In this document: in pieces, positions 1 to 64,000 of the stretch
Position numbering within the stretch: the first letter of the stretch is position 1
Layout of the letters: each line of letters opens with the position of its first letter
Source of the DNA: a bacterium
GTDB lineage: Bacteria > Desulfobacterota > Binatia > DP-6
Assembly (NCBI GenBank): GCA_026129405.1
Contig: JAHCID010000009.1
Span: 124,001 to 188,000 of the forward strand
Direction of reading: 5' to 3'
DNA: 64,000 nt
Notes under the pieces: generated by a model
What the model saw: the letters and a program-made list of their open reading frames with translations, nothing else
Told to the model about the DNA's origin: nothing
Databases searched by the model: none
Made by a program: the position numbers and the translations under genes

Positions 1-1505
1 CGTCGGTCGCCGCGGTGAACCAGGGCGGCAAGCGCAAGGGCGCCTGCTGCGTTTACCTCGAGTGCTGGCACGCCGACGTCGAGGAGTTCCTCGAGCTGCG
101 CGACAACACCGGCGACGCGGCGAGCCGCACGCACAATCTCAACCTCGCCAACTGGGTGAGCGACCTCTTCATGAAGCGCGTCGAGGCCGACGCCGAGTGG
201 AGCCTCTTCGACCCGAAGCGCGTCCCTGCCCTACCCGACCTCTACGGCGACGACTTCGAGCGCGCCTACGTCGAGGCCGAGCGCGCCGGGCTCGCGGTGA
301 AGAGCGTGCGCGCGCGCGATCTCTACGCCCGCATGATGCGGACGCTGGCGCAGACCGGCAACGGCTGGATGACGTTCAAGGACGCGTCGAACCGCGCCTG
401 CAACCAGACGGCCCTGCCCGGCCGCACCGTCCATCTCTCGAACCTCTGCACCGAGATCCTGGAGGTGACGTCGGGGGCGGAGACGGCGGTCTGCAACCTC
501 GGCTCCATCAACCTCGGCCGCCACACGACGCGCGACGCGGCCGGCGACGTGGTCTTCGACTTCGCGAAGCTCGCGCACACCGTGCGGCTCGCCGTAACGC
601 AGCTCGATCGCGTGATCGACCTGACGTTCTACCCGATCCCGCCCGCACGCGACTCGAACCTGCGCTGGCGCCCCGTCGGCCTCGGCGTGATGGGCCTCCA
701 GGACGTCTTCTTCCAGCTCGGTCTTCCGTTCGACGCCCCGGAGGCGCGCGCACTGTCGCGGCAGATCGCGGAGGAGGTGTACTTCCACGCGCTCACCGCG
801 TCGACCGACCTCGCCGAGGACAGGGGCCGGCACCCGGCGTTCGACGAGACCCGGGCCGCGCGCGGCCAGCTCCAGTTCGACGCCTGGGGCGTCGTGCCCG
901 CCGACACCGCCCGCTGGGAGGCGCTGCGCGCGCGTATCCGCGCCACCGGGTTGCGCAACTCCCTCCTCCTCGCGATTGCGCCCACCGCAACCATCGCGGC
1001 GATCGCCGGCTGCGGCGAGTGCATCGAGCCGCAGGTGTCGAATCTCTTCAAGCGCGAGACCCTCTCCGGCGACTTCGTGCAGGTGAACCGCTGGCTCGTC
1101 ACCGCGCTGAAGGAGCGCGGCCTGTGGACCGACGCGATGCGGGCCCGGCTCAAGCTCGAGGAGGGATCCGTGCAGCGCATCGACGAGGTCCCCGAGGACC
1201 TGCGGGCGATCTACCGCACGGCGTGGGAGATTCCGATGCGCGCGCTCATCGACATGGCGGCCGACCGCGGCGCCTTCATCGACCAGAGCCAGTCGCTGAA
1301 CCTCTTCAGCGAGAGCCCGACCATCGGCGCGCTGTCGTCCATGTACTTCTACGCCTGGAAGCGCGGCCTCAAGACCACCTACTACCTGCGCTCGCGCCCT
1401 GCGACCCGCATCGCGAAGGCGACCGTCGCCGATCCCGCGGCCACCGGCGCCGCCGCCGTCGCCTGCTCGCTCGAGAACCCCGAGACCTGCGAGGCCTGCC
1501 AGTGA
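1..1505 (+). CDS. nrdA: Ribonucleoside-diphosphate reductase alpha subunit (class I), 5' end outside window
   Basis: This is the large catalytic subunit that reduces ribonucleoside diphosphates to deoxyribonucleotides in the cytoplasm. The reading frame is open from the left edge, so the N-terminal part is missing; about 500 codons are present. Counting from the GTG codon at 15, an N-x-C-x-E active-site motif is visible at about residues 143-147 (SNLCTEI). The partner cysteine lies in AVCNLGSINL, and the Tyr-Tyr radical-transfer pair is in KTTYYLRS near the end. A C-terminal Cys-x2-Cys tail (ETCEACQ) fits the re-reducing thiol pair. Its stop overlaps the GTG start of nrdB by 4 bp, so the two are almost certainly co-translated. 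Identity is firm; the true start cannot be seen. Confidence 0.96.
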   Translation, partial: SVAAVNQGGKRKGACCVYLECWHADVEEFLELRDNTGDAASRTHNLNLANWVSDLFMKRVEADAEWSLFDPKRVPALPDLYGDDFERAYVEAERAGLAVKSVRARDLYARMMRTLAQTGNGWMTFKDASNRACNQTALPGRTVHLSNLCTEILEVTSGAETAVCNLGSINLGRHTTRDAAGDVVFDFAKLAHTVRLAVTQLDRVIDLTFYPIPPARDSNLRWRPVGLGVMGLQDVFFQLGLPFDAPEARALSRQIAEEVYFHALTASTDLAEDRGRHPAFDETRAARGQLQFDAWGVVPADTARWEALRARIRATGLRNSLLLAIAPTATIAAIAGCGECIEPQVSNLFKRETLSGDFVQVNRWLVTALKERGLWTDAMRARLKLEEGSVQRIDEVPEDLRAIYRTAWEIPMRALIDMAADRGAFIDQSQSLNLFSESPTIGALSSMYFYAWKRGLKTTYYLRSRPATRIAKATVADPAATGAAAVACSLENPETCEACQ

Positions 1506-2524
1506 ACGCCGTCCAGCGCCCCGCCCGCCTCCTCGATCCCGGCCTCTGCCTGACGCTGCGGCCGATGGCCTACCCGCGCTTCTTCGAGATGTACCGCGCG
1601 GCGATCAAGAACACCTGGACGGTGGAGGAGGTCGACTTCGCCACCGACGTCAACGACCTGCGCTCGCGCTTCACCGACGCCGAGCGGCATCTCGTCCGCC
1701 GGCTGGTCGCCTTCTTCGCCACCGGCGACTCCATCGTCGCGAACAACCTCGTCCTAAACCTCTACCAGCACGTGAACGCCCCCGAGGCGCGCATGTACCT
1801 CTCGCGCCAGCTCTACGAGGAGGCGCTGCACGTCCAGTTCTACCTGACGCTCCTCGACACCTACGTGCCCGAGCCCGAGGAGCGGCATCGCGCCTTCGCC
1901 GCCGTCGAGACGATCCCGTCGATCCGCCAGAAGGCGGCGTTCTGCATGCGCTGGATGGACTCGATCCGCGAGCTCCAGCGGCTCGACACCCCGGAGATGC
2001 GCCGCCGCTTCCTCCTGAACCTCGTCTGCTTCGCGGCCTGCATCGAAGGGCTCTTCTTCTTCGGCGCCTTCGCCTACGTCTACTTCCTGCGCTCGCGCGG
2101 GCTGCTGCACGGCCTCGCCGCCGGCACGAGCTGGGTCTTCCGCGACGAGAGCGCGCACATGGCGTTCGCGTTCGAGGTCGTCCGCACGGTGCGCCGCGAG
2201 GAGCCTTCGCTGTTCGACGCGGGCCTCGTGTCGGCCATCGAGGAGATGATCGACGAGGCGGTCGCCTGCGAGACGCAGTTCGCCGAGGACCTCCTCGGCC
2301 AGGGCGTCGCCGGGCTGTCCGTGGCCGACGTGCGCCAGTACCTCGAGCACTGCGCCGACCAGCGCCTCGTGACCCTCGGGCTGCCGAAGCTCTACGGGAC
2401 CCGCAACCCGTTCGGCTTCATGGACCTCCAGGACGTGCAGGAGGTGACGAACTTCTTCGAGCGCCGGGTGTCGGCCTACCAGGTAGGCGTCGACGGCGAC
2501 GTGGAGCTGGATGCCGCCTTCTGA
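1502..2524 (+). CDS. nrdB: Ribonucleoside-diphosphate reductase beta subunit (class I)
   Basis: This 340-residue subunit carries the metal site and radical for NrdA. The GTG at 1502 is chosen because it forms a GTGA overlap with the nrdA stop; the open frame continues far upstream only because the sequence is GC-rich. All carboxylate/histidine ligands are recognisable: the Asp in TGDSIV, E-x2-H in EEALH, the Glu in CIEGLFFF and E-x2-H in DESAH. The residue four after the first ligand His (HVQFY) is tyrosine, so a tyrosyl radical of the classical type is expected rather than the Phe-containing class Ic form. The 3' end overlaps the ATG of the following importer permease by 14 bp, suggesting one transcript running into the B12 importer genes. 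Confidence 0.95.
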   Translation: MNAVQRPARLLDPGLCLTLRPMAYPRFFEMYRAAIKNTWTVEEVDFATDVNDLRSRFTDAERHLVRRLVAFFATGDSIVANNLVLNLYQHVNAPEARMYLSRQLYEEALHVQFYLTLLDTYVPEPEERHRAFAAVETIPSIRQKAAFCMRWMDSIRELQRLDTPEMRRRFLLNLVCFAACIEGLFFFGAFAYVYFLRSRGLLHGLAAGTSWVFRDESAHMAFAFEVVRTVRREEPSLFDAGLVSAIEEMIDEAVACETQFAEDLLGQGVAGLSVADVRQYLEHCADQRLVTLGLPKLYGTRNPFGFMDLQDVQEVTNFFERRVSAYQVGVDGDVELDAAF

Positions 2525-3557
2525 ATCCCTCCGCTCCGGCGCGGTCGCGCTCCCGTCCATCGGGCGCGCGACCGCGCGCCGCACGCTCGGCGTCCTCGTC
2601 GTGCTCGCCGCGGCGGCGGGAGCCGGGTCGCTCCTCGTCGGCACCGGCGACCTCTCCGACCCGCGGCTCGGGCCCACATACCTCGAGCTCCGCGGCGCGC
2701 GCTTCGGCGCCGCGTTCCTCGCCGGCGCGACGCTGGCGGTCGGAGGGACCGTCGTCCAGGGGCTCTTCCGCAATCCGCTCGCGGATCCGTCGATCCTCGG
2801 AACCACGGCGGGCGCCAGCCTCGGCGGACGGCTCGCGCTGCTCTCCCTCCACCTGCTCGCAGGCGGCGCCGCGGCCGCGCTGGTCGCGCCTGAGATGCTG
2901 CTCCCGCTCGGATCGCTCGCGGGCGCGCTGCTCGCGCTCTTCCTGCTGCTCGCGGTGCAGCGCGCGGGCGACGATCTCGTCGTTCTCCTCCTGACGGGCT
3001 TCCTGCTGTCGTCGCTCTTCGTGAGCCTCGGCGCCTTCGCGGCGACCCTCGCGCAGGACCGCTTCGAGCTGGCGCGTGCGATGCTCGACTTCTCGCTCGG
3101 CGGCGTCGGCGGCGCCGGCCTGCGGCGCGTCGCATTGGCGATGCCGCTCGCGATCGCGGGCATCGCCGCGGCGATGCTCTGGGCGCGCCCCCTCGACCTC
3201 ATGCTCTCCGGCGAGGACGAGGCGCGCGCGCTCGGGGTCGACGTGCGGGAGGTGCGGCGCGCCTGCATCCTCTGGACGGCGGTCCTCACCGCCGCCGCCG
3301 TGTCCGTGGGCGGCACGGTCGGCTTCGTCGGCCTCATCGTCCCCCACGCCCTGCGGCGGTTCGTCGGCGCCGGGCACCGCGCCCTCGTCCCTGCGAGCGC
3401 GCTCGGCGGCGGCACCTTCCTGGTCGCCTGCGACGTGCTCACCCGCGTCCTACCGACGCGATCCGAAATCCCGCTCGGCGTCGTCACGGGGCTCATCGGC
3501 GCCCCGCTCTTCCTCGTGCTGCTCGCACGCTCGCGGCGGGAGCTGGTGCATGTCTGA
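2511..3557 (+). CDS. btuC: FecCD/BtuC-family ABC importer permease
   Basis: A 348-residue inner-membrane permease of the FecCD family, which moves cobalamin, haem or iron-siderophores. About nine to ten hydrophobic segments are visible. The family signature region around GGTVVQGLFRNPLADPSILG (residues about 80-100) and a later GGTVGFVGLIVPHALR block (about 265-280) are typical. The ATG at 2511 overlaps nrdB by 14 bp, and the C-terminus overlaps the ATPase gene by 8 bp. B12 as substrate is inferred from the adjoining cobS-cobC-cobT genes and the binding-protein gene; a siderophore or haem substrate cannot be excluded from sequence alone. Confidence 0.85.
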   Translation: MPPSESLRSGAVALPSIGRATARRTLGVLVVLAAAAGAGSLLVGTGDLSDPRLGPTYLELRGARFGAAFLAGATLAVGGTVVQGLFRNPLADPSILGTTAGASLGGRLALLSLHLLAGGAAAALVAPEMLLPLGSLAGALLALFLLLAVQRAGDDLVVLLLTGFLLSSLFVSLGAFAATLAQDRFELARAMLDFSLGGVGGAGLRRVALAMPLAIAGIAAAMLWARPLDLMLSGEDEARALGVDVREVRRACILWTAVLTAAAVSVGGTVGFVGLIVPHALRRFVGAGHRALVPASALGGGTFLVACDVLTRVLPTRSEIPLGVVTGLIGAPLFLVLLARSRRELVHV

Positions 3558-4317
3558 GGCGGCGCTTGCCGCCGAGGGCATCTGCGTCGTGCGCGAACGC
3601 GCGTCGATCGTGCAGAACGTCGACCTGCGCGCCCACCATGGCGAGGTGCTGGCCGTTCTCGGGCCGAACGGCGCCGGCAAGAGCACGCTTCTCCGTGCCG
3701 TTGCCGGCCTCCTACCGCACACCGGTCGCGTGCTGCTAAGCGGGCACGACGCTGCGCGCCTGTCCGTCCGCGAGCGCGCCACCCGCCTCACGCTGGTCCC
3801 GCAGCAGACGGGGCTGCGTGTTGCGCTGCCGGCACGCGCGGTCGTCGCGCAGGGCCGCTACGCCCACGGCACCGCGCTCGCGGGTCTCGGCGCCGCCGAT
3901 CGCGACGCGATCGCCGGCGCGCTCGCCCGCACCGACACGGCTCACCTCGCGCAGCGCGCCTTCACGACCCTGTCCTTCGGCGAGCAGCGTCGCGTGCTCA
4001 TCGCCCGCGGCCTCGCCACCGGCGCGCGTGTGCTGTGTCTCGACGAGCCGACCGCGGGCCTCGACGTCCGGCACGCGCTGGAGCTGTACGTGCTGCTGCG
4101 TGAGCTGGCGGCGCAAGGGCACGCCGTCGTCGTCGCTCTGCACCAGCTCGACGACGCGCTCCGCTTCGCCGACCAGGCCCTGCTCCTCGCCGCCGGGGTG
4201 GCCGTGCGTAGCGACGTTGCGCCCGCGGTGATCGTGCCGGACGTGATCCGCGCCGTGTACGGCGTCACGATGCGCCCGGGGGCATCCCTCGGCTTCGCTC
4301 TGCCGGAGGATCCATGA
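3550..4317 (+). CDS. btuD: ABC importer ATP-binding protein (BtuD/FepC type)
   Basis: A 255-residue cytoplasmic ATPase that powers the preceding permease. It shows Walker A GPNGAGKST (about residues 38-46), the signature LSFGEQ (about 142-147), Walker B with catalytic Glu in VLCLDEP, the D-loop GLD and a switch His in VVVALHQLD. The ATG at 3550 sits inside the end of the permease gene. Its stop overlaps the next ATG as ATGA, so the three importer genes are translationally coupled. Substrate assignment as cobalamin rests on gene context. Confidence 0.87.
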   Translation: MSEAALAAEGICVVRERASIVQNVDLRAHHGEVLAVLGPNGAGKSTLLRAVAGLLPHTGRVLLSGHDAARLSVRERATRLTLVPQQTGLRVALPARAVVAQGRYAHGTALAGLGAADRDAIAGALARTDTAHLAQRAFTTLSFGEQRRVLIARGLATGARVLCLDEPTAGLDVRHALELYVLLRELAAQGHAVVVALHQLDDALRFADQALLLAAGVAVRSDVAPAVIVPDVIRAVYGVTMRPGASLGFALPEDP

Positions 4318-5405
4318 CGCGCCTGGGAGCCCTCAATCTCCTCGCGGCGGCAACGTGCGTCGGCCTCGCCATGCTCGTAGGGGTCCCGCCGTCGAGCCGG
4401 CGCGTGCTCGCGCCGAGCGCTTCGGCCGCCGCCGCACCGGCTTCACGCCTCGTCGAGGAGGACGGCCGCGTCGGCCTGCGCGACGCCGGCGGCTTCTTCG
4501 TTCCGCTGGCCGACTACCGCCGCATCCTCTCGGCGAGCACGGTAGGGGACGGGCTCCTCCTGGCGCTCGCCGAGCCGAGCCGCGTCGTCGCGTTCACCGA
4601 GTACGGCGCCACACGGTCACCGAACGCCTGGCGCTACGCCGGCAAGCCGACCTTCGCCGGCATCGCCGACGTCGAGGCCGCGGTCGCGTTCGAGCCCGAC
4701 CTCGTCCTCACCAACGGCTTTGGGGCGCCGGAGCGGCTCGCCCGGCTCCGCGAGGCGGGTCTCACGGTCTTCGATCTCGGCGAGATGCGGGGCATCTCCT
4801 CGCTGCTGGCGAACATCGAGGCGGTGTCTCTGCTGCTCGCCCGTCCCGAGGACGGCACGCGTCTCGCACGACGCTTCGTCGCCCGTATGCACGCGCTCGC
4901 CGGCGCGGTGCCGAGCGATGAGCGCCCGGCCGGCATCTACCTCGCCGTCTACGGCGACTCCCTGCTCGGCGGCACGACCGGAACCAGCTTCCACGACGTG
5001 CTGGCCGCGGCCGGCGTGCGTGACGCGGCCGCCGGCCGCTGGACGGACTGGCCACGGTACACCCCGGAGGCGTTGCTCGGGCTCGACCCCGAGCTGATCG
5101 TCACCCAGACCGGCATGACGGCGACCATCTGCGCGTTTCCAGGCCTCGATCGGCTCCGCGCCTGCGGACCCGGGGGACGCATGGTCGAGGTGGACGGCGC
5201 CCTCCTCGGCGATCCGGGCCTCGCCATGCTCGACGCGGCCGAGACCGTGTTCGAGGGCGTCCACCCGAGGCCACGGCGCACCCCTGACCATCACACGCAC
5301 GCATGCGCGGCGACGACGAGCACGGCGAGCAGGGCCGACTCGCACAGCTCTGTTCCGGCGCCGAGCGCATCGCCCGTCATGCCGCCGAGCCGTCGCCCGA
5401 GATAG
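4314..5405 (+). CDS. btuF: Periplasmic B12/haem-type binding protein of the ABC importer (BtuF-like)
   Basis: This 363-residue substrate-binding protein is predicted to capture cobalamin (or a haem-like ligand) in the periplasm for the preceding BtuCD-type pair. It has an N-terminal hydrophobic signal segment (LNLLAAATCVGLAMLVGV). The fold resembles class III binding proteins, with an EPDLVLTNG block at about residue 125, LDPELIVTQ at about 258, and a central helix. A natural family C-terminus would fall near VFEGVHP (about residue 320). The last 40 or so residues are Pro/Ser/Arg-rich and run antisense over the end of cobS for 115 bp. That tail is either a read-through extension or the product of stop-poor antisense sequence. 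Confidence 0.8.
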   Translation: MTRLGALNLLAAATCVGLAMLVGVPPSSRRVLAPSASAAAAPASRLVEEDGRVGLRDAGGFFVPLADYRRILSASTVGDGLLLALAEPSRVVAFTEYGATRSPNAWRYAGKPTFAGIADVEAAVAFEPDLVLTNGFGAPERLARLREAGLTVFDLGEMRGISSLLANIEAVSLLLARPEDGTRLARRFVARMHALAGAVPSDERPAGIYLAVYGDSLLGGTTGTSFHDVLAAAGVRDAAAGRWTDWPRYTPEALLGLDPELIVTQTGMTATICAFPGLDRLRACGPGGRMVEVDGALLGDPGLAMLDAAETVFEGVHPRPRRTPDHHTHACAATTSTASRADSHSSVPAPSASPVMPPSRRPR

Positions 5406-6025
5406 AGTCCCCATCCCCCCAGCGCGACCGGCGCCGCGAGCGCGAGCCACGGCGCCAGCGCCGCGGACGCCGCCAGGAGCACGCCGAGCCAGGTTGCGAG
5501 CGTCCCGGCACGCGGCGACCATCCGAAGCGCTCGCCGCTCCCGGCCGCGAGCGGCGGCAGGAGCTGCGACCATGCGACGGCGCCGTAGCGCGCCCAGGCG
5601 GCGACGAGCGGCAGCGCGACCAGCGCCACCGATCCGCGTGCGATGAGCGCGAGGAGCACGAGCTTCGTCGCGAGCTGGAGCACGAGCGCGATCACCCCGA
5701 ACGAGCCGACGTGCGGATCCCGCAGGACGGCGAGGAGCCGCTCCGGATCGCGGTGAGCCGCGCCCAGCCCGTCGGCCAGGTCGGACAGCCCGTCCAGGTG
5801 CAACGCACCGGTGACCCAGACCCATACGACCAGCCCTGCGAGCCCGCCGAACCATGGGTCGACCCGCGCGCCCGCGGCGAGCGCCAGCGCGACGCATGTG
5901 CCGACCACGCCGCCGACGAGCGGGAACCAGACCGCCGAGCGCGCCAGATCGTCGGGCCGGAACTCTGCCACCTGCGGCGTCGGCAGCCGGGTGAGGAACT
6001 GCACGGCGAGAATCAACCCGCGCAT
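5291..6025 (-). CDS. cobS: Adenosylcobinamide-GDP ribazoletransferase (cobalamin synthase)
   Basis: An integral membrane enzyme of 244 residues that joins adenosylcobinamide-GDP with alpha-ribazole (phosphate) to give adenosylcobalamin (phosphate). The family hallmark GALHLDGLSDLADGLGA (about residues 75-92) is present, followed by RDPHVGSFGV and several transmembrane stretches. The start MRGLILAVQFLTRLP is a typical CobS N-terminus. It overlaps the end of cobC by 13 bp and belongs to the cobT-cobC-cobS run. Its 3' end overlaps the tail of the convergent binding-protein gene. Confidence 0.93.
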   Translation of the reverse strand: MRGLILAVQFLTRLPTPQVAEFRPDDLARSAVWFPLVGGVVGTCVALALAAGARVDPWFGGLAGLVVWVWVTGALHLDGLSDLADGLGAAHRDPERLLAVLRDPHVGSFGVIALVLQLATKLVLLALIARGSVALVALPLVAAWARYGAVAWSQLLPPLAAGSGERFGWSPRAGTLATWLGVLLAASAALAPWLALAAPVALGGWGLYLGRRLGGMTGDALGAGTELCESALLAVLVVAAHACV

Positions 6026-6636
6026 GGAACCTCGACCGCGCCGTCGAGCCAGAGGAGCACCGCCGGCGATCCAGCGAGCAGCGAGACACGGAGCACCGCC
6101 GCGGGCGCCAGCGCGACGCGGAAGAGATGCGTCGGCGGCATCCCGAGCCACTCGGCGAGCAGCACGCGGAGCGGCCCCGCGTGCCCGACGACGACGACGT
6201 GCCCAGCGCGCCCGTCGATCGCCGCGGCGAACCCGCGACGCACGCGGGCGACCAGCACGTCCCACGGCTCGCCGCCCGGCGGCGTGGCCGCCGCGGGATC
6301 GGCCCGGAACGCCGCGAAGCGCGCGGGGTGGGCGGCTGCCGCCTCCGCGCCGCTGCGCCCCTCCCAGGCGCCGAACGCCATCTCGCGCAGATCGTCGACG
6401 ACGGCGAGCGGGGCGCCGGCGTCGCGAGCCAGCTCGTCGGCGAAGTCGCGGCAACGGCGGAGCGGCGACGTCGCCACCGCCGAGATCGGGGGGCTCATGA
6501 GGAGCGGCCGCCGTGCGCGCAGGGCCGCCCAGCCCGCTGGCGCCAGCGGCGGATCGTCCGTGCCGCGGAAGACGTGCGCCGGCCCCTCGGCGGCGCCGTG
6601 GCGGACGAGCGTAACGAGGAGGGGCGCGCCGCTCAT
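6013..6636 (-). CDS. cobC: Histidine phosphatase, probable alpha-ribazole(-5'-phosphate) phosphatase
   Basis: This 207-residue protein belongs to the phosphoglycerate mutase-like histidine phosphatases. The catalytic RHG motif is in TLVRHGAAEG near the N-terminus, and the second His is in VVVVGHAGPLR at about residue 150. Between cobT and cobS it most likely dephosphorylates alpha-ribazole phosphate or adenosylcobalamin phosphate during nucleotide-loop assembly. The specific function is inferred from position, because the family is broad. The start overlaps the cobT stop as ATGA. Confidence 0.85.
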   Translation of the reverse strand: MSGAPLLVTLVRHGAAEGPAHVFRGTDDPPLAPAGWAALRARRPLLMSPPISAVATSPLRRCRDFADELARDAGAPLAVVDDLREMAFGAWEGRSGAEAAAAHPARFAAFRADPAAATPPGGEPWDVLVARVRRGFAAAIDGRAGHVVVVGHAGPLRVLLAEWLGMPPTHLFRVALAPAAVLRVSLLAGSPAVLLWLDGAVEVPCAG

Positions 6637-7676
6637 CGCGCCGGCCCCGTCACACGCGCGTCGGTGAAAGTCGCCATCCCCGCGTGCAGCGCCAGCGCCG
6701 CCTGGAGCAGCGGCACCACCACGGCCGCGCCCGAGCCTTCGCCAAGCCGCATGCCCAGATCGACGAGCGGCTCGAGGCCGAGGTGACGGAGGGCGCGGCC
6801 GTGGCCTCGCTCGGCCGAGCGGTGCGACGCCAGCATCCAATCGACGGCGCGCGGGGCGATCGCACGCACGGCGAGCGCTGCCGCGGTGGCGACGAAACCG
6901 TCGAGCAGCATCGGGACGCCGCGCGCCGCCGCCGCGTGCTGATAGCCGGCGATCGCCGCGATCTCGAGCCCGCCCACGTACGCCAGCCAACGCCAGCCGT
7001 CGGCCCCGGCGTGGCTCCGCGCACGGGAGACGGCGGAAGCGACGATCGCCACCTTGCGAGACCGCGCCGTCGCGTCGATCCCGGTGCCGGCGCCGACGAT
7101 GTCGTCGGCGCTCTCGCCCGTGAGAGCGCAGACGAGACACGCGGCGGCGGTGGTGTTGCCGATACCCATGTCGCCTGCAATCAGCAGGTTGGCTCCCGCC
7201 GCGACGTCGGCGGCGGCACGCGCGGCGCCGAGCGCCTGCGCCGCCGCCACCTCGTCCGCCGTCAGCGCCGGCTCCGTCGCGAGGTCGCGCGACCCCGCGC
7301 GGATCTTCGCGTGCACGACGCCCTCGAGCCCACTCAGCGGTGCCGCCACGCCGGCGTCGACCACGGTGAGCCGCGCGCCGAGATGCCTGGCCAGCACATT
7401 GATGGCGGCGCCGCCACGCGCAAAGTTCGCGACCATCTGCGCCGTCACCTCGGCAGGGTAGGCGGACACCCCGCGCGCGGCGACGCCGTGGTCGGCCGCG
7501 AACACCGTGATCGCGGGCACGAGCGCCACGGGTATGCCACGGCCCTGCCGCGCAGCGAACCAGCAGGCCAGCTCCTCGAGGCGACCGAGCGCATCCGCGG
7601 GCTTGGTGAGGGTACGCTGCCGCGAGGCCGCAGCCCCATGGGCCAACGCGTCGGGACGCGGGATCGGGTCGGACAT
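6633..7676 (-). CDS. cobT: Nicotinate-nucleotide--dimethylbenzimidazole phosphoribosyltransferase
   Basis: A 347-residue cytoplasmic enzyme that activates the lower-ligand base of cobalamin to its alpha-ribotide. It shows the family blocks FAADHGVAARGVSAYP (about residue 60), GDMGIGNTT (about 175) and the C-terminal LGEGSGA segment with the catalytic Glu. The start MSDPIPRPDAL at 7676 is chosen over in-frame upstream codons because it gives the usual family length and leaves room for a 70-bp divergent promoter region. It heads cobT-cobC-cobS with overlapping ends. No cobalamin riboswitch fits in the 70 bp upstream. Confidence 0.93.
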   Translation of the reverse strand: MSDPIPRPDALAHGAAASRQRTLTKPADALGRLEELACWFAARQGRGIPVALVPAITVFAADHGVAARGVSAYPAEVTAQMVANFARGGAAINVLARHLGARLTVVDAGVAAPLSGLEGVVHAKIRAGSRDLATEPALTADEVAAAQALGAARAAADVAAGANLLIAGDMGIGNTTAAACLVCALTGESADDIVGAGTGIDATARSRKVAIVASAVSRARSHAGADGWRWLAYVGGLEIAAIAGYQHAAAARGVPMLLDGFVATAAALAVRAIAPRAVDWMLASHRSAERGHGRALRHLGLEPLVDLGMRLGEGSGAAVVVPLLQAALALHAGMATFTDARVTGPAR

Positions 7677-7708
7677 GCGGTCGCACACCGTAGCACGAAC
7701 GTCCGGCA

Positions 7709-7737
7709 TTGACCCTGGCTCACCGGGGCTCATAGCC
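7709..7737 (+). promoter_or_regulatory. Candidate sigma70-type promoter for the 7747 gene
   Basis: A TTGACC hexamer at 7709-7714 is followed by 17 bp and ATAGCC at 7732-7737. The -35 is good and the -10 is weak. It lies just before the gene, so the leader would be very short. This is visual matching only. Confidence 0.3.
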
Positions 7738-7746
7738 TTCGCTTCG

Positions 7747-8670
7747 ATGCCCCGTCCCCTCCGCATCGTCTCCCTCCTGCCGTCGGCAACCGAGATCGTG
7801 TGCGCGCTCGGCGCCGCGGCCGAGGTCGTCGGCATCTCCCACGAGTGCGATCACCCGCCCGAGATCCGCGACCGGCGCGTGCTCACGCGCGCGCGGCTCG
7901 ATGCCTCCGGCTCGAGCCGCGCCATCGACGCCGCGGTGCGCGCCGTCGTGCGCGACGCCCTCAGCGTCTACGAGGTCGACGAGGACGGCCTCGCCGCCCT
8001 CGCGCCCGACGTGATCGTCACGCAGGATCTCTGCGAGGTCTGCGCGGTGTCGCTGGGCGACGTCCGTGCCGCGGTCGCCCGCCTGGCCCATCGTGACGAC
8101 GTGCGCATCGTGAGCCTCACGCCGACGCGGCTCGCGCACGTCCTCGACGACGCCCTGCGCGTGGCCGCCGCCATCGGCCGCGTCCCCGCAGGGACGCGGC
8201 TGCGCGCGTCGATGACGGCGCGGATCGACGCCATCGCGGCCCGCGCCGCCCGCGCCGGCCGCCGCCCGCGGGTGGTGTCGCTCGAGTGGATCGACCCGCT
8301 GATGCTCGGCGGGACATGGATGCCGGAGCTGATCGCCCTGGCGGGCGGCGAGGCGGTGGGCGTCGCGGCGGGCGCCGCCGCTCCGACGATCGATGCGTCC
8401 GTGCTCGCGGCGCTGCGGCCCGACGTCGTCGTGGTGAAGCCGTGCGGCTTCTCCCTGGCGCGCGCGCTCGCCGAGCGCGACCTCATCGAACGCACGGTGG
8501 TGCGCCCGCTGCCTCGGCACGCGCAGGTCTGGGTGACCGACGGCAACGCCTTCTTCAACCGGCCGGGGCCGCGGCTCGTCGAGTCGCTCGAGATCATGGC
8601 GGCGTGCGTCCACCCCGAGGCGTTCGACGACTTCGCGCAGGCGCATGCGGCGGTGCTGACGCGGGTGTAG
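7747..8670 (+). CDS. Cytosolic cobalamin-binding-type protein (BtuF-like fold, no signal peptide)
   Basis: A 307-residue protein with the BtuF/periplasmic-binding fold. It starts almost at once with the family block RIVSLLPSATEIVCALG (residues about 6-22), followed by VGISHECDHP, and has LRPDVVVVKPCGFSLARAL at about residue 225. There is no hydrophobic signal sequence, so it is probably cytoplasmic. Such proteins are usually annotated as cobalamin-binding and occur near B12 genes, but their function is poorly defined; intracellular corrinoid handling is an inference. It is divergent from cobT across 70 bp, supporting shared regulation. A 35-bp gap separates it from the convergent kinase gene. 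Confidence 0.75.
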   Translation: MPRPLRIVSLLPSATEIVCALGAAAEVVGISHECDHPPEIRDRRVLTRARLDASGSSRAIDAAVRAVVRDALSVYEVDEDGLAALAPDVIVTQDLCEVCAVSLGDVRAAVARLAHRDDVRIVSLTPTRLAHVLDDALRVAAAIGRVPAGTRLRASMTARIDAIAARAARAGRRPRVVSLEWIDPLMLGGTWMPELIALAGGEAVGVAAGAAAPTIDASVLAALRPDVVVVKPCGFSLARALAERDLIERTVVRPLPRHAQVWVTDGNAFFNRPGPRLVESLEIMAACVHPEAFDDFAQAHAAVLTRV

Positions 8671-8705
8671 CCCGGGCCGCCGGCGGAGACGCCCCGCGCC
8701 GGTGA

Positions 8706-11102
8706 TCAGCGAGGCTCGTCGTCGATCGATGCTGCCGGCACGCTGAACGCGAACGTGGTGCCGGCTCCCGGGTGCGGCTCGCACCAGAGCCGCCCGCCGT
8801 GACTCTCGACGATCGAGCGGCTGATCGCGAGGCCCATACCCATGCCGTTCGGCTTGGTGGTGTAGAAGGCGTCGAAGAGGCGCTCGACCTGTGCCGTCTC
8901 GAGGCCCGCGCCGTAGTCGCGAACGGTGACGGTCGCGGCGGGCCGGTCGTGATGGACGTCGTGCCGTCCGCCGATCACGAGGATGCGCGCCGCCTCCGGG
9001 GCGGCGCGCATCGCGTCCATGCCGTTGACGACGAGGTTCAACAATACCTGCTGGAGCTGCACGCGATCGCCCACGACCGGCGGCAGGTCGGCGGCGACCT
9101 CGTTGCGGATGGTCACGCCGCGAGACGAGGACTCCGTGCGGGCGAGGCCCACGACCTCATCCACGACGTCCCGGAGGCACAGGGACGCCTTCGCCGACGG
9201 CGTCTTCGTGGCCAGGGCGCGCACGCGCTGGATCACGGTCGCAGCGCGCTCGCCCTCGCTGACGATCTCGCCGAGCGCGTCGCGCATCTCGTCCAGGTCG
9301 GGCTGCCCGTCGGGCAGCAGGGCGAGGCAGGCGCTGGCATTGTTGACGATCGCGGCGAGCGGCTGGTTCACCTCGTGTGCGATCGACGCGGTCACCTCGC
9401 CGAGCGTGGTCACGCGGGCGACGCGGGCGAGCTCCGCCTCGACGTTGCGGAGCGCGGCTTCGGCGCGCTTGTGCTCGGTGACGTCGTTGTCGATCTCGAG
9501 CGTCGCGACGGGCTCGCCGTGCGCGTCGCGTTGCAGCGACCACCGGCTCGCCACCACGACCCGGCTCCCGTCCGCCTTGGTGTGCACGAGCTCGCCTTCC
9601 CAGCGCCCCGCGCGCAGCAGCATGGCACGGATGTCGTCGATCGGCGTGGGGAACACCGTCCGCATGAGGTCGTGCGAGACGCGGCCGACGGCCTGATCGC
9701 GCCCCCAGCCGTACAGCTCCTCGGCGCCCCGGTTCCAGTACGTGATGACGTCGTGGCGATCCCGCACGAAGATGCTGTCGTGCGTGAGGTCGAGCAGGCT
9801 CGCCTGCTCGCGCCGCGCCGCCTCGGCGCGCTCGCGCTCGACGGCGATGCTGGCGACGTGGGTCAGCCGGGCGACGACCGTCTCCGAGAACGGCGTCGGC
9901 CCGCGCGGGGTGCGATGGTAGATGGCGAACGTGCCCAACACCGAGCCCGCCGTCGAGAGGATCGGCGTCGACCAGCACGCACGCAGGTCGTACCGCAGGG
10001 CCAGGTCGCGATAGTCGGCCCAGAGGGGATCCGCCGCGATGTCGACGACGACGACCGCCTCCGCCCGGTACGCCGCGGTGCCGCACGACCCCGCGCTCGG
10101 CCCGATCGCCGCGCCGTCGATCGCCTCCGAATAGGCGGCCGGGAGGCTCGGGGCCGCGCCGCGATGGAGCGTGCCGGCGCTCGCGTCGTACAAAAGGATC
10201 GACGACAACGCATCGGCGGTGAGCTCCTCGACGAGGCGGCACAGCGCCTCGAGCACCGCGCGGAGCGCGTCGCCGCGCGCCATCATCTCGAGCACGCGCT
10301 TCTCGCCGGCGAGGAGCACCTCCGCCCGCTTGCGGTCTTCGATGTCCGTCACCGTGCCGTACCACTTGACCACCCTGCCCTGTGCGTCACGCAACGGCAC
10401 GGCGCGGCTCAGGAACCAGCGATACTCGCCGTTCGTGCCCTTCACCCGCAGCTCGATCTCGTAGGGCCCGCCGGTGGCCACGGCGCTCGCCCACGTCTCA
10501 CCGTTGCCGAGCTCGTCGGGGTGCAGGATCGCGAGCCATCCGCCGCGCTCGAGCTCGTCGAGGGTGTGCCCGTGGTAGGCCTGCCAGGAGGCACTCTGGA
10601 AATCCATCATGCCGTCCGGCCCGGCGCTCCAGACCATGCTCGGGATCGTGTCGACGACCAGCCGCAGGCGGTCCTCCGAGCGCGACAGGTCCTCGTTCGC
10701 GGCCTGGAGCGCGGCGTTGTCGCGGTGCTGCTCGCTGACGTCGGTGACGGCGCCGACGTACTCGACCTCGCCGGCGTCGTCCCGAAAGGGGCTGGCGACG
10801 ATGCGGAGGTGGCGCACGCTGCCGTCCGGCAGGAGGAGGCGATGGCGGAGGTCGAAGGTGTCGCCGTCGGCCGAGCCGCACACGAGGGCGCCGCGCACGC
10901 GCTCGGCGTCGTCGGGGTGACAGCGCTGGAGCACCAGCTCCAACGTGGGCGTCACGGTCGTGTCGTACGCGAAGATGCGGAAGGTCTCCTCCGACCAGAC
11001 CAGCTCGCCGGTCGCGACCTTCCACCCGAAGGTGCCGGTGTGGCTCAGCCGCTGGGCCTCGGCCGCGTAGGCGTTCCAGCGCCGCAGATCGGAGCGTTCC
11101 AT
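8706..11102 (-). CDS. PAS-PAS-GAF-PAS sensor histidine kinase
   Basis: A 798-residue cytoplasmic sensor kinase with no transmembrane segment. Domains in order are a PAS at about 15-130 with PAC tail (YVGAVTDVSEQ), a second PAS/PAC at about 145-270 (WYGTVTDIEDRK), a GAF at about 285-440, a third PAS at about 455-570, a HisKA with phosphoacceptor His576 in SIAHEVNQPL, and a HATPase. The HATPase has an N-box (NLVVNGMDAM), G1 (DYGAGL) and G2 (NGMGMGLAIS). The ATG at 11102 is used because the upstream extension is unlike protein. It resembles FixL/TodS-like cytosolic kinases, but no response regulator is encoded nearby, so the partner and signal are unknown. Confidence 0.88.
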   Translation of the reverse strand: MERSDLRRWNAYAAEAQRLSHTGTFGWKVATGELVWSEETFRIFAYDTTVTPTLELVLQRCHPDDAERVRGALVCGSADGDTFDLRHRLLLPDGSVRHLRIVASPFRDDAGEVEYVGAVTDVSEQHRDNAALQAANEDLSRSEDRLRLVVDTIPSMVWSAGPDGMMDFQSASWQAYHGHTLDELERGGWLAILHPDELGNGETWASAVATGGPYEIELRVKGTNGEYRWFLSRAVPLRDAQGRVVKWYGTVTDIEDRKRAEVLLAGEKRVLEMMARGDALRAVLEALCRLVEELTADALSSILLYDASAGTLHRGAAPSLPAAYSEAIDGAAIGPSAGSCGTAAYRAEAVVVVDIAADPLWADYRDLALRYDLRACWSTPILSTAGSVLGTFAIYHRTPRGPTPFSETVVARLTHVASIAVERERAEAARREQASLLDLTHDSIFVRDRHDVITYWNRGAEELYGWGRDQAVGRVSHDLMRTVFPTPIDDIRAMLLRAGRWEGELVHTKADGSRVVVASRWSLQRDAHGEPVATLEIDNDVTEHKRAEAALRNVEAELARVARVTTLGEVTASIAHEVNQPLAAIVNNASACLALLPDGQPDLDEMRDALGEIVSEGERAATVIQRVRALATKTPSAKASLCLRDVVDEVVGLARTESSSRGVTIRNEVAADLPPVVGDRVQLQQVLLNLVVNGMDAMRAAPEAARILVIGGRHDVHHDRPAATVTVRDYGAGLETAQVERLFDAFYTTKPNGMGMGLAISRSIVESHGGRLWCEPHPGAGTTFAFSVPAASIDDEPR

Positions 11103-11211
11103 GACCGCGTTCGGGCAAGCTACCCGACTTCGGGGCCCAATTGGATACCGGGGCGGCAGCGGGCAGTTGCCGCACGGCGTTCTTGGACGCGATCGCCGCC
11201 GGGGGCTCTCC

Positions 11212-11232
11212 GCGGACCACTCGTGGGTCCGC
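11212..11232 (-). terminator. Candidate transcription-terminator stem after the mutase operon
   Basis: Inverted repeat GCGGACC (11212-11218) and GGTCCGC (11226-11232) with a 7-nt loop, in the 143-bp gap after the last GTPase gene. No T tract follows in the direction of transcription, so the terminator role is weak. The rest of the gap up to the kinase start shows no other clear element. Confidence 0.3.
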
Positions 11233-11245
11233 CCCGACGCCTGCC

Positions 11246-12256
11246 TCACCCCTCCCCGTCCCACCACCCGAGCCGCGCCAGCAGCTCAGCCGCCGCCCGC
11301 GACGCGGTCATCCCACGCGCCCGCAGCTCGCCTTCGAGCCGCCGCGCGTGCTCGCGCACCGCCGGTGACTCGCGCAGCCGGCGCAGTACGCGGTCGTGGA
11401 CCAGGGACCACATCCACTGCGTCTCCTGTCGCAGCCGCATCGCCTCGAGCTCGCCCTTTGCCTCGATGCAGGCGCGGTGGCCCTGCACCCGCGCCCACAC
11501 CTCGTCGATGCCCATGCCGTCGCGTGCGCTGCACGTCAGCACGGGCACACGCCAGTGCAGGCTCTTCGGCGCCAGGAGATGGATCGCGCTCGCCAGCTCC
11601 TGCGCGGCGCGCTGCGCGTCGGCAACGTGCTTGCCGTCGGCCTTGTTGACGGCGATGACGTCGGCCAGCTCGAGCACGCCGCGCTTGATGCCCTGGAGGC
11701 TGTCGCCGGTACGCGTCAGCATGAGGAGGAGGAACGTGTCCACCATCTCGGCGACCGCCACCTCCGACTGCCCCACCCCGACGGTCTCGACGACGACGAC
11801 GTCGTAGCCCGCAGCCTCGACGATCACGATCGCCTGGCGGGTGGAGCGCGTCACCCCGCCGAGCGAGCCTGCCGACGGCGACGGTCGCACGTACGCCGCG
11901 GGATCGGTCGAGAGACGCGCCATGCGCGTCTTGTCGCCGAGGATGCTGCCGCCGCTGCGCACCGACGACGGGTCGACCGCCAGCACCGCCACGCGGCGTC
12001 CCTGCGCCGTCAGCCGCGTCCCCAGGGCCTCGACGAACGTCGACTTGCCTGCGCCGGGGACGCCCGTGATGCCGATGCGGTGCGCATGCCCGGTACGCGG
12101 CAGGAGGCGCGATACGAGCTCATCGGCGGCCTGCTGGTGGTCGGCACGCGTCGACTCGACGAGCGTGATCGCCCGCGCCACCGCGGCGCGATCGCCGGCG
12201 ACGACGCCGTCGGCGAAGCGTCCGACGTCGACGGCGGCCCCCTGCGGCTCGCTCAC
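11246..12256 (-). CDS. meaB: MeaB/ArgK-family G3E GTPase, methylmalonyl-CoA mutase chaperone
   Basis: A 336-residue P-loop GTPase that loads and protects the B12 cofactor of methylmalonyl-CoA mutase. Motifs visible are Walker [10 protein letters not shown] (about residues 54-62), the Mg-binding AVDPSS, the switch segment [12 protein letters not shown] (about 150-161) and the base-specificity NKAD (about 190-193). The GTG start at 12256 overlaps the mutB stop as GTGA, coupling it directly to the mutase. It differs clearly from the second MeaB-like gene in this operon, so each mutase appears to have its own chaperone. Confidence 0.93.
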
Positions 12257-14496
12257 GCGCGGCTCGCGGACCGCTCGGCCGGCGCGAGCCGGAGCGTCAG
12301 CCGATCGAGGAGACCGAGCGCCGCCTGCGCGATCACCGTGCCGGGCGGGAAGATGGCCGCGGCGCCGGCGGCGTGGAGCGCGTCGAAATCGCCGGGCGGG
12401 ATGACGCCACCGACGACGATCATGATGTCCTCGCGCCCGAGCTTCGCGAGCGCACCGCGCAGCTCGGGGACGAGCGTCAGGTGCCCCGCCGCGAGCGACG
12501 ACGCGCCGACGACGTGCACATCGGCGTCGACGGCCTGCCGTGCCACCTCGTCCGGCGTCTGGAAGAGCGGGCCGATATCGACGTCGAAGCCGAGGTCGGC
12601 GAAGGCGGTGGCGATCACCTTCTGGCCGCGGTCGTGGCCGTCCTGCCCCATCTTCGCGACCAGGATGCGCGGCCGCCGGCCGAACTGCGCCTCGAACGCC
12701 TCGGCCCGCCTGCGCGCCGCCACGACGTCGCCGCTCTCGCCGAATTCGCGCCGGTAGACACCCGACACGGCGCGGATCTCCGCGGTGTGCCGGCCGTACA
12801 CCTGCCCCAGGGCGTCGCTGATCTCGCCCACCGTGGCCCGGGCACGCGCCGCCTCGACGGCGAGCTGGAGGAGATTCTCGCCGAGTCCGGGCTCGCGCGT
12901 GCCGGCGAGCGCCCGGCCCGCCGCGTTCGTCAGTCGCTCGAGAGCTGCCCGCAGCACCGCCGGATCGCGCTCGGCGCGCAAGCGCTCCAGCTTCGCGATC
13001 TGCTGGGCGCGCACGGCCGCATTGTCGACCTTCAGCACCTCGATCGGCTCGTCGCGCTCCGGCAGGTACTTGTTGACGCCGATGACCGGCTGGCGCCCGG
13101 AGTCGATGCGCGCCTGCGTGCGCGTCGCCGCCTCCTCGATGCGCAGCTTCGGCAGGCCCTGCTCGATCGCCGCCGTCATCCCCCCTGCTTCCGCGACCTC
13201 GTGGATATGCGCCCAGGCGCGCTTCGCCAGCTCGGCGGTGAGCCGCTCGACGTAGAAGCTGCCGCCCCACGGATCGATCACGCGGCAGGTCCCCGACTCC
13301 TGCTGGAGAAAGAGCTGGGTGTTGCGCGCGATGCGCGCGCTGAAGTCGGTGGGCAGCGCCAGCGCCTCGTCGAGCGCGTTCGTGTGCAACGACTGGGTGT
13401 GGCCCTGCGTCGCCGCCATCGCCTCGACGCACGTCCGCACCACATTGTTGTACACGTCCTGCGCCGTGAGCGACCACCCGGACGTCTGCGAATGCGTGCG
13501 CAGCGACAGTGAGCGCTCGTCCTTCGGCGCAAAGGGCCGCACGAGCTTCGCCCACAGCATGCGCGCCGCACGCATCTTTGCCACTTCCATGAAGAAGTTC
13601 ATGCCGATGGCCCAGAAGAACGACAGCCGCGGCGCGAACGCGTCGACGGTGAGGCCGGCACCGAGCCCGGCGCGGAGATACTCGAGGCCGTCGGCGAGCG
13701 TGTAGCCGAGCTCGAGATCCGCCGTCGCTCCCGCCTCCTGCATGTGGTAGCCGGAGATCGAGATCGAGTTGAAGCGCGGCATCTCCTGCGACGTCCACGC
13801 GAAGATGTCGGAGATGATCCGCATCGAGGCGGTGGGCGGGTAGATGTAGGTGTTGCGGACCATGAACTCCTTGAGGACGTCGTTCTGGATGGTCCCGGTG
13901 AGCTTCGCGTGCGCGACGCCCTGCTCCTCGCCGGCGACGACGAAGAGCGCCAGGACCGGCAGCACCGCACCGTTCATGGTCATCGACACGCTCATCTGAT
14001 CGAGCGGGATGCCGTCGAAGAGCTGGCGCATGTCGAGGATCGAGTCGATCGCCACGCCGGCCATGCCGACGTCGCCGAGCACGCGCGGGTGGTCGCTGTC
14101 GTAGCCGCGGTGGGTCGCGAGATCGAAGGCGATCGACAGCCCCTTCTGCCCGGCGGCCAGGTTGCGGCGGTAGAACGCGTTCGACTCCTCGGCCGTCGAG
14201 AAGCCGGCGTACTGGCGAATCGTCCACGGCTTCTGCACGTACATGGTCGGATACGGCCCGCGCAGGAACGGCACGACGCCCGGGTAGCCGTCGAGGAAAT
14301 CGAGGCCCTCGAGATCGGCGGCGCCGTAGAGCGGCGCCACCTCGATGCCCTCGGGCGTCAGCCAGGCCGTCTCCTCGCCGTCGCGCGCCGCCTCGCGCGC
14401 GTAGGCATCCCGCCAGGCATCCACGTCGGCGCCGGAAGGGGTGTCGCCATCGAGGTCGACGTCGGCGAAGCTCGGAATTCTCGTGTCGGTCGGCAT
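12253..14496 (-). CDS. mutB: Methylmalonyl-CoA mutase, large catalytic subunit
   Basis: This 747-residue adenosylcobalamin-dependent enzyme interconverts (R)-methylmalonyl-CoA and succinyl-CoA. The N-terminal TIM-barrel substrate domain carries [17 protein letters not shown] at about 84-100, with the Tyr and Arg residues that define the methylmalonyl-specific class. It also has [18 protein letters not shown] and [10 protein letters not shown] with the substrate-contacting His. The C-terminal B12 domain has the base-off motif D-x-H-x2-G in [11 protein letters not shown] (about 620). Overall the sequence follows the Propionibacterium MutB pattern closely. It pairs with mutA 3 bp upstream and with a dedicated GTPase gene downstream. 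Confidence 0.96.
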
Positions 14497-14499
14497 GGA

Positions 14500-16407
14500 T
14501 CACTCCTGCGGCGGCAGCGCGGCGCCCAGGGCGCGGGTGAGGAGGTCGACCGCGTCGCAGCCGAGCACCACATACTCGTCCACGCCGGCGGCGGTGAGCG
14601 TCTCGCGCAGCCGATCGACCGAGCCGGCGACGTAGAGGCGCCGCGGCCCGGCCGCCCGCAGCGCCCCCACGACGGCCTCGGCCTCGGCGGCGTAGCGTTC
14701 GTCGTTGCCGCACACGCACGCGAGTGCGGCCCCGCTTTCCACGAACCGCGCCGCCACGCCGTCCGCATCGACGGTGCCGGCACCGACGGCGGCGATCCCG
14801 CCGGCCTCGAACAGGTTCTTCGCGAAGTTGAGCCGCGGCGTATGCTCCGCGAGCGGGCCGAGGGTCGCGAGGAACACCTGCGGCCGCGTGCCCGCTCGCG
14901 CGGCTGCATCGGCCGCCTCGCGCAGGCGCTCGTAGGCGTCGGCACGATGGAAGACCGGCAGCGCCCCGGGGGCCTCGGCGACCGCCGGCGCGAACGGCGG
15001 CGGGACGTCCTCGAGCACGTTCGGAAACTCGCTGACGCCGGTCACGGCCTCGCGCCGGCGCGCGAGGTTCTGCTCGCGCCTCCCGCGCGTCGCGGCGATG
15101 CGTGCCTGGACGAGCCCGGCTGCAAGCGCCGCCGCCATGCCGCCGGCGGCCTCGATCTCTCGCAACCAGTCCCAGGCGTGGGCGGCGACCGCGGCCGTGA
15201 GCGACTCGACGTACCAGGAGCCGCCCGCCGGATCCAGCACGCGGCCGACGTACGACTCCTCGGCGAGGATCGCCTGGGTGTTGCGCGCCATGCGCACGCC
15301 GAGGGGGCTCGGCTCCGCGCGCATGCGGGTGTCGAACGGATCGAGGCTGATCGCGGTCGCCCCGCCGACGGCGGCGGCGAAGCAGGCGACGCTCGCCCGC
15401 AGCATGTTCACCCACGGGTCGTAGCGCGTCAGCATCGCGCGCGACGCCTGCGCGTGCAGCGCCGGCCCGCGCCGCGCCGCGCCGGCGCCAGCGACCGCGG
15501 CGATCCGGTCCCAGCAGCGCCGGAGCGCGCGCAGCTTGGCGATGGTGAGAAACTGGTCGGCGGTGGCGGCGACGCGCAGCTCGACGAGGTCGAGGGCGGC
15601 GTCGACCGCGATGCCGGCGTCGACGAGCCGGCGCAGGTAGGCGACACCGGTCGCGAGCGCGCAGGCGAGCTCCTCGACGTCGGAGGCGCCGGCCTCATGG
15701 TACGGCGTGGCGTCGATGCGCAGGGGGCGTACGCCCGGAAAGCGCCCGGTGCAGCGCATCGCCATCGTGACGCCCGCCTGGAGCGCGGGCTCGACGCCCC
15801 GCCATGCGCCGGTGCGGGCGGCGTCGCCGAGCGGATCGATGCCGAAGGAGCCGCGTGCCGCGGACGGATGGATGCCGCGGCGGCTCCAAAGCGTGAGCAG
15901 CGCCTGCCCCCACTCCCCCGCCGCCGCTCCGGCGTCGAAGGCGATGGGCGCCAGCTCCAGGTAGACCCCCGCGAGCGCGCGATCGAGCAGCTCGGGGCTC
16001 GCCGCGTGCGACGCGGTCTCGAGCAGGAGCGAGGTCGCGCCGCCCTCCAGCTCCGCGAGCGCACGCACGGCGGTGGGCGCACCGTCGCCCAGGAGGGGGA
16101 CGCGGGCGCGGGCGTCCCAGCCGCCGGTCGTGGCCCCCGCCACCGTCGCGCCGCGCACGAACGGCGGCGCCCCGGGGACGCCGAGCGGGAGATCTGGCGC
16201 GTCGGCGCGCGTGTAGAGCGGCTGGATGGCGAGGCCGTCGTACGTCGTCGTGACGAGCTTCTTCGTGAACAGGGCGTCGCGCGCCTCCGGCGACATCGTC
16301 GTGGCGTCGCGCGAGAGCGAACGGTCGACCGCGGCCCGCCAGCGGGCGCGGTCGACCGGCGGGAACTCGCCCGCGAGGACGAGCGCGTCGCCGGCGTCAC
16401 GCGACAT
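14500..16407 (-). CDS. mutA: Methylmalonyl-CoA mutase, small non-catalytic subunit
   Basis: A 635-residue mutase-family protein that forms the heterodimer with MutB. It follows the mutase fold with segments such as MARNTQAILAEESYVGRVLDPAGGSWYVE. In the B12-domain region it lacks the D-x-H-x2-G cobalamin ligand motif, which marks it as the structural subunit. The gene starts 11 bp inside the end of the upstream GTPase gene and ends 3 bp before mutB, so the operon order is mutase 2, GTPase 2, mutA, mutB, GTPase 1. The function is well supported by family and position. Confidence 0.93.
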   Translation of the reverse strand: MSRDAGDALVLAGEFPPVDRARWRAAVDRSLSRDATTMSPEARDALFTKKLVTTTYDGLAIQPLYTRADAPDLPLGVPGAPPFVRGATVAGATTGGWDARARVPLLGDGAPTAVRALAELEGGATSLLLETASHAASPELLDRALAGVYLELAPIAFDAGAAAGEWGQALLTLWSRRGIHPSAARGSFGIDPLGDAARTGAWRGVEPALQAGVTMAMRCTGRFPGVRPLRIDATPYHEAGASDVEELACALATGVAYLRRLVDAGIAVDAALDLVELRVAATADQFLTIAKLRALRRCWDRIAAVAGAGAARRGPALHAQASRAMLTRYDPWVNMLRASVACFAAAVGGATAISLDPFDTRMRAEPSPLGVRMARNTQAILAEESYVGRVLDPAGGSWYVESLTAAVAAHAWDWLREIEAAGGMAAALAAGLVQARIAATRGRREQNLARRREAVTGVSEFPNVLEDVPPPFAPAVAEAPGALPVFHRADAYERLREAADAAARAGTRPQVFLATLGPLAEHTPRLNFAKNLFEAGGIAAVGAGTVDADGVAARFVESGAALACVCGNDERYAAEAEAVVGALRAAGPRRLYVAGSVDRLRETLTAAGVDEYVVLGCDAVDLLTRALGAALPPQE

Positions 16408-17395
16408 GGCGTCGCCCCTTCGTCGTGCCGGGGGCCTCGCCCTGGCGGACGGCGGCGAGCAGCAGCGTCGAGAACCCGAGCTGCGCGCGGTCGAAGCCGT
16501 CGGCCGCCGCGAGGTGCGCCTCGGAGCCCCCGAGCGTCTCCTCGAGGAAGGCGACGCCCGCGCGGCCCCACTCCTCCTGTACCCAGCGGGTGAAGAAGAG
16601 CGGTGCGCGCTCGGCGACGGCGCGCGCCGGGCCGCGGCGGATGCGCGCGAGCACGGCGTCGACCAGCGCGTCCATGCCCGCGCCCGTGCGGGCGCTCGTG
16701 CGGTGGATCGGCAGCGTCTCGGCGTCGAACGGGCGCGCCAGCCAGAGGCTCGCGCGCAGCTGATGGTAGGCCCGGTCGGCCGAGGGCTCGTCGCACTTGT
16801 TCACGACGAAGACGTCCGGGATCTCGATGATACCGGCCTTCAGGAGCTGCACCTCGTCGCCGCCGAGCGGCGTCAGGACGAGGTAGACCTCGTCGGCCAG
16901 CAGGCGGACGTCGGCCTCGCTCTGACCGACGCCGACGGTCTCCAGGATCACGCTGTCGAAAAGCCGCGACAGCAGCCGGCAGACCTGGAACGTCGCCGGG
17001 CCGAGGCCGCCCAGCTCGCGCGCCGAGGCCTGGCTGCGGAAGAACAGCCGGCGTTCGGTCGACGGCCGCATCCGCGTGCGGTCGCCGAGGAGCGCGCCGC
17101 CCGAGATCGGGCTCGACGGATCCACCGCGAGCACGGCGACCGAGAGCGCCGGATCGCGCGCCACCAGCTCGGCCGCGAGGCGCCCGATGAGCGACGACTT
17201 GCCCGAGCCGGGGCTGCCGGTGACGCCGAGCACGACGCAGGCGTCGGACGCGCCGGCGTCGAGCAGGTCCTGCACGACGGCGCGTCCTGCGCGGGCCGAC
17301 GGCCGCTGGTCCTCGTACAGCGAGACCAGCGTCGCGACCGCCGCCTTGTCGAGCGTCCGCGCGCGCGCCACGAGGCCGGCGAGGTCGGGCGTCAT
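16397..17395 (-). CDS. Second MeaB/ArgK-type GTPase, likely chaperone of the MeaA/Ecm-type mutase
   Basis: This 332-residue G3E GTPase has Walker A GSPGSGKSS (about 60-68), AVDPSSP, the switch [12 protein letters not shown] and NKCDEP in place of the usual NKAD. Its start overlaps the stop of the upstream acyl-CoA mutase gene as ATGA, so it is most likely that enzyme's cofactor-loading chaperone. It is only distantly similar to the other MeaB-like protein of this operon, for example in NKCD versus NKAD and in the C-terminal third. The assignment to a specific mutase is inference from coupling. Confidence 0.88.
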   Translation of the reverse strand: MTPDLAGLVARARTLDKAAVATLVSLYEDQRPSARAGRAVVQDLLDAGASDACVVLGVTGSPGSGKSSLIGRLAAELVARDPALSVAVLAVDPSSPISGGALLGDRTRMRPSTERRLFFRSQASARELGGLGPATFQVCRLLSRLFDSVILETVGVGQSEADVRLLADEVYLVLTPLGGDEVQLLKAGIIEIPDVFVVNKCDEPSADRAYHQLRASLWLARPFDAETLPIHRTSARTGAGMDALVDAVLARIRRGPARAVAERAPLFFTRWVQEEWGRAGVAFLEETLGGSEAHLAAADGFDRAQLGFSTLLLAAVRQGEAPGTTKGRRHVA

Positions 17396-19437
17396 CGCCG
17401 GCCCTCCTCGATGACGTCGGCGATCGCCTCCATGATGTCGATGAGCTGGTAGTCGGACGGCGTGAAGACGCGCGTGACGCCCAGCGCCCGGAGCTTGGCG
17501 AAGTCGCCCTGCGGGATGATCCCGCCGAACACCACCCGCACCCGATCCGCCGCACCGTACGTGCGCAGCGTCTCCATGATCTGCGCCGCCAGCTCGAGGT
17601 GCGAGCCGCTCAGCACCGAGGCGCCGATCACGTCCGCGTCCTCCTCGACGGCGGAGTGCACGATCGCCTCGGCGCTCAGCCGGATGCCGGAGTAGATCAC
17701 GTCGAAGCCGACGTGACGGGCCGACACCGCGATCACCTCGGCGCCGTTCGAGTGGCCGTCGAGTCCGGGTTTGCCGACCACGATGCGCGGGCGATGGCCG
17801 AGCGTCTCGGTGAGGCGCGCCAGCCGCCGGCGCAGCAGGTCGACGCGGTCGCCGCCGAGTCCGAGCCGCTGGCCATCGACCCCGGTCGGCGGCCGGTACT
17901 CGCCGAACACCTCGCGCAGGGCACCGGCCCATTCGCCGGTGGTCACGCGCGCGAGCGCGCACGCGATCGACGGCTCCATCATCGAGTCGCCCGACCGCGC
18001 CGCGTCGCGCAGCCGCGCGAGACATTCGGTGACGCGGCCGGCGTCGCGCCGTGCACGCGTCGCCTCGAGGCTCGCGAAGGTCTGCGCCGTCGCCGCCGGA
18101 TCGATCTGGAAGAGCCCGCCGTCCTCCCCGCCGACGAGCGGCGACGTCAGCCCCTCGGCCCACTTGTTGAGCCCCACGACGATCTGGTCGCCGGTGTTGA
18201 TGGCGCTCATGCGCTGCGACATCGAGCGCACCAGCGCCGACTTCATGAACCCGGACTCGATCGACGCGATGACGCCGCCCATGCCGAGGATGGTGTCGAT
18301 GAGTGCCTGCGCCTCGCCCTTCAGCTCCGTCACCTTCGAGCGCACCACGGGGCTGCCGTCGAAGAGATCCGGGTACTCGAGCAGATCGGTCTCGTACGCG
18401 AGGATCTGCTGGAGGCGCAGCGACCACTGCTGGTCCCACGGGCGCGGCAGCGACAGGGCCTCGTTCCAGGCGGGCAGCTGCAGGGCCCGACACCGCGCAT
18501 TGCGGCTCAGGGTCACGCCGAGCGCCTCGATCAGGATGCGCCAGGCGTTGTTCTCGGGCTGCTTCTCGGTGAGCCCGAGCGAGTTCACCTGCACGCCGTA
18601 GCGAAAGCGGCGCGCGCGCGCGTCGGCGACGCCGTAGCGCTCGCGCAGGATCTCGTCCCACATCTCGCCGAACGCCCGCATCTTGCACATCTCCTCCACG
18701 AAGCGGATGCCCGCGTTCACGAAGAAGCTGATGCGGCCGACGAGGTCGTCCAAGCGCTTCGGATCGAAGCGCCCGCGCGTGCGCAGAAGATCGAGCAGCC
18801 CGATCGCGTTGACGAGCGCGAAGGCGATCTCCTGCACGGGCGTCGCCCCGGCCTCCTGCAGGTGGTACGAGCAGATGTTCGACGGATTCCACTTCGGCAC
18901 GGCGTCGAGGCAGAACTCGTACATCTCGGCGACGATGCGCAGGCTCTGCTCGGGCGGGAAGATGTATGTTCCGCGCGCGAGGTATTCCTTGATGAGGTCG
19001 TTCTGGGTGGTGCCGTTCAGCAGCCGTGTGTCGACGTGGCGCTCGCGCGCCAGCGCGACGTAGAGCGCCAGCAGCCACATCGCCGTCCCGTTGATCGTCA
19101 TCGAGGTGTTCATCTTCTCGATGGGGATGGCGTCGAAGAGAACGTGGAAGTCGTCGAGCGAGTTGATCGGCACGCCGACCTTGCCGACCTCCGGCAGCGC
19201 GATGGGATCGTCCGAGTCGTAGCCGCACTGGGTCGGTAGATCGAAGGCGATCGAGAGGCCCGTCTGCCCGCTGGCGAGGTTCGCACGGTACAGGCGGTTC
19301 GAGGCGGTGGCGCTCGAGTGCCCCGCGTAGGTGCGGATGATCCACGCAGGATCGCGAGCGGGAACGCCGTCGGCCGCCCGGATGCGATGCGGCGGTGGCA
19401 CGAGTCGCGGAGCCTGTGGTGCGATGGCCGGCATCAT
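17392..19437 (-). CDS. ecm: MeaA/ethylmalonyl-CoA mutase-type B12-dependent acyl-CoA mutase
   Basis: A 681-residue single-chain adenosylcobalamin mutase. The barrel domain has WIIRTYAGHSSA, where methylmalonyl-CoA mutase has [10 protein letters not shown], plus FDLPTQCGYDSDD and MNTSMTING, as in the MeaA/ethylmalonyl-CoA mutase branch. The C-terminal B12 domain has D-x-H-x2-G in GLDGHSNGAEV (about 555). True Ecm acts in the ethylmalonyl-CoA pathway; no crotonyl-CoA carboxylase/reductase is in the window, so a related branched acyl-CoA substrate is possible. Two adjacent ATG codons occur at 19437 and 19434; the first is used. The upstream 176 bp contain an ATTTGCGAA site shared with the regulator/metE promoter. 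Confidence 0.78.
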   Translation of the reverse strand: MMPAIAPQAPRLVPPPHRIRAADGVPARDPAWIIRTYAGHSSATASNRLYRANLASGQTGLSIAFDLPTQCGYDSDDPIALPEVGKVGVPINSLDDFHVLFDAIPIEKMNTSMTINGTAMWLLALYVALARERHVDTRLLNGTTQNDLIKEYLARGTYIFPPEQSLRIVAEMYEFCLDAVPKWNPSNICSYHLQEAGATPVQEIAFALVNAIGLLDLLRTRGRFDPKRLDDLVGRISFFVNAGIRFVEEMCKMRAFGEMWDEILRERYGVADARARRFRYGVQVNSLGLTEKQPENNAWRILIEALGVTLSRNARCRALQLPAWNEALSLPRPWDQQWSLRLQQILAYETDLLEYPDLFDGSPVVRSKVTELKGEAQALIDTILGMGGVIASIESGFMKSALVRSMSQRMSAINTGDQIVVGLNKWAEGLTSPLVGGEDGGLFQIDPAATAQTFASLEATRARRDAGRVTECLARLRDAARSGDSMMEPSIACALARVTTGEWAGALREVFGEYRPPTGVDGQRLGLGGDRVDLLRRRLARLTETLGHRPRIVVGKPGLDGHSNGAEVIAVSARHVGFDVIYSGIRLSAEAIVHSAVEEDADVIGASVLSGSHLELAAQIMETLRTYGAADRVRVVFGGIIPQGDFAKLRALGVTRVFTPSDYQLIDIMEAIADVIEEGRR

Positions 19438-19486
19438 TCGCTTTCTACGCAGCGGCGATCGACGAAAAAAGCCAAAAGATGTCCAC

Positions 19487-19526
19487 ATTTGCGAAGGTAC
19501 ATGATCAGCGAGCGAAGTTCTGCGAA
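19487..19526. promoter_or_regulatory. Candidate ScfR-type operator in front of the mutase operon
   Basis: ATTTGCGAA at 19487-19495 is the reverse complement of the TTCGCAAAT found in the scfR/metE intergenic region. A second imperfect copy, TTCTGCGAA, follows near 19518-19526. These lie 50-90 bp before the mutase start and resemble TTTGCAAA-type sites reported for the PccR/RamB family. Within 19438-19613 I see no other gene-like sequence. Confidence 0.5.
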
Positions 19527-19613
19527 CGCCGTGGTCTCCGGGCTCCACGGGGTAGGTCGCGGCGCCAACCCTCCCCGGCGCCGTCCGCTGCGGGCGGGGG
19601 CGCCGGCGGACTT

Positions 19614-21080
19614 TCAGGCCGCGCCGCGGGCAACGGCGAGCAGCGCGTCCACGTCGAGATGCCGCGCACACGCGGCCGCGACCTCGTCGAGCAGGGCGTC
19701 CACGGCGGCGCCCTGGTCCGGCGCGCGCGCCGTCGCGCCGAGCGGCGCGAGCAGCGCGGCGCGTGCCGTGCGGTCGCCGAAGAGGCCGTGCACGTAGGTG
19801 CCCGCGACGCGACCGTCGGCCGAGAGCGCCCCGTCGCCGGCACGGCCGTCGATCGCGAGCAGCGGCCGTCCGCACGACGCGCCGGTCGTGCGCCCGACGT
19901 GCATCTCGTAGCCGGTGAAGCGCGCGTCCCCGTGGACCAGGGATCCGGTGACGGGCCGCAGGACCTTGTCGCCCGTCAGCACGGTATCGACGTCGAGCAG
20001 GCCGAGCCCCGCGTCCTCGCCCGGCGGCCCCTCGACGCCGTGCGGATCCGCCACCCGCCGCCCCAGCATCTGGAAGCCGCCGCAGACGCCCAGCACGCGG
20101 CCGCCCCGGCGCACGTGCGCGTGCACGTCGACGTCCCATCCTTCGGCACGCAGCATCGCGAGGTCGGCGCGGGTCGCCTTCGTGCCCGGGAGGATCACGA
20201 GAGCGGCGTCTCCGGGCAGCGCGCGACCGGGCGGGACGAACGCGAAGTCGACGTCGGGCTCGCCGCGCAGCGCATCGAACTCGTCGAAGTTGGCGATCCG
20301 CGAGAGCAGCGGGACGACGATGCGCGCGCGGCCCGTGCCTGCCGGCACCGGCGCGTCGAGCACGACGGCGTCCTCGGCCGGCAAGCGGCGCGCGCTCGAC
20401 AGCCACGGCAGCATACCGAGATCGCGCCATCCGGTGCGGCGGACGACGTCGGCGCGTCCCGCGTCGAAGAGCGCGGGGTCGCCGCGGAACTTGTTGACGA
20501 CGAATCCCGCGATGCGGGCGCGGTCGTCCGCATCGAGGACCGCGTGCGCGCCGACCAGCGCGGCGATCACGTGGCCGCGGTCGATGTCGCCGACGAGGAC
20601 CACGGGCACCCCGGCGGCGGCAGCGAATCCCATGTTCGCGATGTCGCCCGCGCGCAGGTTCGTCTCGGCCGGGCTGCCGGCGCCTTCGACCACGACGAGG
20701 TCGCTCGCCGCCTGGAGACGGCGGAAGGCGGCGACCACGACCGGCAGGAGATCGCTCCGCGCCTGCTGCCAGCCGCGCGCCATCCACGTGCCCGCCATCC
20801 GGCCGAGCACGACGACCTGGGCGCCGACGTCGCTCTGCGGCTTCAGCAGGACGGGATTCATGTCGACGTGCGGCGCGATCCGACATGCGAGCGCCTGCAA
20901 CGCCTGGGCGCGACCGATCTCGCCGCCGTCCGGCGTGACGGCCGCGTTGTTCGACATGTTCTGCGGCTTGAACGGCCGCACGACCAGACCGCGATCGGCG
21001 AAGAGGCGGCAGAGACCGGCGACGAGCACCGACTTGCCGACGTCGGAGCCGCAGCCCTGGAGCATCAGCGCGGCGGGCAT
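19614..21080 (-). CDS. cobQ: Adenosylcobyric acid synthase (glutamine-hydrolysing)
   Basis: This 488-residue amidotransferase amidates the corrin ring side chains b, d, e and g during cobalamin synthesis. It begins with the P-loop GCGSDVGKS, then [11 protein letters not shown] and the [10 protein letters not shown] block typical of CobQ. The C-terminal glutaminase-like domain carries the nucleophile Cys in [12 protein letters not shown] (about residue 340) and a His in GTYVHGLF. It lies 6 bp after a BtuF-like gene and downstream of the scfR-type regulator. Other ring-synthesis genes are not in the window, so it may serve either complete synthesis or salvage. Confidence 0.95.
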
Positions 21081-21086
21081 CGCCGC

Positions 21087-21908
21087 TCAGCCTGCCCCGC
21101 CGCACGCGCGGACGACGCGGCGGAGATCGCGCACGCCGTCGACCAGGCGCGGCCCGGGGCGCCCGAGATGAGCCTCGGCGATGCAGTAGACGTGCCCGCG
21201 CGCGATCGCGCGCAGGTCGCGCCAGGCCGGGCGGCGCCGGACCACGTCCGGGCGATACTTCGCGAAGGGAACGCCGCACCAGGCGATCACCACCGCGTCG
21301 GGATCGAAGGTGCGCACCTCGTCGTCGGTGATGGGCCGGCTCTTCACCGCCTCGTCGTCGAGCGGGCCGCAGGCCCCCGCCGCCGCCAGCATCTGCGCCA
21401 CCCACGAGCGGCCCCCCGGGACGATCACCGGCTTCGGCCACCACTCGACGAGCACGCTCGGGCGCCGGCCCGGCGCGGCGGACGGCGCGCCCAGCGCGGT
21501 CCGCATCGCCCGCACGACGCCCTCGGCACGCCCGCCGACGCCGAGCACACGCGCGATCGTCGCGACATCCGCGTAGACGTCGTCGAGGCTCACGGGCTCC
21601 GTCGCCATCCACGGCAACCGGGCGGCCTCCAGCGCCTCGACGACGCGCTCATGTCCGGGCACGGTGAGCGACGCCAGCACGAGATCGGGACGCAGCGCCG
21701 CCACGCGCGCCACGTCGATCTGGAGATCGGGGCCGACGCGCGGCAGGCGTGCGACGATCGCGGGCGGATGGTCCGAGTGGTCGTCGACGCCCACGAGCAA
21801 GTCCGCGCAGTCGAGGGCACACACGATCTCCGTGTTGGAGCAGGTGAGCGACACGACGCGGATGCGAGGATCTCGGCCACGCGGAGCCTGTGGGGTCGAG
21901 GTGGTCAT
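21087..21908 (-). CDS. Cobalamin-binding-type protein (BtuF-like fold, no signal peptide)
   Basis: A 273-residue BtuF-fold protein, the third in the window. The N-terminal block RIRVVSLTCSNTEIVCALDCADLLVGVDDHSDHP follows the pattern of the 7747 protein. LRPDLVLASLTVPG (about 70) and PDAVVIAWCGVPFAKY (about 205) match the binding-protein core. No signal peptide or lipobox is visible, so it is probably cytoplasmic. It sits between the acyl-CoA regulator and cobQ with short gaps, consistent with a corrinoid-related role, though the exact function is unknown. The start codon lies in a 13-bp tandem repeat. Confidence 0.72.
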   Translation of the reverse strand: MTTSTPQAPRGRDPRIRVVSLTCSNTEIVCALDCADLLVGVDDHSDHPPAIVARLPRVGPDLQIDVARVAALRPDLVLASLTVPGHERVVEALEAARLPWMATEPVSLDDVYADVATIARVLGVGGRAEGVVRAMRTALGAPSAAPGRRPSVLVEWWPKPVIVPGGRSWVAQMLAAAGACGPLDDEAVKSRPITDDEVRTFDPDAVVIAWCGVPFAKYRPDVVRRRPAWRDLRAIARGHVYCIAEAHLGRPGPRLVDGVRDLRRVVRACGGAG

Positions 21909-21942
21909 GCCATCGTGTCATGCCACCGTGTCACGCCACCGG
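21904..21942. repeat. Three tandem 13-bp units
   Basis: Three adjacent copies with unit form GTCATGCCACCGT, differing at one to three positions, run from 21904 to 21942. The first unit carries the start codon of the BtuF-like gene (minus strand), and the last contains the stop codon of the regulator gene. The unit length is not a multiple of three, so copy changes would alter spacing or frame at the junction. Confidence 0.8.
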
Positions 21943-23355
21943 ATAGGGATCGAAGCGGCTCGCGTTCTCGTCCACCGCGAGCGGGCGGCCGAGCGACGGA
22001 AAGGCGCGCTGCGGGCACGCCGGCCGCTCGCACACCTTGCAGCCCACGCCGATGGGTGTCGGCGCCTGCGGATCGTCCAGATCGAGCCCCCGCGAGTACA
22101 CCAGGCGGCCGGCGTGCCGCACGTCGCAGCCGAGACCGATCGCGAACGTCTTGCGCAGCGCACCCCATCCGCCCTGCCCGCGCTCGACGGTTCGCGCGAG
22201 CCAGAGATAGACCCGCCCGTCGGGAAGCTGCGCCAGCTGGCGCACGATGCGGCCGGGCTTCTCGAAGGCCTCGTGGACGACCCAGAGCGGACACGTCCCG
22301 CCGACGCGTGAGAAGTGGAACGCCGTCGCCGACTGCCGCTTGGAGATGTTGCCGGCCCGGTCGACGCGGACGAAGAAGAACGGCACGCCGCGCACCGACG
22401 GGCGCTGGAGCGTGCTCAGGCGATGGCAGATCGACTCGAAGCCGAGCCCGAACCGCCGCTCGAGCCGCTCGATGTCGTAGCGCACCTCCTCTGCGGCGCG
22501 CACGAACGCCGTGTACGGCATGAGCAGCGCGCCGGCGAAGTAGCTCGCAAGCCCGATGCGCGCGAGACGTCGCGCCTCGTCGCTTGCGAACGCGCCGGCG
22601 GCGGCGAGCGCGTCGAGCCGCGGCGCCTGCGCGAGGAACGCGAGCTGGGTGGCCATCTGGAACGCGCGCTGTCCCGGCAGCAGGTGGGGCGACAGGGTCA
22701 GCACCCGGTCCCGCGGCTCGTAGCGCCGCTGCGGCAGCGGCGCGTCCCCCACGCGGCGGTCGACCACCACGCGCACGCCGTGCGCCGCGCCGAGCCGCTC
22801 CGCCAGCCGCGCCTCGGCATCACCGCCGAGGAGGTCGATCTCGTCCGCCAGGTGCTCCGCAGCGACGTCGAGCTCGTCGAGGTAGTTGTGCTGCGCGTAG
22901 AAGAAGTCGCGCACTTCCTCGTAGGGCATGAGCGCCGGCGGCTCGACGACGGCGTGCTCGGAAGCGCCGAGCCGACTCGCGAGCGCCTCCGCCCGCTCGA
23001 CGGCGTTGCGGTACCGTCGATGGAGCGCAACCAACGCACGTCCCACCGCCGGCACGCTGCTCGCCACCTCGACGAGCTCCACGCGCGAGATCGACTCCTC
23101 GGGCACCGAGGCGGTGAGGGCCTCACGCATCTCGACGAGCAGACGCGACTCGCCCTCCTCGGAGAAGTACTGCGCGTCGAGCCCGAGCACCTCGCTCGCG
23201 CGCACGAGGAGCCCCACCGTCAACGGCCGGCGATTCTTCTCGATCTGATTGTAGTAGCTCGGCGACACGCCGAGCGCGCGCGCCAGGGTCACCTGGCTCA
23301 TTCCGCGCTCCTCGCGGACCCGACGCAGCCGCACCCCCATGAAGCTCTTCGCCAT
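21931..23355 (-). CDS. ScfR/PrpR/RamB-family regulator of short-chain acyl-CoA metabolism
   Basis: A 474-residue transcription factor. An XRE-type helix-turn-helix occupies about residues 8-65 (ERGMSQVTLARALGVSPSYY). A central ImmA/IrrE peptidase-like region follows (about 170-300), and a C-terminal family domain ends with a Cys cluster, GCKVCERPACP (about 435-445). Family members such as PccR, RamB and mycobacterial PrpR sense propionyl-CoA or acetyl-CoA state, and PrpR carries an Fe-S cluster on conserved Cys residues. The ATG at 23355 gives the conserved N-terminus MAKSFMGVRLRR. Adjacent mutase genes and shared TTTGCAA-like sites point to control of propionate/ethylmalonate metabolism and of itself. 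Confidence 0.82.
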   Translation of the reverse strand: MAKSFMGVRLRRVREERGMSQVTLARALGVSPSYYNQIEKNRRPLTVGLLVRASEVLGLDAQYFSEEGESRLLVEMREALTASVPEESISRVELVEVASSVPAVGRALVALHRRYRNAVERAEALASRLGASEHAVVEPPALMPYEEVRDFFYAQHNYLDELDVAAEHLADEIDLLGGDAEARLAERLGAAHGVRVVVDRRVGDAPLPQRRYEPRDRVLTLSPHLLPGQRAFQMATQLAFLAQAPRLDALAAAGAFASDEARRLARIGLASYFAGALLMPYTAFVRAAEEVRYDIERLERRFGLGFESICHRLSTLQRPSVRGVPFFFVRVDRAGNISKRQSATAFHFSRVGGTCPLWVVHEAFEKPGRIVRQLAQLPDGRVYLWLARTVERGQGGWGALRKTFAIGLGCDVRHAGRLVYSRGLDLDDPQAPTPIGVGCKVCERPACPQRAFPSLGRPLAVDENASRFDPYPVA

Positions 23356-23369
23356 CGCCCCAAATCCCC

Positions 23370-23408
23370 TTTGCAACATTCGCATATCGGAACAAAACAT
23401 TCGCAAAT
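23370..23408. promoter_or_regulatory. Candidate ScfR-type operator cluster between the regulator and metE
   Basis: TTTGCAA at 23370-23376, ATTCGCATA at 23378-23386 and ATTCGCAAAT at 23399-23408 are three related elements in the 114-bp divergent region. The first lies only 15 bp before the regulator start, as expected for self-control. The last is the reverse complement of the site before the mutase operon. The match to PccR/RamB sites is by eye. Confidence 0.55.
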
Positions 23409-23417
23409 CTCAGCACT

Positions 23418-23453
23418 TATAGTCTGTCCGGCGATTGACCCCGCTGTCAATCG
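23418..23453 (+). promoter_or_regulatory. metE -10 element and leader palindrome
   Basis: TATAGT at 23418-23423 is a good -10 hexamer for metE, without a strong -35. It is followed by a perfect 8-bp inverted repeat, CGATTGAC (23432-23439) and GTCAATCG (23446-23453), with a 6-nt spacer. The palindrome would lie in the transcribed leader, 16 bp before the metE ATG, and could be an operator or an RNA hairpin near the ribosome site. Confidence 0.5.
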
Positions 23454-23469
23454 AGGCGAAGAGAAGGGC

Positions 23470-25815
23470 ATGGGGACACGCGCCGTCTGTCTGGGATTCC
23501 CACGCATCGGTCGGAACCGCGAGCTGAAGCGCGCGCTCGAGGCGCACTGGGCGGGACGGTCACCGGCCGGCGCGCTCGCGCAGACGGCAGCGGCGCTGCG
23601 CCGCGACGCCTGGAGGACGATGCACGCGGCCGGCCTCGATCGCGTCCCGTGCAACGACTTCTCGTTCTACGACCACGTCCTCGACACGGCGCTGCTGCTC
23701 GGTGCCGTCCCGACCCGTTACCGAGCCGGCACCGAGCCGCTCGCACCCTACTTCGCGATGGCCCGCGGCCACCAGTCCGACGGCGGCCCCGACCTGCCCG
23801 CGCTGGAGATGACGAAGTGGTTCGACACCAACTACCACTACCTCGTCCCCGAGTTGGACGCCGGCCAGACCTTCCGCCTCGATGCGACGAAGATCCTCGC
23901 CGAGATCGACGAGGCCCAGGCCCTCGGGATCGACGCCTCCCCCGTCGTCCTCGGCCCGGTGACCTTCCTGCGCCTGGCGAAGGCTGCCGGCGGCCACCCG
24001 GGCGAGGGCACGCTCCACCTCCTGCCCGCGCTCGTGCCGGTCTACGCGGAGCTGCTCGCGCTGCTGGCGTCACGTGGCGTGGCGTGGGTCCAGCTCGACG
24101 AGCCGGCGCTCGTCCTCGACCTGGACGCGACCTGGCGGCGAAAGGCCGGCCAGGCCCTCGCCCGGCTCGCTGCGGGCGTGCGCCCGCGCGTCGTGCTCGC
24201 GACCTACTTCGGCGACCTCGGCGAGCAGCTGCCGATCGCGCTCGCGGCGGGGTTCGACGCCGTCCACCTGGACCTGGTGACGGCACCCGAGCAGCTCGAC
24301 GCCGCGCTCGACGTGCTGCCGCCCGCGACGGCGCTCTCGCTCGGCGTGGTCGACGGCCGCAACGTCTGGCGCACGGATCTCGACCGTGCGCATGCCGTCG
24401 TGCACCGGGTGGTACGACGGCTGGGTGCCGCCCGCGTCGAGGTGGCTCCGTCGTGCTCGCTCCTGCACGTTCCCATGGACCTCGACCTCGAGCCCGGACT
24501 CGACGCCCAGCTCTCGACCTGGCTCGCGTTCGCCGTGCAGAAGCTGGACGAGGTCCGGGCCCTCGCCGACGCCGCGACCACGCCCGCACCGGTCTCCGCG
24601 GCGTTCGAGGCGGCGCGCGCGGCCCTCGCCGCACGTCGCGCCTCGGACCGGACCCACGACCCCGCCGTGCGCAGGCGCCTCGCAAGCGTCGACGAGACGA
24701 TGCTCGCGCGGGCGGAGCCGTTTTTGGCGCGCGCGAAGCGACACGAGACCCGCTTCCGCCTGCCGCTGCTGCCCACGACCACGATCGGCTCGTTTCCGCA
24801 GACGAGCGCCGTGCGTGCGGCGCGTGCCGACTGGCGCGCCGGCCGCCTGGACGACGACGGCTACCGCGAGCACCTGCGCACCGAGACGCGGCGCTGCGTG
24901 GAGCGCCAGGAGTCGCTGGGACTCGACGTCCTCGTCCATGGCGAGTTCGAGCGTCCCGACATGGTCGAGTACTTCGGCGAGCGCCTCGCCGGCTTCGCGC
25001 ATACGCGCCACGGCTGGGTCCAGAGCTACGGCTCCCGCTGCGTGAAACCCCCGATCCTCTGGGGCGACGTGTCGCGCCCCGCACCGATGACCGTCGAATG
25101 GTCCACCTACGCCCAGCGCCTCACGGCGCTTCCCCTGAAGGGCATGCTCACCGGCCCGGTCACCATCCTGCAATGGTCGTTCGTGCGTGACGACCAGGCG
25201 CGGAGCACGACCTGCCGGCAGATCGCGCTGGCGCTGCGCGACGAGGTCGCGGACCTGGAAGCGGCCGGCCTCGCCATGATCCAGATCGACGAGCCGGCAC
25301 TCCGCGAAGGCCTGCCGCTGCGCCGCGCGGACTGGCCGGCATATCTTCGCTGGGCCGTCGACGCGTTCCGGCTCGCGACCGCGGGCGCTCATCCCGACAC
25401 GCAGATCCACACCCACATGTGCTACGCGGAGTTCGGCGACGTGCTCGAGGCGATCGCCGCCATGGACGCCGACGTGATCTCCATCGAAACGTCGCGCTCG
25501 GCGATGGCGCTGCTCGACGACTTCGCGCGCTTCCGCTACCCGAACGCGGTCGGGCCCGGCGTGTACGACATCCACTCGCCGCGTGTTCCGACGACCCACG
25601 ACGTCGAGGTGCTGCTCGATCGCGCGCTCCGCGTCGTACCCTCGGAGCGCCTTTGGGTGAACCCCGACTGCGGGCTGAAGACCAGGGCCTGGCCGGAGGT
25701 CGAGGCGGCGCTCGCGCGCATGGTGGAGGCGGCTCGCCGCGTACGCAGCCGGATCGTGACCGAACGCGTGCGCGCCGGGCTGAAGCGCGCGCCCGCACGG
25801 CGGGATCGCGCCTGA
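23470..25815 (+). CDS. metE: Cobalamin-independent methionine synthase
   Basis: This 781-residue zinc enzyme transfers the methyl group of methyltetrahydrofolate polyglutamate to homocysteine without B12. The N-terminal half carries FPRIGRNRELK, and the C-terminal catalytic half has PTTTIGSFPQT. The zinc ligands are all visible: H-x-C in IHTHMCYAEF, Glu in ISIETSRS and Cys in NPDCGLKTR. The ATG at 23470 follows GAGAAGGG and gives the standard family length. It diverges from the acyl-CoA regulator and lies next to B12 genes, so a B12- or acyl-CoA-linked control is plausible. No cobalamin or SAM riboswitch is recognisable in its 114-bp upstream region. Confidence 0.96.
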   Translation: MGTRAVCLGFPRIGRNRELKRALEAHWAGRSPAGALAQTAAALRRDAWRTMHAAGLDRVPCNDFSFYDHVLDTALLLGAVPTRYRAGTEPLAPYFAMARGHQSDGGPDLPALEMTKWFDTNYHYLVPELDAGQTFRLDATKILAEIDEAQALGIDASPVVLGPVTFLRLAKAAGGHPGEGTLHLLPALVPVYAELLALLASRGVAWVQLDEPALVLDLDATWRRKAGQALARLAAGVRPRVVLATYFGDLGEQLPIALAAGFDAVHLDLVTAPEQLDAALDVLPPATALSLGVVDGRNVWRTDLDRAHAVVHRVVRRLGAARVEVAPSCSLLHVPMDLDLEPGLDAQLSTWLAFAVQKLDEVRALADAATTPAPVSAAFEAARAALAARRASDRTHDPAVRRRLASVDETMLARAEPFLARAKRHETRFRLPLLPTTTIGSFPQTSAVRAARADWRAGRLDDDGYREHLRTETRRCVERQESLGLDVLVHGEFERPDMVEYFGERLAGFAHTRHGWVQSYGSRCVKPPILWGDVSRPAPMTVEWSTYAQRLTALPLKGMLTGPVTILQWSFVRDDQARSTTCRQIALALRDEVADLEAAGLAMIQIDEPALREGLPLRRADWPAYLRWAVDAFRLATAGAHPDTQIHTHMCYAEFGDVLEAIAAMDADVISIETSRSAMALLDDFARFRYPNAVGPGVYDIHSPRVPTTHDVEVLLDRALRVVPSERLWVNPDCGLKTRAWPEVEAALARMVEAARRVRSRIVTERVRAGLKRAPARRDRA

Positions 25816-25935
25816 CGCGACCCGTGGCCCTGCACTCGCCCGTGAGGTCCCTGCCGCTACGGCGCGCTCCATCGCACCGGGCGCGCCGCCACGCCACCCG
25901 TTGCGCCGGGCGCCCGTTCGGCACACACGAGGCGC

Positions 25936-26601
25936 ATGGAGCCCACGCCGTCGCGTTCCATCTCGGGGTTCGTCCCCGCGCTCGGGTTCGATCTCCTGAC
26001 GCCGCTCTACGACCCGCTCCTGCGGCTGACGCTGCGGGAGGACGAGATCAAGCGGCGCCTCCTCGCGCAGGCGCGCATCGCCGCCGGCATGACGGTCCTC
26101 GACTTCGGGTGCGGGACCGGCACCCTCGCCCTGCTCGTGAAGCAGACGCATCCGGACGCGCACGTGGTGGGCATCGACGTCGACCCCCGCGTCCTCGCCA
26201 TCGCGCGCACCAAGCTCGAGGCGGCCGGCGTCGACGTCGAGCTGCGCTGCGGGCGCATCGAGGACGCGGGGCTCGCACCCGGCAGCGTCGACCGCGTGCT
26301 GACGAGCCTGGTCCTCCATCATCTCACGGAAGACGAGAAGCTGAGTGCCCTGGCGGCGCTCCATCGCGCGCTCGGGGAGCGCGGCGAGCTGCACGTCGCC
26401 GACTTCGGGCGGCCGCACACCCTCGCCATGCAGGTCGTCTCGCACCTGCTCCAGTGGGTCGACGGCGCGGACCGGGTCGGGGCGAACTTCGCGGGGCGCC
26501 TGCCGGAGCTGGTGGGACGCGCCGGCTTCACCGCCGTCGAGGAGCGCGGCATGGTGACGACGCTGTTCGGAACCCTCGCCTTCCTCGCGGCCCGACGCTG
26601 A
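25936..26601 (+). CDS. Class I SAM-dependent methyltransferase (UbiE/type 11-like)
   Basis: A 221-residue cytoplasmic methyltransferase with the SAM-binding motif VLDFGCGTGTLAL (about residues 54-66), an acidic loop GIDVDP and post-motif VLTSLVLHHL. The C-terminal part (LLQWVDGADRVGANFAGRL) matches members of the UbiE-like type 11 group. The substrate cannot be told from sequence. The 120 bp between metE and this gene hold no clear promoter or terminator. It converges with the cytochrome gene over an 18-bp gap. Confidence 0.8.
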   Translation: MEPTPSRSISGFVPALGFDLLTPLYDPLLRLTLREDEIKRRLLAQARIAAGMTVLDFGCGTGTLALLVKQTHPDAHVVGIDVDPRVLAIARTKLEAAGVDVELRCGRIEDAGLAPGSVDRVLTSLVLHHLTEDEKLSALAALHRALGERGELHVADFGRPHTLAMQVVSHLLQWVDGADRVGANFAGRLPELVGRAGFTAVEERGMVTTLFGTLAFLAARR

Positions 26602-26619
26602 GGGGGGCGCCGCCCGCGC

Positions 26620-27775
26620 TCACCCGCCGGGGCAGAAGGTGCGCACGTGGCCGTGCAGGAGGCGGACGTCGGGCGCGGACAGCTCGGGGAAGGCCGGCAT
26701 GTCGCCGGCGCCCTCCGGCACCTGCTCCAGGAAGGTGGCGAGACCGATGCAGCGGATCGGGGGACCTGCGACGCCGCGCGCATCGCCGCCTCCCGCACCC
26801 GTCGTCCCGTGGCAGCCGGCGCAGTTCGCCAGGAAGAGATCCGCGCCGCGGGCGGCGCCGCTCTCGTCGCACCAGGTCGCGAGCCGTGCCTCGACGGCCG
26901 CCAGGTCGGCGGCCGGGAGCACGGCGGCGGAGAACGCCGGCATGTCGCCGCGGCCGGCGCGCACGGGCGCTTCCACGTGCACCGCGCAACGCACGTTCGG
27001 GCCGAGCGTCGTGCCGCGGCCGTCGGCGCCGTGACACGACGCGCAGCGGGCCGTGTAGGCATCCGCCGGCGGCGCACCGCATCCGCCCGCGGCCACGCGG
27101 GTCGCCCAGGCGAGCAGGATCGCCGCCTCGTCCCCGCCCGCGGCCAGCGCACGGCCGCCGCCGTGCGGCAGCGCAGCGAGCGGCTTCAGCACCAGCCGCG
27201 ACTGCGCCGGCTCCGCGGCGTCCACCTGGGTCGCGACGCGGCCCTGCGTCGCGGCGACGTCTCCCGGGTCGACGAGGAGCGCCGTCCCGCCCGCCTGCCC
27301 GCCTGCGACGTGACAGGCGGCGCACACCGGCACGAGCACGCGCGCCATGACCTGCTCCGCGAAGTAGGGATCGTCGCACGGTGCGCCGGGCGGCCCCACC
27401 GCCGGGCGGCGGACGAGGGCGAGACGGCCGCGCACGCGCCGCCGTCCCTGCGCGAGGCGCAGGCGGCCCACGAGCCCATCCCCGCGGCCCCGTCCCGTCC
27501 ACACCAGCCGAACGCCGTCCGCGCGCTGCGATGACAGGCCGCACACGCCACGCCGCGCGGGCGCCAGCGCGCAGGCGGCGGCAGCCGATCTCGTCGCGGC
27601 AACCGTACCGGACCTCTACCGCCACGCCGGCCGCCGCGCTCGCCGCCGCACGGCGCGGCGAGAACGTGCCGTCCCAGGCGCCGGCCGGGTCGACGGCGGC
27701 GCGTGCCGGCGCGGCGCCCGTGAGGACCCACAGCAGCGCGGCGCCCAGCGCGAGCGTGCAGGTCCGGGGCTCCAC
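26620..27775 (-). pseudogene. Tri-haem cytochrome c, apparently frameshifted near its N-terminus
   Basis: The main reading frame (stop at 26620) carries three CxxCH haem sites: CAACH (about 27310), CASCH (about 27035) and CAGCH (about 26815), each followed by distal Met-containing segments such as GDMPAF. This looks like two or three fused cytochrome c domains for periplasmic electron transfer. That frame has only a GTG at 27546 and no signal peptide. A good Sec signal, TLALGAALLWVLTGAAPARA, starts at a GTG at 27775 but in another frame. The frame switch lies near 27545-27560, where the codon pattern changes. Either a natural frameshift inactivates export or the assembly has a one-base error. 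Confidence 0.65.
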
Positions 27776-27931
27776 CCGTCCCTCCTACGTCACGTGGTGC
27801 GCGCGTGCACCGCGCCAAACGGTCGCACCCCGCGCCTGCAGCGCATCTGCGGGGCACGACCCGCCATCCGTCACTCGACGTACGGAAATTCGATTGACCG
27901 CGCCGCGCGCGTCGACGAATCCTCCCCCGCC

Positions 27932-30900
27932 GTGCACCCCGCGAACCCGTGTCCGTCCCGGGCCCGGCGCCCGCGTGCCGCGATCGCCTCGCTGCTCGTG
28001 CTCGCCGCGCTCGTCCGCCCTGCGACCGCCGCCACCGTCGTCGACCTCGGGGCCTTCATCCCCATCGGCATCAACGCCCACGGCGGCGTCGTCGGCGACG
28101 TCGTCGGCCGCGACGACGACGACGCGCCGGGACACGCCGCCATGTGGGCGAACGGCACCCTCACGCCGCTGCCCGAGCGTCCCGGCACGCAGCTGAGCGA
28201 CGCGCTCGCGATCGGCGACGGCGGCCGCATCGTCGGCCTCGAGTACGTCGACGGCAACAACGTGCACGCCGTGTACTGGGACGGCGCCACGACGCCGGTG
28301 CAGATCGGCCCGCCCAGCACCGGCTTCGACTTCAGCCAGGCGACCGACGTCGACGCCGCCGGCAACGTCGTCGGCGGCACGTCGCTCGACGACGGTCCGC
28401 CCCACTACCTCGGCTTCTACCGGCCCGCGGGCGGCGGTCCGCTCGTCCTCGTGGGCGCCGGCAACCTGCCGCCCGGCGCGGGCAGCGCGCGCGTCGGCGC
28501 GATCAGCGGCGACGGCACGACCATGCTCGGCGAGATCACCGGCGCGGGCGCCGCCGACGGCTACTATCTCTGGTCGACCGCCGCCCCCGCCGCCGCGGGC
28601 GTCAAGCTCGACTTGACGCCCGACCGCAGCCCGTTCGCGCTCTTCGGCGGCTCGGTCTACAGCCCGCTGCTGGTCCAGAACACGCTCGCACGCGACGGCG
28701 CCGTCTTCGGCTACAAGGGCAGCGGCCAGAGCCGGACCTGGTTCCTGCGCACGAAGGACGGCACGCAGACGCCGATCGTCGGGCTCACCGCCCACAACGC
28801 CATCAACGCCAAGCACGTCGTCGTCGGCACCATCGCCACCGGCAACGCGCTCGATCCGGTGCGGGCCGGGATGTGGGATCCGACCACGAAGACGGTGACC
28901 GACCTGAACACGCTCCTGCCCGCGGGCTCGGGCTGGACGCTCTACGTGGCGACGGCGATCTCCGACACCGGCGACGTCGTCGGCATCGGCGGACACGACG
29001 AGCGGCAGGCCGGCTTCCTCCTCCGCGCGCCCGCGCTGACGGCGCGGGCCGAGGCGACGCCGTCGCGTGCGAAGGTCGCGCCGGACGACGTCAACGCCGT
29101 GATCACGGTGACGGTGACGCTCGCGAACTCCACCGCGCAGGCGCTCGCCGGCGTCGGCCCCGCCGGCGCTCCGACCGTCTCGGGCACCGGCGCCGTCGAT
29201 CCGATCGACGGACCCGTCCCGCCCGCGCTCGACCTCGGGCCCGACCAGAGCGGCACCCTCACCTGGCGCTTCAAGCCGACGAAGGCCGGCACGGTGACCT
29301 TCCAGTTCCCGGGCTTCGCGAACGCGTCCGGGGCGGTCACCAACGACGAGGGCGCGATCACCACGAGCGAGGTCCGCATCGTCGACCTCGGCGTCGAGGT
29401 GACGGTGACGCCGAACCCGCTGCCGAACGACAGCACGCGCGCCTCGTTCGCGGTGCTGCGCATCAAGGTGACCGACTCGAAGGGTGCCGCGATCGTCGGC
29501 CAGCGCGTGCGCTTCAAGGTGCCGCGCTACGTCGGGCCGCAGCGCGACCAGACGCCGAGGCTGCTCGTCTGCGACGCCGCCGGCGGGCGCGTCTTCCCGC
29601 CCGGCGACAGCGCCGTGCTCGACGTCGTGCGCGTCGCTCCGACCGACGGCAGCGGCGAGATCGTCTACGGCCTCTGGCTCGGTACCGACCGCACGCAGCC
29701 GGCCTCGACGCAGCTGCTCGTCCTGGCCGAGGCCATCGACGACGCCGACGCGCTCCTCGGCGACGGCAGCGCGTTCGTGACGCTCGGCAGCCCTGCGATC
29801 GGCTCGCCGCCCGGACCGACGCTGGGCCTCGCGCTCGACCAGCGCCAGACCGAGGAGCTGCCCGCGTCGCAGCGCACGTCCACCCAGGGCGTCACCGGCC
29901 GCGGCACACCGGCGAAGGTCGTCCAGTCGCTCGTGCGCTGGCTCGAGAGCAAGCGCGAGCAGGGCCTGGCCGACCTCCAGAACGTCGACTGGGCGCCGAT
30001 CACCACGCAGGACGGCAGCCAGGCCGCGGTCGTGTTCTTCGCCCGCGGCGACGGCCGGCGCATGGGCGACTACCTCGCGGGCACGACGCCCGACGCGCCC
30101 GCCGGCGCCGTGCTGCCCATCGAGGTCGCACCGCTCGGCACCGGCAGCCACGAGGTGTACTGGGGATCGAACCTCGTGCCGCTCGCACAGTGGGAGACGA
30201 CGCGTCCGCTCGCCGTCACGCGCAACGAGAACCCCACGCTGCCGGTGCGCGGCCGTCCGGTCGCGGCGACGAGCCTCGTCACCAGCGACGCGAGCGCGTT
30301 CTTCGGCTACCCGTACCCGACGGTGTCGCCGACGGGCCCCTACTCCGGCAGCTGCCTGCCCGCCATGCACGGCGTCGGCGTCGACGTGCACTCCCCGATC
30401 ACCCTGCTCGTGCGGGACGCGCAGGGCGCCGGCGTCGGCTTCGACGCGGCCGGCGTCTACGTGAACGACGCCGAGGGCGCCGCGTACTCCGCCGGCGAGC
30501 CGTCGCAGTGGCTGCTGTCGCCGGGCAGCTACACCACCGACGTCACCGGCACGGGCGCAGGCCCGGCGACGATCGTCATGACCTCGACGAGCGGCGGCGC
30601 CGTCGGCGCGAAGACGATCACGCTGCGCGCCAAGCCGGGCAGGACCGGCACGCTCACCTTCGACGACGGCCTGGCGAAGCCGACGGGCACCTTCGCCCGG
30701 CGCAAGCTGAAGGCGAAGGACGGCGTGCCGATCGAGATCACCGGCACGAAGAAGCGCGTGAAGCTGCGCCGCGGCGACGCGCTGACGCTCGCCGTGCAGG
30801 ACGTCTTCGGCCTGCCGGTCCAGGGCGCCCGCGTGCGCGCGACCGGCAAGGGCTTCGACGCCAGCACCATCACCGCGACGGACGGAACCGCGGCGTTGCC

Positions 30901-31000
30901 GCTGCTGCTGGCGAAGTCGACGAAGCTGACGCTCGAGGTGTCGGGCCCGGGCCTGCGGACGAAGAAGCAGAAGGTCGCGGTGAAGCTGGCGAAGCCGTAG
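27932..31000 (+). CDS. Secreted HAF-repeat protein, function unknown
   Basis: A large exported protein of about 1,022 residues. A signal peptide is present (AAIASLLVLAALVRPATAA). The first 380 residues contain repeated hydrophobic motifs such as VVDLGAFIPIGINAHGGVVG and GDVVGIGGHDERQAGFLL, which match the HAF-type extracellular repeat pattern and suggest a beta-propeller-like fold. A domain resembling Ig/CARDB-type folds follows (about 385-500), then other beta-rich regions and a Lys-rich C-terminal domain. The GTG at 27932 is chosen because it sits just before the signal peptide; an in-frame GTG at 27794 is possible. No substrate or enzymatic residue is recognisable. Its end overlaps the convergent gene by 131 bp. 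Confidence 0.72.
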   Translation: MHPANPCPSRARRPRAAIASLLVLAALVRPATAATVVDLGAFIPIGINAHGGVVGDVVGRDDDDAPGHAAMWANGTLTPLPERPGTQLSDALAIGDGGRIVGLEYVDGNNVHAVYWDGATTPVQIGPPSTGFDFSQATDVDAAGNVVGGTSLDDGPPHYLGFYRPAGGGPLVLVGAGNLPPGAGSARVGAISGDGTTMLGEITGAGAADGYYLWSTAAPAAAGVKLDLTPDRSPFALFGGSVYSPLLVQNTLARDGAVFGYKGSGQSRTWFLRTKDGTQTPIVGLTAHNAINAKHVVVGTIATGNALDPVRAGMWDPTTKTVTDLNTLLPAGSGWTLYVATAISDTGDVVGIGGHDERQAGFLLRAPALTARAEATPSRAKVAPDDVNAVITVTVTLANSTAQALAGVGPAGAPTVSGTGAVDPIDGPVPPALDLGPDQSGTLTWRFKPTKAGTVTFQFPGFANASGAVTNDEGAITTSEVRIVDLGVEVTVTPNPLPNDSTRASFAVLRIKVTDSKGAAIVGQRVRFKVPRYVGPQRDQTPRLLVCDAAGGRVFPPGDSAVLDVVRVAPTDGSGEIVYGLWLGTDRTQPASTQLLVLAEAIDDADALLGDGSAFVTLGSPAIGSPPGPTLGLALDQRQTEELPASQRTSTQGVTGRGTPAKVVQSLVRWLESKREQGLADLQNVDWAPITTQDGSQAAVVFFARGDGRRMGDYLAGTTPDAPAGAVLPIEVAPLGTGSHEVYWGSNLVPLAQWETTRPLAVTRNENPTLPVRGRPVAATSLVTSDASAFFGYPYPTVSPTGPYSGSCLPAMHGVGVDVHSPITLLVRDAQGAGVGFDAAGVYVNDAEGAAYSAGEPSQWLLSPGSYTTDVTGTGAGPATIVMTSTSGGAVGAKTITLRAKPGRTGTLTFDDGLAKPTGTFARRKLKAKDGVPIEITGTKKRVKLRRGDALTLAVQDVFGLPVQGARVRATGKGFDASTITATDGTAALPLLLAKSTKLTLEVSGPGLRTKKQKVAVKLAKP

Positions 31001-32816
31001 CGCCGCCCCGCCCCGGCATGAGGGGTCCGCGCCGGCGTGGACGGCGGCGCGACCCCCGCCGATCGCGCCGCCGTCCGAGCACGACGCCGAGCCCGAGGGT
31101 GCCGCCGATCCACGCGAGCTCGAGCCCCGACCCGTCGCCGCTCGCGTGCTGCTCCAGCGCGTCGACGTGCACCGCCGACAGCCGCACTTCACCCGCCCCG
31201 GCGAAGAACACCCGGGTCTCGACCAGCGCGACGTCCGGCAGCGTGAACTCGACCGCGATCGGCCGCCCCGCCCCGAGCGCGCCGGCCCGCACCTCGGCCG
31301 CCGCATGCACGACGTGCCCCTGGTCGCTGGCGACGTCGACCGTCGCCACGACGGCGTCGTCCGGCAGACCCGCGCCGCCGGCGAGATCGAACCTCGCACG
31401 ATAGCGCCCCTCGTGCAGCGGGAGGTAGGGACCGAACGCGAGCCAGCCGGCGGCGTCCTCGCCGGCCGCGGCGCGCGCCACCGCGGTGCCGTCGGCCTGC
31501 GGCGCGAGGCGCCCGGTCGTGCGGGGCAGATCGGCGGCGGCGACGGCGAAGCCGCGCGGCGCCCGCACGAAGCCCGGCCAGAGGTCGCCGAGCGCGCGCG
31601 CCACGGGCAGCGCGGAGCGCGTCGGGCTCGCCGGATAGAGCGCCTCCGGCTCGCGCAGGGCGGCGACGACCATCGCCGCCGACAGGAGCGCGAGCGGCGC
31701 CAGGACAAAGCGCAGCCCGGGGCGGAGGCGCAGCGCGGCGCCCAGCGGCATCGCGAGGAAGGGCACCGCCACGAGCAGGAGCCGGCCCGGATAGCTCCAC
31801 CCCGGCGCGATGTGCTCGCTGGCGCTCAGCGGGAGCGCATAGAGCGCGAGCGCCGCGCACGCCCACCACGCGGCGACCTCGCCCCGGCGCAGCAGCATCA
31901 CGAAGCCGAGGAGCCCGATCCACAGCGCGGGCGACACGGGAAGCCAGCCGGTGCCGGGCCCGAGCACGGACGCGGTGACGTTCTGCCGGAAGTGCTCCAG
32001 CGCGGGCGCGAACGACGCCCCGTACACCGCCGCGAACGGCGCGGCGGGCGACGCGCTGCCGTAGAGCATCCGGAACGTCGCGAGCAGCGCCAGCATCGAC
32101 GCGCCGGGGATCGCGCCGACCGCCGCCGCCGTACGGGCGCCCTGCGACCGCCACGCGCACACGAGGAGCGCGAGCCCGAGGACCGCCGCCGGGCCGGTGT
32201 AGCGCACGTGCAGCCAGGGCAGCACCGCCACCGCGACCGCCGCGACGGCGAGCGCACCGGGGCGCGGCGCCGGCGCGAGCAGGCGCCGCAGGGCGATCGC
32301 CATCGCCAGGGCGCCGGGCAGCTCCGGATAGACCTGGTTCGCGTAGACGATCATGGGCAGCGTCAGGAAGGTCGCGGCCCAGGCGATCGCGCGCAGCCTC
32401 GCGTGCGCCGCCAGGACGAGACGCAGGATCGCCGCGATCTCGGCCGCCAGCCAGGCGGCGAGCACCACGAGCAGCAGGCGCACGCCCGCGAGCCCGCCGC
32501 CGGCCCACAGCACCGGCGCCAGCAGCAGCGGCAGGCCGTGGCCGTGGGTCGACAGCAGCGGCCCGCCGGGGCGGAAGCGATGCGCGTGGGTCCCGGGCTC
32601 GACGCCCGCGAGCGACGCGTCGAGGGTGCCGATGTCGGAGACGCCGTAGTCGTCGGCGAGGTCGAGGTCGCCGTCGTGCGCCAGGCTCCAGGCGACGACG
32701 AGATAGTGCACCTCGTCGCCCGTCGGCACGGGTCGGACGACGAGCCAGCACGCCAGGTACGCGACCAGCGCGAGCGCGAACGCCGCCGCGACCTCGCGTG
32801 CCGGCCGGGTCTTCAT
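30870..32816 (-). CDS. Polytopic GT-C-type membrane glycosyltransferase
   Basis: An inner-membrane protein of up to 648 residues with about ten or more hydrophobic helices. The first periplasmic loop has the acidic pair PVPTGDEVHYL (about residues 27-38), the usual catalytic feature of GT-C lipid-linked sugar transferases. PMIVYANQVYPELPGAL occurs in the middle. The C-terminal 150 residues form a soluble beta-rich domain (about 450-590). The final 45 residues are Arg/Pro/Ser-rich and run antisense over the end of the HAF-repeat gene, so the true end may lie earlier. The acceptor is unknown. Divergent promoter space with the monooxygenase is only 50 bp. Confidence 0.7.
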   Translation of the reverse strand: MKTRPAREVAAAFALALVAYLACWLVVRPVPTGDEVHYLVVAWSLAHDGDLDLADDYGVSDIGTLDASLAGVEPGTHAHRFRPGGPLLSTHGHGLPLLLAPVLWAGGGLAGVRLLLVVLAAWLAAEIAAILRLVLAAHARLRAIAWAATFLTLPMIVYANQVYPELPGALAMAIALRRLLAPAPRPGALAVAAVAVAVLPWLHVRYTGPAAVLGLALLVCAWRSQGARTAAAVGAIPGASMLALLATFRMLYGSASPAAPFAAVYGASFAPALEHFRQNVTASVLGPGTGWLPVSPALWIGLLGFVMLLRRGEVAAWWACAALALYALPLSASEHIAPGWSYPGRLLLVAVPFLAMPLGAALRLRPGLRFVLAPLALLSAAMVVAALREPEALYPASPTRSALPVARALGDLWPGFVRAPRGFAVAAADLPRTTGRLAPQADGTAVARAAAGEDAAGWLAFGPYLPLHEGRYRARFDLAGGAGLPDDAVVATVDVASDQGHVVHAAAEVRAGALGAGRPIAVEFTLPDVALVETRVFFAGAGEVRLSAVHVDALEQHASGDGSGLELAWIGGTLGLGVVLGRRRDRRGSRRRPRRRGPLMPGRGGATASPASPRPSASSSAGPGPTPRASASSTSPAAAATPRFRPSR

Positions 32817-32866
32817 GCCGCCGGCTCGACTCGCGCGCGCCCGCGCCCTAGGGTCCCCCCGTCCCC

Positions 32867-34639
32867 ATGCCGACCTTCGACGCCGACGGCCTCCGTACCC
32901 GCTACCGCGCCGAGCGCGACAAGCGCCTGCGCCCCGACGGCAACGACCAGTACGTCGAGATGGCGAACGCCTTCGCCCACTACCTCGACGACCCGTACTG
33001 CGCCCCCATCGCGCGCGCGCCGCTCCACGACGACGTCCACGTCCTCGTGGTCGGCGGCGGCTTCGGCGGGCTCCTCGTCGCCGCGCGGCTGCGCGAGGCG
33101 GGCCTCGACGACCTCCGGCTCGTCGAGAAGGGCGGCGACGTCGGCGGCACCTGGTACTGGAACCGCTACCCGGGCGCCGCCTGCGACGTCGAGTCGTACG
33201 TCTACCTGCCGCTGCTCGAGGAGGTCGGCTACGTCCCGAGGGAGAAGTACGCGCGCGCGCCGGAGATCCTGGAGCACGGCCGCTCGATCGCGCGGCACTA
33301 CGGCCTCTACGAGCGGGCCCTGCTCCAGACCGAGGTGACCGCGCTGCGCTGGGACGAGGCGGCGCGGCGCTGGCACGTCGAGACCAGCCGCGGCGACCGC
33401 CTGCGGGCACGCTTCGTGGTCATGGCGAACGGGCCGCTGCACCGCCCGAAGCTGCCCGGCATCCCCGGCATCGAGACGTTCGCCGGGCACGCCTTCCACA
33501 CCAGCCGCTGGGACTACGCCTATACCGGCGGCACGAGCGACGGCGGGCTCGACCGCCTGCGCGACCAGGTCGTCGGCGTGATCGGCACCGGCGCCACCGC
33601 GGTGCAGTGCGTCCCACACCTCGGCGCGGCGGCGAAGCATCTCTACGTCTTCCAGCGCACGCCGTCGTCGATCGACGTGCGCGGCAACCGCCCCACCGAT
33701 CCGGCCTGGGCGGCGGGCCTCGGGCCGGGGTGGCAACGCCGGCGCATGGAGAACTTCAACAACCTGGTGTCGGGCATCCCCGAAGCCGAGGACCTCGTCA
33801 ACGACGGCTGGACCGACATCATCGGCAACCTGCTGGCGCAGCTCCGCAGCGACGCGGGCGCCGGTACGCGCAGCATCGCCGAGAACCTGGAGCTCGCCGA
33901 CTTCGAGAAGATGGAGCAGATCCGCGCCCGCGTGGACGCGCTCGTCGCAGACCCCGCGACGGCCGCGGCGCTGAAGCCCTGGTACCGCCAGTTCTGCAAA
34001 CGGCCCTGCTTCCACGACGAGTACCTGCAGACGTTCAACCGCCCGAACGTCACGCTCGTCGACACCGCCGGCAAGGGCGTCGAGCGCATCACGCCGGCCG
34101 GCGTCGTCGTGGCGGGACGGGAGTACGCGCTCGACGGCCTCGTCTACGCCACCGGCTTCGAGGTGGGGACCGACTACGCGCGCCGCGCCGGCTACGAGGT
34201 GCATGGACGCGACGGCCTCCCGCTCACCGAGAAATGGCGCGACGGGGCGGCGACCTTCCACGGCTTCCACACCCGCGGCTTCCCGAACTGCTTCATCGTG
34301 AGCCTCGTGCAGTCCGGGTTCTCCGTGAACATCCCCCACGTGCTGGACGAGCAGGCGAAACACCTCGCCCATATCCTGGCGGCCGCCCGCGACCGCGGCG
34401 CGACGCGCATCGAGGCGAGCCAGCAGGCCGAGGACGACTGGGTGCAGACCATCGTCGCGCTGGCGCAGATGAACCTCCAGTTCCTCGAGAGCTGCACGCC
34501 CGGCTACTACAACAACGAAGGCCGGCCGGCCGAGCGCGGCGCGCGCAACGGCTTCTACGGCGGCGGGTCGCCGGCGTTCTTCCGCGTCCTGCGGGACTGG
34601 CGCGAGCGCGGCGACCTCGGCGGGCTCGAGCTCGACTGA
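32867..34639 (+). CDS. Flavin-dependent Baeyer-Villiger-type monooxygenase
   Basis: A 590-residue FAD/NADPH enzyme that likely inserts oxygen into ketones or oxidises related carbonyl compounds. The FAD-binding Rossmann motif GGGFGG is at residues 63-68, followed by GGDVGGTWYWNRYPGAACDVES, typical of BVMOs. A fingerprint of the F-x-G-x3-H-x3-W type (FAGHAFHTSRWD) is at about 205, and a second Rossmann motif, GVIGTGATAVQ, at about 236. The N-terminal 50-residue extension is like that of cyclopentadecanone/phenylacetone-type enzymes. Substrate is not predictable. A 10-G tract follows 20 bp after the stop. Confidence 0.88.
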   Translation: MPTFDADGLRTRYRAERDKRLRPDGNDQYVEMANAFAHYLDDPYCAPIARAPLHDDVHVLVVGGGFGGLLVAARLREAGLDDLRLVEKGGDVGGTWYWNRYPGAACDVESYVYLPLLEEVGYVPREKYARAPEILEHGRSIARHYGLYERALLQTEVTALRWDEAARRWHVETSRGDRLRARFVVMANGPLHRPKLPGIPGIETFAGHAFHTSRWDYAYTGGTSDGGLDRLRDQVVGVIGTGATAVQCVPHLGAAAKHLYVFQRTPSSIDVRGNRPTDPAWAAGLGPGWQRRRMENFNNLVSGIPEAEDLVNDGWTDIIGNLLAQLRSDAGAGTRSIAENLELADFEKMEQIRARVDALVADPATAAALKPWYRQFCKRPCFHDEYLQTFNRPNVTLVDTAGKGVERITPAGVVVAGREYALDGLVYATGFEVGTDYARRAGYEVHGRDGLPLTEKWRDGAATFHGFHTRGFPNCFIVSLVQSGFSVNIPHVLDEQAKHLAHILAAARDRGATRIEASQQAEDDWVQTIVALAQMNLQFLESCTPGYYNNEGRPAERGARNGFYGGGSPAFFRVLRDWRERGDLGGLELD

Positions 34640-34659
34640 CGGACCAGCCGCGACGCGCT

Positions 34660-34675
34660 GGGGGGGGGGCGGGGG
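34660..34675. other. Homopolymeric G tract
   Basis: Ten consecutive G residues (34660-34669), then C and five more G, in the 55-bp convergent gap after the monooxygenase gene. It is not inside a coding region. It may be a G-quadruplex-prone spacer or a point of sequencing uncertainty. Confidence 0.7.
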
Positions 34676-34694
34676 CGCGGCTGCGCCGGCCGCC

Positions 34695-36875
34695 TCAGCC
34701 CTCGGGGGCCGCGCCGGCGCGGCGCCCGAGGAGGAAGCCGCGGATGCGCCGCGAGAGGTGCGCGACTTTGCGCCCGGCCGCGCGCCGCTCCGCCTGCCGT
34801 TCGCTGGCGCGCTCGCGCGCCGCCATGAGCGCGGCGAGGTCGTCGACGATGCCGGGCCGCGCCGCGACGACGGCGCGGAACGCGTCCGTGCCGATCTCGT
34901 AGACGATCGCCTCGTCGACGGAGCGTACCGTGCTGCCGCGCGGCTCGCCCGTCAGCAGGGACATCTCACCGAAGACCGCACCGCGCGCGAGCGTGCCCAC
35001 CGGCAGGTCGACGCCGTCGGGCTGGCGGCGCAGGACCTCGAGGCTGCCGTCGGCGAGCACGAAGAGCGACGAGCCCGGCCGCCCCTGCACGATGATCCGC
35101 TCCACCGGCCCGAGGGCGATGGGACGCACGCGCGTCGCGAGCGCGTCCCGCTCCGCGTCGGTGAGCGGCGCGAAGATGGGCGAGGTGGCGAGCAGCGCGG
35201 CGATCTGGCGGTGCGACACCTGGAACTCGGGCGGCGCATCCGCGCCGACGTCGAGCGCCTCGCCGTAGCCGTCGCGGCGCTGGAGACGGCGCTGGCGCGC
35301 GGGCGCGGCGTCCATCAAGGCGAGGAGCAGGCTCACGTCGGCGGGCACGCATTCGGCGCCGGTGTAGTCCATGAGCCCGCGCCGCTTCGCCCACGCAGCC
35401 ACGGCGTTCATCGAGGCGCGATACTGGGTGCAGGCCGAGGCGTAGAGCCCGTCCTGGTCGCCGAGCGCCCCGCCGCCCTCGCCAGGCACGCTGCGCAGGC
35501 CGAGCGCGTCGAGCCGGCCCTGGCGGTGCCAGAGGAGGAAGTCGCGCACCTTGCCGTTCAGCAGGCGCAGCTCGGGAAAGGCGGTCTCGGTCTTGCGCAG
35601 GACGGCGCGCTCGGCGTCGCGGTAGACGCGGTGCCAGGTTTCCTGTGCGTTGTGCTCGTTCGGTCCCGCGAGCTCGATCGCGCGCTTCAGGTCCTCGTGG
35701 TGGGCGTGCAGGAAGGCGAGCGTGGTCGCCCGCTTCACCATGAGATTGCGCAGCGAGACGCCGCCGCGCGTATCCGCGGCCGCCGCCAGCGCGATCTTGC
35801 GGCGCGCCCACACCGCGCGCCAGGCCTGCGCGTCGACCGCCGCGCGCAGCGGCGCGAGCACCGGGCTCGTCTCCCACGCACGCCGCTCGGCGGGCGTCAG
35901 CAGATCGCCGACGTCGTCGCGCACGGCCTCGACGATGCCGAGCACGGTGAGGATCTCGAGGTATAGACCGACGCGCAGCAGCCAGCGCGGATCCGTCAGG
36001 TTGCGCCGGCCGTGCACGAGGTCGCCGACCAGCGCGCGCGTATGGAGGTCGGCCCGGTCCGAGGCGATGGCGAGGACGGGAAACCAGGGATGGTGCGCGA
36101 CCTCGAGCGTCGCGCGCTGCGCGGCACGTCGCTGCGCCTCCACGTCCGGCCCGACGACGCGCTCGAGCACGCGGCGATAGAGGGATCCGAGCCGGCGGGC
36201 GTCGCACACGTCGACGACGGCCTCGCAGGCCGCGAACGGCACGCCGGCGCGCGTCAGCCGGATCGTCACGCGCAGCTCCTGGAGGAAGCGATGGCCGAAG
36301 GTGAACGGATCGGCGCCGTCGGTCGCGGTGGCGCGGACGACGGGGTCGACGTCGTCCCACGCCCAGCCCGTGCCCGGCAGGAGCGCCTCGGCCGGCGGGA
36401 TCGCGACCACGAGCGTCGCGCCGGCGGCCTCCGCCAGCGGCAGCGGGCGCAGGGAGTGGCCGTCCGCGGCGAAGACGAGGGGATCGAGCGGACGATGCTC
36501 CCAGCCCGGCAGCGGCATCCCGCTCGTGCCGGGGCCGGTGAAGGCGAGCGTCAGGTCGATCCCGACGCCGTCCGGCGCCCGGGTCACCTGCTCGTCGAGA
36601 CGCCAGAGGACGTGGACGACGTTGTCGGCCCCGCCGTCGGACGTGAGGAGGCCGGCGTTGGCGCTCGAGCCCAGCCCGGGGTGCGTCGCCTCGTCGCGCG
36701 GCCGGCGGCCGGTCACGAACGGAACGACGTGGCAGGCCGGCGCCTGTGCCCCGCCGTCGGCCAGCTCGAGCGCGAGGCGCGCCACGACCTCCCGCTTCGC
36801 CTCCTCGGACAGGCCGCGGACCCGGGTGCCGAGGAGCCGGCGGAGCTGCTCGAGGAACTCGGTTTCTCTCAGCAT
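34695..36875 (-). CDS. Protein with C-terminal cyclic-nucleotide-binding domain and uncharacterised N-terminal region
   Basis: A 726-residue protein without signal peptide or membrane helices. The C-terminal part (about 570-690) is a cNMP-binding/CRP-type domain: ATSPIFAPLTDAERDAL, IIVQGRPGSSLFVLADGSLEVL, then GAVFGEMSLLTGEPRGSTVRS, where the phosphate-binding cassette Glu and Arg are in place. No helix-turn-helix follows; the end is Arg-rich and helical. The first 550 residues match no family I recognise. Segments like FGHRFLQELRVTIRLTRAG and an alpha-helical stretch around 330-480 are visible. A cyclic-nucleotide-controlled regulatory or scaffolding role is only a guess. Confidence 0.7.
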   Translation of the reverse strand: MLRETEFLEQLRRLLGTRVRGLSEEAKREVVARLALELADGGAQAPACHVVPFVTGRRPRDEATHPGLGSSANAGLLTSDGGADNVVHVLWRLDEQVTRAPDGVGIDLTLAFTGPGTSGMPLPGWEHRPLDPLVFAADGHSLRPLPLAEAAGATLVVAIPPAEALLPGTGWAWDDVDPVVRATATDGADPFTFGHRFLQELRVTIRLTRAGVPFAACEAVVDVCDARRLGSLYRRVLERVVGPDVEAQRRAAQRATLEVAHHPWFPVLAIASDRADLHTRALVGDLVHGRRNLTDPRWLLRVGLYLEILTVLGIVEAVRDDVGDLLTPAERRAWETSPVLAPLRAAVDAQAWRAVWARRKIALAAAADTRGGVSLRNLMVKRATTLAFLHAHHEDLKRAIELAGPNEHNAQETWHRVYRDAERAVLRKTETAFPELRLLNGKVRDFLLWHRQGRLDALGLRSVPGEGGGALGDQDGLYASACTQYRASMNAVAAWAKRRGLMDYTGAECVPADVSLLLALMDAAPARQRRLQRRDGYGEALDVGADAPPEFQVSHRQIAALLATSPIFAPLTDAERDALATRVRPIALGPVERIIVQGRPGSSLFVLADGSLEVLRRQPDGVDLPVGTLARGAVFGEMSLLTGEPRGSTVRSVDEAIVYEIGTDAFRAVVAARPGIVDDLAALMAARERASERQAERRAAGRKVAHLSRRIRGFLLGRRAGAAPEG

Positions 36876-37015
36876 GGCGCTCGGCGTCGCCGGCGAGGTC
36901 TACGCCCGTCACGATCCCCACTTCAAATCGCCGGCGGCGACGCCCCGACGTTGCCCACCGGCGCACCCCGAACGGCGCCGTCCCGACCCCCGCCCGAGCC
37001 CGGAGTGAATTTTGA

Positions 37016-37045
37016 TTGACCCCAGGCAAGACGCGTCCCTATGGT
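37016..37045 (+). promoter_or_regulatory. Candidate promoter for the large secreted propeller protein
   Basis: TTGACC at 37016-37021, an 18-bp spacer and TATGGT at 37040-37045 resemble a sigma70-type promoter 40 bp before the ATG. The remainder of 36876-37084 is GC-rich and shows nothing else I can name. Confidence 0.45.
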
Positions 37046-37084
37046 GCTGCCCGCGTCGCCGCAGCTCGGCGCGGCCGGTCGCTG

Positions 37085-40000
37085 ATGCCACGCTCGCCTC
37101 GCCTCGTGCTCCTCGTCGTGCTGCTCGCCGCGGCCCACGGGGCACACGCCGCCTGCAATCTCATCCCGAGCGCGAGCAAGACGTTCCGCGGCACGCTCGG
37201 CGACCTCAACCGTCCGTTCGCCGCGCCGGGCGACTTCGTCGAGATCGGCGTCAGCCCGGCCCGCTGCGGCGGCGCGTCCCCCGGCTTCGACGCCGACCCG
37301 TCCGCGCACATCGTCACCGTCGTGTTCGAGCCGCCCGCGGGCGGCGCACGCCACGTCGCCTTCGTGACCACGCTCGACTGCGCCGCCCCCGGCATCCAGG
37401 CGAAGCGGACGGCGTGCGAGGCCACGGTCGGGGCGGGTCGCGTCGCGTGCGTGCAGGCCGGCGGTCTGGCGCCACGGACGAACCTCGCCGTCGTCGAGCG
37501 CAACGGCGAGCGCCGCCTGAGCTTCCGCTTCCCCGACACCGACGCGCTCTTCGCCCCCGCCTTCGACGACCGCACCGCCACCGGCCCGGCGACGATCGCC
37601 GTCACGCCGACGTCGAGCCCGCTACCGTGCGAGCTCGCCACCACCACCTGCGCGAATCGGCCCGGGCTCCTCGCCTGCATCGACGCCTTCTTCGCCGTCG
37701 ACGGCTCGTGCGGGTCGACGCCCGCCGCCGTCTTCCCCGGCTTCACGGCGTTGCCGCGGCCGAACGACTTCCAGGCGACGTGCTTCGTCGACGCCCCGCC
37801 CTGCACCGCGCTCGCCACCGAGGCGCAGCTCGCCGTCGACGCCGCGGGCAACCTCCTGCTGCCCGTCCACTGGTCCGGCGTCCTCATCCGCCAGAACGAC
37901 GTGCCGGTCCCGCGCCTCGTCCGCGCCACGATCAAGTCGCCGCTGCCCTTCCCGGTCCCGGACGCCGCCTTCCTCGCCTCGTACACGCCCGAGGGCGCGC
38001 GTCTGCCGCCCATCTTCGAGCCGCAGTCCGATCCGTCGATCGCCGACCCCGACGTCGTGACCCTCTTCGGATCGGCCGACGCGTCGTACACCATCCTGCG
38101 CTTCGCCCGGCGCGCCGGACGCTGCGCCGGCGGCCCCAGCGCCGGCGCCGCGTGCAGCATCGATCGCGACTGCCCCGGCGGCACCTGCCCCACCACCTGC
38201 GTCGGCGGTGCGACCCCGGACGCACCCTGCGCGGTCGACGCCGAATGCGCGGGCGGCCGCTGCGGAGCCCTGTTCGAGGACTTCCGTCCGGCCGCCGCGT
38301 ACGGCGGCCCGCTGCCCATCCGCCGCCAGGCGTCGGGCTCGTGCCTGCTGCCGCCGCACGCCGGCTGTGCCGGACCGGGAGACTGCCCGACGCCGGGCGA
38401 CCGCTGCATCGGGGCCGGCATCTGCCAGCTGGCGCCGCACGGCCCGTGCGCCGCCGGGCCGGACTGCCCGGGGCCGGGCAACCCCTGCGTCAGCTACGCC
38501 CTCGAGGCGACCACGGCGATCCCGCTCGAGAGCCTGAGCGCCGGCAGCGCGGCGGTGTTCGCCTTCACGATCGAAGAGTCGACGCGGCTGAGCGACGAGT
38601 CCGGCGACGGCGACAGCGTCGACTCGGTGGTGACGCTGCGCGACCGCACCACCGGTCGCACCCAGGCGATGGGCGCGCCCGCCGGCTGCACCGGCGTCGC
38701 CGCCGACGCCGAGGGCCGTGCGGTCGTGCGCATCAGCGATCCGCCGTTCACCTATCCCGCCGTCGAGACCGAGGGCGATCTGGTGGCGTTCCTCGAGTCG
38801 GAGGCGGCCGGCGGCTACTGCGACCAGAGCGGCGACGACGACCGCCGCGATGCCATCCTGCGCGTCTTCGCGCTCGGCGGCGGCGAGCGCACGGCGACGC
38901 TGGTGCCGCCGCACGTCGCCGACGCCGGGCTGCGTGTGAACGGCCGCGCACTCGCGATCTCGAACGGGCGCGTGTTCTACCGTCGCCCGGAGCGCGGCCC
39001 CGCCCCCAACGTCACCACGCGCGCGAGCGTCGGTCCGGGCGGCGTCGAGGCGAACCAGGACGTCTTCCCCTACGACACCGGGCCGTACCTCGACCTGTCC
39101 ACGGACGGACGCTTCGTGCTGTTCCAGAGCGCCGCCTCGAACCTCGTCCCGGACGACACCAACGGCATCGCCGACGCCTTCGTGCACGACCGCGTGACGG
39201 GCGTCACCGAGCGGGTGAGCCTGACGGCCGCCGGCACGCAGCTGCTCTTCTCGAGCGTGCTGGGAGCGGCCATCTCCGGCGACGGCCGCTACGTGGCCTT
39301 CGGCACCATGGACTTCTCGGTCGTCCCCGGCGACGGCAACGGCGACGGCGACGTCTTCGTGCGCGATCGCCTGCTCGGCACCACCGAGCGCGTCAGCCTG
39401 AGCTCCGCCGGCACCGAAGGCACCGGCGGCGACCCGTTCCTCGTCAGCTGCGACGTGATCGACATCTCCGACGACGGCCGCTTCGTGCTCTTCTACGCGG
39501 ACTATCCCGATCTCGTCCCGAACGACACCAACGACGCCTACGACCTGTTCGTGCGCGACCGGCTCGCCGGCACCACCGAGCGCGTGAACGTGCGCGACGA
39601 CGGCAGCGAGACCGAGGGCACGTTCTTCGGCGCGATGTCGGCCGACGGCCGCTACGTGGTCTTCGCCTCCGACGATGCGGCCATCGTCCCCGGCGACAGC
39701 GGCTGGTGGCGGGACGTCTTCGTGCGCGACCGCGTCGCGCAGCGCACGGAGCGCGTCAGCGTCACCACCCGCGGTGAGGAGGGCTTCGGGTTCTCCGGGT
39801 TCCTAGGCTCGCTCGCAATCTCGGCCGACGGGCGCATCGTCGTCTTCGGCAGCGAGGCCGCGCTCGTACCGAGCGACTCGAACTTTGCGATCGACCTCTA
39901 CGCCCGCGACCGGGCGAGGGGCGTCACCGAGCTCGTCAGCGCCGCGACCGGCCGTCGCCTGCTGCCCTCGGGCGTGCCGGCGTACGGCGGCTTCGGCGCG

Positions 40001-42076
40001 ACGGCGTCGATCTCGGGCGACGGACGCTTCGTCGGCTTCGACGCCCCCGACGCCGCGGCCGCGGTCCCCGGCGACGCCAACGGCTTCCAGGACGCGTTCG
40101 TCTACGACCGCCTCACCGGCACCACCGAGCGCGTCAGCGCCGCCCCGGGCGGCGTCTCCGGCACCGGCGGCCACGCGTTCGCGCCGCGCCTCTCGTACGA
40201 CGGCGGCACGGTGGCCTTCCGCAGCGGCGCCGGCGACCTCGTCGCCGGCGATACGCTGGGGCACGTCGACGCCTTCGTGCGCAGCACCACGTCCGACCTC
40301 GGGCTCGAGCTCTTCGCCGACGGCGCGCTCGACGACACGGTCCTCGCGGTCTTCGACGCCGCGGCGCAGACGTCGACGACGCTCTGCCCCGCCGACCAGG
40401 TGGCCGTCGCCGACGGCCGAGCCGCGTTCCTCCGCCCCGAATCGGCCGCCGGCACCCCCGATTGCCCCGGCGGCTCGCTGAACCCGGCCGCCGACGCCGA
40501 CACCGACGACGCGGTGGTGCAGCTCTGGCCGGGCGCCGGGCCGGTCGTGAACCTCGGCCTCGCGGCCACGCGGGTCGCGCTCTCGGCGTCGCACCTGGCC
40601 GCGCTCGCCGACGAAGCCGGCCAGGGCGGTACGGTGCTGAACGGCGACGGCGACGCGAACGACACGGTCGTCCACGTCCGTGCACTCGGCGCGGGCGCCT
40701 GGACCAACGTCGGCGAGGCGGCCGACGACCTCGCCGTCTGCGGCACGCTCGTCCCGTTCATCACCCCCGAGTGGGCGCAGGGCGCCGACCGCAACGGCGA
40801 CGGCGACCAGGAGGACCGCATCCTCCAGATCTGGGACACCGCCGGAGCGGGTACCCTCCTCGACACGCAGCTCGGTGCTGCGGAGTTCGTGTGCGGTGAG
40901 ACGCTGCTCGCGTTCCGCTCGCCCGAATCCGCCGGCGGCACCGACCGCAACGGCGACGGCGACACCGCCGACGACGTCCTCGTCGTGTGGGACATGCAGG
41001 CGGGCACGCTGCACGAGACCGGTCAGGCCGTGGTGCCGTGCACGCTCGCCGAGTGCGACCCGCGCCAGCCCTATCGCGTGCTGCCGCGCTCCGTGAAGTT
41101 CCTCACGCTCGAGGCCGACCAGGGGCCGAGCGACCTCAACGGCGACGGCGACACGCTCGACCTGGTGATCCAGGTCTTCGACCTCGACAGCGGGCGCACC
41201 ACGGTCATCGGCACGGTGCACGACGGCGTCGATCCGTTCGCCGGCGGCGCCACCGGCGGCACGAGCAGCGCGACCGTCTACGTGTCGTCCGGCCGCTGCG
41301 CCGAGCCCGTCGCCGGCGTCTGCTCCGACGACGCCGACTGCCCGCCGACGACGTTCTGCCACGCCGGCAGCGCCTGCATGCGCGAGACGGGCGTCTGCGC
41401 CAGCGACGCCGACTGCCCACCGGACAGCCACTGCCTGCAGAGCGGCATCGTCCCCGCGAGCCCGGACAGCGACGGCGACGGCGTCCCCGACCACCTCGAC
41501 AACTGTCCCGACACCGGCCCGGCCGATCAGACCGACTCCGACGGCGACGGCGTCGGCGATCTCTGCGACGTCAGGTTCTGCGGCAACGGCACGCGCGAGA
41601 GCGCCGAGGCCTGCGACGGTGCCGACGACGCGGCGTGCCCGGGCGCCTGCACGCCCGACTGCACCTGCTGCCCGGCGGCGGGCGACCCCAAGGCGGTGGT
41701 GAAGGTCTCGACGGCGAAAGAGGCCGGCCTCCTGAGCCTCAAGGTGTCGCTCCCGCTCGACGCCTACACCGACGCGCCGGTCGGCGTCCGCTTCCTCGAC
41801 GCCGACACCGATCCGATCGCCGTCGCCGCCGTCGGCGCCCTGCCGCCCAAGGGTCGCAAGGGCACGCAATGGTCCTACAAGGTGAAGACGCCCGGGCTCC
41901 AGCAGGTGACGCTCGTCGCCGGCGGCAAGAAGACCCCCGGCCGCTTCAAGCTGGTCGCCAAGGCCAAGCGCTGGTTCACCGCCGCGGCGGCGGACCAGCC
42001 GGCGGCCGCGTCGGAGGTGCGGATCACGATCGGTGATCGCTGCTTCCGGCAGGTGGTGACGAAGAAGCCGAGGTGA
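37085..42076 (+). CDS. Giant secreted beta-propeller protein with Ca-binding type repeats
   Basis: A 1,663-residue exported protein with a clear signal peptide (LVLLVVLLAAAHGAHA). Residues about 640-1075 hold seven copies of a propeller repeat of the form S-x-DGR-[FY]-V-x-F ... DxFVRDRxTGTTERVS. On both sides (about 500-600 and 1075-1370) there is a second repeat type, E-x-GG-x-D-x-NGDGD-x2-D-x-V, about eight copies, which looks Ca-binding. Two Cys-rich patches (about 345-480 and 1400-1450) and a thrombospondin-3-like DSDGDGVPD repeat (about 1460-1497) follow. No catalytic motif is seen. A cell-surface or extracellular role is likely; the ATG at 37085 directly precedes the signal peptide. Confidence 0.75.
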   Translation: MPRSPRLVLLVVLLAAAHGAHAACNLIPSASKTFRGTLGDLNRPFAAPGDFVEIGVSPARCGGASPGFDADPSAHIVTVVFEPPAGGARHVAFVTTLDCAAPGIQAKRTACEATVGAGRVACVQAGGLAPRTNLAVVERNGERRLSFRFPDTDALFAPAFDDRTATGPATIAVTPTSSPLPCELATTTCANRPGLLACIDAFFAVDGSCGSTPAAVFPGFTALPRPNDFQATCFVDAPPCTALATEAQLAVDAAGNLLLPVHWSGVLIRQNDVPVPRLVRATIKSPLPFPVPDAAFLASYTPEGARLPPIFEPQSDPSIADPDVVTLFGSADASYTILRFARRAGRCAGGPSAGAACSIDRDCPGGTCPTTCVGGATPDAPCAVDAECAGGRCGALFEDFRPAAAYGGPLPIRRQASGSCLLPPHAGCAGPGDCPTPGDRCIGAGICQLAPHGPCAAGPDCPGPGNPCVSYALEATTAIPLESLSAGSAAVFAFTIEESTRLSDESGDGDSVDSVVTLRDRTTGRTQAMGAPAGCTGVAADAEGRAVVRISDPPFTYPAVETEGDLVAFLESEAAGGYCDQSGDDDRRDAILRVFALGGGERTATLVPPHVADAGLRVNGRALAISNGRVFYRRPERGPAPNVTTRASVGPGGVEANQDVFPYDTGPYLDLSTDGRFVLFQSAASNLVPDDTNGIADAFVHDRVTGVTERVSLTAAGTQLLFSSVLGAAISGDGRYVAFGTMDFSVVPGDGNGDGDVFVRDRLLGTTERVSLSSAGTEGTGGDPFLVSCDVIDISDDGRFVLFYADYPDLVPNDTNDAYDLFVRDRLAGTTERVNVRDDGSETEGTFFGAMSADGRYVVFASDDAAIVPGDSGWWRDVFVRDRVAQRTERVSVTTRGEEGFGFSGFLGSLAISADGRIVVFGSEAALVPSDSNFAIDLYARDRARGVTELVSAATGRRLLPSGVPAYGGFGATASISGDGRFVGFDAPDAAAAVPGDANGFQDAFVYDRLTGTTERVSAAPGGVSGTGGHAFAPRLSYDGGTVAFRSGAGDLVAGDTLGHVDAFVRSTTSDLGLELFADGALDDTVLAVFDAAAQTSTTLCPADQVAVADGRAAFLRPESAAGTPDCPGGSLNPAADADTDDAVVQLWPGAGPVVNLGLAATRVALSASHLAALADEAGQGGTVLNGDGDANDTVVHVRALGAGAWTNVGEAADDLAVCGTLVPFITPEWAQGADRNGDGDQEDRILQIWDTAGAGTLLDTQLGAAEFVCGETLLAFRSPESAGGTDRNGDGDTADDVLVVWDMQAGTLHETGQAVVPCTLAECDPRQPYRVLPRSVKFLTLEADQGPSDLNGDGDTLDLVIQVFDLDSGRTTVIGTVHDGVDPFAGGATGGTSSATVYVSSGRCAEPVAGVCSDDADCPPTTFCHAGSACMRETGVCASDADCPPDSHCLQSGIVPASPDSDGDGVPDHLDNCPDTGPADQTDSDGDGVGDLCDVRFCGNGTRESAEACDGADDAACPGACTPDCTCCPAAGDPKAVVKVSTAKEAGLLSLKVSLPLDAYTDAPVGVRFLDADTDPIAVAAVGALPPKGRKGTQWSYKVKTPGLQQVTLVAGGKKTPGRFKLVAKAKRWFTAAAADQPAAASEVRITIGDRCFRQVVTKKPR

Positions 42077-42188
42077 CGGCGGCGCGGAGGGCACGGCGGA
42101 TGCCCCGGCTGACTGTCCGGCTCCCGCGGGGCGGGCGACGAGCTGGATCGTCTAGGCACGAACGCGAGGCATGATAGCTTCGCGCCCC

Positions 42189-42857
42189 ATGCACCGTCTC
42201 GTCCCCGCCCTGCTGCTCCTCGCCTTCGCCGTCCCGGCCGTCGCGCTCGCGAAGCCGCAATGCAAGGTGAAGCGGGAGACCTGCCCCGAGGCGAAGGAGC
42301 GCTGCATCGCCACCAGCACGCGTGTCCTCGAGTGCAGGCCGGGGAAAGAGAAGCGCTGCCGCAGGATCGCGGGCCGCGCCTGCACGCGGCAGATCAAGAA
42401 GTGCTGCCGCAAGAACCCGCTCGAGACCTGCTGCGGGGCGGGCACGTTCGGCGGCACGCCGACGACGACGATCGGCGGCGGCGTCACCACCACGACCACC
42501 ACGAGCGGCAGCACGACGACGACCATCGCCGACGGCGCGCCGTGCAGCAGCAGCCTCGATTGCGCGGGCTTCGCCTGCTGCAACCTGGCGAAGGGGCAGT
42601 GCTGCACGCTCGGCAGCGGCAGCGCGGCGTGCTCGGGCGCCACCGTGCCGCCGGTCCTCGCCGGCAGCGCCGGCTGCACCAGCAACGACGGCATCGACTT
42701 CCCGCCCACGCCGGCGCAGTGCGGTCCGACCCGGCCGGCGCAGTGCCCGCCCGAGGCCGTCTCGCCCGTCGGCTACCAGTGCCACATCTGCGGCGACGGC
42801 AAGATCATGCAGACGCTCTACGACACGGTGACGGGGCAGCGGACCTCGTATCCGTGA
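42189..42857 (+). CDS. Secreted Cys-rich protein with Thr-rich linker, unknown function
   Basis: A 222-residue exported protein. The signal peptide is HRLVPALLLLAFAVPAVALA. The mature part begins with a basic Cys-rich module (KPQCKVKRETCPEAKERC), then a Thr/Ser/Gly linker at about 92-120 and a second Cys-rich module ending with YQCHICGDGKI. More than 20 Cys residues suggest several disulfides. The ATG at 42189 is preferred over 42171 because it starts right at the signal peptide. Not a family I recognise. It may relate to the preceding large secreted protein, which shares Cys-rich patches. Confidence 0.65.
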   Translation: MHRLVPALLLLAFAVPAVALAKPQCKVKRETCPEAKERCIATSTRVLECRPGKEKRCRRIAGRACTRQIKKCCRKNPLETCCGAGTFGGTPTTTIGGGVTTTTTTSGSTTTTIADGAPCSSSLDCAGFACCNLAKGQCCTLGSGSAACSGATVPPVLAGSAGCTSNDGIDFPPTPAQCGPTRPAQCPPEAVSPVGYQCHICGDGKIMQTLYDTVTGQRTSYP

Positions 42858-42900
42858 TCGACGCCGGCCGCCGGCCGGCGTCTCCTCGGCTCGGCCCCGC

Positions 42901-44502
42901 TCAGGCCGGCTTCGTCCCCGGCACCCCCGCCTCGACGACCCACGACGCGGCGGTCTGCGCGGCCGCGTTCGGATCGAGGATCGACTCGACGGTGCGGTAG
43001 TCCGAGCGCCACAGGCCCGGCGTCACGGTGCAGCGGACGTACCCGTGCTTGCGGCCGTCGAAGTAGTAGATGTGGGGGTTCTTGCTGTTCGGGCCGAGGT
43101 TCGCCTCGATGAGATCGACGAACACCGCGGGGAAGTCGGAGGTGATCGAGGAGGTGACGAACTCCGCTGCCACCGCCGGCGACGCGGGGTCGAGGAAGTC
43201 CTGCTTCAGATCGGCCGCCCAGGCGGAGTGGATGTCGCCGGTGAGGACGATCGGGTTCGCGGCCTTGCCCCGCGCCAGGAAGTCGAGGAGGCGCTGGCGC
43301 TGGGCCTGGTAGCCGTCCCAGGCGTCCATGTTGAAGACCGGCACCGACGACCCGAAGGCGTCGGCGAGATCGCCGCGCATCATCATCACCTGCTGCGCGA
43401 GGACGTTCCACGTGGCGCGCGACCGCTCGAGGCCGCGCAGGAGGAACTTCTCCTGACGGGCCCCGAGGAAGGTGCCGTCCGGCGAGGAGTCGCCCGGGCA
43501 GGTCGGCGCGATGTCGAGCGACGGCGCGTCGCAGGGCTGATCGGTGCGGTACTGGCGGCCGTCGAGCATGAAGATGCGCGCCAGCGGACCGAAGTCGAGC
43601 TGGCGGTACAGCGTCATGCCGTTCTTCTTCGGGCGCGCCGACGGCCGCAGCGGCATGTGCTCCCAGTAGGCGCGGTACGCCGCCGCGCGCCGCGCGGCCC
43701 ACGCCTTCGCCTCGATCCCCGTCTCGGAGAACGGGCCGGCGTAGTTGTTCTGCACCTCGTGGTCGTCCCACGTGACCAGGAAGGGAAAGCGCGCGTGCGC
43801 CTCCTGGAGCTGGGGATCGAGCTTGTAGAGCGCGTGGCGCTGCCGATAGTCGGCCAGGGTCTGCGTCTCGCCGCCGACGTGCTGGCGCACCGCGGTCGCA
43901 TTCGCGCCGTACTCGTAGATGTAGTCGCCGACGTGGACGACCAGGTCGAGGTCCTGCTCGGCGATGTCGCGATACGCGGCGAAGTAGCCGTTCTGGTAGT
44001 CCTGGCAGGACACGAGCGCGAAGCGCAGCTGCCCCGGGGCGGCGTTGCGCGCCGGCATGGTGCGGGTGCGGCCCACGCGGCTCGTCTCGCCCTCGGCGAT
44101 GAAGCGGTAGAAATACCACGTGTCGGGCCGCAGGCCGGCCGGGATGGCGTGTACCGCGTAGCCGCCGGCCGCGGTCGCGAGCACCTTCCCCTTGCGCACG
44201 ACGCGCGTGAAGCTCTCGTCGAGCGCGACCTCCCAGCGCACCGGGACGCGGGCGGCGGTCATGCCGCCGTTCTCGGCGAGCGGGTCGCGCCCGAGCCGCG
44301 TCCACAGGACGACGGAGCGCATCGCCGGGTCGCCGGACGCGACCCCGAGCGCGAACAACGAGCCGGTGCCGGCGAAGGCGCGCGGGCCGGGCAGCCAGCC
44401 GAGGCCCGCGAGCGCCGAGGCGGCGGCGGAGGCGCGCAGGAAGCCGCGACGCGAGACGGGACGCGTGAGGGCGAGGCGGGAGACGGCATCGAGGGTCGAC
44501 AT
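42901..44502 (-). CDS. phoD: Tat-exported alkaline phosphatase D-type metallophosphoesterase
   Basis: A 533-residue periplasmic or secreted phosphatase/phosphodiesterase. The twin-arginine signal SRRGFLRASAAASALAGL is at about residues 17-34. The PhoD N-terminal domain begins with FALGVASGDP and the catalytic part has ALVSCQDYQNG, VVHVGDYIYEY, VTWDDHEVQNNY and VLTGDIHSAW, which hold the metal-binding Asp, Asn and His residues. Expected to release phosphate from nucleic acids or phosphodiesters under phosphate limitation; no Pho box was identified. It lies 113 bp downstream of the btuB-like gene and could share its transcript. Confidence 0.92.
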   Translation of the reverse strand: MSTLDAVSRLALTRPVSRRGFLRASAAASALAGLGWLPGPRAFAGTGSLFALGVASGDPAMRSVVLWTRLGRDPLAENGGMTAARVPVRWEVALDESFTRVVRKGKVLATAAGGYAVHAIPAGLRPDTWYFYRFIAEGETSRVGRTRTMPARNAAPGQLRFALVSCQDYQNGYFAAYRDIAEQDLDLVVHVGDYIYEYGANATAVRQHVGGETQTLADYRQRHALYKLDPQLQEAHARFPFLVTWDDHEVQNNYAGPFSETGIEAKAWAARRAAAYRAYWEHMPLRPSARPKKNGMTLYRQLDFGPLARIFMLDGRQYRTDQPCDAPSLDIAPTCPGDSSPDGTFLGARQEKFLLRGLERSRATWNVLAQQVMMMRGDLADAFGSSVPVFNMDAWDGYQAQRQRLLDFLARGKAANPIVLTGDIHSAWAADLKQDFLDPASPAVAAEFVTSSITSDFPAVFVDLIEANLGPNSKNPHIYYFDGRKHGYVRCTVTPGLWRSDYRTVESILDPNAAAQTAASWVVEAGVPGTKPA

Positions 44503-44615
44503 CGCGAGCGGGGATACCCGAGCGCGCCGCGCCGTCGCAATGGCTGCGTTGTCGCCCCGCCGACGGCTCACGAGCTTTTCACACGACATGGCCCCCGCGC
44601 CGGGGCGTCCCGACG

Positions 44616-46751
44616 CTAGAATCCCCAGGAAACCGTGCCGTAGAACGACCGCCCCGGCAGCGGGAAGTCGAGCGCATCGCGGGTCTGGTCGTTGGTGAAG
44701 TTCAGGACCTCGAAGCCGATGCGCAGCGGCGCGAACGGCTCGAGCTCGAACCCGACGCCGTAGATGTCGCGCTGGGCCACGAGCTGGGTGTTGGCGGTGT
44801 CGAGCCAGTTGTCGGCAATCAGGTTGGCGTCGAGCCAGAGCCGGCCCGGCCAGACCCGCGCCGCCCAGGCACCGAGCGGCAGCGGACGCGCCGGCGACCA
44901 GGCCAGCTCCGCGCGCGCGTAGGCCTCGTGCGCCGGCCGTCCCGGCAGCTTGTTGCCGTCGTTGAAGGTGCCGCTCTCGTCGACCGCGTCCTGGTGCGTG
45001 TAGTTCGCCGTGAGGCCGACGCGATCCCAAAGGCGGACGGCCGCGGACACCTCGTGGCCGCGCACACGCGCGGCGGCGACGTTGCGGCTCGTGAACACGC
45101 TGACGCTGGTCGGCACGACGACGATGACGTCGTCGATGCGGTTGTCGAAGTAGGCGTACTCGAACGACGCCGCCGTCAGACCGGGCCCGAGCGTCTCGCG
45201 GGCGAGGCGGAAGCCGAGGTCCCAGTTGAGCGTCTTCTCGGGCACCAGATCGGGGTTGCCGATCACCGTGCCGGAAAGCCCGAACAGCTCCTGGAGGCTC
45301 GGCACGCGCTCGTAGTGGCCGGCGTTGCCGAGCAGCTCCACGCCCGGCCAGGGCACCCCGCGTATGCCGAGCCGCGGCGACCAGACGCTGCGGGTGACGA
45401 CGCCGCTCGCGTCGAGGACGGGGGCGAGCCGGGGATCGGGCGGCGCGTCGTCGCGAAAGCCCTCCCAACGCAGCCCCGGCACGATCCACAGGCGCTCGCC
45501 GAGGAGCACGATGCGGTCCTCGGCGCCGACGGTGCCGCGCAGCCGGGTGCGGTCGGGCTGGCGTCCGGGCTCGGCGCCGCGCGAGCCGATCTGGTCGGTC
45601 TGCCCGAAGGTCTCGTGGCTCACGGCGAGCAGCAGCGACGGCAGCTGGTGGCGGCCGAGCGCGCTCTCGAGCACCACCTGGCCGCCGCCGACGAGGCTCG
45701 TGTCCTCGACGTCGCTCGTCAGCTGGATCACCGGACCGAGCGGGTCCTCGAACTTCTGCCACTGGTAGAGGAGGAACGCGCTGCCGTCGACGCGCACCGG
45801 CAGGCCCGGGCTCGGCTCGACGATGGCGTCGAGGCGTGAGAGGTGCCGCACGGTCTGGCGCCGGGCGTTGGCGTCCTGCGGGAAGCCGCGGCCGGGATAG
45901 CCGCGGTTGCGCCCGAAGGTGTCGGTCGTGAGCGCGAGCTGGAGCCCGTCCTGCGGCCGCCAGCCGACCCGCCCGGTGAGGCTGCCGAGGTTGAAGTCGT
46001 TGTTGATGCGGGTGAGCTCGCGGTCGTCGTCGGGGTTCTCGGGCGTGCCGACGTCGTCGCGGTACTGGAAGTCGCCCAGCGTGCCCATGTAGTGGCCGAA
46101 CAGGAGGTAGTCCCAGTCGCCGACCGTGGCGCTGCGGGTGACGTCGACCTTGCGGGTCTCGAACGAGCCGTACGACGCGCTGGCCGCCGTCACCGGGGAC
46201 GCGCCGGGGCGGCGGCTGACGACGTTGACGACGCCCCCGGGACCGGCCTGCGCGAAGCGCAGCGGCGTCGTGCCGCGGTAGACCTCGACGCGCTCGACGG
46301 CGTCGAGCGGCAGCTCGCTCAGGTCGACGGTCTCGTTCTCCGCCCGCGAGAGCGGCACGCCGTCGAGGTAGACCTGCACCTGCCGCGGCGAGAAGCCGCG
46401 CACCGAGACGGTGGCGAAGTCGCCGAGGCCGCCGAAGCGGCGCACCTGGACGCCGACCGAATCGGAGAGCGCGTCCGCCAGCGTCTCGACCCTGGTCGGG
46501 GCCGAGCGCGTGTCGATCAGCGTCGCGAAGCCGGTGGCGTCGATCTCGCGCAGATCCGGGAGCACCGGCGGCGCCGTCACCACGACCTCGGGCAGGCGCT
46601 GGGCCGGCATATCCTGCCCGTCCGGCTCCACCGCGACGGCCTCCGCTCCGCTCTCCGCAGGCCCGGCGGGCGCCGCACGCTCCTCGGCGACGACCGACGT
46701 CGCGGCCGCCAGCGCGAGAAGCCCGGCCCTGATGCACGCCCGAATCGCGAT
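44616..46751 (-). CDS. btuB: TonB-dependent outer-membrane receptor for cobalamin, with non-standard start codon
   Basis: This protein of about 711 residues forms a TonB-gated beta-barrel for B12 uptake. After a signal sequence (IRAGLLALAAATSVVA) come a TonB-box-like PEVVVTA, the plug domain (SVGVQVRRFGGLGDFATVSVRG, VYLDGVPL, VEVYRGTTPLRF, GPGGVVNVVSR) and a barrel ending in a terminal Phe (YGTVSWGF). Cobalamin specificity is supported by the cobalamin riboswitch directly upstream. No ATG, GTG or TTG exists in frame between the riboswitch and the signal peptide. An ATC at 46749-46751 sits 6 nt after a strong AAGGAG and is taken as the likely start; ATT at 46743-46745 is the alternative. Confidence 0.88.
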   Translation of the reverse strand: MAIRACIRAGLLALAAATSVVAEERAAPAGPAESGAEAVAVEPDGQDMPAQRLPEVVVTAPPVLPDLREIDATGFATLIDTRSAPTRVETLADALSDSVGVQVRRFGGLGDFATVSVRGFSPRQVQVYLDGVPLSRAENETVDLSELPLDAVERVEVYRGTTPLRFAQAGPGGVVNVVSRRPGASPVTAASASYGSFETRKVDVTRSATVGDWDYLLFGHYMGTLGDFQYRDDVGTPENPDDDRELTRINNDFNLGSLTGRVGWRPQDGLQLALTTDTFGRNRGYPGRGFPQDANARRQTVRHLSRLDAIVEPSPGLPVRVDGSAFLLYQWQKFEDPLGPVIQLTSDVEDTSLVGGGQVVLESALGRHQLPSLLLAVSHETFGQTDQIGSRGAEPGRQPDRTRLRGTVGAEDRIVLLGERLWIVPGLRWEGFRDDAPPDPRLAPVLDASGVVTRSVWSPRLGIRGVPWPGVELLGNAGHYERVPSLQELFGLSGTVIGNPDLVPEKTLNWDLGFRLARETLGPGLTAASFEYAYFDNRIDDVIVVVPTSVSVFTSRNVAAARVRGHEVSAAVRLWDRVGLTANYTHQDAVDESGTFNDGNKLPGRPAHEAYARAELAWSPARPLPLGAWAARVWPGRLWLDANLIADNWLDTANTQLVAQRDIYGVGFELEPFAPLRIGFEVLNFTNDQTRDALDFPLPGRSFYGTVSWGF

Positions 46752-46757
46752 CCCCAG

Positions 46758-46775
46758 CTCCTTCCCCGCGGAAGG
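46758..46775 (-). promoter_or_regulatory. Shine-Dalgarno-sequestering hairpin downstream of the riboswitch
   Basis: On the minus strand, CCTTCC (46775-46770), loop GCGG and GGAAGG (46765-46760) form a perfect 6-bp stem whose 3' arm contains most of the AAGGAG ribosome-binding site. This is a plausible expression platform by which B12 binding blocks translation of the receptor. Confidence 0.6.
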
Positions 46776-46788
46776 CGTCCGCTGGCCT

Positions 46789-46957
46789 CGGCGCGCAGGT
46801 CTTCTGGCTCGGGGATCGTCCTCCCCCGGTTCCTTCCCGCCCTCGGGCAGTGGTCGTGACCGGGATCGTCCCCCCACACAGCTGCGGGGCAGCGGGGGCT
46901 TCGCACCCCCTTCCCTCGCGCGTCGAGGTCGGGGGCACGTACCGGCCCCTCGCGCCG
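46789..46957 (-). ncRNA. Cobalamin riboswitch aptamer
   Basis: The minus strand carries the conserved cobalamin riboswitch elements in order. These are P1 (CGGCGCG, complement of 46951-46957), GCCGGTACGTGCC, the core GAGGGAAGGGGGTGCGAAGC, CCGCTGCCCCGCAGC, GACCACTG, GGCGGGAAGG and the B12 box AGCCAGAAGACCTGC (complement of 46795-46809). The 3' arm of P1 (CGCGCCG) closes at 46789-46795. The layout closely parallels the E. coli btuB leader. It fills most of the 329-bp gene-free stretch between btuB and the divergent hydratase gene, and should repress the receptor when adenosylcobalamin is abundant. Confidence 0.93.
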
Positions 46958-46987
46958 GCGTCAAGCGCGATGCGTCGCGAGCGGGCG

Positions 46988-47016
46988 CCGCTAGCCGCCC
47001 GTCGGGAGCGAGTCAA
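46988..47016 (-). promoter_or_regulatory. Candidate promoter for the riboswitch-btuB transcript
   Basis: On the minus strand, TTGACT (47016-47011), a 17-bp spacer and TAGCGG (46993-46988) would start transcription roughly 25 nt before the riboswitch P1 stem. The -10 is weak. Confidence 0.35.
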
Positions 47017-47080
47017 GGGTTTGGCCGAGGGACCTCGCACTTGACCGCCTGCCCTTCTTCCGGTTCAAGGCCCGTCGGAC

Positions 47081-47527
47081 ATGGGTCGATACTTGGAGGA
47101 CTTCCGTCCCGGGGAGCTCATCAAGCATTGGCCCGGCCGGACGATCCGCGACTTCGACGATACCTGGTTCACCCTGATGACGATGAACACCAACCCGCTG
47201 CACTTCGACGAGCACTTCGCGAGTCAGAGTCAGCACGGGCGGTGTCTGGTGAACGGGACCCTGGTGTTCTCCCTCACGGTCGGCATGAGCGTGCGGGACG
47301 TCAGCGAGAACGCGATCGCCAATCTCGAGTACGAGAAGGTGCTGCACCTGGCGCCGACGTACCACGGGGACACGATCTACGCCGAGTCGGAGGTCCTCGA
47401 GGTCACGCCGTCGAGCACCCGATCGGACCGGGGCGTCGTCTACGTCGAGACGCGCGCCCTGAACCAGCGCGGCGAGCGCGTGCTGTCGCTCCGACGGCGC
47501 GTGCTGGTGCCCCGACGGCCGTCCTGA
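47081..47527 (+). CDS. MaoC-family hot-dog acyl-CoA (de)hydratase
   Basis: A single-domain hot-dog protein of 148 residues. The segment GRTIRDFDDTWFTLMTMNTNPLHFDEHFA (about 19-47) has the Asp/Asn-x2-His hydratase-2 pattern, and LVNGTLVFSLTVGMSV follows. This pattern is common in MaoC proteins annotated as mesaconyl-/itaconyl-CoA-type hydratases, so a link to the C4/C5 acyl-CoA mutase chemistry elsewhere in the window is possible but unproven. The ATG at 47081 gives the full domain. TTGACC at 47041-47046 may be its -35 element. Confidence 0.78.
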   Translation: MGRYLEDFRPGELIKHWPGRTIRDFDDTWFTLMTMNTNPLHFDEHFASQSQHGRCLVNGTLVFSLTVGMSVRDVSENAIANLEYEKVLHLAPTYHGDTIYAESEVLEVTPSSTRSDRGVVYVETRALNQRGERVLSLRRRVLVPRRPS

Positions 47528-47599
47528 GCTGTGGGGTTGGGAAGGTGGAGGAGGAGTTTCAGCTCGTGACGTTCGCCACCAGCTGACGAGTTCCGCGAA

Positions 47600-47646
47600 G
47601 CGGGTTTCGAGCCCGCGAGCGACGATCGGAATCGTGCACCGATCGT
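47600..47646. promoter_or_regulatory. Hairpin and inverted repeat upstream of the outer-membrane protein gene
   Basis: GCGGG-N7-CCCGC (47600-47616) could end the hydratase transcript. Next to it ACGATCGG (47622-47629) and CCGATCGT (47639-47646) form a perfect 8-bp inverted repeat with 9-nt spacing, about 72 bp before the porin-like gene. It may be an operator or leader stem. The rest of 47528-47717 shows only a strong GGAAGGGGGAAG ribosome site. Confidence 0.45.
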
Positions 47647-47717
47647 GTCGTCGCGGGCGTCGTTCGACGCATCGCGAAGTTCAAACCAGACGCACGATCA
47701 ACGGAAGGGGGAAGTGA

Positions 47718-48593
47718 ATGCAGAGGACAACGAATCGATGGATGGGGCGACTCGCCATGCTCGGGCTGGCGGGTGCGCTGTTCGCGACGCCGGCGGCGGC
47801 GGGCCCGAACAGCGGGAAGATCGAGTTCAGCGTGGGCATGGACTTCACCACGGCCTACTTCTTCCGCGGCATCCTCCAGGAGCGCAACGGCTTCATCTGG
47901 CAGCCCTACGGTGAGGTGAACATCAACCTCTTCGCGGACGAAGACGAGAACGCGATCTTCACGGGCTTCACGCCCTTCATCGGCACCTGGAACTCGGTCC
48001 ACTCGAAGGCCACCGGCGCCGTCAGCGGCCCGACCAACTGGTACGAGTCCGACGTCTACCTCGGCGCCAAGTTCACCTTCTTCAACAAGCTCGAGGTGAA
48101 GCCCTTCTACATCGCCTACACCTATCCGAACGGCGCCTATTCCACGGTGCAGGAGTTCGACATGTCCTTCAGCCTCGACGACAGCGAGTGGCTGGGCATG
48201 TGGGCGATGTCGCCGAGCTTCCTCTGGGCGCACGAGCTCGAGGGCACCGCCCTCGGCGACAAGCGCGGCGACTACATGGAGTTCAACGCCGGCCCGTCGT
48301 TCACCATCCTCGAGAGCGAGGACTATCCGGTGTCGCTGGCGGTGCCGCTCCAGCTCGGCATCGGCATCGACAACTACTACGAGGGCCCGTTCAGCAACTC
48401 GAACGAGACCTTCGGCTTCTTCCGGGCGGGCGCGATCTTCAGCGTCCCGCTCGCCTTCATGGGCGAGGACTACGGCTCGTGGTCGGCCAGCGCCGGCGCC
48501 TACGTCTACACCTTCGGCAACGTGAACAAGTTCTACAACGACAACGACGACCCCTGGGTCGTCGGCACCTGGTCGATCAACATGACCTACTGA
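47718..48593 (+). CDS. TorF-like putative outer-membrane beta-barrel protein
   Basis: A 291-residue exported protein with signal peptide MLGLAGALFATPAAA. The mature sequence alternates aromatic and polar residues in short beta strands (VGMDFTTAYFFRGIL, VYLGAKFTFFNKLEVKPFYIAYTY) and ends with a WSINMTY-type strand, all typical of an outer-membrane barrel. The early TTAYFFRGI block is characteristic of the TorF porin group. Cargo unknown. A strong ribosome site precedes the ATG, and a stable hairpin lies 38 bp after the stop, so it is probably a single-gene transcript. Confidence 0.75.
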   Translation: MQRTTNRWMGRLAMLGLAGALFATPAAAGPNSGKIEFSVGMDFTTAYFFRGILQERNGFIWQPYGEVNINLFADEDENAIFTGFTPFIGTWNSVHSKATGAVSGPTNWYESDVYLGAKFTFFNKLEVKPFYIAYTYPNGAYSTVQEFDMSFSLDDSEWLGMWAMSPSFLWAHELEGTALGDKRGDYMEFNAGPSFTILESEDYPVSLAVPLQLGIGIDNYYEGPFSNSNETFGFFRAGAIFSVPLAFMGEDYGSWSASAGAYVYTFGNVNKFYNDNDDPWVVGTWSINMTY

Positions 48594-48631
48594 TCGCCGT
48601 CCGCGGCCCTCGTGCGGGCCGCCGGCATCCG

Positions 48632-48667
48632 GACGGGGGAGCGGTGCGCCGGCATCGCTCCCCCGTC
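48632..48667 (+). terminator. Transcription terminator-like hairpin
   Basis: Perfect 12-bp inverted repeat GACGGGGGAGCG (48632-48643) and CGCTCCCCCGTC (48656-48667) with a 12-nt loop, directly after the outer-membrane protein gene. Only a short GTCGTTTC follows instead of a full T tract. Confidence 0.7.
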
Positions 48668-48715
48668 GTCGTTTCGGGGGCCTGCGCATGGTTGCGGCGC
48701 GTCAATGTGCCCGCT

Positions 48716-49459
48716 ATGCAGCCCGCTCCCATGGGCAGACCCGACGAGCACGTCGAGCGCAGCATCCGCGACTTCACGAGCGACCTGGTCGCCGCCCTGG
48801 GTGCGCAGCTCGGGTGCCTCGCCCTGCACGGCAGCGCGGCGGGCGAGGACTGGCTGGAGGGCCGATCCGACCTGAACAGCGTCGTCGTGCTCGACAGCGT
48901 CGATGGCCCGGCACTCGAGGCCATGGCCCCCGTCGTCGGGCGATGGCAGCGTCGCCGCTTCGCCATCCCGATGGTGATCGACGCCGGATTCCTCGACCGG
49001 GCACGCGACACCTTCCCGATGGAGCTGGACGACATCCGGCGTCAGCACCGCGTCCTGGCCGGCTCCGACCTCCTCGCCGACGTCACCCTCGACCCCGAGG
49101 CCCTGCGGCGGCAGTGCGAGCAGGAGGCGCGCGGCAAGCTCCTGCGGCTGCGGGCGCTCTTCCTCTCCACCGGCGGCGCCCCCACCGCCCTCGAGCGCCT
49201 CATGGTCGAGTCCCTGAAGGGCGTCCTCATCGTCCTCCGCCATACCTTGCGCCTCGCGGGCGCCACGCCCGGCCAGCGCTATGCTGACGCGCTCGAGGCC
49301 GCCGCCGAGCGGCTCGGTCCCCTGCCCGTGCTGGCCATGCTGCTCGAGCACCGCCAGGCAGGAGGACGCCTCGTCCCGCCCAATCTCCATGCATCGTTCC
49401 ATGCGCTCCTGGGCGAGATGGAGCGGGTCATCGACGCGCTCGACGCCCTCGGGGCCTAG
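48716..49459 (+). CDS. Nucleotidyltransferase-fold protein with altered metal site
   Basis: A 247-residue cytoplasmic protein. Residues 34-58 (CLALHGSAAGEDWLEGRSDLNSVVV) show the GS motif of the minimal nucleotidyltransferase fold, but the following D-x-D is D52-L-N54, so one metal ligand is changed. An all-helical C-terminal half (about 120-245) resembles the helical domain that follows in several aminoglycoside adenylyltransferase-like families. It may be an inactive relative or use another residue. The ATG at 48716 is used; the ATG at 48731 is also possible. No functional partner nearby. Confidence 0.6.
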   Translation: MQPAPMGRPDEHVERSIRDFTSDLVAALGAQLGCLALHGSAAGEDWLEGRSDLNSVVVLDSVDGPALEAMAPVVGRWQRRRFAIPMVIDAGFLDRARDTFPMELDDIRRQHRVLAGSDLLADVTLDPEALRRQCEQEARGKLLRLRALFLSTGGAPTALERLMVESLKGVLIVLRHTLRLAGATPGQRYADALEAAAERLGPLPVLAMLLEHRQAGGRLVPPNLHASFHALLGEMERVIDALDALGA

Positions 49460-49542
49460 CGCCCTCCCTGCTCTCCATTCCCGCGCCCGTCCGCTACGCT
49501 GACGGCGTCGGGCCGGCGTTCACGGCCCAGGAGGACACCGGC

Positions 49543-50166
49543 ATGGCGAGCACGATCGTGCCCGGCGACGGGCACAGCGGGATATCCCGGGCAGGTGGAC
49601 GCGCGCGCGCACTGATGCGCCGCGCGACGGTGGCGCTGCTGATCGCGACGGCCCCGGGCTGTGCGTACGACGACCTCGCCGCGCAGCAGGAGCGCATCAG
49701 CCGGGCCTGGTCCGGCGTCGAGCGCGAGCTCGACCGACGTGGCGCGCTGCTGGGCGATCTGCTGCCCGTGGTGCGCGCGAACGCGGCCAAGGAGACGGCG
49801 CTGCTCTCGGCGGCGGCCGATGCTCGCGCACGCATGCTCGCCGCGAGCGCCCGCAGCGAGCGCATGGAGGCGGCCAGCGGCCTCGGCGAGACGGCGATCC
49901 GTCTCGTCGCCCTCGCCGCCCACCACCCGGCGCTGCGCGACGACCCCCGCTTCCAGAGCCTGGCGCGCGACGTCGCGGACACGAACCGCCGGCTCGCCGC
50001 CGAAGAGCAGCGCTTCAACGCCGCCGTCCGCGACTACAACGGCGCGCTCGACGGCTTCCCGACGCGCCTCTACGCCAAGCTCCTCGGCTTCGAAGCGGCG
50101 CCCTATCTCCACACCGCCACCTCGGCCGAATCCGGCGAGGCGGACGCCGCGGCGCCGAGCACCTGA
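49543..50166 (+). CDS. LemA-family lipoprotein-like protein
   Basis: A 207-residue protein with a hydrophobic segment VALLIATAPGC whose Cys may be a lipidation site, followed by long helices typical of LemA (GVERELDRRGALLGDLLPVV, FNAAVRDYNGAL, FPTRLYAKLLGF). The perfect AGGAGG at 49529-49534, 8 bp before ATG 49543, supports this start, although it gives a 24-residue extension before the signal; an internal ATG at 49615 would give a shorter signal. LemA proteins occur at membranes but their role is unclear. The PanE-type gene follows after 9 bp. Confidence 0.78.
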   Translation: MASTIVPGDGHSGISRAGGRARALMRRATVALLIATAPGCAYDDLAAQQERISRAWSGVERELDRRGALLGDLLPVVRANAAKETALLSAAADARARMLAASARSERMEAASGLGETAIRLVALAAHHPALRDDPRFQSLARDVADTNRRLAAEEQRFNAAVRDYNGALDGFPTRLYAKLLGFEAAPYLHTATSAESGEADAAAPST

Positions 50167-50175
50167 GCCCGCCCC

Positions 50176-51096
50176 GTGCGCATCCTCGTCCATGGGGCCG
50201 GCGCGGTCGGCAGCTACTTCGGCGCGCTGCTCGCGCGCGCCGGCAACGACACCGTGCTGGTGGCGCGCGGCGAGCACCTGGAGGCGCTCCAGCGCCGCGG
50301 CCTGCGCGTCGAGCGGCCCGACGGCCCGCTCGCCGCCCCGACCCTGCGGGCCGTGGCCACGCCGCGCGACGCCTTCCCCGAGGCGGCGCCCGATCTGGTG
50401 CTGGTCTGCGTGAAGTCGTACGACACGGCGGCGGCCGCGGCGGCGCTGGCCCCGGTCGTCGCGCCCGAGACGATCGTCCTCTCGCTGCAGAACGGGATCG
50501 AGAACGAGGAGTCGCTCGCCGCCCGCCTCGGCCTGCCGCCGCTCCTCGTCGGCCTCACCCGCATCGGCGTCGAGCGGACCGGACCGGGCGTCGTGCGCTA
50601 CACGGGCCGCGGCGAGATCCTGTTCGGCGAGCCCGGCGGCCGCCTCTCGCCGCGCGCCCGCCGTCTCGGCGAGACGCTCGCCGGCGCCGGCATCCCCCAC
50701 CAGCTGCGGCGCGACGTCCTCGTCGTCGCCTGGGAGAAGCTGGCGTGGAACGCCGGCTTCAACGCGGTGACGACCCTCGTCGATCAGCCGGTCGGCCCGG
50801 TCGTCGCCCGCGCCGAGACCTGCGCCCTCGTGCGTCGTGCCATGGAGGAGACCGACGCCGTCGCCGCCGCGCTCGGCATCGCCGTCCGCCGCCGCCGTCT
50901 CGACGCCGTGCTCGCCGAGAGCGCGAGCGAGATGCCAGACTTCCCGACCTCGATGCTCCAGGACCGCCGTCGCGGCACGCGCCTCGAGCACGACGCGCTC
51001 AACGGGGCCGTCGTCCGGGCCGGGGAGCGCGCCGGCGTGGCGGTGCCGGTCAACCGCCTGCTCCTCGGCCTCCTCGCCGGGCTGTCCGTCGGCTAG
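50176..51096 (+). CDS. panE: Ketopantoate reductase family (2-dehydropantoate 2-reductase)
   Basis: A 306-residue NADPH-dependent reductase predicted to form pantoate for coenzyme A synthesis. The Rossmann motif HGAGAVGSYFG is at residues 6-16. VCVKSYDT, with the conserved Lys, lies at about 78, SLQNGIENE at about 102, and the catalytic-region WEKLAWNAGFNAVTTL at about 188. The C-terminal helical domain ends with the family block PVNRLLLGLL. It starts with GTG at 50176. Several paralogous reductases in this family act on other keto acids, so pantoate is likely but not certain. It converges with nuoN over 67 bp that hold nothing clear. Confidence 0.87.
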   Translation: MRILVHGAGAVGSYFGALLARAGNDTVLVARGEHLEALQRRGLRVERPDGPLAAPTLRAVATPRDAFPEAAPDLVLVCVKSYDTAAAAAALAPVVAPETIVLSLQNGIENEESLAARLGLPPLLVGLTRIGVERTGPGVVRYTGRGEILFGEPGGRLSPRARRLGETLAGAGIPHQLRRDVLVVAWEKLAWNAGFNAVTTLVDQPVGPVVARAETCALVRRAMEETDAVAAALGIAVRRRRLDAVLAESASEMPDFPTSMLQDRRRGTRLEHDALNGAVVRAGERAGVAVPVNRLLLGLLAGLSVG

Positions 51097-51163
51097 TGTC
51101 CCGAGGCCGAAGCGCGTTGCCGAAGATCGGGGTGGGATCGCGCCGCCCGGCGCGGCGCCGGCC

Positions 51164-52624
51164 CTACCCCAGCGACGCGAACGCGGCGCGTGCTGCGTCC
51201 ATCGGCCCGGACGGCAGCACGCCGAGCCAGAACGTCGCCACGACCGAGGCGAAGATGACCCAGAGGAGCCACGGTCGCGAGCGCGGCGAGACCGGCACCA
51301 GCGTCCCCTCGACCATGTACATCTGCACGATGACGCCGAGGTAGTAGTACACCGACACCAGGCTGTTCAGGACGCCGATGATGGCCAGCGTCACGTGGCC
51401 GGCGTCGATGGCGGCGCTGAAGAGGTAGAACTTGCCCGCGAAGCCGGCCGTCGGTGGGAAGCCCGCGAGCGCGAGCATGAACACCGTCATCGACAGCCCG
51501 AGAATCGGCTGGCGCAGGCCGACCCCGGCCATCGCGTCGAGGTCGTCGTTGGGCTCACCGCGGCGACCCAGCGCGATCAGCACCGCGAACGCGCCGACGT
51601 TCATCGCGGTGTACGCGGCCAGGTAGTACAGCACCGCGGAGCCGCCCTCGGCCGAGTTGGCGACCAGACCGACCAGCGCGTAGCCCGCGTGCGCGATGCT
51701 CGAGTAGGCGAGCATGCGCTTCACGCTGCGCTGGGCGATCGCGGCGACGTTGCCGACGCTCATGGTGAGGACCGCGAGCACCTGGAGGATGCCGGTCCAG
51801 TCGACCGCCGCCGCCTCGAGGCTGGTGGCGAACACGCGCACGAGCGCCGCGAAGGCCGCGGCCTTCACGCCGACCGCCATGAAGGCCGTCACCGGGGTGG
51901 GTGCGCCCTCGTAGACGTCCGGCGTCCAGCCCTGGAACGGCACCAGCGCCACCTTGAACCCGAAGCCCACGGTGACGAGAACGATCCCGAGCAGCGCCAT
52001 CGGGCCGACGCCGTCGCGGGCGAGCACCTGCGCGATGCCGTCGAGCTGGGTCGTGCCGGTCGCGCCGTAGAAGAACGCGATGCCGTAGAGCAGGAACCCG
52101 CTCGCGAACGCCCCGAGCAGGAAGTACTTCATGGCGGCTTCGATCGACCGCTTGTCGCCGCGCAGCATGCCCGAGAGCACGTAGACGCCCACGGACATGA
52201 CCTCGAGCGAGATGAAGACGACGATGAGGTCGTTCGCCAGCGCCATGAAGACCATGCCGCAGGTCGAGAGCAGCACCAGCGCATGGTAGTCGCCGGCCGG
52301 CAGGTCGTGCTCGCGCAGGTACTCGACCGACATGAGCAGCGTCAGCGCCGCCGCGGCGCAGATGACGACCGTGAAGAACAGGCCGAAGCGGTCGGCCCGC
52401 AGCGTGTTCTGGAACCCGCCGGGGTCCCCCGTGCCGAACCAGGCGCTCACGCTGAACGCGGCCGTGATGCCGAGCCCGATCAGCCCGACGATCACCAGCC
52501 CGTCGCGATCCTTGCCGTCGCTGACCAGGTCCGCGAACATCACCGCGAACGCCGTCAGGCCGACGAGGAAGGCGGGCCAGCCGGCCTGCCAGCCGCTGAC
52601 GAAGCTGGAGAGCTCGGCCGTCAT
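51164..52624 (-). CDS. nuoN: NADH-quinone oxidoreductase subunit N
   Basis: An antiporter-like proton-pumping subunit of complex I, 486 residues, about 14 transmembrane helices. The conserved Glu of TM5 lies in VVFISLEVMSVGVYVL. Lys residues in MKYFLLGAF and KVALVPFQGWTPDVYEG, and the SIAHAGYALVG block, are as expected. It starts ATGA-overlapped with the nuoM stop and is the last gene of the operon. Confidence 0.95.
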   Translation of the reverse strand: MTAELSSFVSGWQAGWPAFLVGLTAFAVMFADLVSDGKDRDGLVIVGLIGLGITAAFSVSAWFGTGDPGGFQNTLRADRFGLFFTVVICAAAALTLLMSVEYLREHDLPAGDYHALVLLSTCGMVFMALANDLIVVFISLEVMSVGVYVLSGMLRGDKRSIEAAMKYFLLGAFASGFLLYGIAFFYGATGTTQLDGIAQVLARDGVGPMALLGIVLVTVGFGFKVALVPFQGWTPDVYEGAPTPVTAFMAVGVKAAAFAALVRVFATSLEAAAVDWTGILQVLAVLTMSVGNVAAIAQRSVKRMLAYSSIAHAGYALVGLVANSAEGGSAVLYYLAAYTAMNVGAFAVLIALGRRGEPNDDLDAMAGVGLRQPILGLSMTVFMLALAGFPPTAGFAGKFYLFSAAIDAGHVTLAIIGVLNSLVSVYYYLGVIVQMYMVEGTLVPVSPRSRPWLLWVIFASVVATFWLGVLPSGPMDAARAAFASLG

Positions 52625-54153
52625 CGCGTCTCTCCGGCGGCGTCCGCCACCACGGTCGGCGGCGCCTGCGCCGCCGAGGCCGCCTGCACGCGCGCGATCA
52701 CCCGGTCGATGGACGGCTGCATGCGCTCGAGGAACGGCCTCGGATAGACGCCCATGAAGACGCACATCGCGATCACCGGCGCGATCACCACGACCTCGCG
52801 CGGCGACAGGTCCGTCAGCTTGCGATTCTCCTCGTGGGTGACGGGCCCGAAGATCACGCGCTGATACATCCACAGGAGATAGAGCGCGCCGAGGATGACG
52901 CCGCTCGTCGCCACCGCCGTCGCCCACGGGTGCACCGGGAACGTGCCGACGAGGACGAGGAACTCGCCGATGAAGCCGTTCAGCCCCGGCAGCCCGGCCG
53001 ACGCGAACATGACGACGAGGAACACCGCCGCGTAGCGCGGCACGACGGCCCAGAGCCCGCCGTAGTCGGCGATCTTCCGGGTGTGCCGGCGCTCGTACAC
53101 CATGCCGACCATGAGGAAGAGGCCGCCCGTCGAAAGGCCGTGGTTCAGCATCTGGTAGACGCTGCCGGCGACCGCCGTCGGCGTCAGCGCGAACATGCCC
53201 AGCATGACGAAGCCGAGATGCGACACCGACGAGTAGGCGACCAGGCGCTTCATGTCGGGCTGCACGGTGGCGACGAGCGCGCCGTAGACGATGCCGATGG
53301 CGGAGAGCCAGACGATCCACGGCGTCGCCTCGGCAACCGCCGCGGGGAACAGCGGCATCGCGAAGCGCAGGAAGCCGTAGGTCCCCATCTTCAGCATGAC
53401 GCCGGCGAGGATCACCGAGCCGCCGGTCGGCGCCTGCGTATGCGCGTCGGGCAGCCAGGTGTGCAGCGGGAAGAGCGGCACCTTGATGGCGAACGCGAGC
53501 CCGAACGCCGCGAACAGGAGCAGCTGCTCGCGCAGCGGCAGCTGGAGCGCCGCGAAGGCCTCGTAGGAGAAGCCGAACGCGCCCGTTGCGACCTTCACCT
53601 GCCAGGCGCCGTAGAGGATCGCGACCAGCATGAGGAGGCTGCCCGCCATCGTGAAGAGCACGAACTTCATCGTCGCGTAGACGCGCTGCTCGCCGCCCCA
53701 GAGCCCGATGAGGAAGTACATCGGGACGAGCATGACCTCCCAGAAGACGTAGAAGAGGAAGAGGTCGAGTGCGAGGAGCGCGCCGATCATGCCGGTCTCG
53801 AGGACCAGCATGAACGCGAAGTACTCCTTCACGTGCTTGTGCACGTCGCCCCACGCGTTGAGCATCACGATGGGGACGAGGAACGTGGTCAGCACCACGA
53901 GGAACAGGCTGATGCCGTCGATGCCCAGCTCGTAGCCGATCCCCCACGACGGGATCCACGCCAGGCGCTCCACCATCTGGAAGTCGGCGACGCCCGTCTG
54001 GAAGCGCGCCAGCATGACCAGCGACGCGACGAACGGGATCAACGAGAACACCAGCGCGGCGCGCCGCACGCCCCGCACCGGCTCGCGCGGCAGGAGCGCG
54101 AGGAGGACGGCACCGATCAGCGGGCTCCAGGTGACGAACGAGAGCAGGCCCAT
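52621..54153 (-). CDS. nuoM: NADH-quinone oxidoreductase subunit M
   Basis: An antiporter-like membrane subunit of complex I of 510 residues. Visible landmarks are GIDGISLFLVVLTTFLVP (about residues 80-97), FYVFWEVMLVPMYFLIG with the conserved Glu, KVPLFPLHTWLPDAHTQAPT and YSSVSHLGFVMLG. The ATG at 54153 overlaps the nuoL stop by one base (TGATG); a GTG five codons earlier is also in frame. Confidence 0.95.
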   Translation of the reverse strand: MGLLSFVTWSPLIGAVLLALLPREPVRGVRRAALVFSLIPFVASLVMLARFQTGVADFQMVERLAWIPSWGIGYELGIDGISLFLVVLTTFLVPIVMLNAWGDVHKHVKEYFAFMLVLETGMIGALLALDLFLFYVFWEVMLVPMYFLIGLWGGEQRVYATMKFVLFTMAGSLLMLVAILYGAWQVKVATGAFGFSYEAFAALQLPLREQLLLFAAFGLAFAIKVPLFPLHTWLPDAHTQAPTGGSVILAGVMLKMGTYGFLRFAMPLFPAAVAEATPWIVWLSAIGIVYGALVATVQPDMKRLVAYSSVSHLGFVMLGMFALTPTAVAGSVYQMLNHGLSTGGLFLMVGMVYERRHTRKIADYGGLWAVVPRYAAVFLVVMFASAGLPGLNGFIGEFLVLVGTFPVHPWATAVATSGVILGALYLLWMYQRVIFGPVTHEENRKLTDLSPREVVVIAPVIAMCVFMGVYPRPFLERMQPSIDRVIARVQAASAAQAPPTVVADAAGETR

Positions 54154-56039
54154 CAGCGGAGCATCCACCCGAGCAGCAGCACGACGCCGACCAGGAACGA
54201 GAACGCATAGTGCTGGACGTTACCGGTCTGGAGCCGCCGCACGAGGCGGCTCGCCTCGGAGACCAACGATCCGCTCCCGTTGACCGCCCCGTCGATCAGC
54301 CCCTGATCGATCGTCGAGGCGAGGAAGCCCGCCGCCGCGAACAGGGGCCGCACGATGAGGCGATCGTAGAGCTCGTCGATGCGGAACTTGTCCAGCGACA
54401 GGCGGTAGAGCGCCCCGAGGTTCGCGGCGAGCCGCACCGGCGCGTCGGGTGCGACGACGTAGAGCGCATACGCGAGACCCAGCCCGCCGAACGCGAGCCC
54501 GCTCGCGAGGACGAGGGCCCACAGCGGCGCGTGCGCGTGGCCGTGCGGATGGCCCGTCACCAGCTCGACGATCGCCGGGATCGGGATGAAGCCGCCGCCC
54601 ACGGAGAGCAGCGCCAGCACGACGAGGGGCAGCGTCATCACCGCCGGCGACTCGTGCAGATGGTGCTTCGTATGCTCGTCGGCGCGCAGCGTCCCGAGGA
54701 AGGTCATGCAGAAGAGCCGGCCCATGTAGAGGGCGGTGAGGAACGCGACGAGGTATCCGATCACGCCGAGCCAGGGCTGCGCGTGCGGTCCCGCGACCGC
54801 GCCCCAGATGATCTCGTCCTTGCTGAAGAAGCCCGAGAGGGGCGGCACGCCGGAGATCGCGAGCGTCCCGGCCAGCATGGTGAGGCAGGTGAGCGGCATG
54901 TGGTGGCGCAGCCCGCCCATCTTGCGCATGTCCTGCTCGCCGCCCATGCCGTGGATCACGCTGCCGGCGCCCAGGAACAGGAGGCCCTTGAAGAAGGCGT
55001 GCGTGACGACGTGGAAGAGCGCGGCGCCGGGCAGCCCGACGCCCAGCCCGAGGAACATGTAGCCGAGCTGGCTGACCGTCGAGTACGCGAGGACCTTCTT
55101 GATGTCGGTCTGGGTGATCGCGATCAGCGCTGCGAGCAGCGCCGTGAACGCACCGATGATCGCCACCACCTCGAGCGCCGCCGGCGCCAGCGCGTAGAGC
55201 ACGTGCATGCGGGCGATCAGGTAGACGCCCGCGGTCACCATGGTGGCGGCGTGGATCAGCGCCGAGACGGGCGTCGGGCCGGCCATGGCGTCGGGCAGCC
55301 AGACGTAGAGCGGGATCTGCGCCGATTTGCCGGTGGCGCCGACGAACATGAGGAGCCCGATCGCGAGCGCCACCGGCACCCCGCCGATGGTCGCGGTGCG
55401 GAGCGCGTCGACGTGCTGCGGCAGCGACGAGATGTCGACCGTCCCGACCGTCTGCACGAGGAGGAACAGCCCGAGGAGGAAGCCCGCGTCGCCGACGCGG
55501 TTGACGATGAACGCCTTCTTCCCGGCGATCGCATTCTCCTCCTTGTCGTACCAGAAGCCGATGAGGAGGTAGGAGCAGAGCCCCACCCCTTCCCAGCCGA
55601 CGAACAGCAGGAGAAGGTTATCGGCGAGCACCAGGATCAGCATCGCCGTGACGAACAGGTTCAGATACGTGAAGAAGCGCGCGACGTCGGCGTCGTCGTG
55701 CATGTACCCGACGGAGTAGACGTGGATCAGGAAGCCGATCCCGGTGATGACCATCACCATGATGGCCGACAGCGGATCGAGCCACAGCGCCGCCTCGGCG
55801 GTGAACTCGGACGCGGGAATCCAGGTGAAGACGGCGTCGCGTAGCGCGGCGTCGTGCCCCAGGGCGTGCAGGTCGAGGATCGCCTTCACGCCGACGAGGA
55901 ACGCCCCCAGGAGAACACCCGGTCCGACCAGCGTCACCGACCCTTTCAGCCGACGGCCGAGGAACAGGTTCCACAGCGCGCCGAGGAACGGGAGGACGAC
56001 GATCCAGCGCAGCAGCTCGGTGGGAGTGGCGGTCACCAT
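54153..56039 (-). CDS. nuoL: NADH-quinone oxidoreductase subunit L
   Basis: The largest antiporter-like subunit of complex I, 628 residues. It has [22 protein letters not shown], the TM5 Glu in [20 protein letters not shown], and [35 protein letters not shown] with the conserved Lys and His. The long amphipathic C-terminal helix region and a final membrane segment ([18 protein letters not shown]) are present, so it is full length. It overlaps nuoK by 7 bp. Confidence 0.96.
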
Positions 56040-56359
56040 CGGAGCGTCGTCACCTCGTCGGCGTTGATGGTCTCCCGGACCCGGAAGAGCTGGAGCATGA
56101 TCGCGAGGCCGACGGCGGCTTCGGCGGCGGCCACCGCCATCACGAAGAAGACGATGACCTGCCCGTCCATCACGCCCTGCGCCCGCGCGAAGGCGACGAA
56201 GCTCAGGTTGACCGCGTTCAGCATGAGCTCGACGCACATGAAGATCACGATCAGGTTGCGGCGCACGAGCACGCCGACCACGCCGATGGCGAAGAGCACG
56301 GCGCTGAGCACGAGGTACCAAGACGGCGGCGCGTTCCCGAGGAGCTGCTCCGGCGTCAT
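56033..56359 (-). CDS. nuoK: NADH-quinone oxidoreductase subunit K
   Basis: A three-helix proton-channel subunit of 108 residues. Both conserved membrane Glu residues are seen, in [12 protein letters not shown] and [12 protein letters not shown]. The ATG at 56359 lies just after the nuoJ stop; a GTG at 56365 overlapping that stop is an equal alternative. Confidence 0.94.
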
Positions 56360-56361
56360 GC

Positions 56362-56856
56362 TCACGCCCCCCGTCGCTTGCCGATCACGACCGCACCCAC
56401 GATGGCGACCAGCAGCAGCACCGAGGTGAGCTCGAACGGCAGCAGATAGTGGGTGAAGAGCCGGCGGGCGAGCGGCTCGGTGCCGCCGAACCCCGCATCG
56501 ACCGCGGGCAGCGTCAGCACGGGCGCGCGGTGCAGCGCATCGAGCACGAAGCCGCCGAGGACGAGCCCTCCCAACGTCGCCAGCCCCGCCAGCACGGGCG
56601 TCCCCGCGACCCGCTGCTCGACCTGGAGATTGAGCAGCATGATCACGAAGAGGAAGAGCACGACGATGGCGCCGGCGTAGACGATGATCTGCAGCACGGC
56701 GACGAGATGCGCGTCGAGCCCGATGAACAGGACGGCGAGCAGGAACAGCGTCGAGACCAGCCCGAGCGCGCTGTACACCGGGTTGCGGTGGACGACGACG
56801 AGCAGCGCCGCTCCGACCGTGAGCAGCGCCAGCAACAGGAACAGCGGGATGCTCAC
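56362..56856 (-). CDS. nuoJ: NADH-quinone oxidoreductase subunit J
   Basis: A membrane subunit of 164 residues with five helices. The family signature [24 protein letters not shown] covers the TM3 pi-bulge region with the conserved Tyr. The GTG start at 56856 overlaps the nuoH stop as GTGA. Directly upstream is nuoH, with no nuoI between them. Confidence 0.93.
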
Positions 56857-57962
56857 GTCCGACCCTCGACGAGCAGCACGATGAACGCCGTGACCATGAC
56901 GTTCGCCAGCGCCAGCGGCAGCAGCCCCTTCCAGCCGAGCGTCATCAGCTGGTCGTAGCGGAAGCGCGGCAGCGTCCAGCGCAGCACGATCTGGAGCCAG
57001 GTGAAGAAGATCATCTTGAGGATGAACGCCGTCACCTGGAGGAGCACCACGACCAGCGACGGTAGCGCGACGAAGTGCCCGCCCGGCAGATCGAAGCCCT
57101 CGCGTCCCAGCCACGGCACCTGCCAGCCGCCGAAGAAGATCGTCGTCACGAGGCCTGCGACGAGCACCACCTCGACGAAGTCGGCCATCATGAACATGAG
57201 GTGCTTCGCGCCCGAGTACTCGGTGAAGTAGCCGCTCACCAGCTCCGACTCGCTCTCCGGCAGGTCGAACGGGATGCGCTTCGACTCGGCGATGCCGGCG
57301 GTGAGGAAGATGAGGAAGCCGACGGGCTGGTAGAGCACGCCCCACGCCGGAATCCACCCGAAGATCATGTGGCCCTGCGCGCGCGCCATCTCCTGGAGAT
57401 CGAGCGTGTCGTACACCAGCACGACGCCGATCAGCGCCAGCCCCATGGCGATCTCGTACGAGATCATCTGGGCCGAGCCGCGGATGCCGCCGAGCAGCGA
57501 CCAGCGGTTGTTCGACGCCCAGCCGGCGAGCACCACGCCGTAGACGCCGAGCGACGCCATCGCGAGCACGTAGAGGATGCCGACGTTCAGCGCCGCGGCC
57601 TGGAGGTTGATCGTGTGGCCACTCTCGAGGATCAGCACGTCGCCGAACGGCAGCACGGCGAACGCCGCGAGCGCCGGGATGACGCTCAGAATGGGCGCCA
57701 ACGTATGCAAGAGCCTGTCGGCGCCCGCCGGGCGAACGTCCTCCTTCAGGAGGAACTTGATCGGATCGGCGACCAGCGTGTTGACGATGCCGAAGGCGGC
57801 GACGCCGAAGATGGCGGCGCGGTTGGCGCCGATGCGATCCTGGATGATCGCGCTCACCTTGCGCTCGAAGAAGACGCCCATCCCCATCACCTGGAGCACG
57901 ATGAAGATGATGAAGAGCGCCTTGGCGGCGGCGATCGCGGCGTCGAGAGCCATCGCGCTCAT
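56853..57962 (-). CDS. nuoH: NADH-quinone oxidoreductase subunit H
   Basis: The membrane subunit of 369 residues that forms the quinone chamber with NuoB and NuoD. Visible features are [44 protein letters not shown], and [22 protein letters not shown] with the acidic quinone-site loop. Its start overlaps nuoE as ATGA, so nuoF and nuoG, which usually sit between E and H, are absent here. Confidence 0.96.
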
Positions 57963-58456
57963 GCCGTCTGGAGCCGCTCGATGAGCTCGAGCAGCGTCGG
58001 GACGTCGAGGTTCTCGTAGTAGGCGTCGTTGCTCAGCTGGACGACCGGCGCCGTGCCGCAGGAGGCGAGGCACTCGACCTCTTCCAGCGAGAAGCGGCCG
58101 TCGGCCGTGGTCTCGCCGTGGCCGATGCCGAGCCGTTCGCGGATGCAGTCGCGCAGCTCGCCCGCCCCGCGCAACAGGCACGGCAGGTTGCGGCAGAGCT
58201 GGAGATGGTGCCGCCCGACCGGCTGCTTCCAGTACTGGGTATAGAAGGACGCGACCGAGCTGACCCACGCCAGCGGCAGCTCCATCAGCTCCGCGACGTA
58301 CTCCTGCACCGGCACCGAGAGCCAGCCGAACTCGCGCTGCGCGAGCCACAGCGTCGGCATGAGCGCCGCCCGACGGGTCGGATAGCGTCCGAGAATCGTC
58401 TGGTACTCCGCGAGCGCCGCCGCGGAGAACGGCGGCCGGACGGCGTCAGCGGTCAC
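57959..58456 (-). CDS. nuoE: NADH-quinone oxidoreductase subunit E (24 kDa, 2Fe-2S)
   Basis: A thioredoxin-like 2Fe-2S subunit of 165 residues. The four ligand cysteines are LCRNLPCLL (about 88-93) and VECLASCG (about 130-135). VASFYTQYWKQPVG is the usual preceding block. The GTG start at 58456 lies 11 bp inside nuoD. It normally works with NuoF at the NADH site, but nuoF is not in this operon. Confidence 0.92.
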   Translation of the reverse strand: MTADAVRPPFSAAALAEYQTILGRYPTRRAALMPTLWLAQREFGWLSVPVQEYVAELMELPLAWVSSVASFYTQYWKQPVGRHHLQLCRNLPCLLRGAGELRDCIRERLGIGHGETTADGRFSLEEVECLASCGTAPVVQLSNDAYYENLDVPTLLELIERLQTA

Positions 58457-59672
58457 ACTCGCCCCCGATCATGTTCAGCTGTCCGAAGGTGGTGATGATG
58501 TCCGCGACCATCTCGCCCTTCAGCATGTCGCCGAGCGCCGCCATGGCGTAGAAGCACGGCGGCCGCACGCGCACGCGATAGGGCCGGCCGCTGCCGTCGC
58601 TCACGAGGTAGAACCCGAGCTCGCCGTTGCCGCCCTCGGTGCAGACGAACGCCTCGCCGGCGGGGATCTTCTGGCCCTCGATCACGAGCTTGAAGTGGTT
58701 CATCAAGCCCTCGATCGTGCCGTAGACCTCCTGCTTCGGCGGCAGGACGAAGCGCGGATCGGTGGCGATGACCGGCCCGTCCGGCAGCTGCGCCATCGCC
58801 TGCTCGACGATCTTCATGCTCTGGAAGATCTCGGCGAAGCGCACCATGAAGCGATCGTAGTTGTCGCCCGTGGTACCGGTCGGGACCTCGAAGTCGAAGC
58901 GGTCGTAGACGAGGTAGGGCTCCGCCTTACGGACGTCGAACGGCACGCCGGTCGCGCGCAGCAGCGGGCCCGTGAGCCCCCAGGCGATCGCGTCCTCGCG
59001 CGGGATGATGCCGACGTCGGCCATGCGGTCGACGAAGATGCGGTTCTTCGACAGCAGCTTGTCGCAGTCCGCCATGACCTTGTGCGTGTGCGCGAACGCC
59101 GCACGCACGCGCTCGGTCATGTCGGGCGGCAGATCCTTCGTGACGCCGCCCAGGCGGCACCAGGTGACCGTCAGCCGGGCGCCGGTGATCGCCTCGACGA
59201 GGTCGTAGAGGAACTCGCGCGCCTCGAGCATGTAGAAGCCCGCGGAGATCGCGCCGATCTCGCTCGCGGCCATGCCGAGACAGGTGAGGTGGTCGGTGAT
59301 GCGCGAGATCTCCCCGCCGATGACGCGGATGTACTGGCAGCGCTCCGGCGTCTCGATCCCCGCCAGCTTCTCGAGCGCGAGTGCGAAGCCGACGTTGTTG
59401 AGGATCGGCGACGCGTAGTTGAGGCGGTCGGCGTAGGGGAAGCAGTGGTTCCACGTCCCCTGCTCGCACATCTTCTCGAAGCCGCGGTGCAGGTAGCCGA
59501 TCTCGACGTCGACATCGAGGATCGTCTCGCCGTCGAGCTTCAGGTTGAACTTGACGGTGCCGTGGGAGGCCGGATGGGACGGGCCCATCTGGATCTCCAT
59601 CACGTCGCTCTCGCCGTGGTCGGTTTCGATGAACCGATCCGGCATCAGCGAGCCCGGGCCGCGGGCCGACAT
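58446..59672 (-). CDS. nuoD: NADH-quinone oxidoreductase subunit D (49 kDa)
   Basis: A 408-residue peripheral-arm subunit that lines the quinone site. Conserved features are MGPSHPASHGTVKFNL with the quinone-site His (about 31-38), GYLHRGFEKMCE, RLNYASPILNN, SEIGAISAGFYMLEAREF, and the C-terminal VADIITTFGQLNMIGGECDR with the terminal Asp-Arg. Full length, 3 bp after nuoC. Confidence 0.96.
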   Translation of the reverse strand: MSARGPGSLMPDRFIETDHGESDVMEIQMGPSHPASHGTVKFNLKLDGETILDVDVEIGYLHRGFEKMCEQGTWNHCFPYADRLNYASPILNNVGFALALEKLAGIETPERCQYIRVIGGEISRITDHLTCLGMAASEIGAISAGFYMLEAREFLYDLVEAITGARLTVTWCRLGGVTKDLPPDMTERVRAAFAHTHKVMADCDKLLSKNRIFVDRMADVGIIPREDAIAWGLTGPLLRATGVPFDVRKAEPYLVYDRFDFEVPTGTTGDNYDRFMVRFAEIFQSMKIVEQAMAQLPDGPVIATDPRFVLPPKQEVYGTIEGLMNHFKLVIEGQKIPAGEAFVCTEGGNGELGFYLVSDGSGRPYRVRVRPPCFYAMAALGDMLKGEMVADIITTFGQLNMIGGECDR

Positions 59673-59675
59673 GCG

Positions 59676-60200
59676 CTAGCGCTCCCCTCCGCGCGACGCC
59701 CACGGATCGACGATGGGATCGCGCTCGGGCACCAGCGGGTGCCGCTGGTCGAGCTTGTAGTCCTTGCGCAGGGGATGGCCGACGAACTCCGGATACAACA
59801 GCAGGCGGCGCAGGTCGGGATGGCCGGTGAACTCGACCCCGAAGAGGTCGTACGCCTCGCGCTCGCCCCACGACGCCGACCGCCACACGGAGAACGCGCT
59901 CGGGATGCGCGCGTCGTCCTCGGGCACGCCGACCTTCACCCGCAGGCGATGCCGGTGGGTGAGCGAGCGCAGCTGGTAGACGACCTCGAAGCGCGGCGTG
60001 CGGCCCCGGTAGTCGACGCAGGTGACGTCGACCAGCACCTCGAAGCGGAGCGCCGGGTCGTCGCGCAGGCGCGTGAGCGCCTCGGTGATTCCCTCGCGCG
60101 GCAGCAGCACGACCGCGTCGCCGCGCACCAGCTCGGGCGCCGCCGGCGTGGCAGCGGGGAGCAGGGCCGCGGTCGCGGCCAGCACCTCGTCGGGCGTCAT
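59676..60200 (-). CDS. nuoC: NADH-quinone oxidoreductase subunit C (30 kDa)
   Basis: A 174-residue peripheral-arm subunit. The signature [24 protein letters not shown]-type block is seen as [14 protein letters not shown] (about 112-125), and HPLRKDYKL is near the end. It is encoded only 19 bp after nuoA, so nuoB, which is usually between them, is missing. Confidence 0.95.
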   Translation of the reverse strand: [174 protein letters not shown]

Positions 60201-60219
60201 CGGATCGCGCGCGCCTCCG

Positions 60220-60576
60220 TCAGTCCCACTCGAGGGCGCCCTTGCGCCACACGTACACGAGCCCGAGCGTCAGGATCGCCATGAAGACGAGCATCTCGAT
60301 GAACCCGAACAGACCGAGCTCGCGGAAGAGTATCGCCCACGGATAGAGGAACACGACCTCGACGTCGAAGATGATGAAGAGGATCGCGGTCAGATAGAAT
60401 TTGACCGAGAAGCGTCCCCATGCCGGACCGCTCGAAGGGTTGCCGCACTCGAACGGCTCGTCTTTCACGGGGTTCGGCTGCCGCGGTCCGAACAGCGCGC
60501 TGACGAGCAGGAACAGCGACGGCACGGCAGCCGCGATCGCCAACGTCACCAGGACGGGAACGTACTCGAACTTCAT
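60220..60576 (-). CDS. nuoA: NADH-quinone oxidoreductase subunit A
   Basis: A three-helix membrane subunit of 118 residues. It has the quinone-loop block KDEPFECGNPSSGPAWGRFSVKFY (about 38-61) with the conserved Glu-Cys-Gly, then FIIFDVEVVFLYPWA. It is the first gene of the operon, followed by nuoC. Confidence 0.96.
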   Translation of the reverse strand: MKFEYVPVLVTLAIAAAVPSLFLLVSALFGPRQPNPVKDEPFECGNPSSGPAWGRFSVKFYLTAILFIIFDVEVVFLYPWAILFRELGLFGFIEMLVFMAILTLGLVYVWRKGALEWD

Positions 60577-60590
60577 GGGAAAACGCGATG

Positions 60591-60619
60591 GAGGTAGGGC
60601 ATCGTCGTGCGGGAGTCAA
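60591..60619 (-). promoter_or_regulatory. Candidate promoter of the nuo operon
   Basis: On the minus strand TTGACT (60619-60614), 17 bp and TACCTC (60596-60591) lie before nuoA. A similar TTGACT-N17-TAGCCG pair (60655-60683) faces the amgK gene on the plus strand, with the -10 only 7 bp from the ATG. Both -10 elements are weak. Confidence 0.4.
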
Positions 60620-60690
60620 CTGCTGGCGCATCGCGTAACACGCGCGTGCGCGCTTTGACTCCCTCCCTACCCTTTGGTAGCCGCCTCGCG

Positions 60691-61764
60691 ATGTCGGCGG
60701 CGCTCCCACACGACGCGCTCGCGCGCGTGGTCGAGCGCGCCTTCGGCGCCGACGCGCACTGCGAGCGCGCGGACGCGCTGCACGGCGACGCCTCCACGCG
60801 CCGCTATCTGCGCCTCCATCTGCGCGGCGCACCCGCACCGACGGCGATCGCCATGGTGCTCGGCGAAGGCCGCTTCACGCCGGGCTCCGACGAGATCGTC
60901 GGCGGCGGGCCGGCCGTCACCGAGCTGCCCTACGTCAACGTCGGACGCTGGCTCGCGGCGCACGACTTCCCGATCCCGCGCCTCTGGCACGACGCGGCCG
61001 CCGACGAGGGCCTGCTGCTCGTCGAGGACGTCGGCGACACGACGCTGTTCGCGGCGACATGCGGCGACCCCGCGCGCACCGAGCCGCTCTTCGCGGGCGC
61101 GGTCGATCTCCTCGTCGCGCTCCAGGTCGCGGGCGCGCGCGCGCCCGATCCCGCCTGCTACGCGTTCCACCGGCGCTTCGACGCGGCGTTGGCGCGCGCG
61201 GAGCTCGAGCACTTCGTCGACCACGGCGTCGAGACCCGTCATGGTCGGGTGCTGCCGGCGGCGGAGCGGCGCGCGCTGCTGCGCGCCCTCGAGCCCGTCG
61301 TCGCCCCCTTCGAGGACGCCGCGACCGTCCTCTCGCACCGCGACTACATGGCCTGGAACGTCCACATACAGGACGGGCGGCTGCGCCTCATCGACTTCCA
61401 GGACGCGCTGTGCGCGCCCGACGCCTTCGACCTCGCGCAGCTGCTCACCGATCGCACGACGCCGGAGCGGATCGACGTCGCCCTCGAGCAACGGCTGATC
61501 GCGCGCTTCGTCGCCGCGCGCGCCGCCGCCGGCTGGCCGGTGCCCTCCGGCTTCGAGGAGCGCTATCGTCTGTGCGCGCTCCAGCACGCGTTCAAGGTGA
61601 TCGGGCGCTTCTGGTACCTCGAGCGCGTGAAGGGCAAGCCCGGCTACTTCGCGTACCTGCCCGCCGTGTACGGGCTCGCCCGCCGCCTCCTCGCCGCGAC
61701 GCCGGCGCTGGCACCGATCCGGCCACGGCTCGCCGCGCTGGTGCCCGAGCTCGCGCCGTCATGA
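60691..61764 (+). CDS. amgK: Sugar kinase of the phosphotransferase family, probable N-acetylmuramate/N-acetylglucosamine kinase
   Basis: A 357-residue cytoplasmic kinase of the aminoglycoside-phosphotransferase fold. The catalytic loop HRDYMAWN lies at about 224-231, and the metal-binding Asp is in LRLIDFQDALCAPDAFDLAQLL (about 241). The following gene, translationally coupled by ATGA, is a MurU-like uridylyltransferase. This pairing is the AmgK-MurU anomeric recycling route that rebuilds UDP-MurNAc from cell-wall sugars. The ATG at 60691 is used because the upstream extension is not protein-like. Confidence 0.85.
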   Translation: MSAALPHDALARVVERAFGADAHCERADALHGDASTRRYLRLHLRGAPAPTAIAMVLGEGRFTPGSDEIVGGGPAVTELPYVNVGRWLAAHDFPIPRLWHDAAADEGLLLVEDVGDTTLFAATCGDPARTEPLFAGAVDLLVALQVAGARAPDPACYAFHRRFDAALARAELEHFVDHGVETRHGRVLPAAERRALLRALEPVVAPFEDAATVLSHRDYMAWNVHIQDGRLRLIDFQDALCAPDAFDLAQLLTDRTTPERIDVALEQRLIARFVAARAAAGWPVPSGFEERYRLCALQHAFKVIGRFWYLERVKGKPGYFAYLPAVYGLARRLLAATPALAPIRPRLAALVPELAPS

Positions 61765-62495
61765 TCCGCCACGCGATGGTGCTCGCGGCCGGACGCGGCA
61801 CGCGGCTCGCGCCGCTCACCGACACGCTGCCGAAGCCCCTCATGCCCGTCGGCGGCCGGCCGCTGCTCGAGCACCTCCTCACCTTCCTGCGCGCCGGCGG
61901 CATCGACGAGGTCGTGATCAACCTCCATCACCTCGGCGACCGCATCGAAGCCACCATCGGCGACGGCAGCCGCTTCGGCCTGTGCGTCCGCTACTCGCGC
62001 GAGCAGGAGATCCGCGACACCGGCGGCGGCATCAAGCACGCCGCGCCGCTGCTCGGGCGCGAGCCGTTCGTGGTGGTCAACGGCGACAGCCTGCTCGAGC
62101 TGGACCTCCGCGCGGTGACCAGCTTTCACGAGACGCGCGGCGGGCTGGCGACGCTCGCGGTCCGCCCCGATCCCGACGCCGCCCGCTACGGCCTCGTCGA
62201 GCTCGACGCCGGCGATCGCGTGCGCCGCATCGCCGGCCTTCCCGCCGACGCCGCCGTTCCGGCGCCGCTGCGCCCGTTCATGTTCCCGGGGCTGCACGTC
62301 CTCGAGCCGGAGGTGCTCGATTGGATGGACGATGGGGCGGCGTTCAGCATCACGCGCGTCACCTATCCGCGCCTGCTCGCCGCCGGGAGGGCGATCCACG
62401 GATACGCCACCGATGCACGCTGGGTGACGATCGACACGCCGGAGGCGCTCGCCGCGGCCGACGCCCTGCTCACCCGCCGGCCGTTCCGGTTCTGA
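61761..62495 (+). CDS. murU: Nucleotidyltransferase, probable N-acetylmuramate-1-phosphate uridylyltransferase
   Basis: A 244-residue Rossmann-type sugar-phosphate nucleotidyltransferase. The signature AMVLAAGRGTRLAPLTDTLPKPLMPVGGRPL (residues 5-35) contains the G-x-G-T-R and KP motifs. VVNGDSLLELDL (about 108) has the metal Asp. A short C-terminus without a LbH domain matches MurU. Its coupling to the AmgK-like kinase supports UDP-MurNAc formation in peptidoglycan recycling; glucose-1-phosphate thymidylyl- or mannose-type specificity is the alternative. Confidence 0.83.
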   Translation: MIRHAMVLAAGRGTRLAPLTDTLPKPLMPVGGRPLLEHLLTFLRAGGIDEVVINLHHLGDRIEATIGDGSRFGLCVRYSREQEIRDTGGGIKHAAPLLGREPFVVVNGDSLLELDLRAVTSFHETRGGLATLAVRPDPDAARYGLVELDAGDRVRRIAGLPADAAVPAPLRPFMFPGLHVLEPEVLDWMDDGAAFSITRVTYPRLLAAGRAIHGYATDARWVTIDTPEALAAADALLTRRPFRF

Positions 62496-62536
62496 TGGGT
62501 AGCGTCGCAAATGCGTCGCTCGGTGCCCCATTTTTC

Positions 62537-62550
62537 AGAAACGGGTTTCT
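62537..62550. promoter_or_regulatory. Palindrome upstream of the sigma-54 element
   Basis: AGAAAC (62537-62542), GG and GTTTCT (62545-62550) form a perfect inverted repeat about 75 bp before the -24 box, a usual place for an enhancer-binding activator site. It also lies 42 bp after the murU stop and might instead be a weak terminator stem. Confidence 0.45.
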
Positions 62551-62622
62551 TGACTCGGAGGCTGGGCATCCACTACCCGCAGCATCGGGCCGCAAGCGCA
62601 GGGCCATGGCCAAGTGCGGCAT

Positions 62623-62639
62623 TTGGCACGTCGGTTGCA
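62623..62639 (+). promoter_or_regulatory. Sigma-54 (RpoN) promoter element
   Basis: TTGGCACG (62623-62630), 4 bp and TTGCA (62635-62639) match the -24/-12 consensus TTGGCACG-N4-TTGCW at every defined position. Transcription would start near 62651, leaving a 60-nt leader before the phospholipase ATG at 62713. Confidence 0.8.
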
Positions 62640-62712
62640 GCCTTGGTATAGGCGCATGACGCGACGCTTCAGCCACAGGCAAATCGGACCGAAGGGGTCA
62701 GGGATGGGCGCA

Positions 62713-64000
62713 TGGGACTGACGATCGTCCACAAGAGCGACCTCACCGCCCGCAAGCGCAACCCCCGGGTGGCGCTCGTGCTGGCGGGAGGCGCGGTCAC
62801 CGGCGGCGCCTACAAGCTCGGCGGCCTGAAGGCGCTCGACGACTTCCTCGTCAACCGCAAGACGACCGACTTCGACATCTACGTCGGCCTGTCCGCCGGC
62901 TCGTTCCTCGCCGCGCCGCTCGCGGGCGGCGTCACGCCCGTCGAGATGCTGCGCTCGCTCGAGGGCGTCTCCGAGAACTTCTCGCAGTTCGGGGCCGCCG
63001 ACTTCTACGGCTTCAACGTCGAGGAGATGCTGAAGAAGCCGCTCGAGTTCCTGCTCGACCTGGTGAGCTACGTCCCCGGCGTCCTCTACGACGTGCTCGT
63101 ACAGACGCCGGCGGTGATGCGCGCGCTCGAAGCGCCGCTGGCGCGCGCGCGCCAGCAGCCGACGCTCGACAATCTCGTCGAGTGCACCAAGCCGATCATC
63201 GACGCGCTCGGCTCCGCGCGCGAGTTCCCCTTCCCGCTCGCGTACCTGCCGTCGGGGCTCTTCGACAATCACACGATCGAGCGCTACCTGCGCGGGAACA
63301 TCGAGCGCCGCGGCATGACGAACGACTTCCGCGTCCTCTATCGGGTGCGCGGGATCGAGCTCTACATCGTCGCCATGAACCTCGATACGGCGGAGCGCGT
63401 GGTGTTCGGCCACGACGAGGACACGTCGCTCACGATCTCCGAGGCGGTGCAGGCGTCGACGGCGCTGCCGGGCTTCTACAAGCCGGCGCGGCTGAAGGGC
63501 GTCGACTACGTCGACGGCGGCGTGCGGCGCACGGCGAACATCGACGTCGCCATCGAGCACGGGGCGGATCTGGTCATCTGCTACAACCCGTTCCGGCCCT
63601 TCTCGAATCGTGTCGTGCGACGCTTCCACCCCGAGCGCAACGCCTACATGCTCGAAGGTCGGCCGCTCGCGGACCAGGGCATGCTCACGGTCCTGAACCA
63701 GGTGTTCCGCACCCTGCTCCACTCGCGCCTCCAGCTCGGCATCCGCCAGTACCAGGACGACCCCAACTTCCAGGGCGACATCATCCTCGTCGAGCCCGCC
63801 GAGACCGATCTCACCTTCTTCCGCATGGCGCCGCTCAATCTGTGGGCGGGCAAGAGCGCCGGAGCGCACGGCTATCTGTCGGTCACCGAGACGGTCGAGT
63901 CGCACTACGACCTGATCCGGCAGATCCTCCAGAGCTACGGCATCCAGATGACCCGGAAGGAGGTCCGCGAGGGCCTCGAGCGGCTCCTCACGAGCGACAG
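62713..64000 (+). CDS. Patatin-like phospholipase, 3' end outside window
   Basis: The frame from ATG 62713 is open to the right edge; 429 codons are present. The N-terminal block VALVLAGGAVTGGAYKLGGLKAL (about 19-41) holds the oxyanion-hole glycines. The nucleophile Ser is in G-x-S-x-G (YVGLSAGSFLAAPLAGG, about 62-66), and the catalytic Asp is in the DGG motif of YVDGGVRRTANIDVA (about 265). This defines a patatin-type serine acyl hydrolase acting on phospholipids or wax/polyester substrates. It is longer than typical bacterial patatins and continues beyond the window. The gene stands alone behind a sigma-54 promoter. Confidence 0.9.

Follow-up and report, generated by a model that had tools for sequence, protein, structure and literature searches.

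The E. coli infC gene (IF3) starts with AUU. An AUU start is also cited for E. coli pcnB in the portion of PMC13009471 drawn on here, which describes S. aureus infC, ccpN and cvfC1 as starting with AUA or AUU and reports that the conserved AUU/AUA starts of S. aureus, with strong Shine-Dalgarno sequences (SDs), give about 10% of the output of AUG in reporters. For E. coli btuB, the part of PMC11162775 consulted describes a stem-loop past the cobalamin aptamer that sequesters the SD when AdoCbl is present.

The btuB-like gene described here shares with infC and pcnB of E. coli and infC, ccpN and cvfC1 of S. aureus a strong SD, the lack of a canonical start codon (ATG, GTG or TTG) in relatives as well, and a putative start of the kind that IF3 discriminates against, with presumed low output. 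Those genes keep one codon within their group, whereas the btuB-like genes of the family to which this bacterium belongs (f1 below) alternate between AUC, CUG and AAG-ACG from genus to genus, and the f1 gene, unlike them, encodes a riboswitch-controlled receptor. As in the E. coli btuB riboswitch, which controls translation, its cobalamin aptamer is followed by a stem-loop that could hide the SD; E. coli btuB, however, starts at AUG. Six btuB-type loci of other families (G007, G034, G047, G040, G027 and G055:C9) likewise have an SD formed by the 3′ arm of a hairpin and a start a few nt further on, but there the start is ATG. A literature search at the level of titles and abstract openings found no btuB or other riboswitch-controlled gene with an AUC, CUG or ACG start.

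The window, by which we mean the whole 64,000-nucleotide stretch of DNA analysed (G000:C9:124001-188000), comes from a genome, G000, of 5.63 Mb in 15 contigs. The relevant features, in window coordinates, are the following.

44616-46751, minus strand: btuB-like TonB-dependent receptor reading frame, 711 aa from the putative AUC start (translation and domains)
46733-46797, minus strand: outer helix 46797-46790 / 46740-46733 of the minimum free energy (MFE) fold, which would enclose SD and start
46749-46751, minus strand: ATC, the most likely start codon, 6 nt past AAGGAG, the commonest spacing in the genome
46754-46785, minus strand: expression-platform hairpin, CCAGC (46785-46781) / CCTTCC (46775-46770) / GGAAGG (46765-46760) / GCTGG (46758-46754) (alignment and predicted fold)
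46755-46757, minus strand: CTG, rival start codon inside the hairpin, abutting AAGGAG and common to the three g2 orthologues
46758-46763, minus strand: AAGGAG, candidate SD in the 3′ arm of the hairpin (sequence, alignment and fold)
46797-46916, minus strand: cobalamin riboswitch aptamer (RF00174, 84.9 bits against a gathering threshold of 31.5)
46875-46877, minus strand: GTG in the aptamer, the closest upstream in-frame canonical codon, rejected as a start (no SD; absent in the other five orthologues)

The receptor has both barrel and plug domains (PF00593, 2e-38, and PF07715, 5.9e-19), and its PDB relatives include BtuB chains. Its score against the NCBIfam BtuB model TIGR01779, 104.3 bits, is under the curated cut-off of 599.7, so we call it btuB-like, a name that rests on plug, barrel and riboswitch context.

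Read along the minus strand, the start region runs AAGGAG (46763-46758), CTGGGG, ATC (46751-46749), GCG, ATT (46745-46743), CGG. The reading frame is open through the aptamer, and between the aptamer end at 46797 and the signal peptide it contains no in-frame ATG, GTG or TTG, just as the initial annotation had said with correct coordinates; the near-cognate codons close to the signal peptide are CTG, ATC, ATT and ATC. In DNA of 73% GC the absence of a canonical codon means little by itself: about 2.9% of random codons are of that kind, a run of 12 contains none in 71% of cases, and the expectation for an ATH codon at any one in-frame position is about 1.2%. Less easily put down to chance are a 711-residue receptor reading frame that is intact yet has no start, and the same lack in all six family orthologues.

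These orthologues come from a search of 148 genomes of the class, seven of which, the window genome included, belong to f1. Riboswitch matches were found in 54 of 58 sampled relatives; 13 riboswitch places were read in f1 and 59 in other families, while several at contig ends or with weak partial matches were left unread. A btuB-like gene lies directly behind a riboswitch in six f1 genomes from four genera, G000 (g1), G001, G005 and G006 (g2), G002 (g3) and G004 (g5). In the seventh, G003, btuB has no riboswitch directly before it and its start is ambiguous, the GTG there being distant from an SD. The five homologues in our alignment, which includes G003 and omits G006, are 55-72% identical to the window protein. 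In all six riboswitch-controlled orthologues the stretch from the riboswitch to the signal peptide's hydrophobic segment is free of canonical starts. In five of them there is none in the 29-55 codons that separate the upstream in-frame stop from the hydrophobic segment, so that an upstream canonical start is impossible there; in the window the only one is the GTG in the aptamer. Non-canonical initiation, or recoding, thus looks unavoidable across the family, judging from these reading frames.

The near-cognate codon itself is not the same in the relatives. AUC is found in g1; the three species of g2 have no near-cognate codon close to the signal peptide other than CTG and an AAG inside the SD; and g3 and g5 offer AAG-ACG, in both genera 8 and 7 codons ahead of the hydrophobic segment. 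It seems, then, that what is conserved is the absence of a canonical start, while the codon drifts or turns over. If none were required and the six stretches were independent, all six would lack a canonical codon with a probability of 0.12. GC-rich drift often leaves a stretch without canonical codons, and selection against ATG therefore cannot be claimed; we say only that a canonical start is apparently not needed in the f1 btuB-like genes, and make no stronger claim.

The hairpin CCAGC-CCTTCC-loop-GGAAGG-N-GCTGG is invariant or nearly so in all 12 aligned f1 platforms. It is also kept in the platforms of a second riboswitch-controlled gene family, which encodes secreted proteins and has its signal peptide about 100 nt further downstream. 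The conservation of AAGGAG reflects the hairpin and so is no independent proof of an SD: the "strong AAGGAG" of the initial annotation is there as a sequence, but it is part of a structure that persists where the gene starts further downstream. Covariation gives no test because the hairpin pairs hardly vary. The predicted MFE fold of the window contains the hairpin, with an energy no better than that of shuffled sequence (z -0.34), and an outer pairing like that of the window is predicted in two paralogous platforms of G000. We infer from the analogy with E. coli btuB that B12 may repress the gene through this SD-hiding hairpin.

The spacing between SD and codon helps to choose among the candidates. 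Of 208 G000 genes with a single unambiguous ATG, 62 carry a GGAG no more than 20 nt away, and their GGAG-ATG spacing peaks at 6 nt (14 of 62) and 7 nt (12 of 62), with none at 0. Measured from AAGGAG, ATC lies at 6 nt and CTG at 0; the good spacing first ascribed to ATC is thus the commonest in the genome. In the six out-of-family loci named above, which have the same hairpin-SD layout, the ATG stands at the place held by ATC in the window. The original proposal of an AUC (or AUU) start therefore stands in that a non-canonical start is well supported and AUC is the best-placed codon; AUC is not conserved, however, and AUU is unlikely. Initiation at AUU 46745-46743, or at a second AUC at 46733-46731, is improbable: both codons are in frame, but with 12 and 24 nt between AAGGAG and themselves they miss the modal spacing, and they would leave a shorter n-region.

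A start at CUG 46757-46755, as in g2, is doubtful but has to be taken seriously. No near-cognate codon in g2 other than CTG would leave a normal signal peptide, a start at CTG would yield good signal peptides in both genera (MERAAIVLVLAAAV.. in g2 and MGIAIRACIRAG.. in the window), and the codon lies inside the hairpin, so that B12 would hide the codon itself. On the other hand, a spacing of 0 would oblige the upstream GGGG to act as SD, and GCTGG is kept in all 12 platforms even when it is out of frame with the gene. Recoding, by an out-of-frame start with a frameshift or by some change at the RNA level, we consider quite unlikely; the g2 hairpin loops carry a GTG in another frame with a run of G after it, but this GTG lacks an SD and does not occur in g1, g3 or g5, and C-to-U editing cannot make AUG from AUC. 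Much the same low probability attaches to a sequencing or assembly error that conceals a true ATG, the first of two outcomes that were to overturn the initial annotation. Several genes of the G000 assembly look frameshifted or stop-interrupted, which makes a local base error conceivable, yet an error in one genome cannot explain the finding, since the orthologues of five other genomes share the lack. The second such outcome, homologues that start at an in-frame GTG within the riboswitch, is not seen in the other five orthologues. Translation from the aptamer GTG 46877-46875 through the riboswitch is very improbable: the frame is open from that codon onward, but it has no SD, the 42 codons between it and ATC are rich in Arg, Gly and Pro, and the other five orthologues lack a canonical codon at that place, their frame being closed by a stop further upstream. 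A downstream canonical start was rejected, as it would delete the signal peptide and in G006 would fall in the TonB box.

A blind codon-usage scan for coding boundaries over about 484 kb of G000 (369 genes) located a canonical codon no more than about 15 codons from the boundary in 350 of the 369 genes, and a general use of odd starts in this genome is thus not supported. The 19 flagged genes include infC (boundary at ATA), the window btuB and the riboswitch-controlled gene C9:120893. Of the other 16, eleven were examined closely; four of these seem to be frameshifted or interrupted by a stop, six seem to have misplaced boundaries, and one MFS-like gene is unexplained. The last five, judged from the scan listing alone, were taken to be misplaced boundaries with a canonical codon just outside the range. 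The four interrupted-looking genes are C3:87485, C3:92028, C3:15648 and C1:118696 (menE-like with a TGA, menD-like, endonuclease-like and photolyase-like, named by eye), and the MFS-like transporter, G000:C1:7843 on the minus strand, lacks a canonical start in the vicinity of its N-terminus. In C9:120893, and in the paralogue that follows the riboswitch at C9:114766, an in-frame GTG comes directly past AAGGAG-CTGG and would give a leader of about 25 codons; since this GTG allows a canonical start, neither is counted as start-less. The fourth riboswitch of G000 precedes an apparent ribonucleotide reductase gene (by eye) with an ATG.

Among the 14 plug-domain matches of f1, six are the riboswitch-controlled btuB genes; of the eight without a riboswitch, six have plain canonical starts and two are ambiguous (L113, a btuB of G003, and L121 of G005). 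As an out-of-family control, a script found 17 receptor-like ORFs at the 59 riboswitch places, one of which (G013) was dropped for want of a signal-like segment; the same script recovered five of the six f1 genes, and G006 was added by name. All 16 remaining receptors have some canonical codon, a well-placed ATG in 13 (that of G010 by eye) and a doubtful one in G050, G011 and G035, where it lies 15-22 codons off or falls on the hydrophobic segment. The Fisher value for family against out-of-family genes, 1.3e-5, ignores phylogeny and is descriptive only. A further receptor, in G036, was missed by the script and recognized by eye; it shows no canonical codon in the neighbourhood of the signal peptide, and the trait may therefore reach beyond f1. 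The starts of this G036 receptor (L091, G036:C33) and of the G035 receptor (L090, G035:C47) are thus ambiguous. A scan of viral contigs found no relative.

Resembling S. aureus infC in this respect, infC begins with ATA and has a strong SD before it in all f1 genomes readable there, six in number (C3:164438, L193, in G000; also G001, G002, G003, G005 and G006; G004 is masked), and it begins with ATA in G015, of another family, as well. At least one more gene of the lineage thus has a start codon of the type that IF3 discriminates against. Two changes in the initiation machinery were considered and rejected. IF3 has not been lost, as PF00707 is present in all 11 genomes searched, and no initiator tRNA with an altered anticodon was found: ARAGORN read all 44 tRNA places, none with an odd assignment that reads AUC, and the initiator-type tRNA of G000 (L232, C1-A72) carries a CAT anticodon. 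Its anticodon stem is AGG/CCU, not GGG/CCC, in all seven f1 genomes and in 21 of the 30 loci read (L232, L243-L272). The part of PMC4611024 drawn on here calls the three GC pairs of this stem universal. The AGG/CCU stem does not explain the finding because it is common to families whose btuB starts with ATG.

Overall, we think it on balance probable that the window gene is translated from a non-canonical start, most likely AUC 46751-46749, and throttled by both the riboswitch hairpin and the weak start. Without B12 the hairpin would be open and AAGGAG would recruit the 30S subunit, which would start inefficiently on AUC with the initiator tRNA; once B12 binds, SD and start would be hidden by the hairpin together with the outer helix. 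The weak codon would set a low ceiling on receptor synthesis and would tie it to IF3 activity. The codon used, the OFF logic of the riboswitch, the IF3 effect and any benefit are what we infer here. Spacing at the genome mode, the out-of-family ATG at the same place and the infC precedent in the lineage suggest AUC; against it stand its lack of conservation in sister species, an SD-like sequence kept for the hairpin, and the unremarkable fold energy.

A wider reading, offered tentatively, is that receptor synthesis is held down throughout f1 by a maintained absence of canonical starts. Different genera would use AUC, CUG or, in g3 and g5 and possibly also for the secreted proteins under riboswitch control, ACG, and B12 uptake would be linked to the activity of IF3. 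If that were true, ACG starts in g3 and g5 would break the rule of a central U in bacterial start codons, stated as universal in the same portion of PMC4611024. If the weak start is real, control would be two-layered, by riboswitch and by start-codon discrimination, across genera with codon turnover, and the orthologous start regions would form a natural set for near-cognate initiation, possibly including ACG. Gene finders limited to ATG, GTG and TTG will truncate the f1 receptors, which then lose their signal peptides.

The second riboswitch-controlled family, that of the secreted proteins, is found at G000:C9:119409-120893 and 113157-114254 (L072), in a cluster that also holds B12-uptake-like genes (by eye), and has homologues in G003, G005 and G006. 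The secreted proteins gave no Pfam match in the two stretches tested and no NCBIfam match in the one tested; they could be B12-binding surface proteins. Other families have different riboswitch-controlled secreted proteins. Finally, window positions 47718-48593, beside the window btuB, and G000:C9:109245-110072, in the second B12-related cluster, encode the same N-terminal sequence (GPNSGKIEFSVGMDFTTAYFFRGILQ...).
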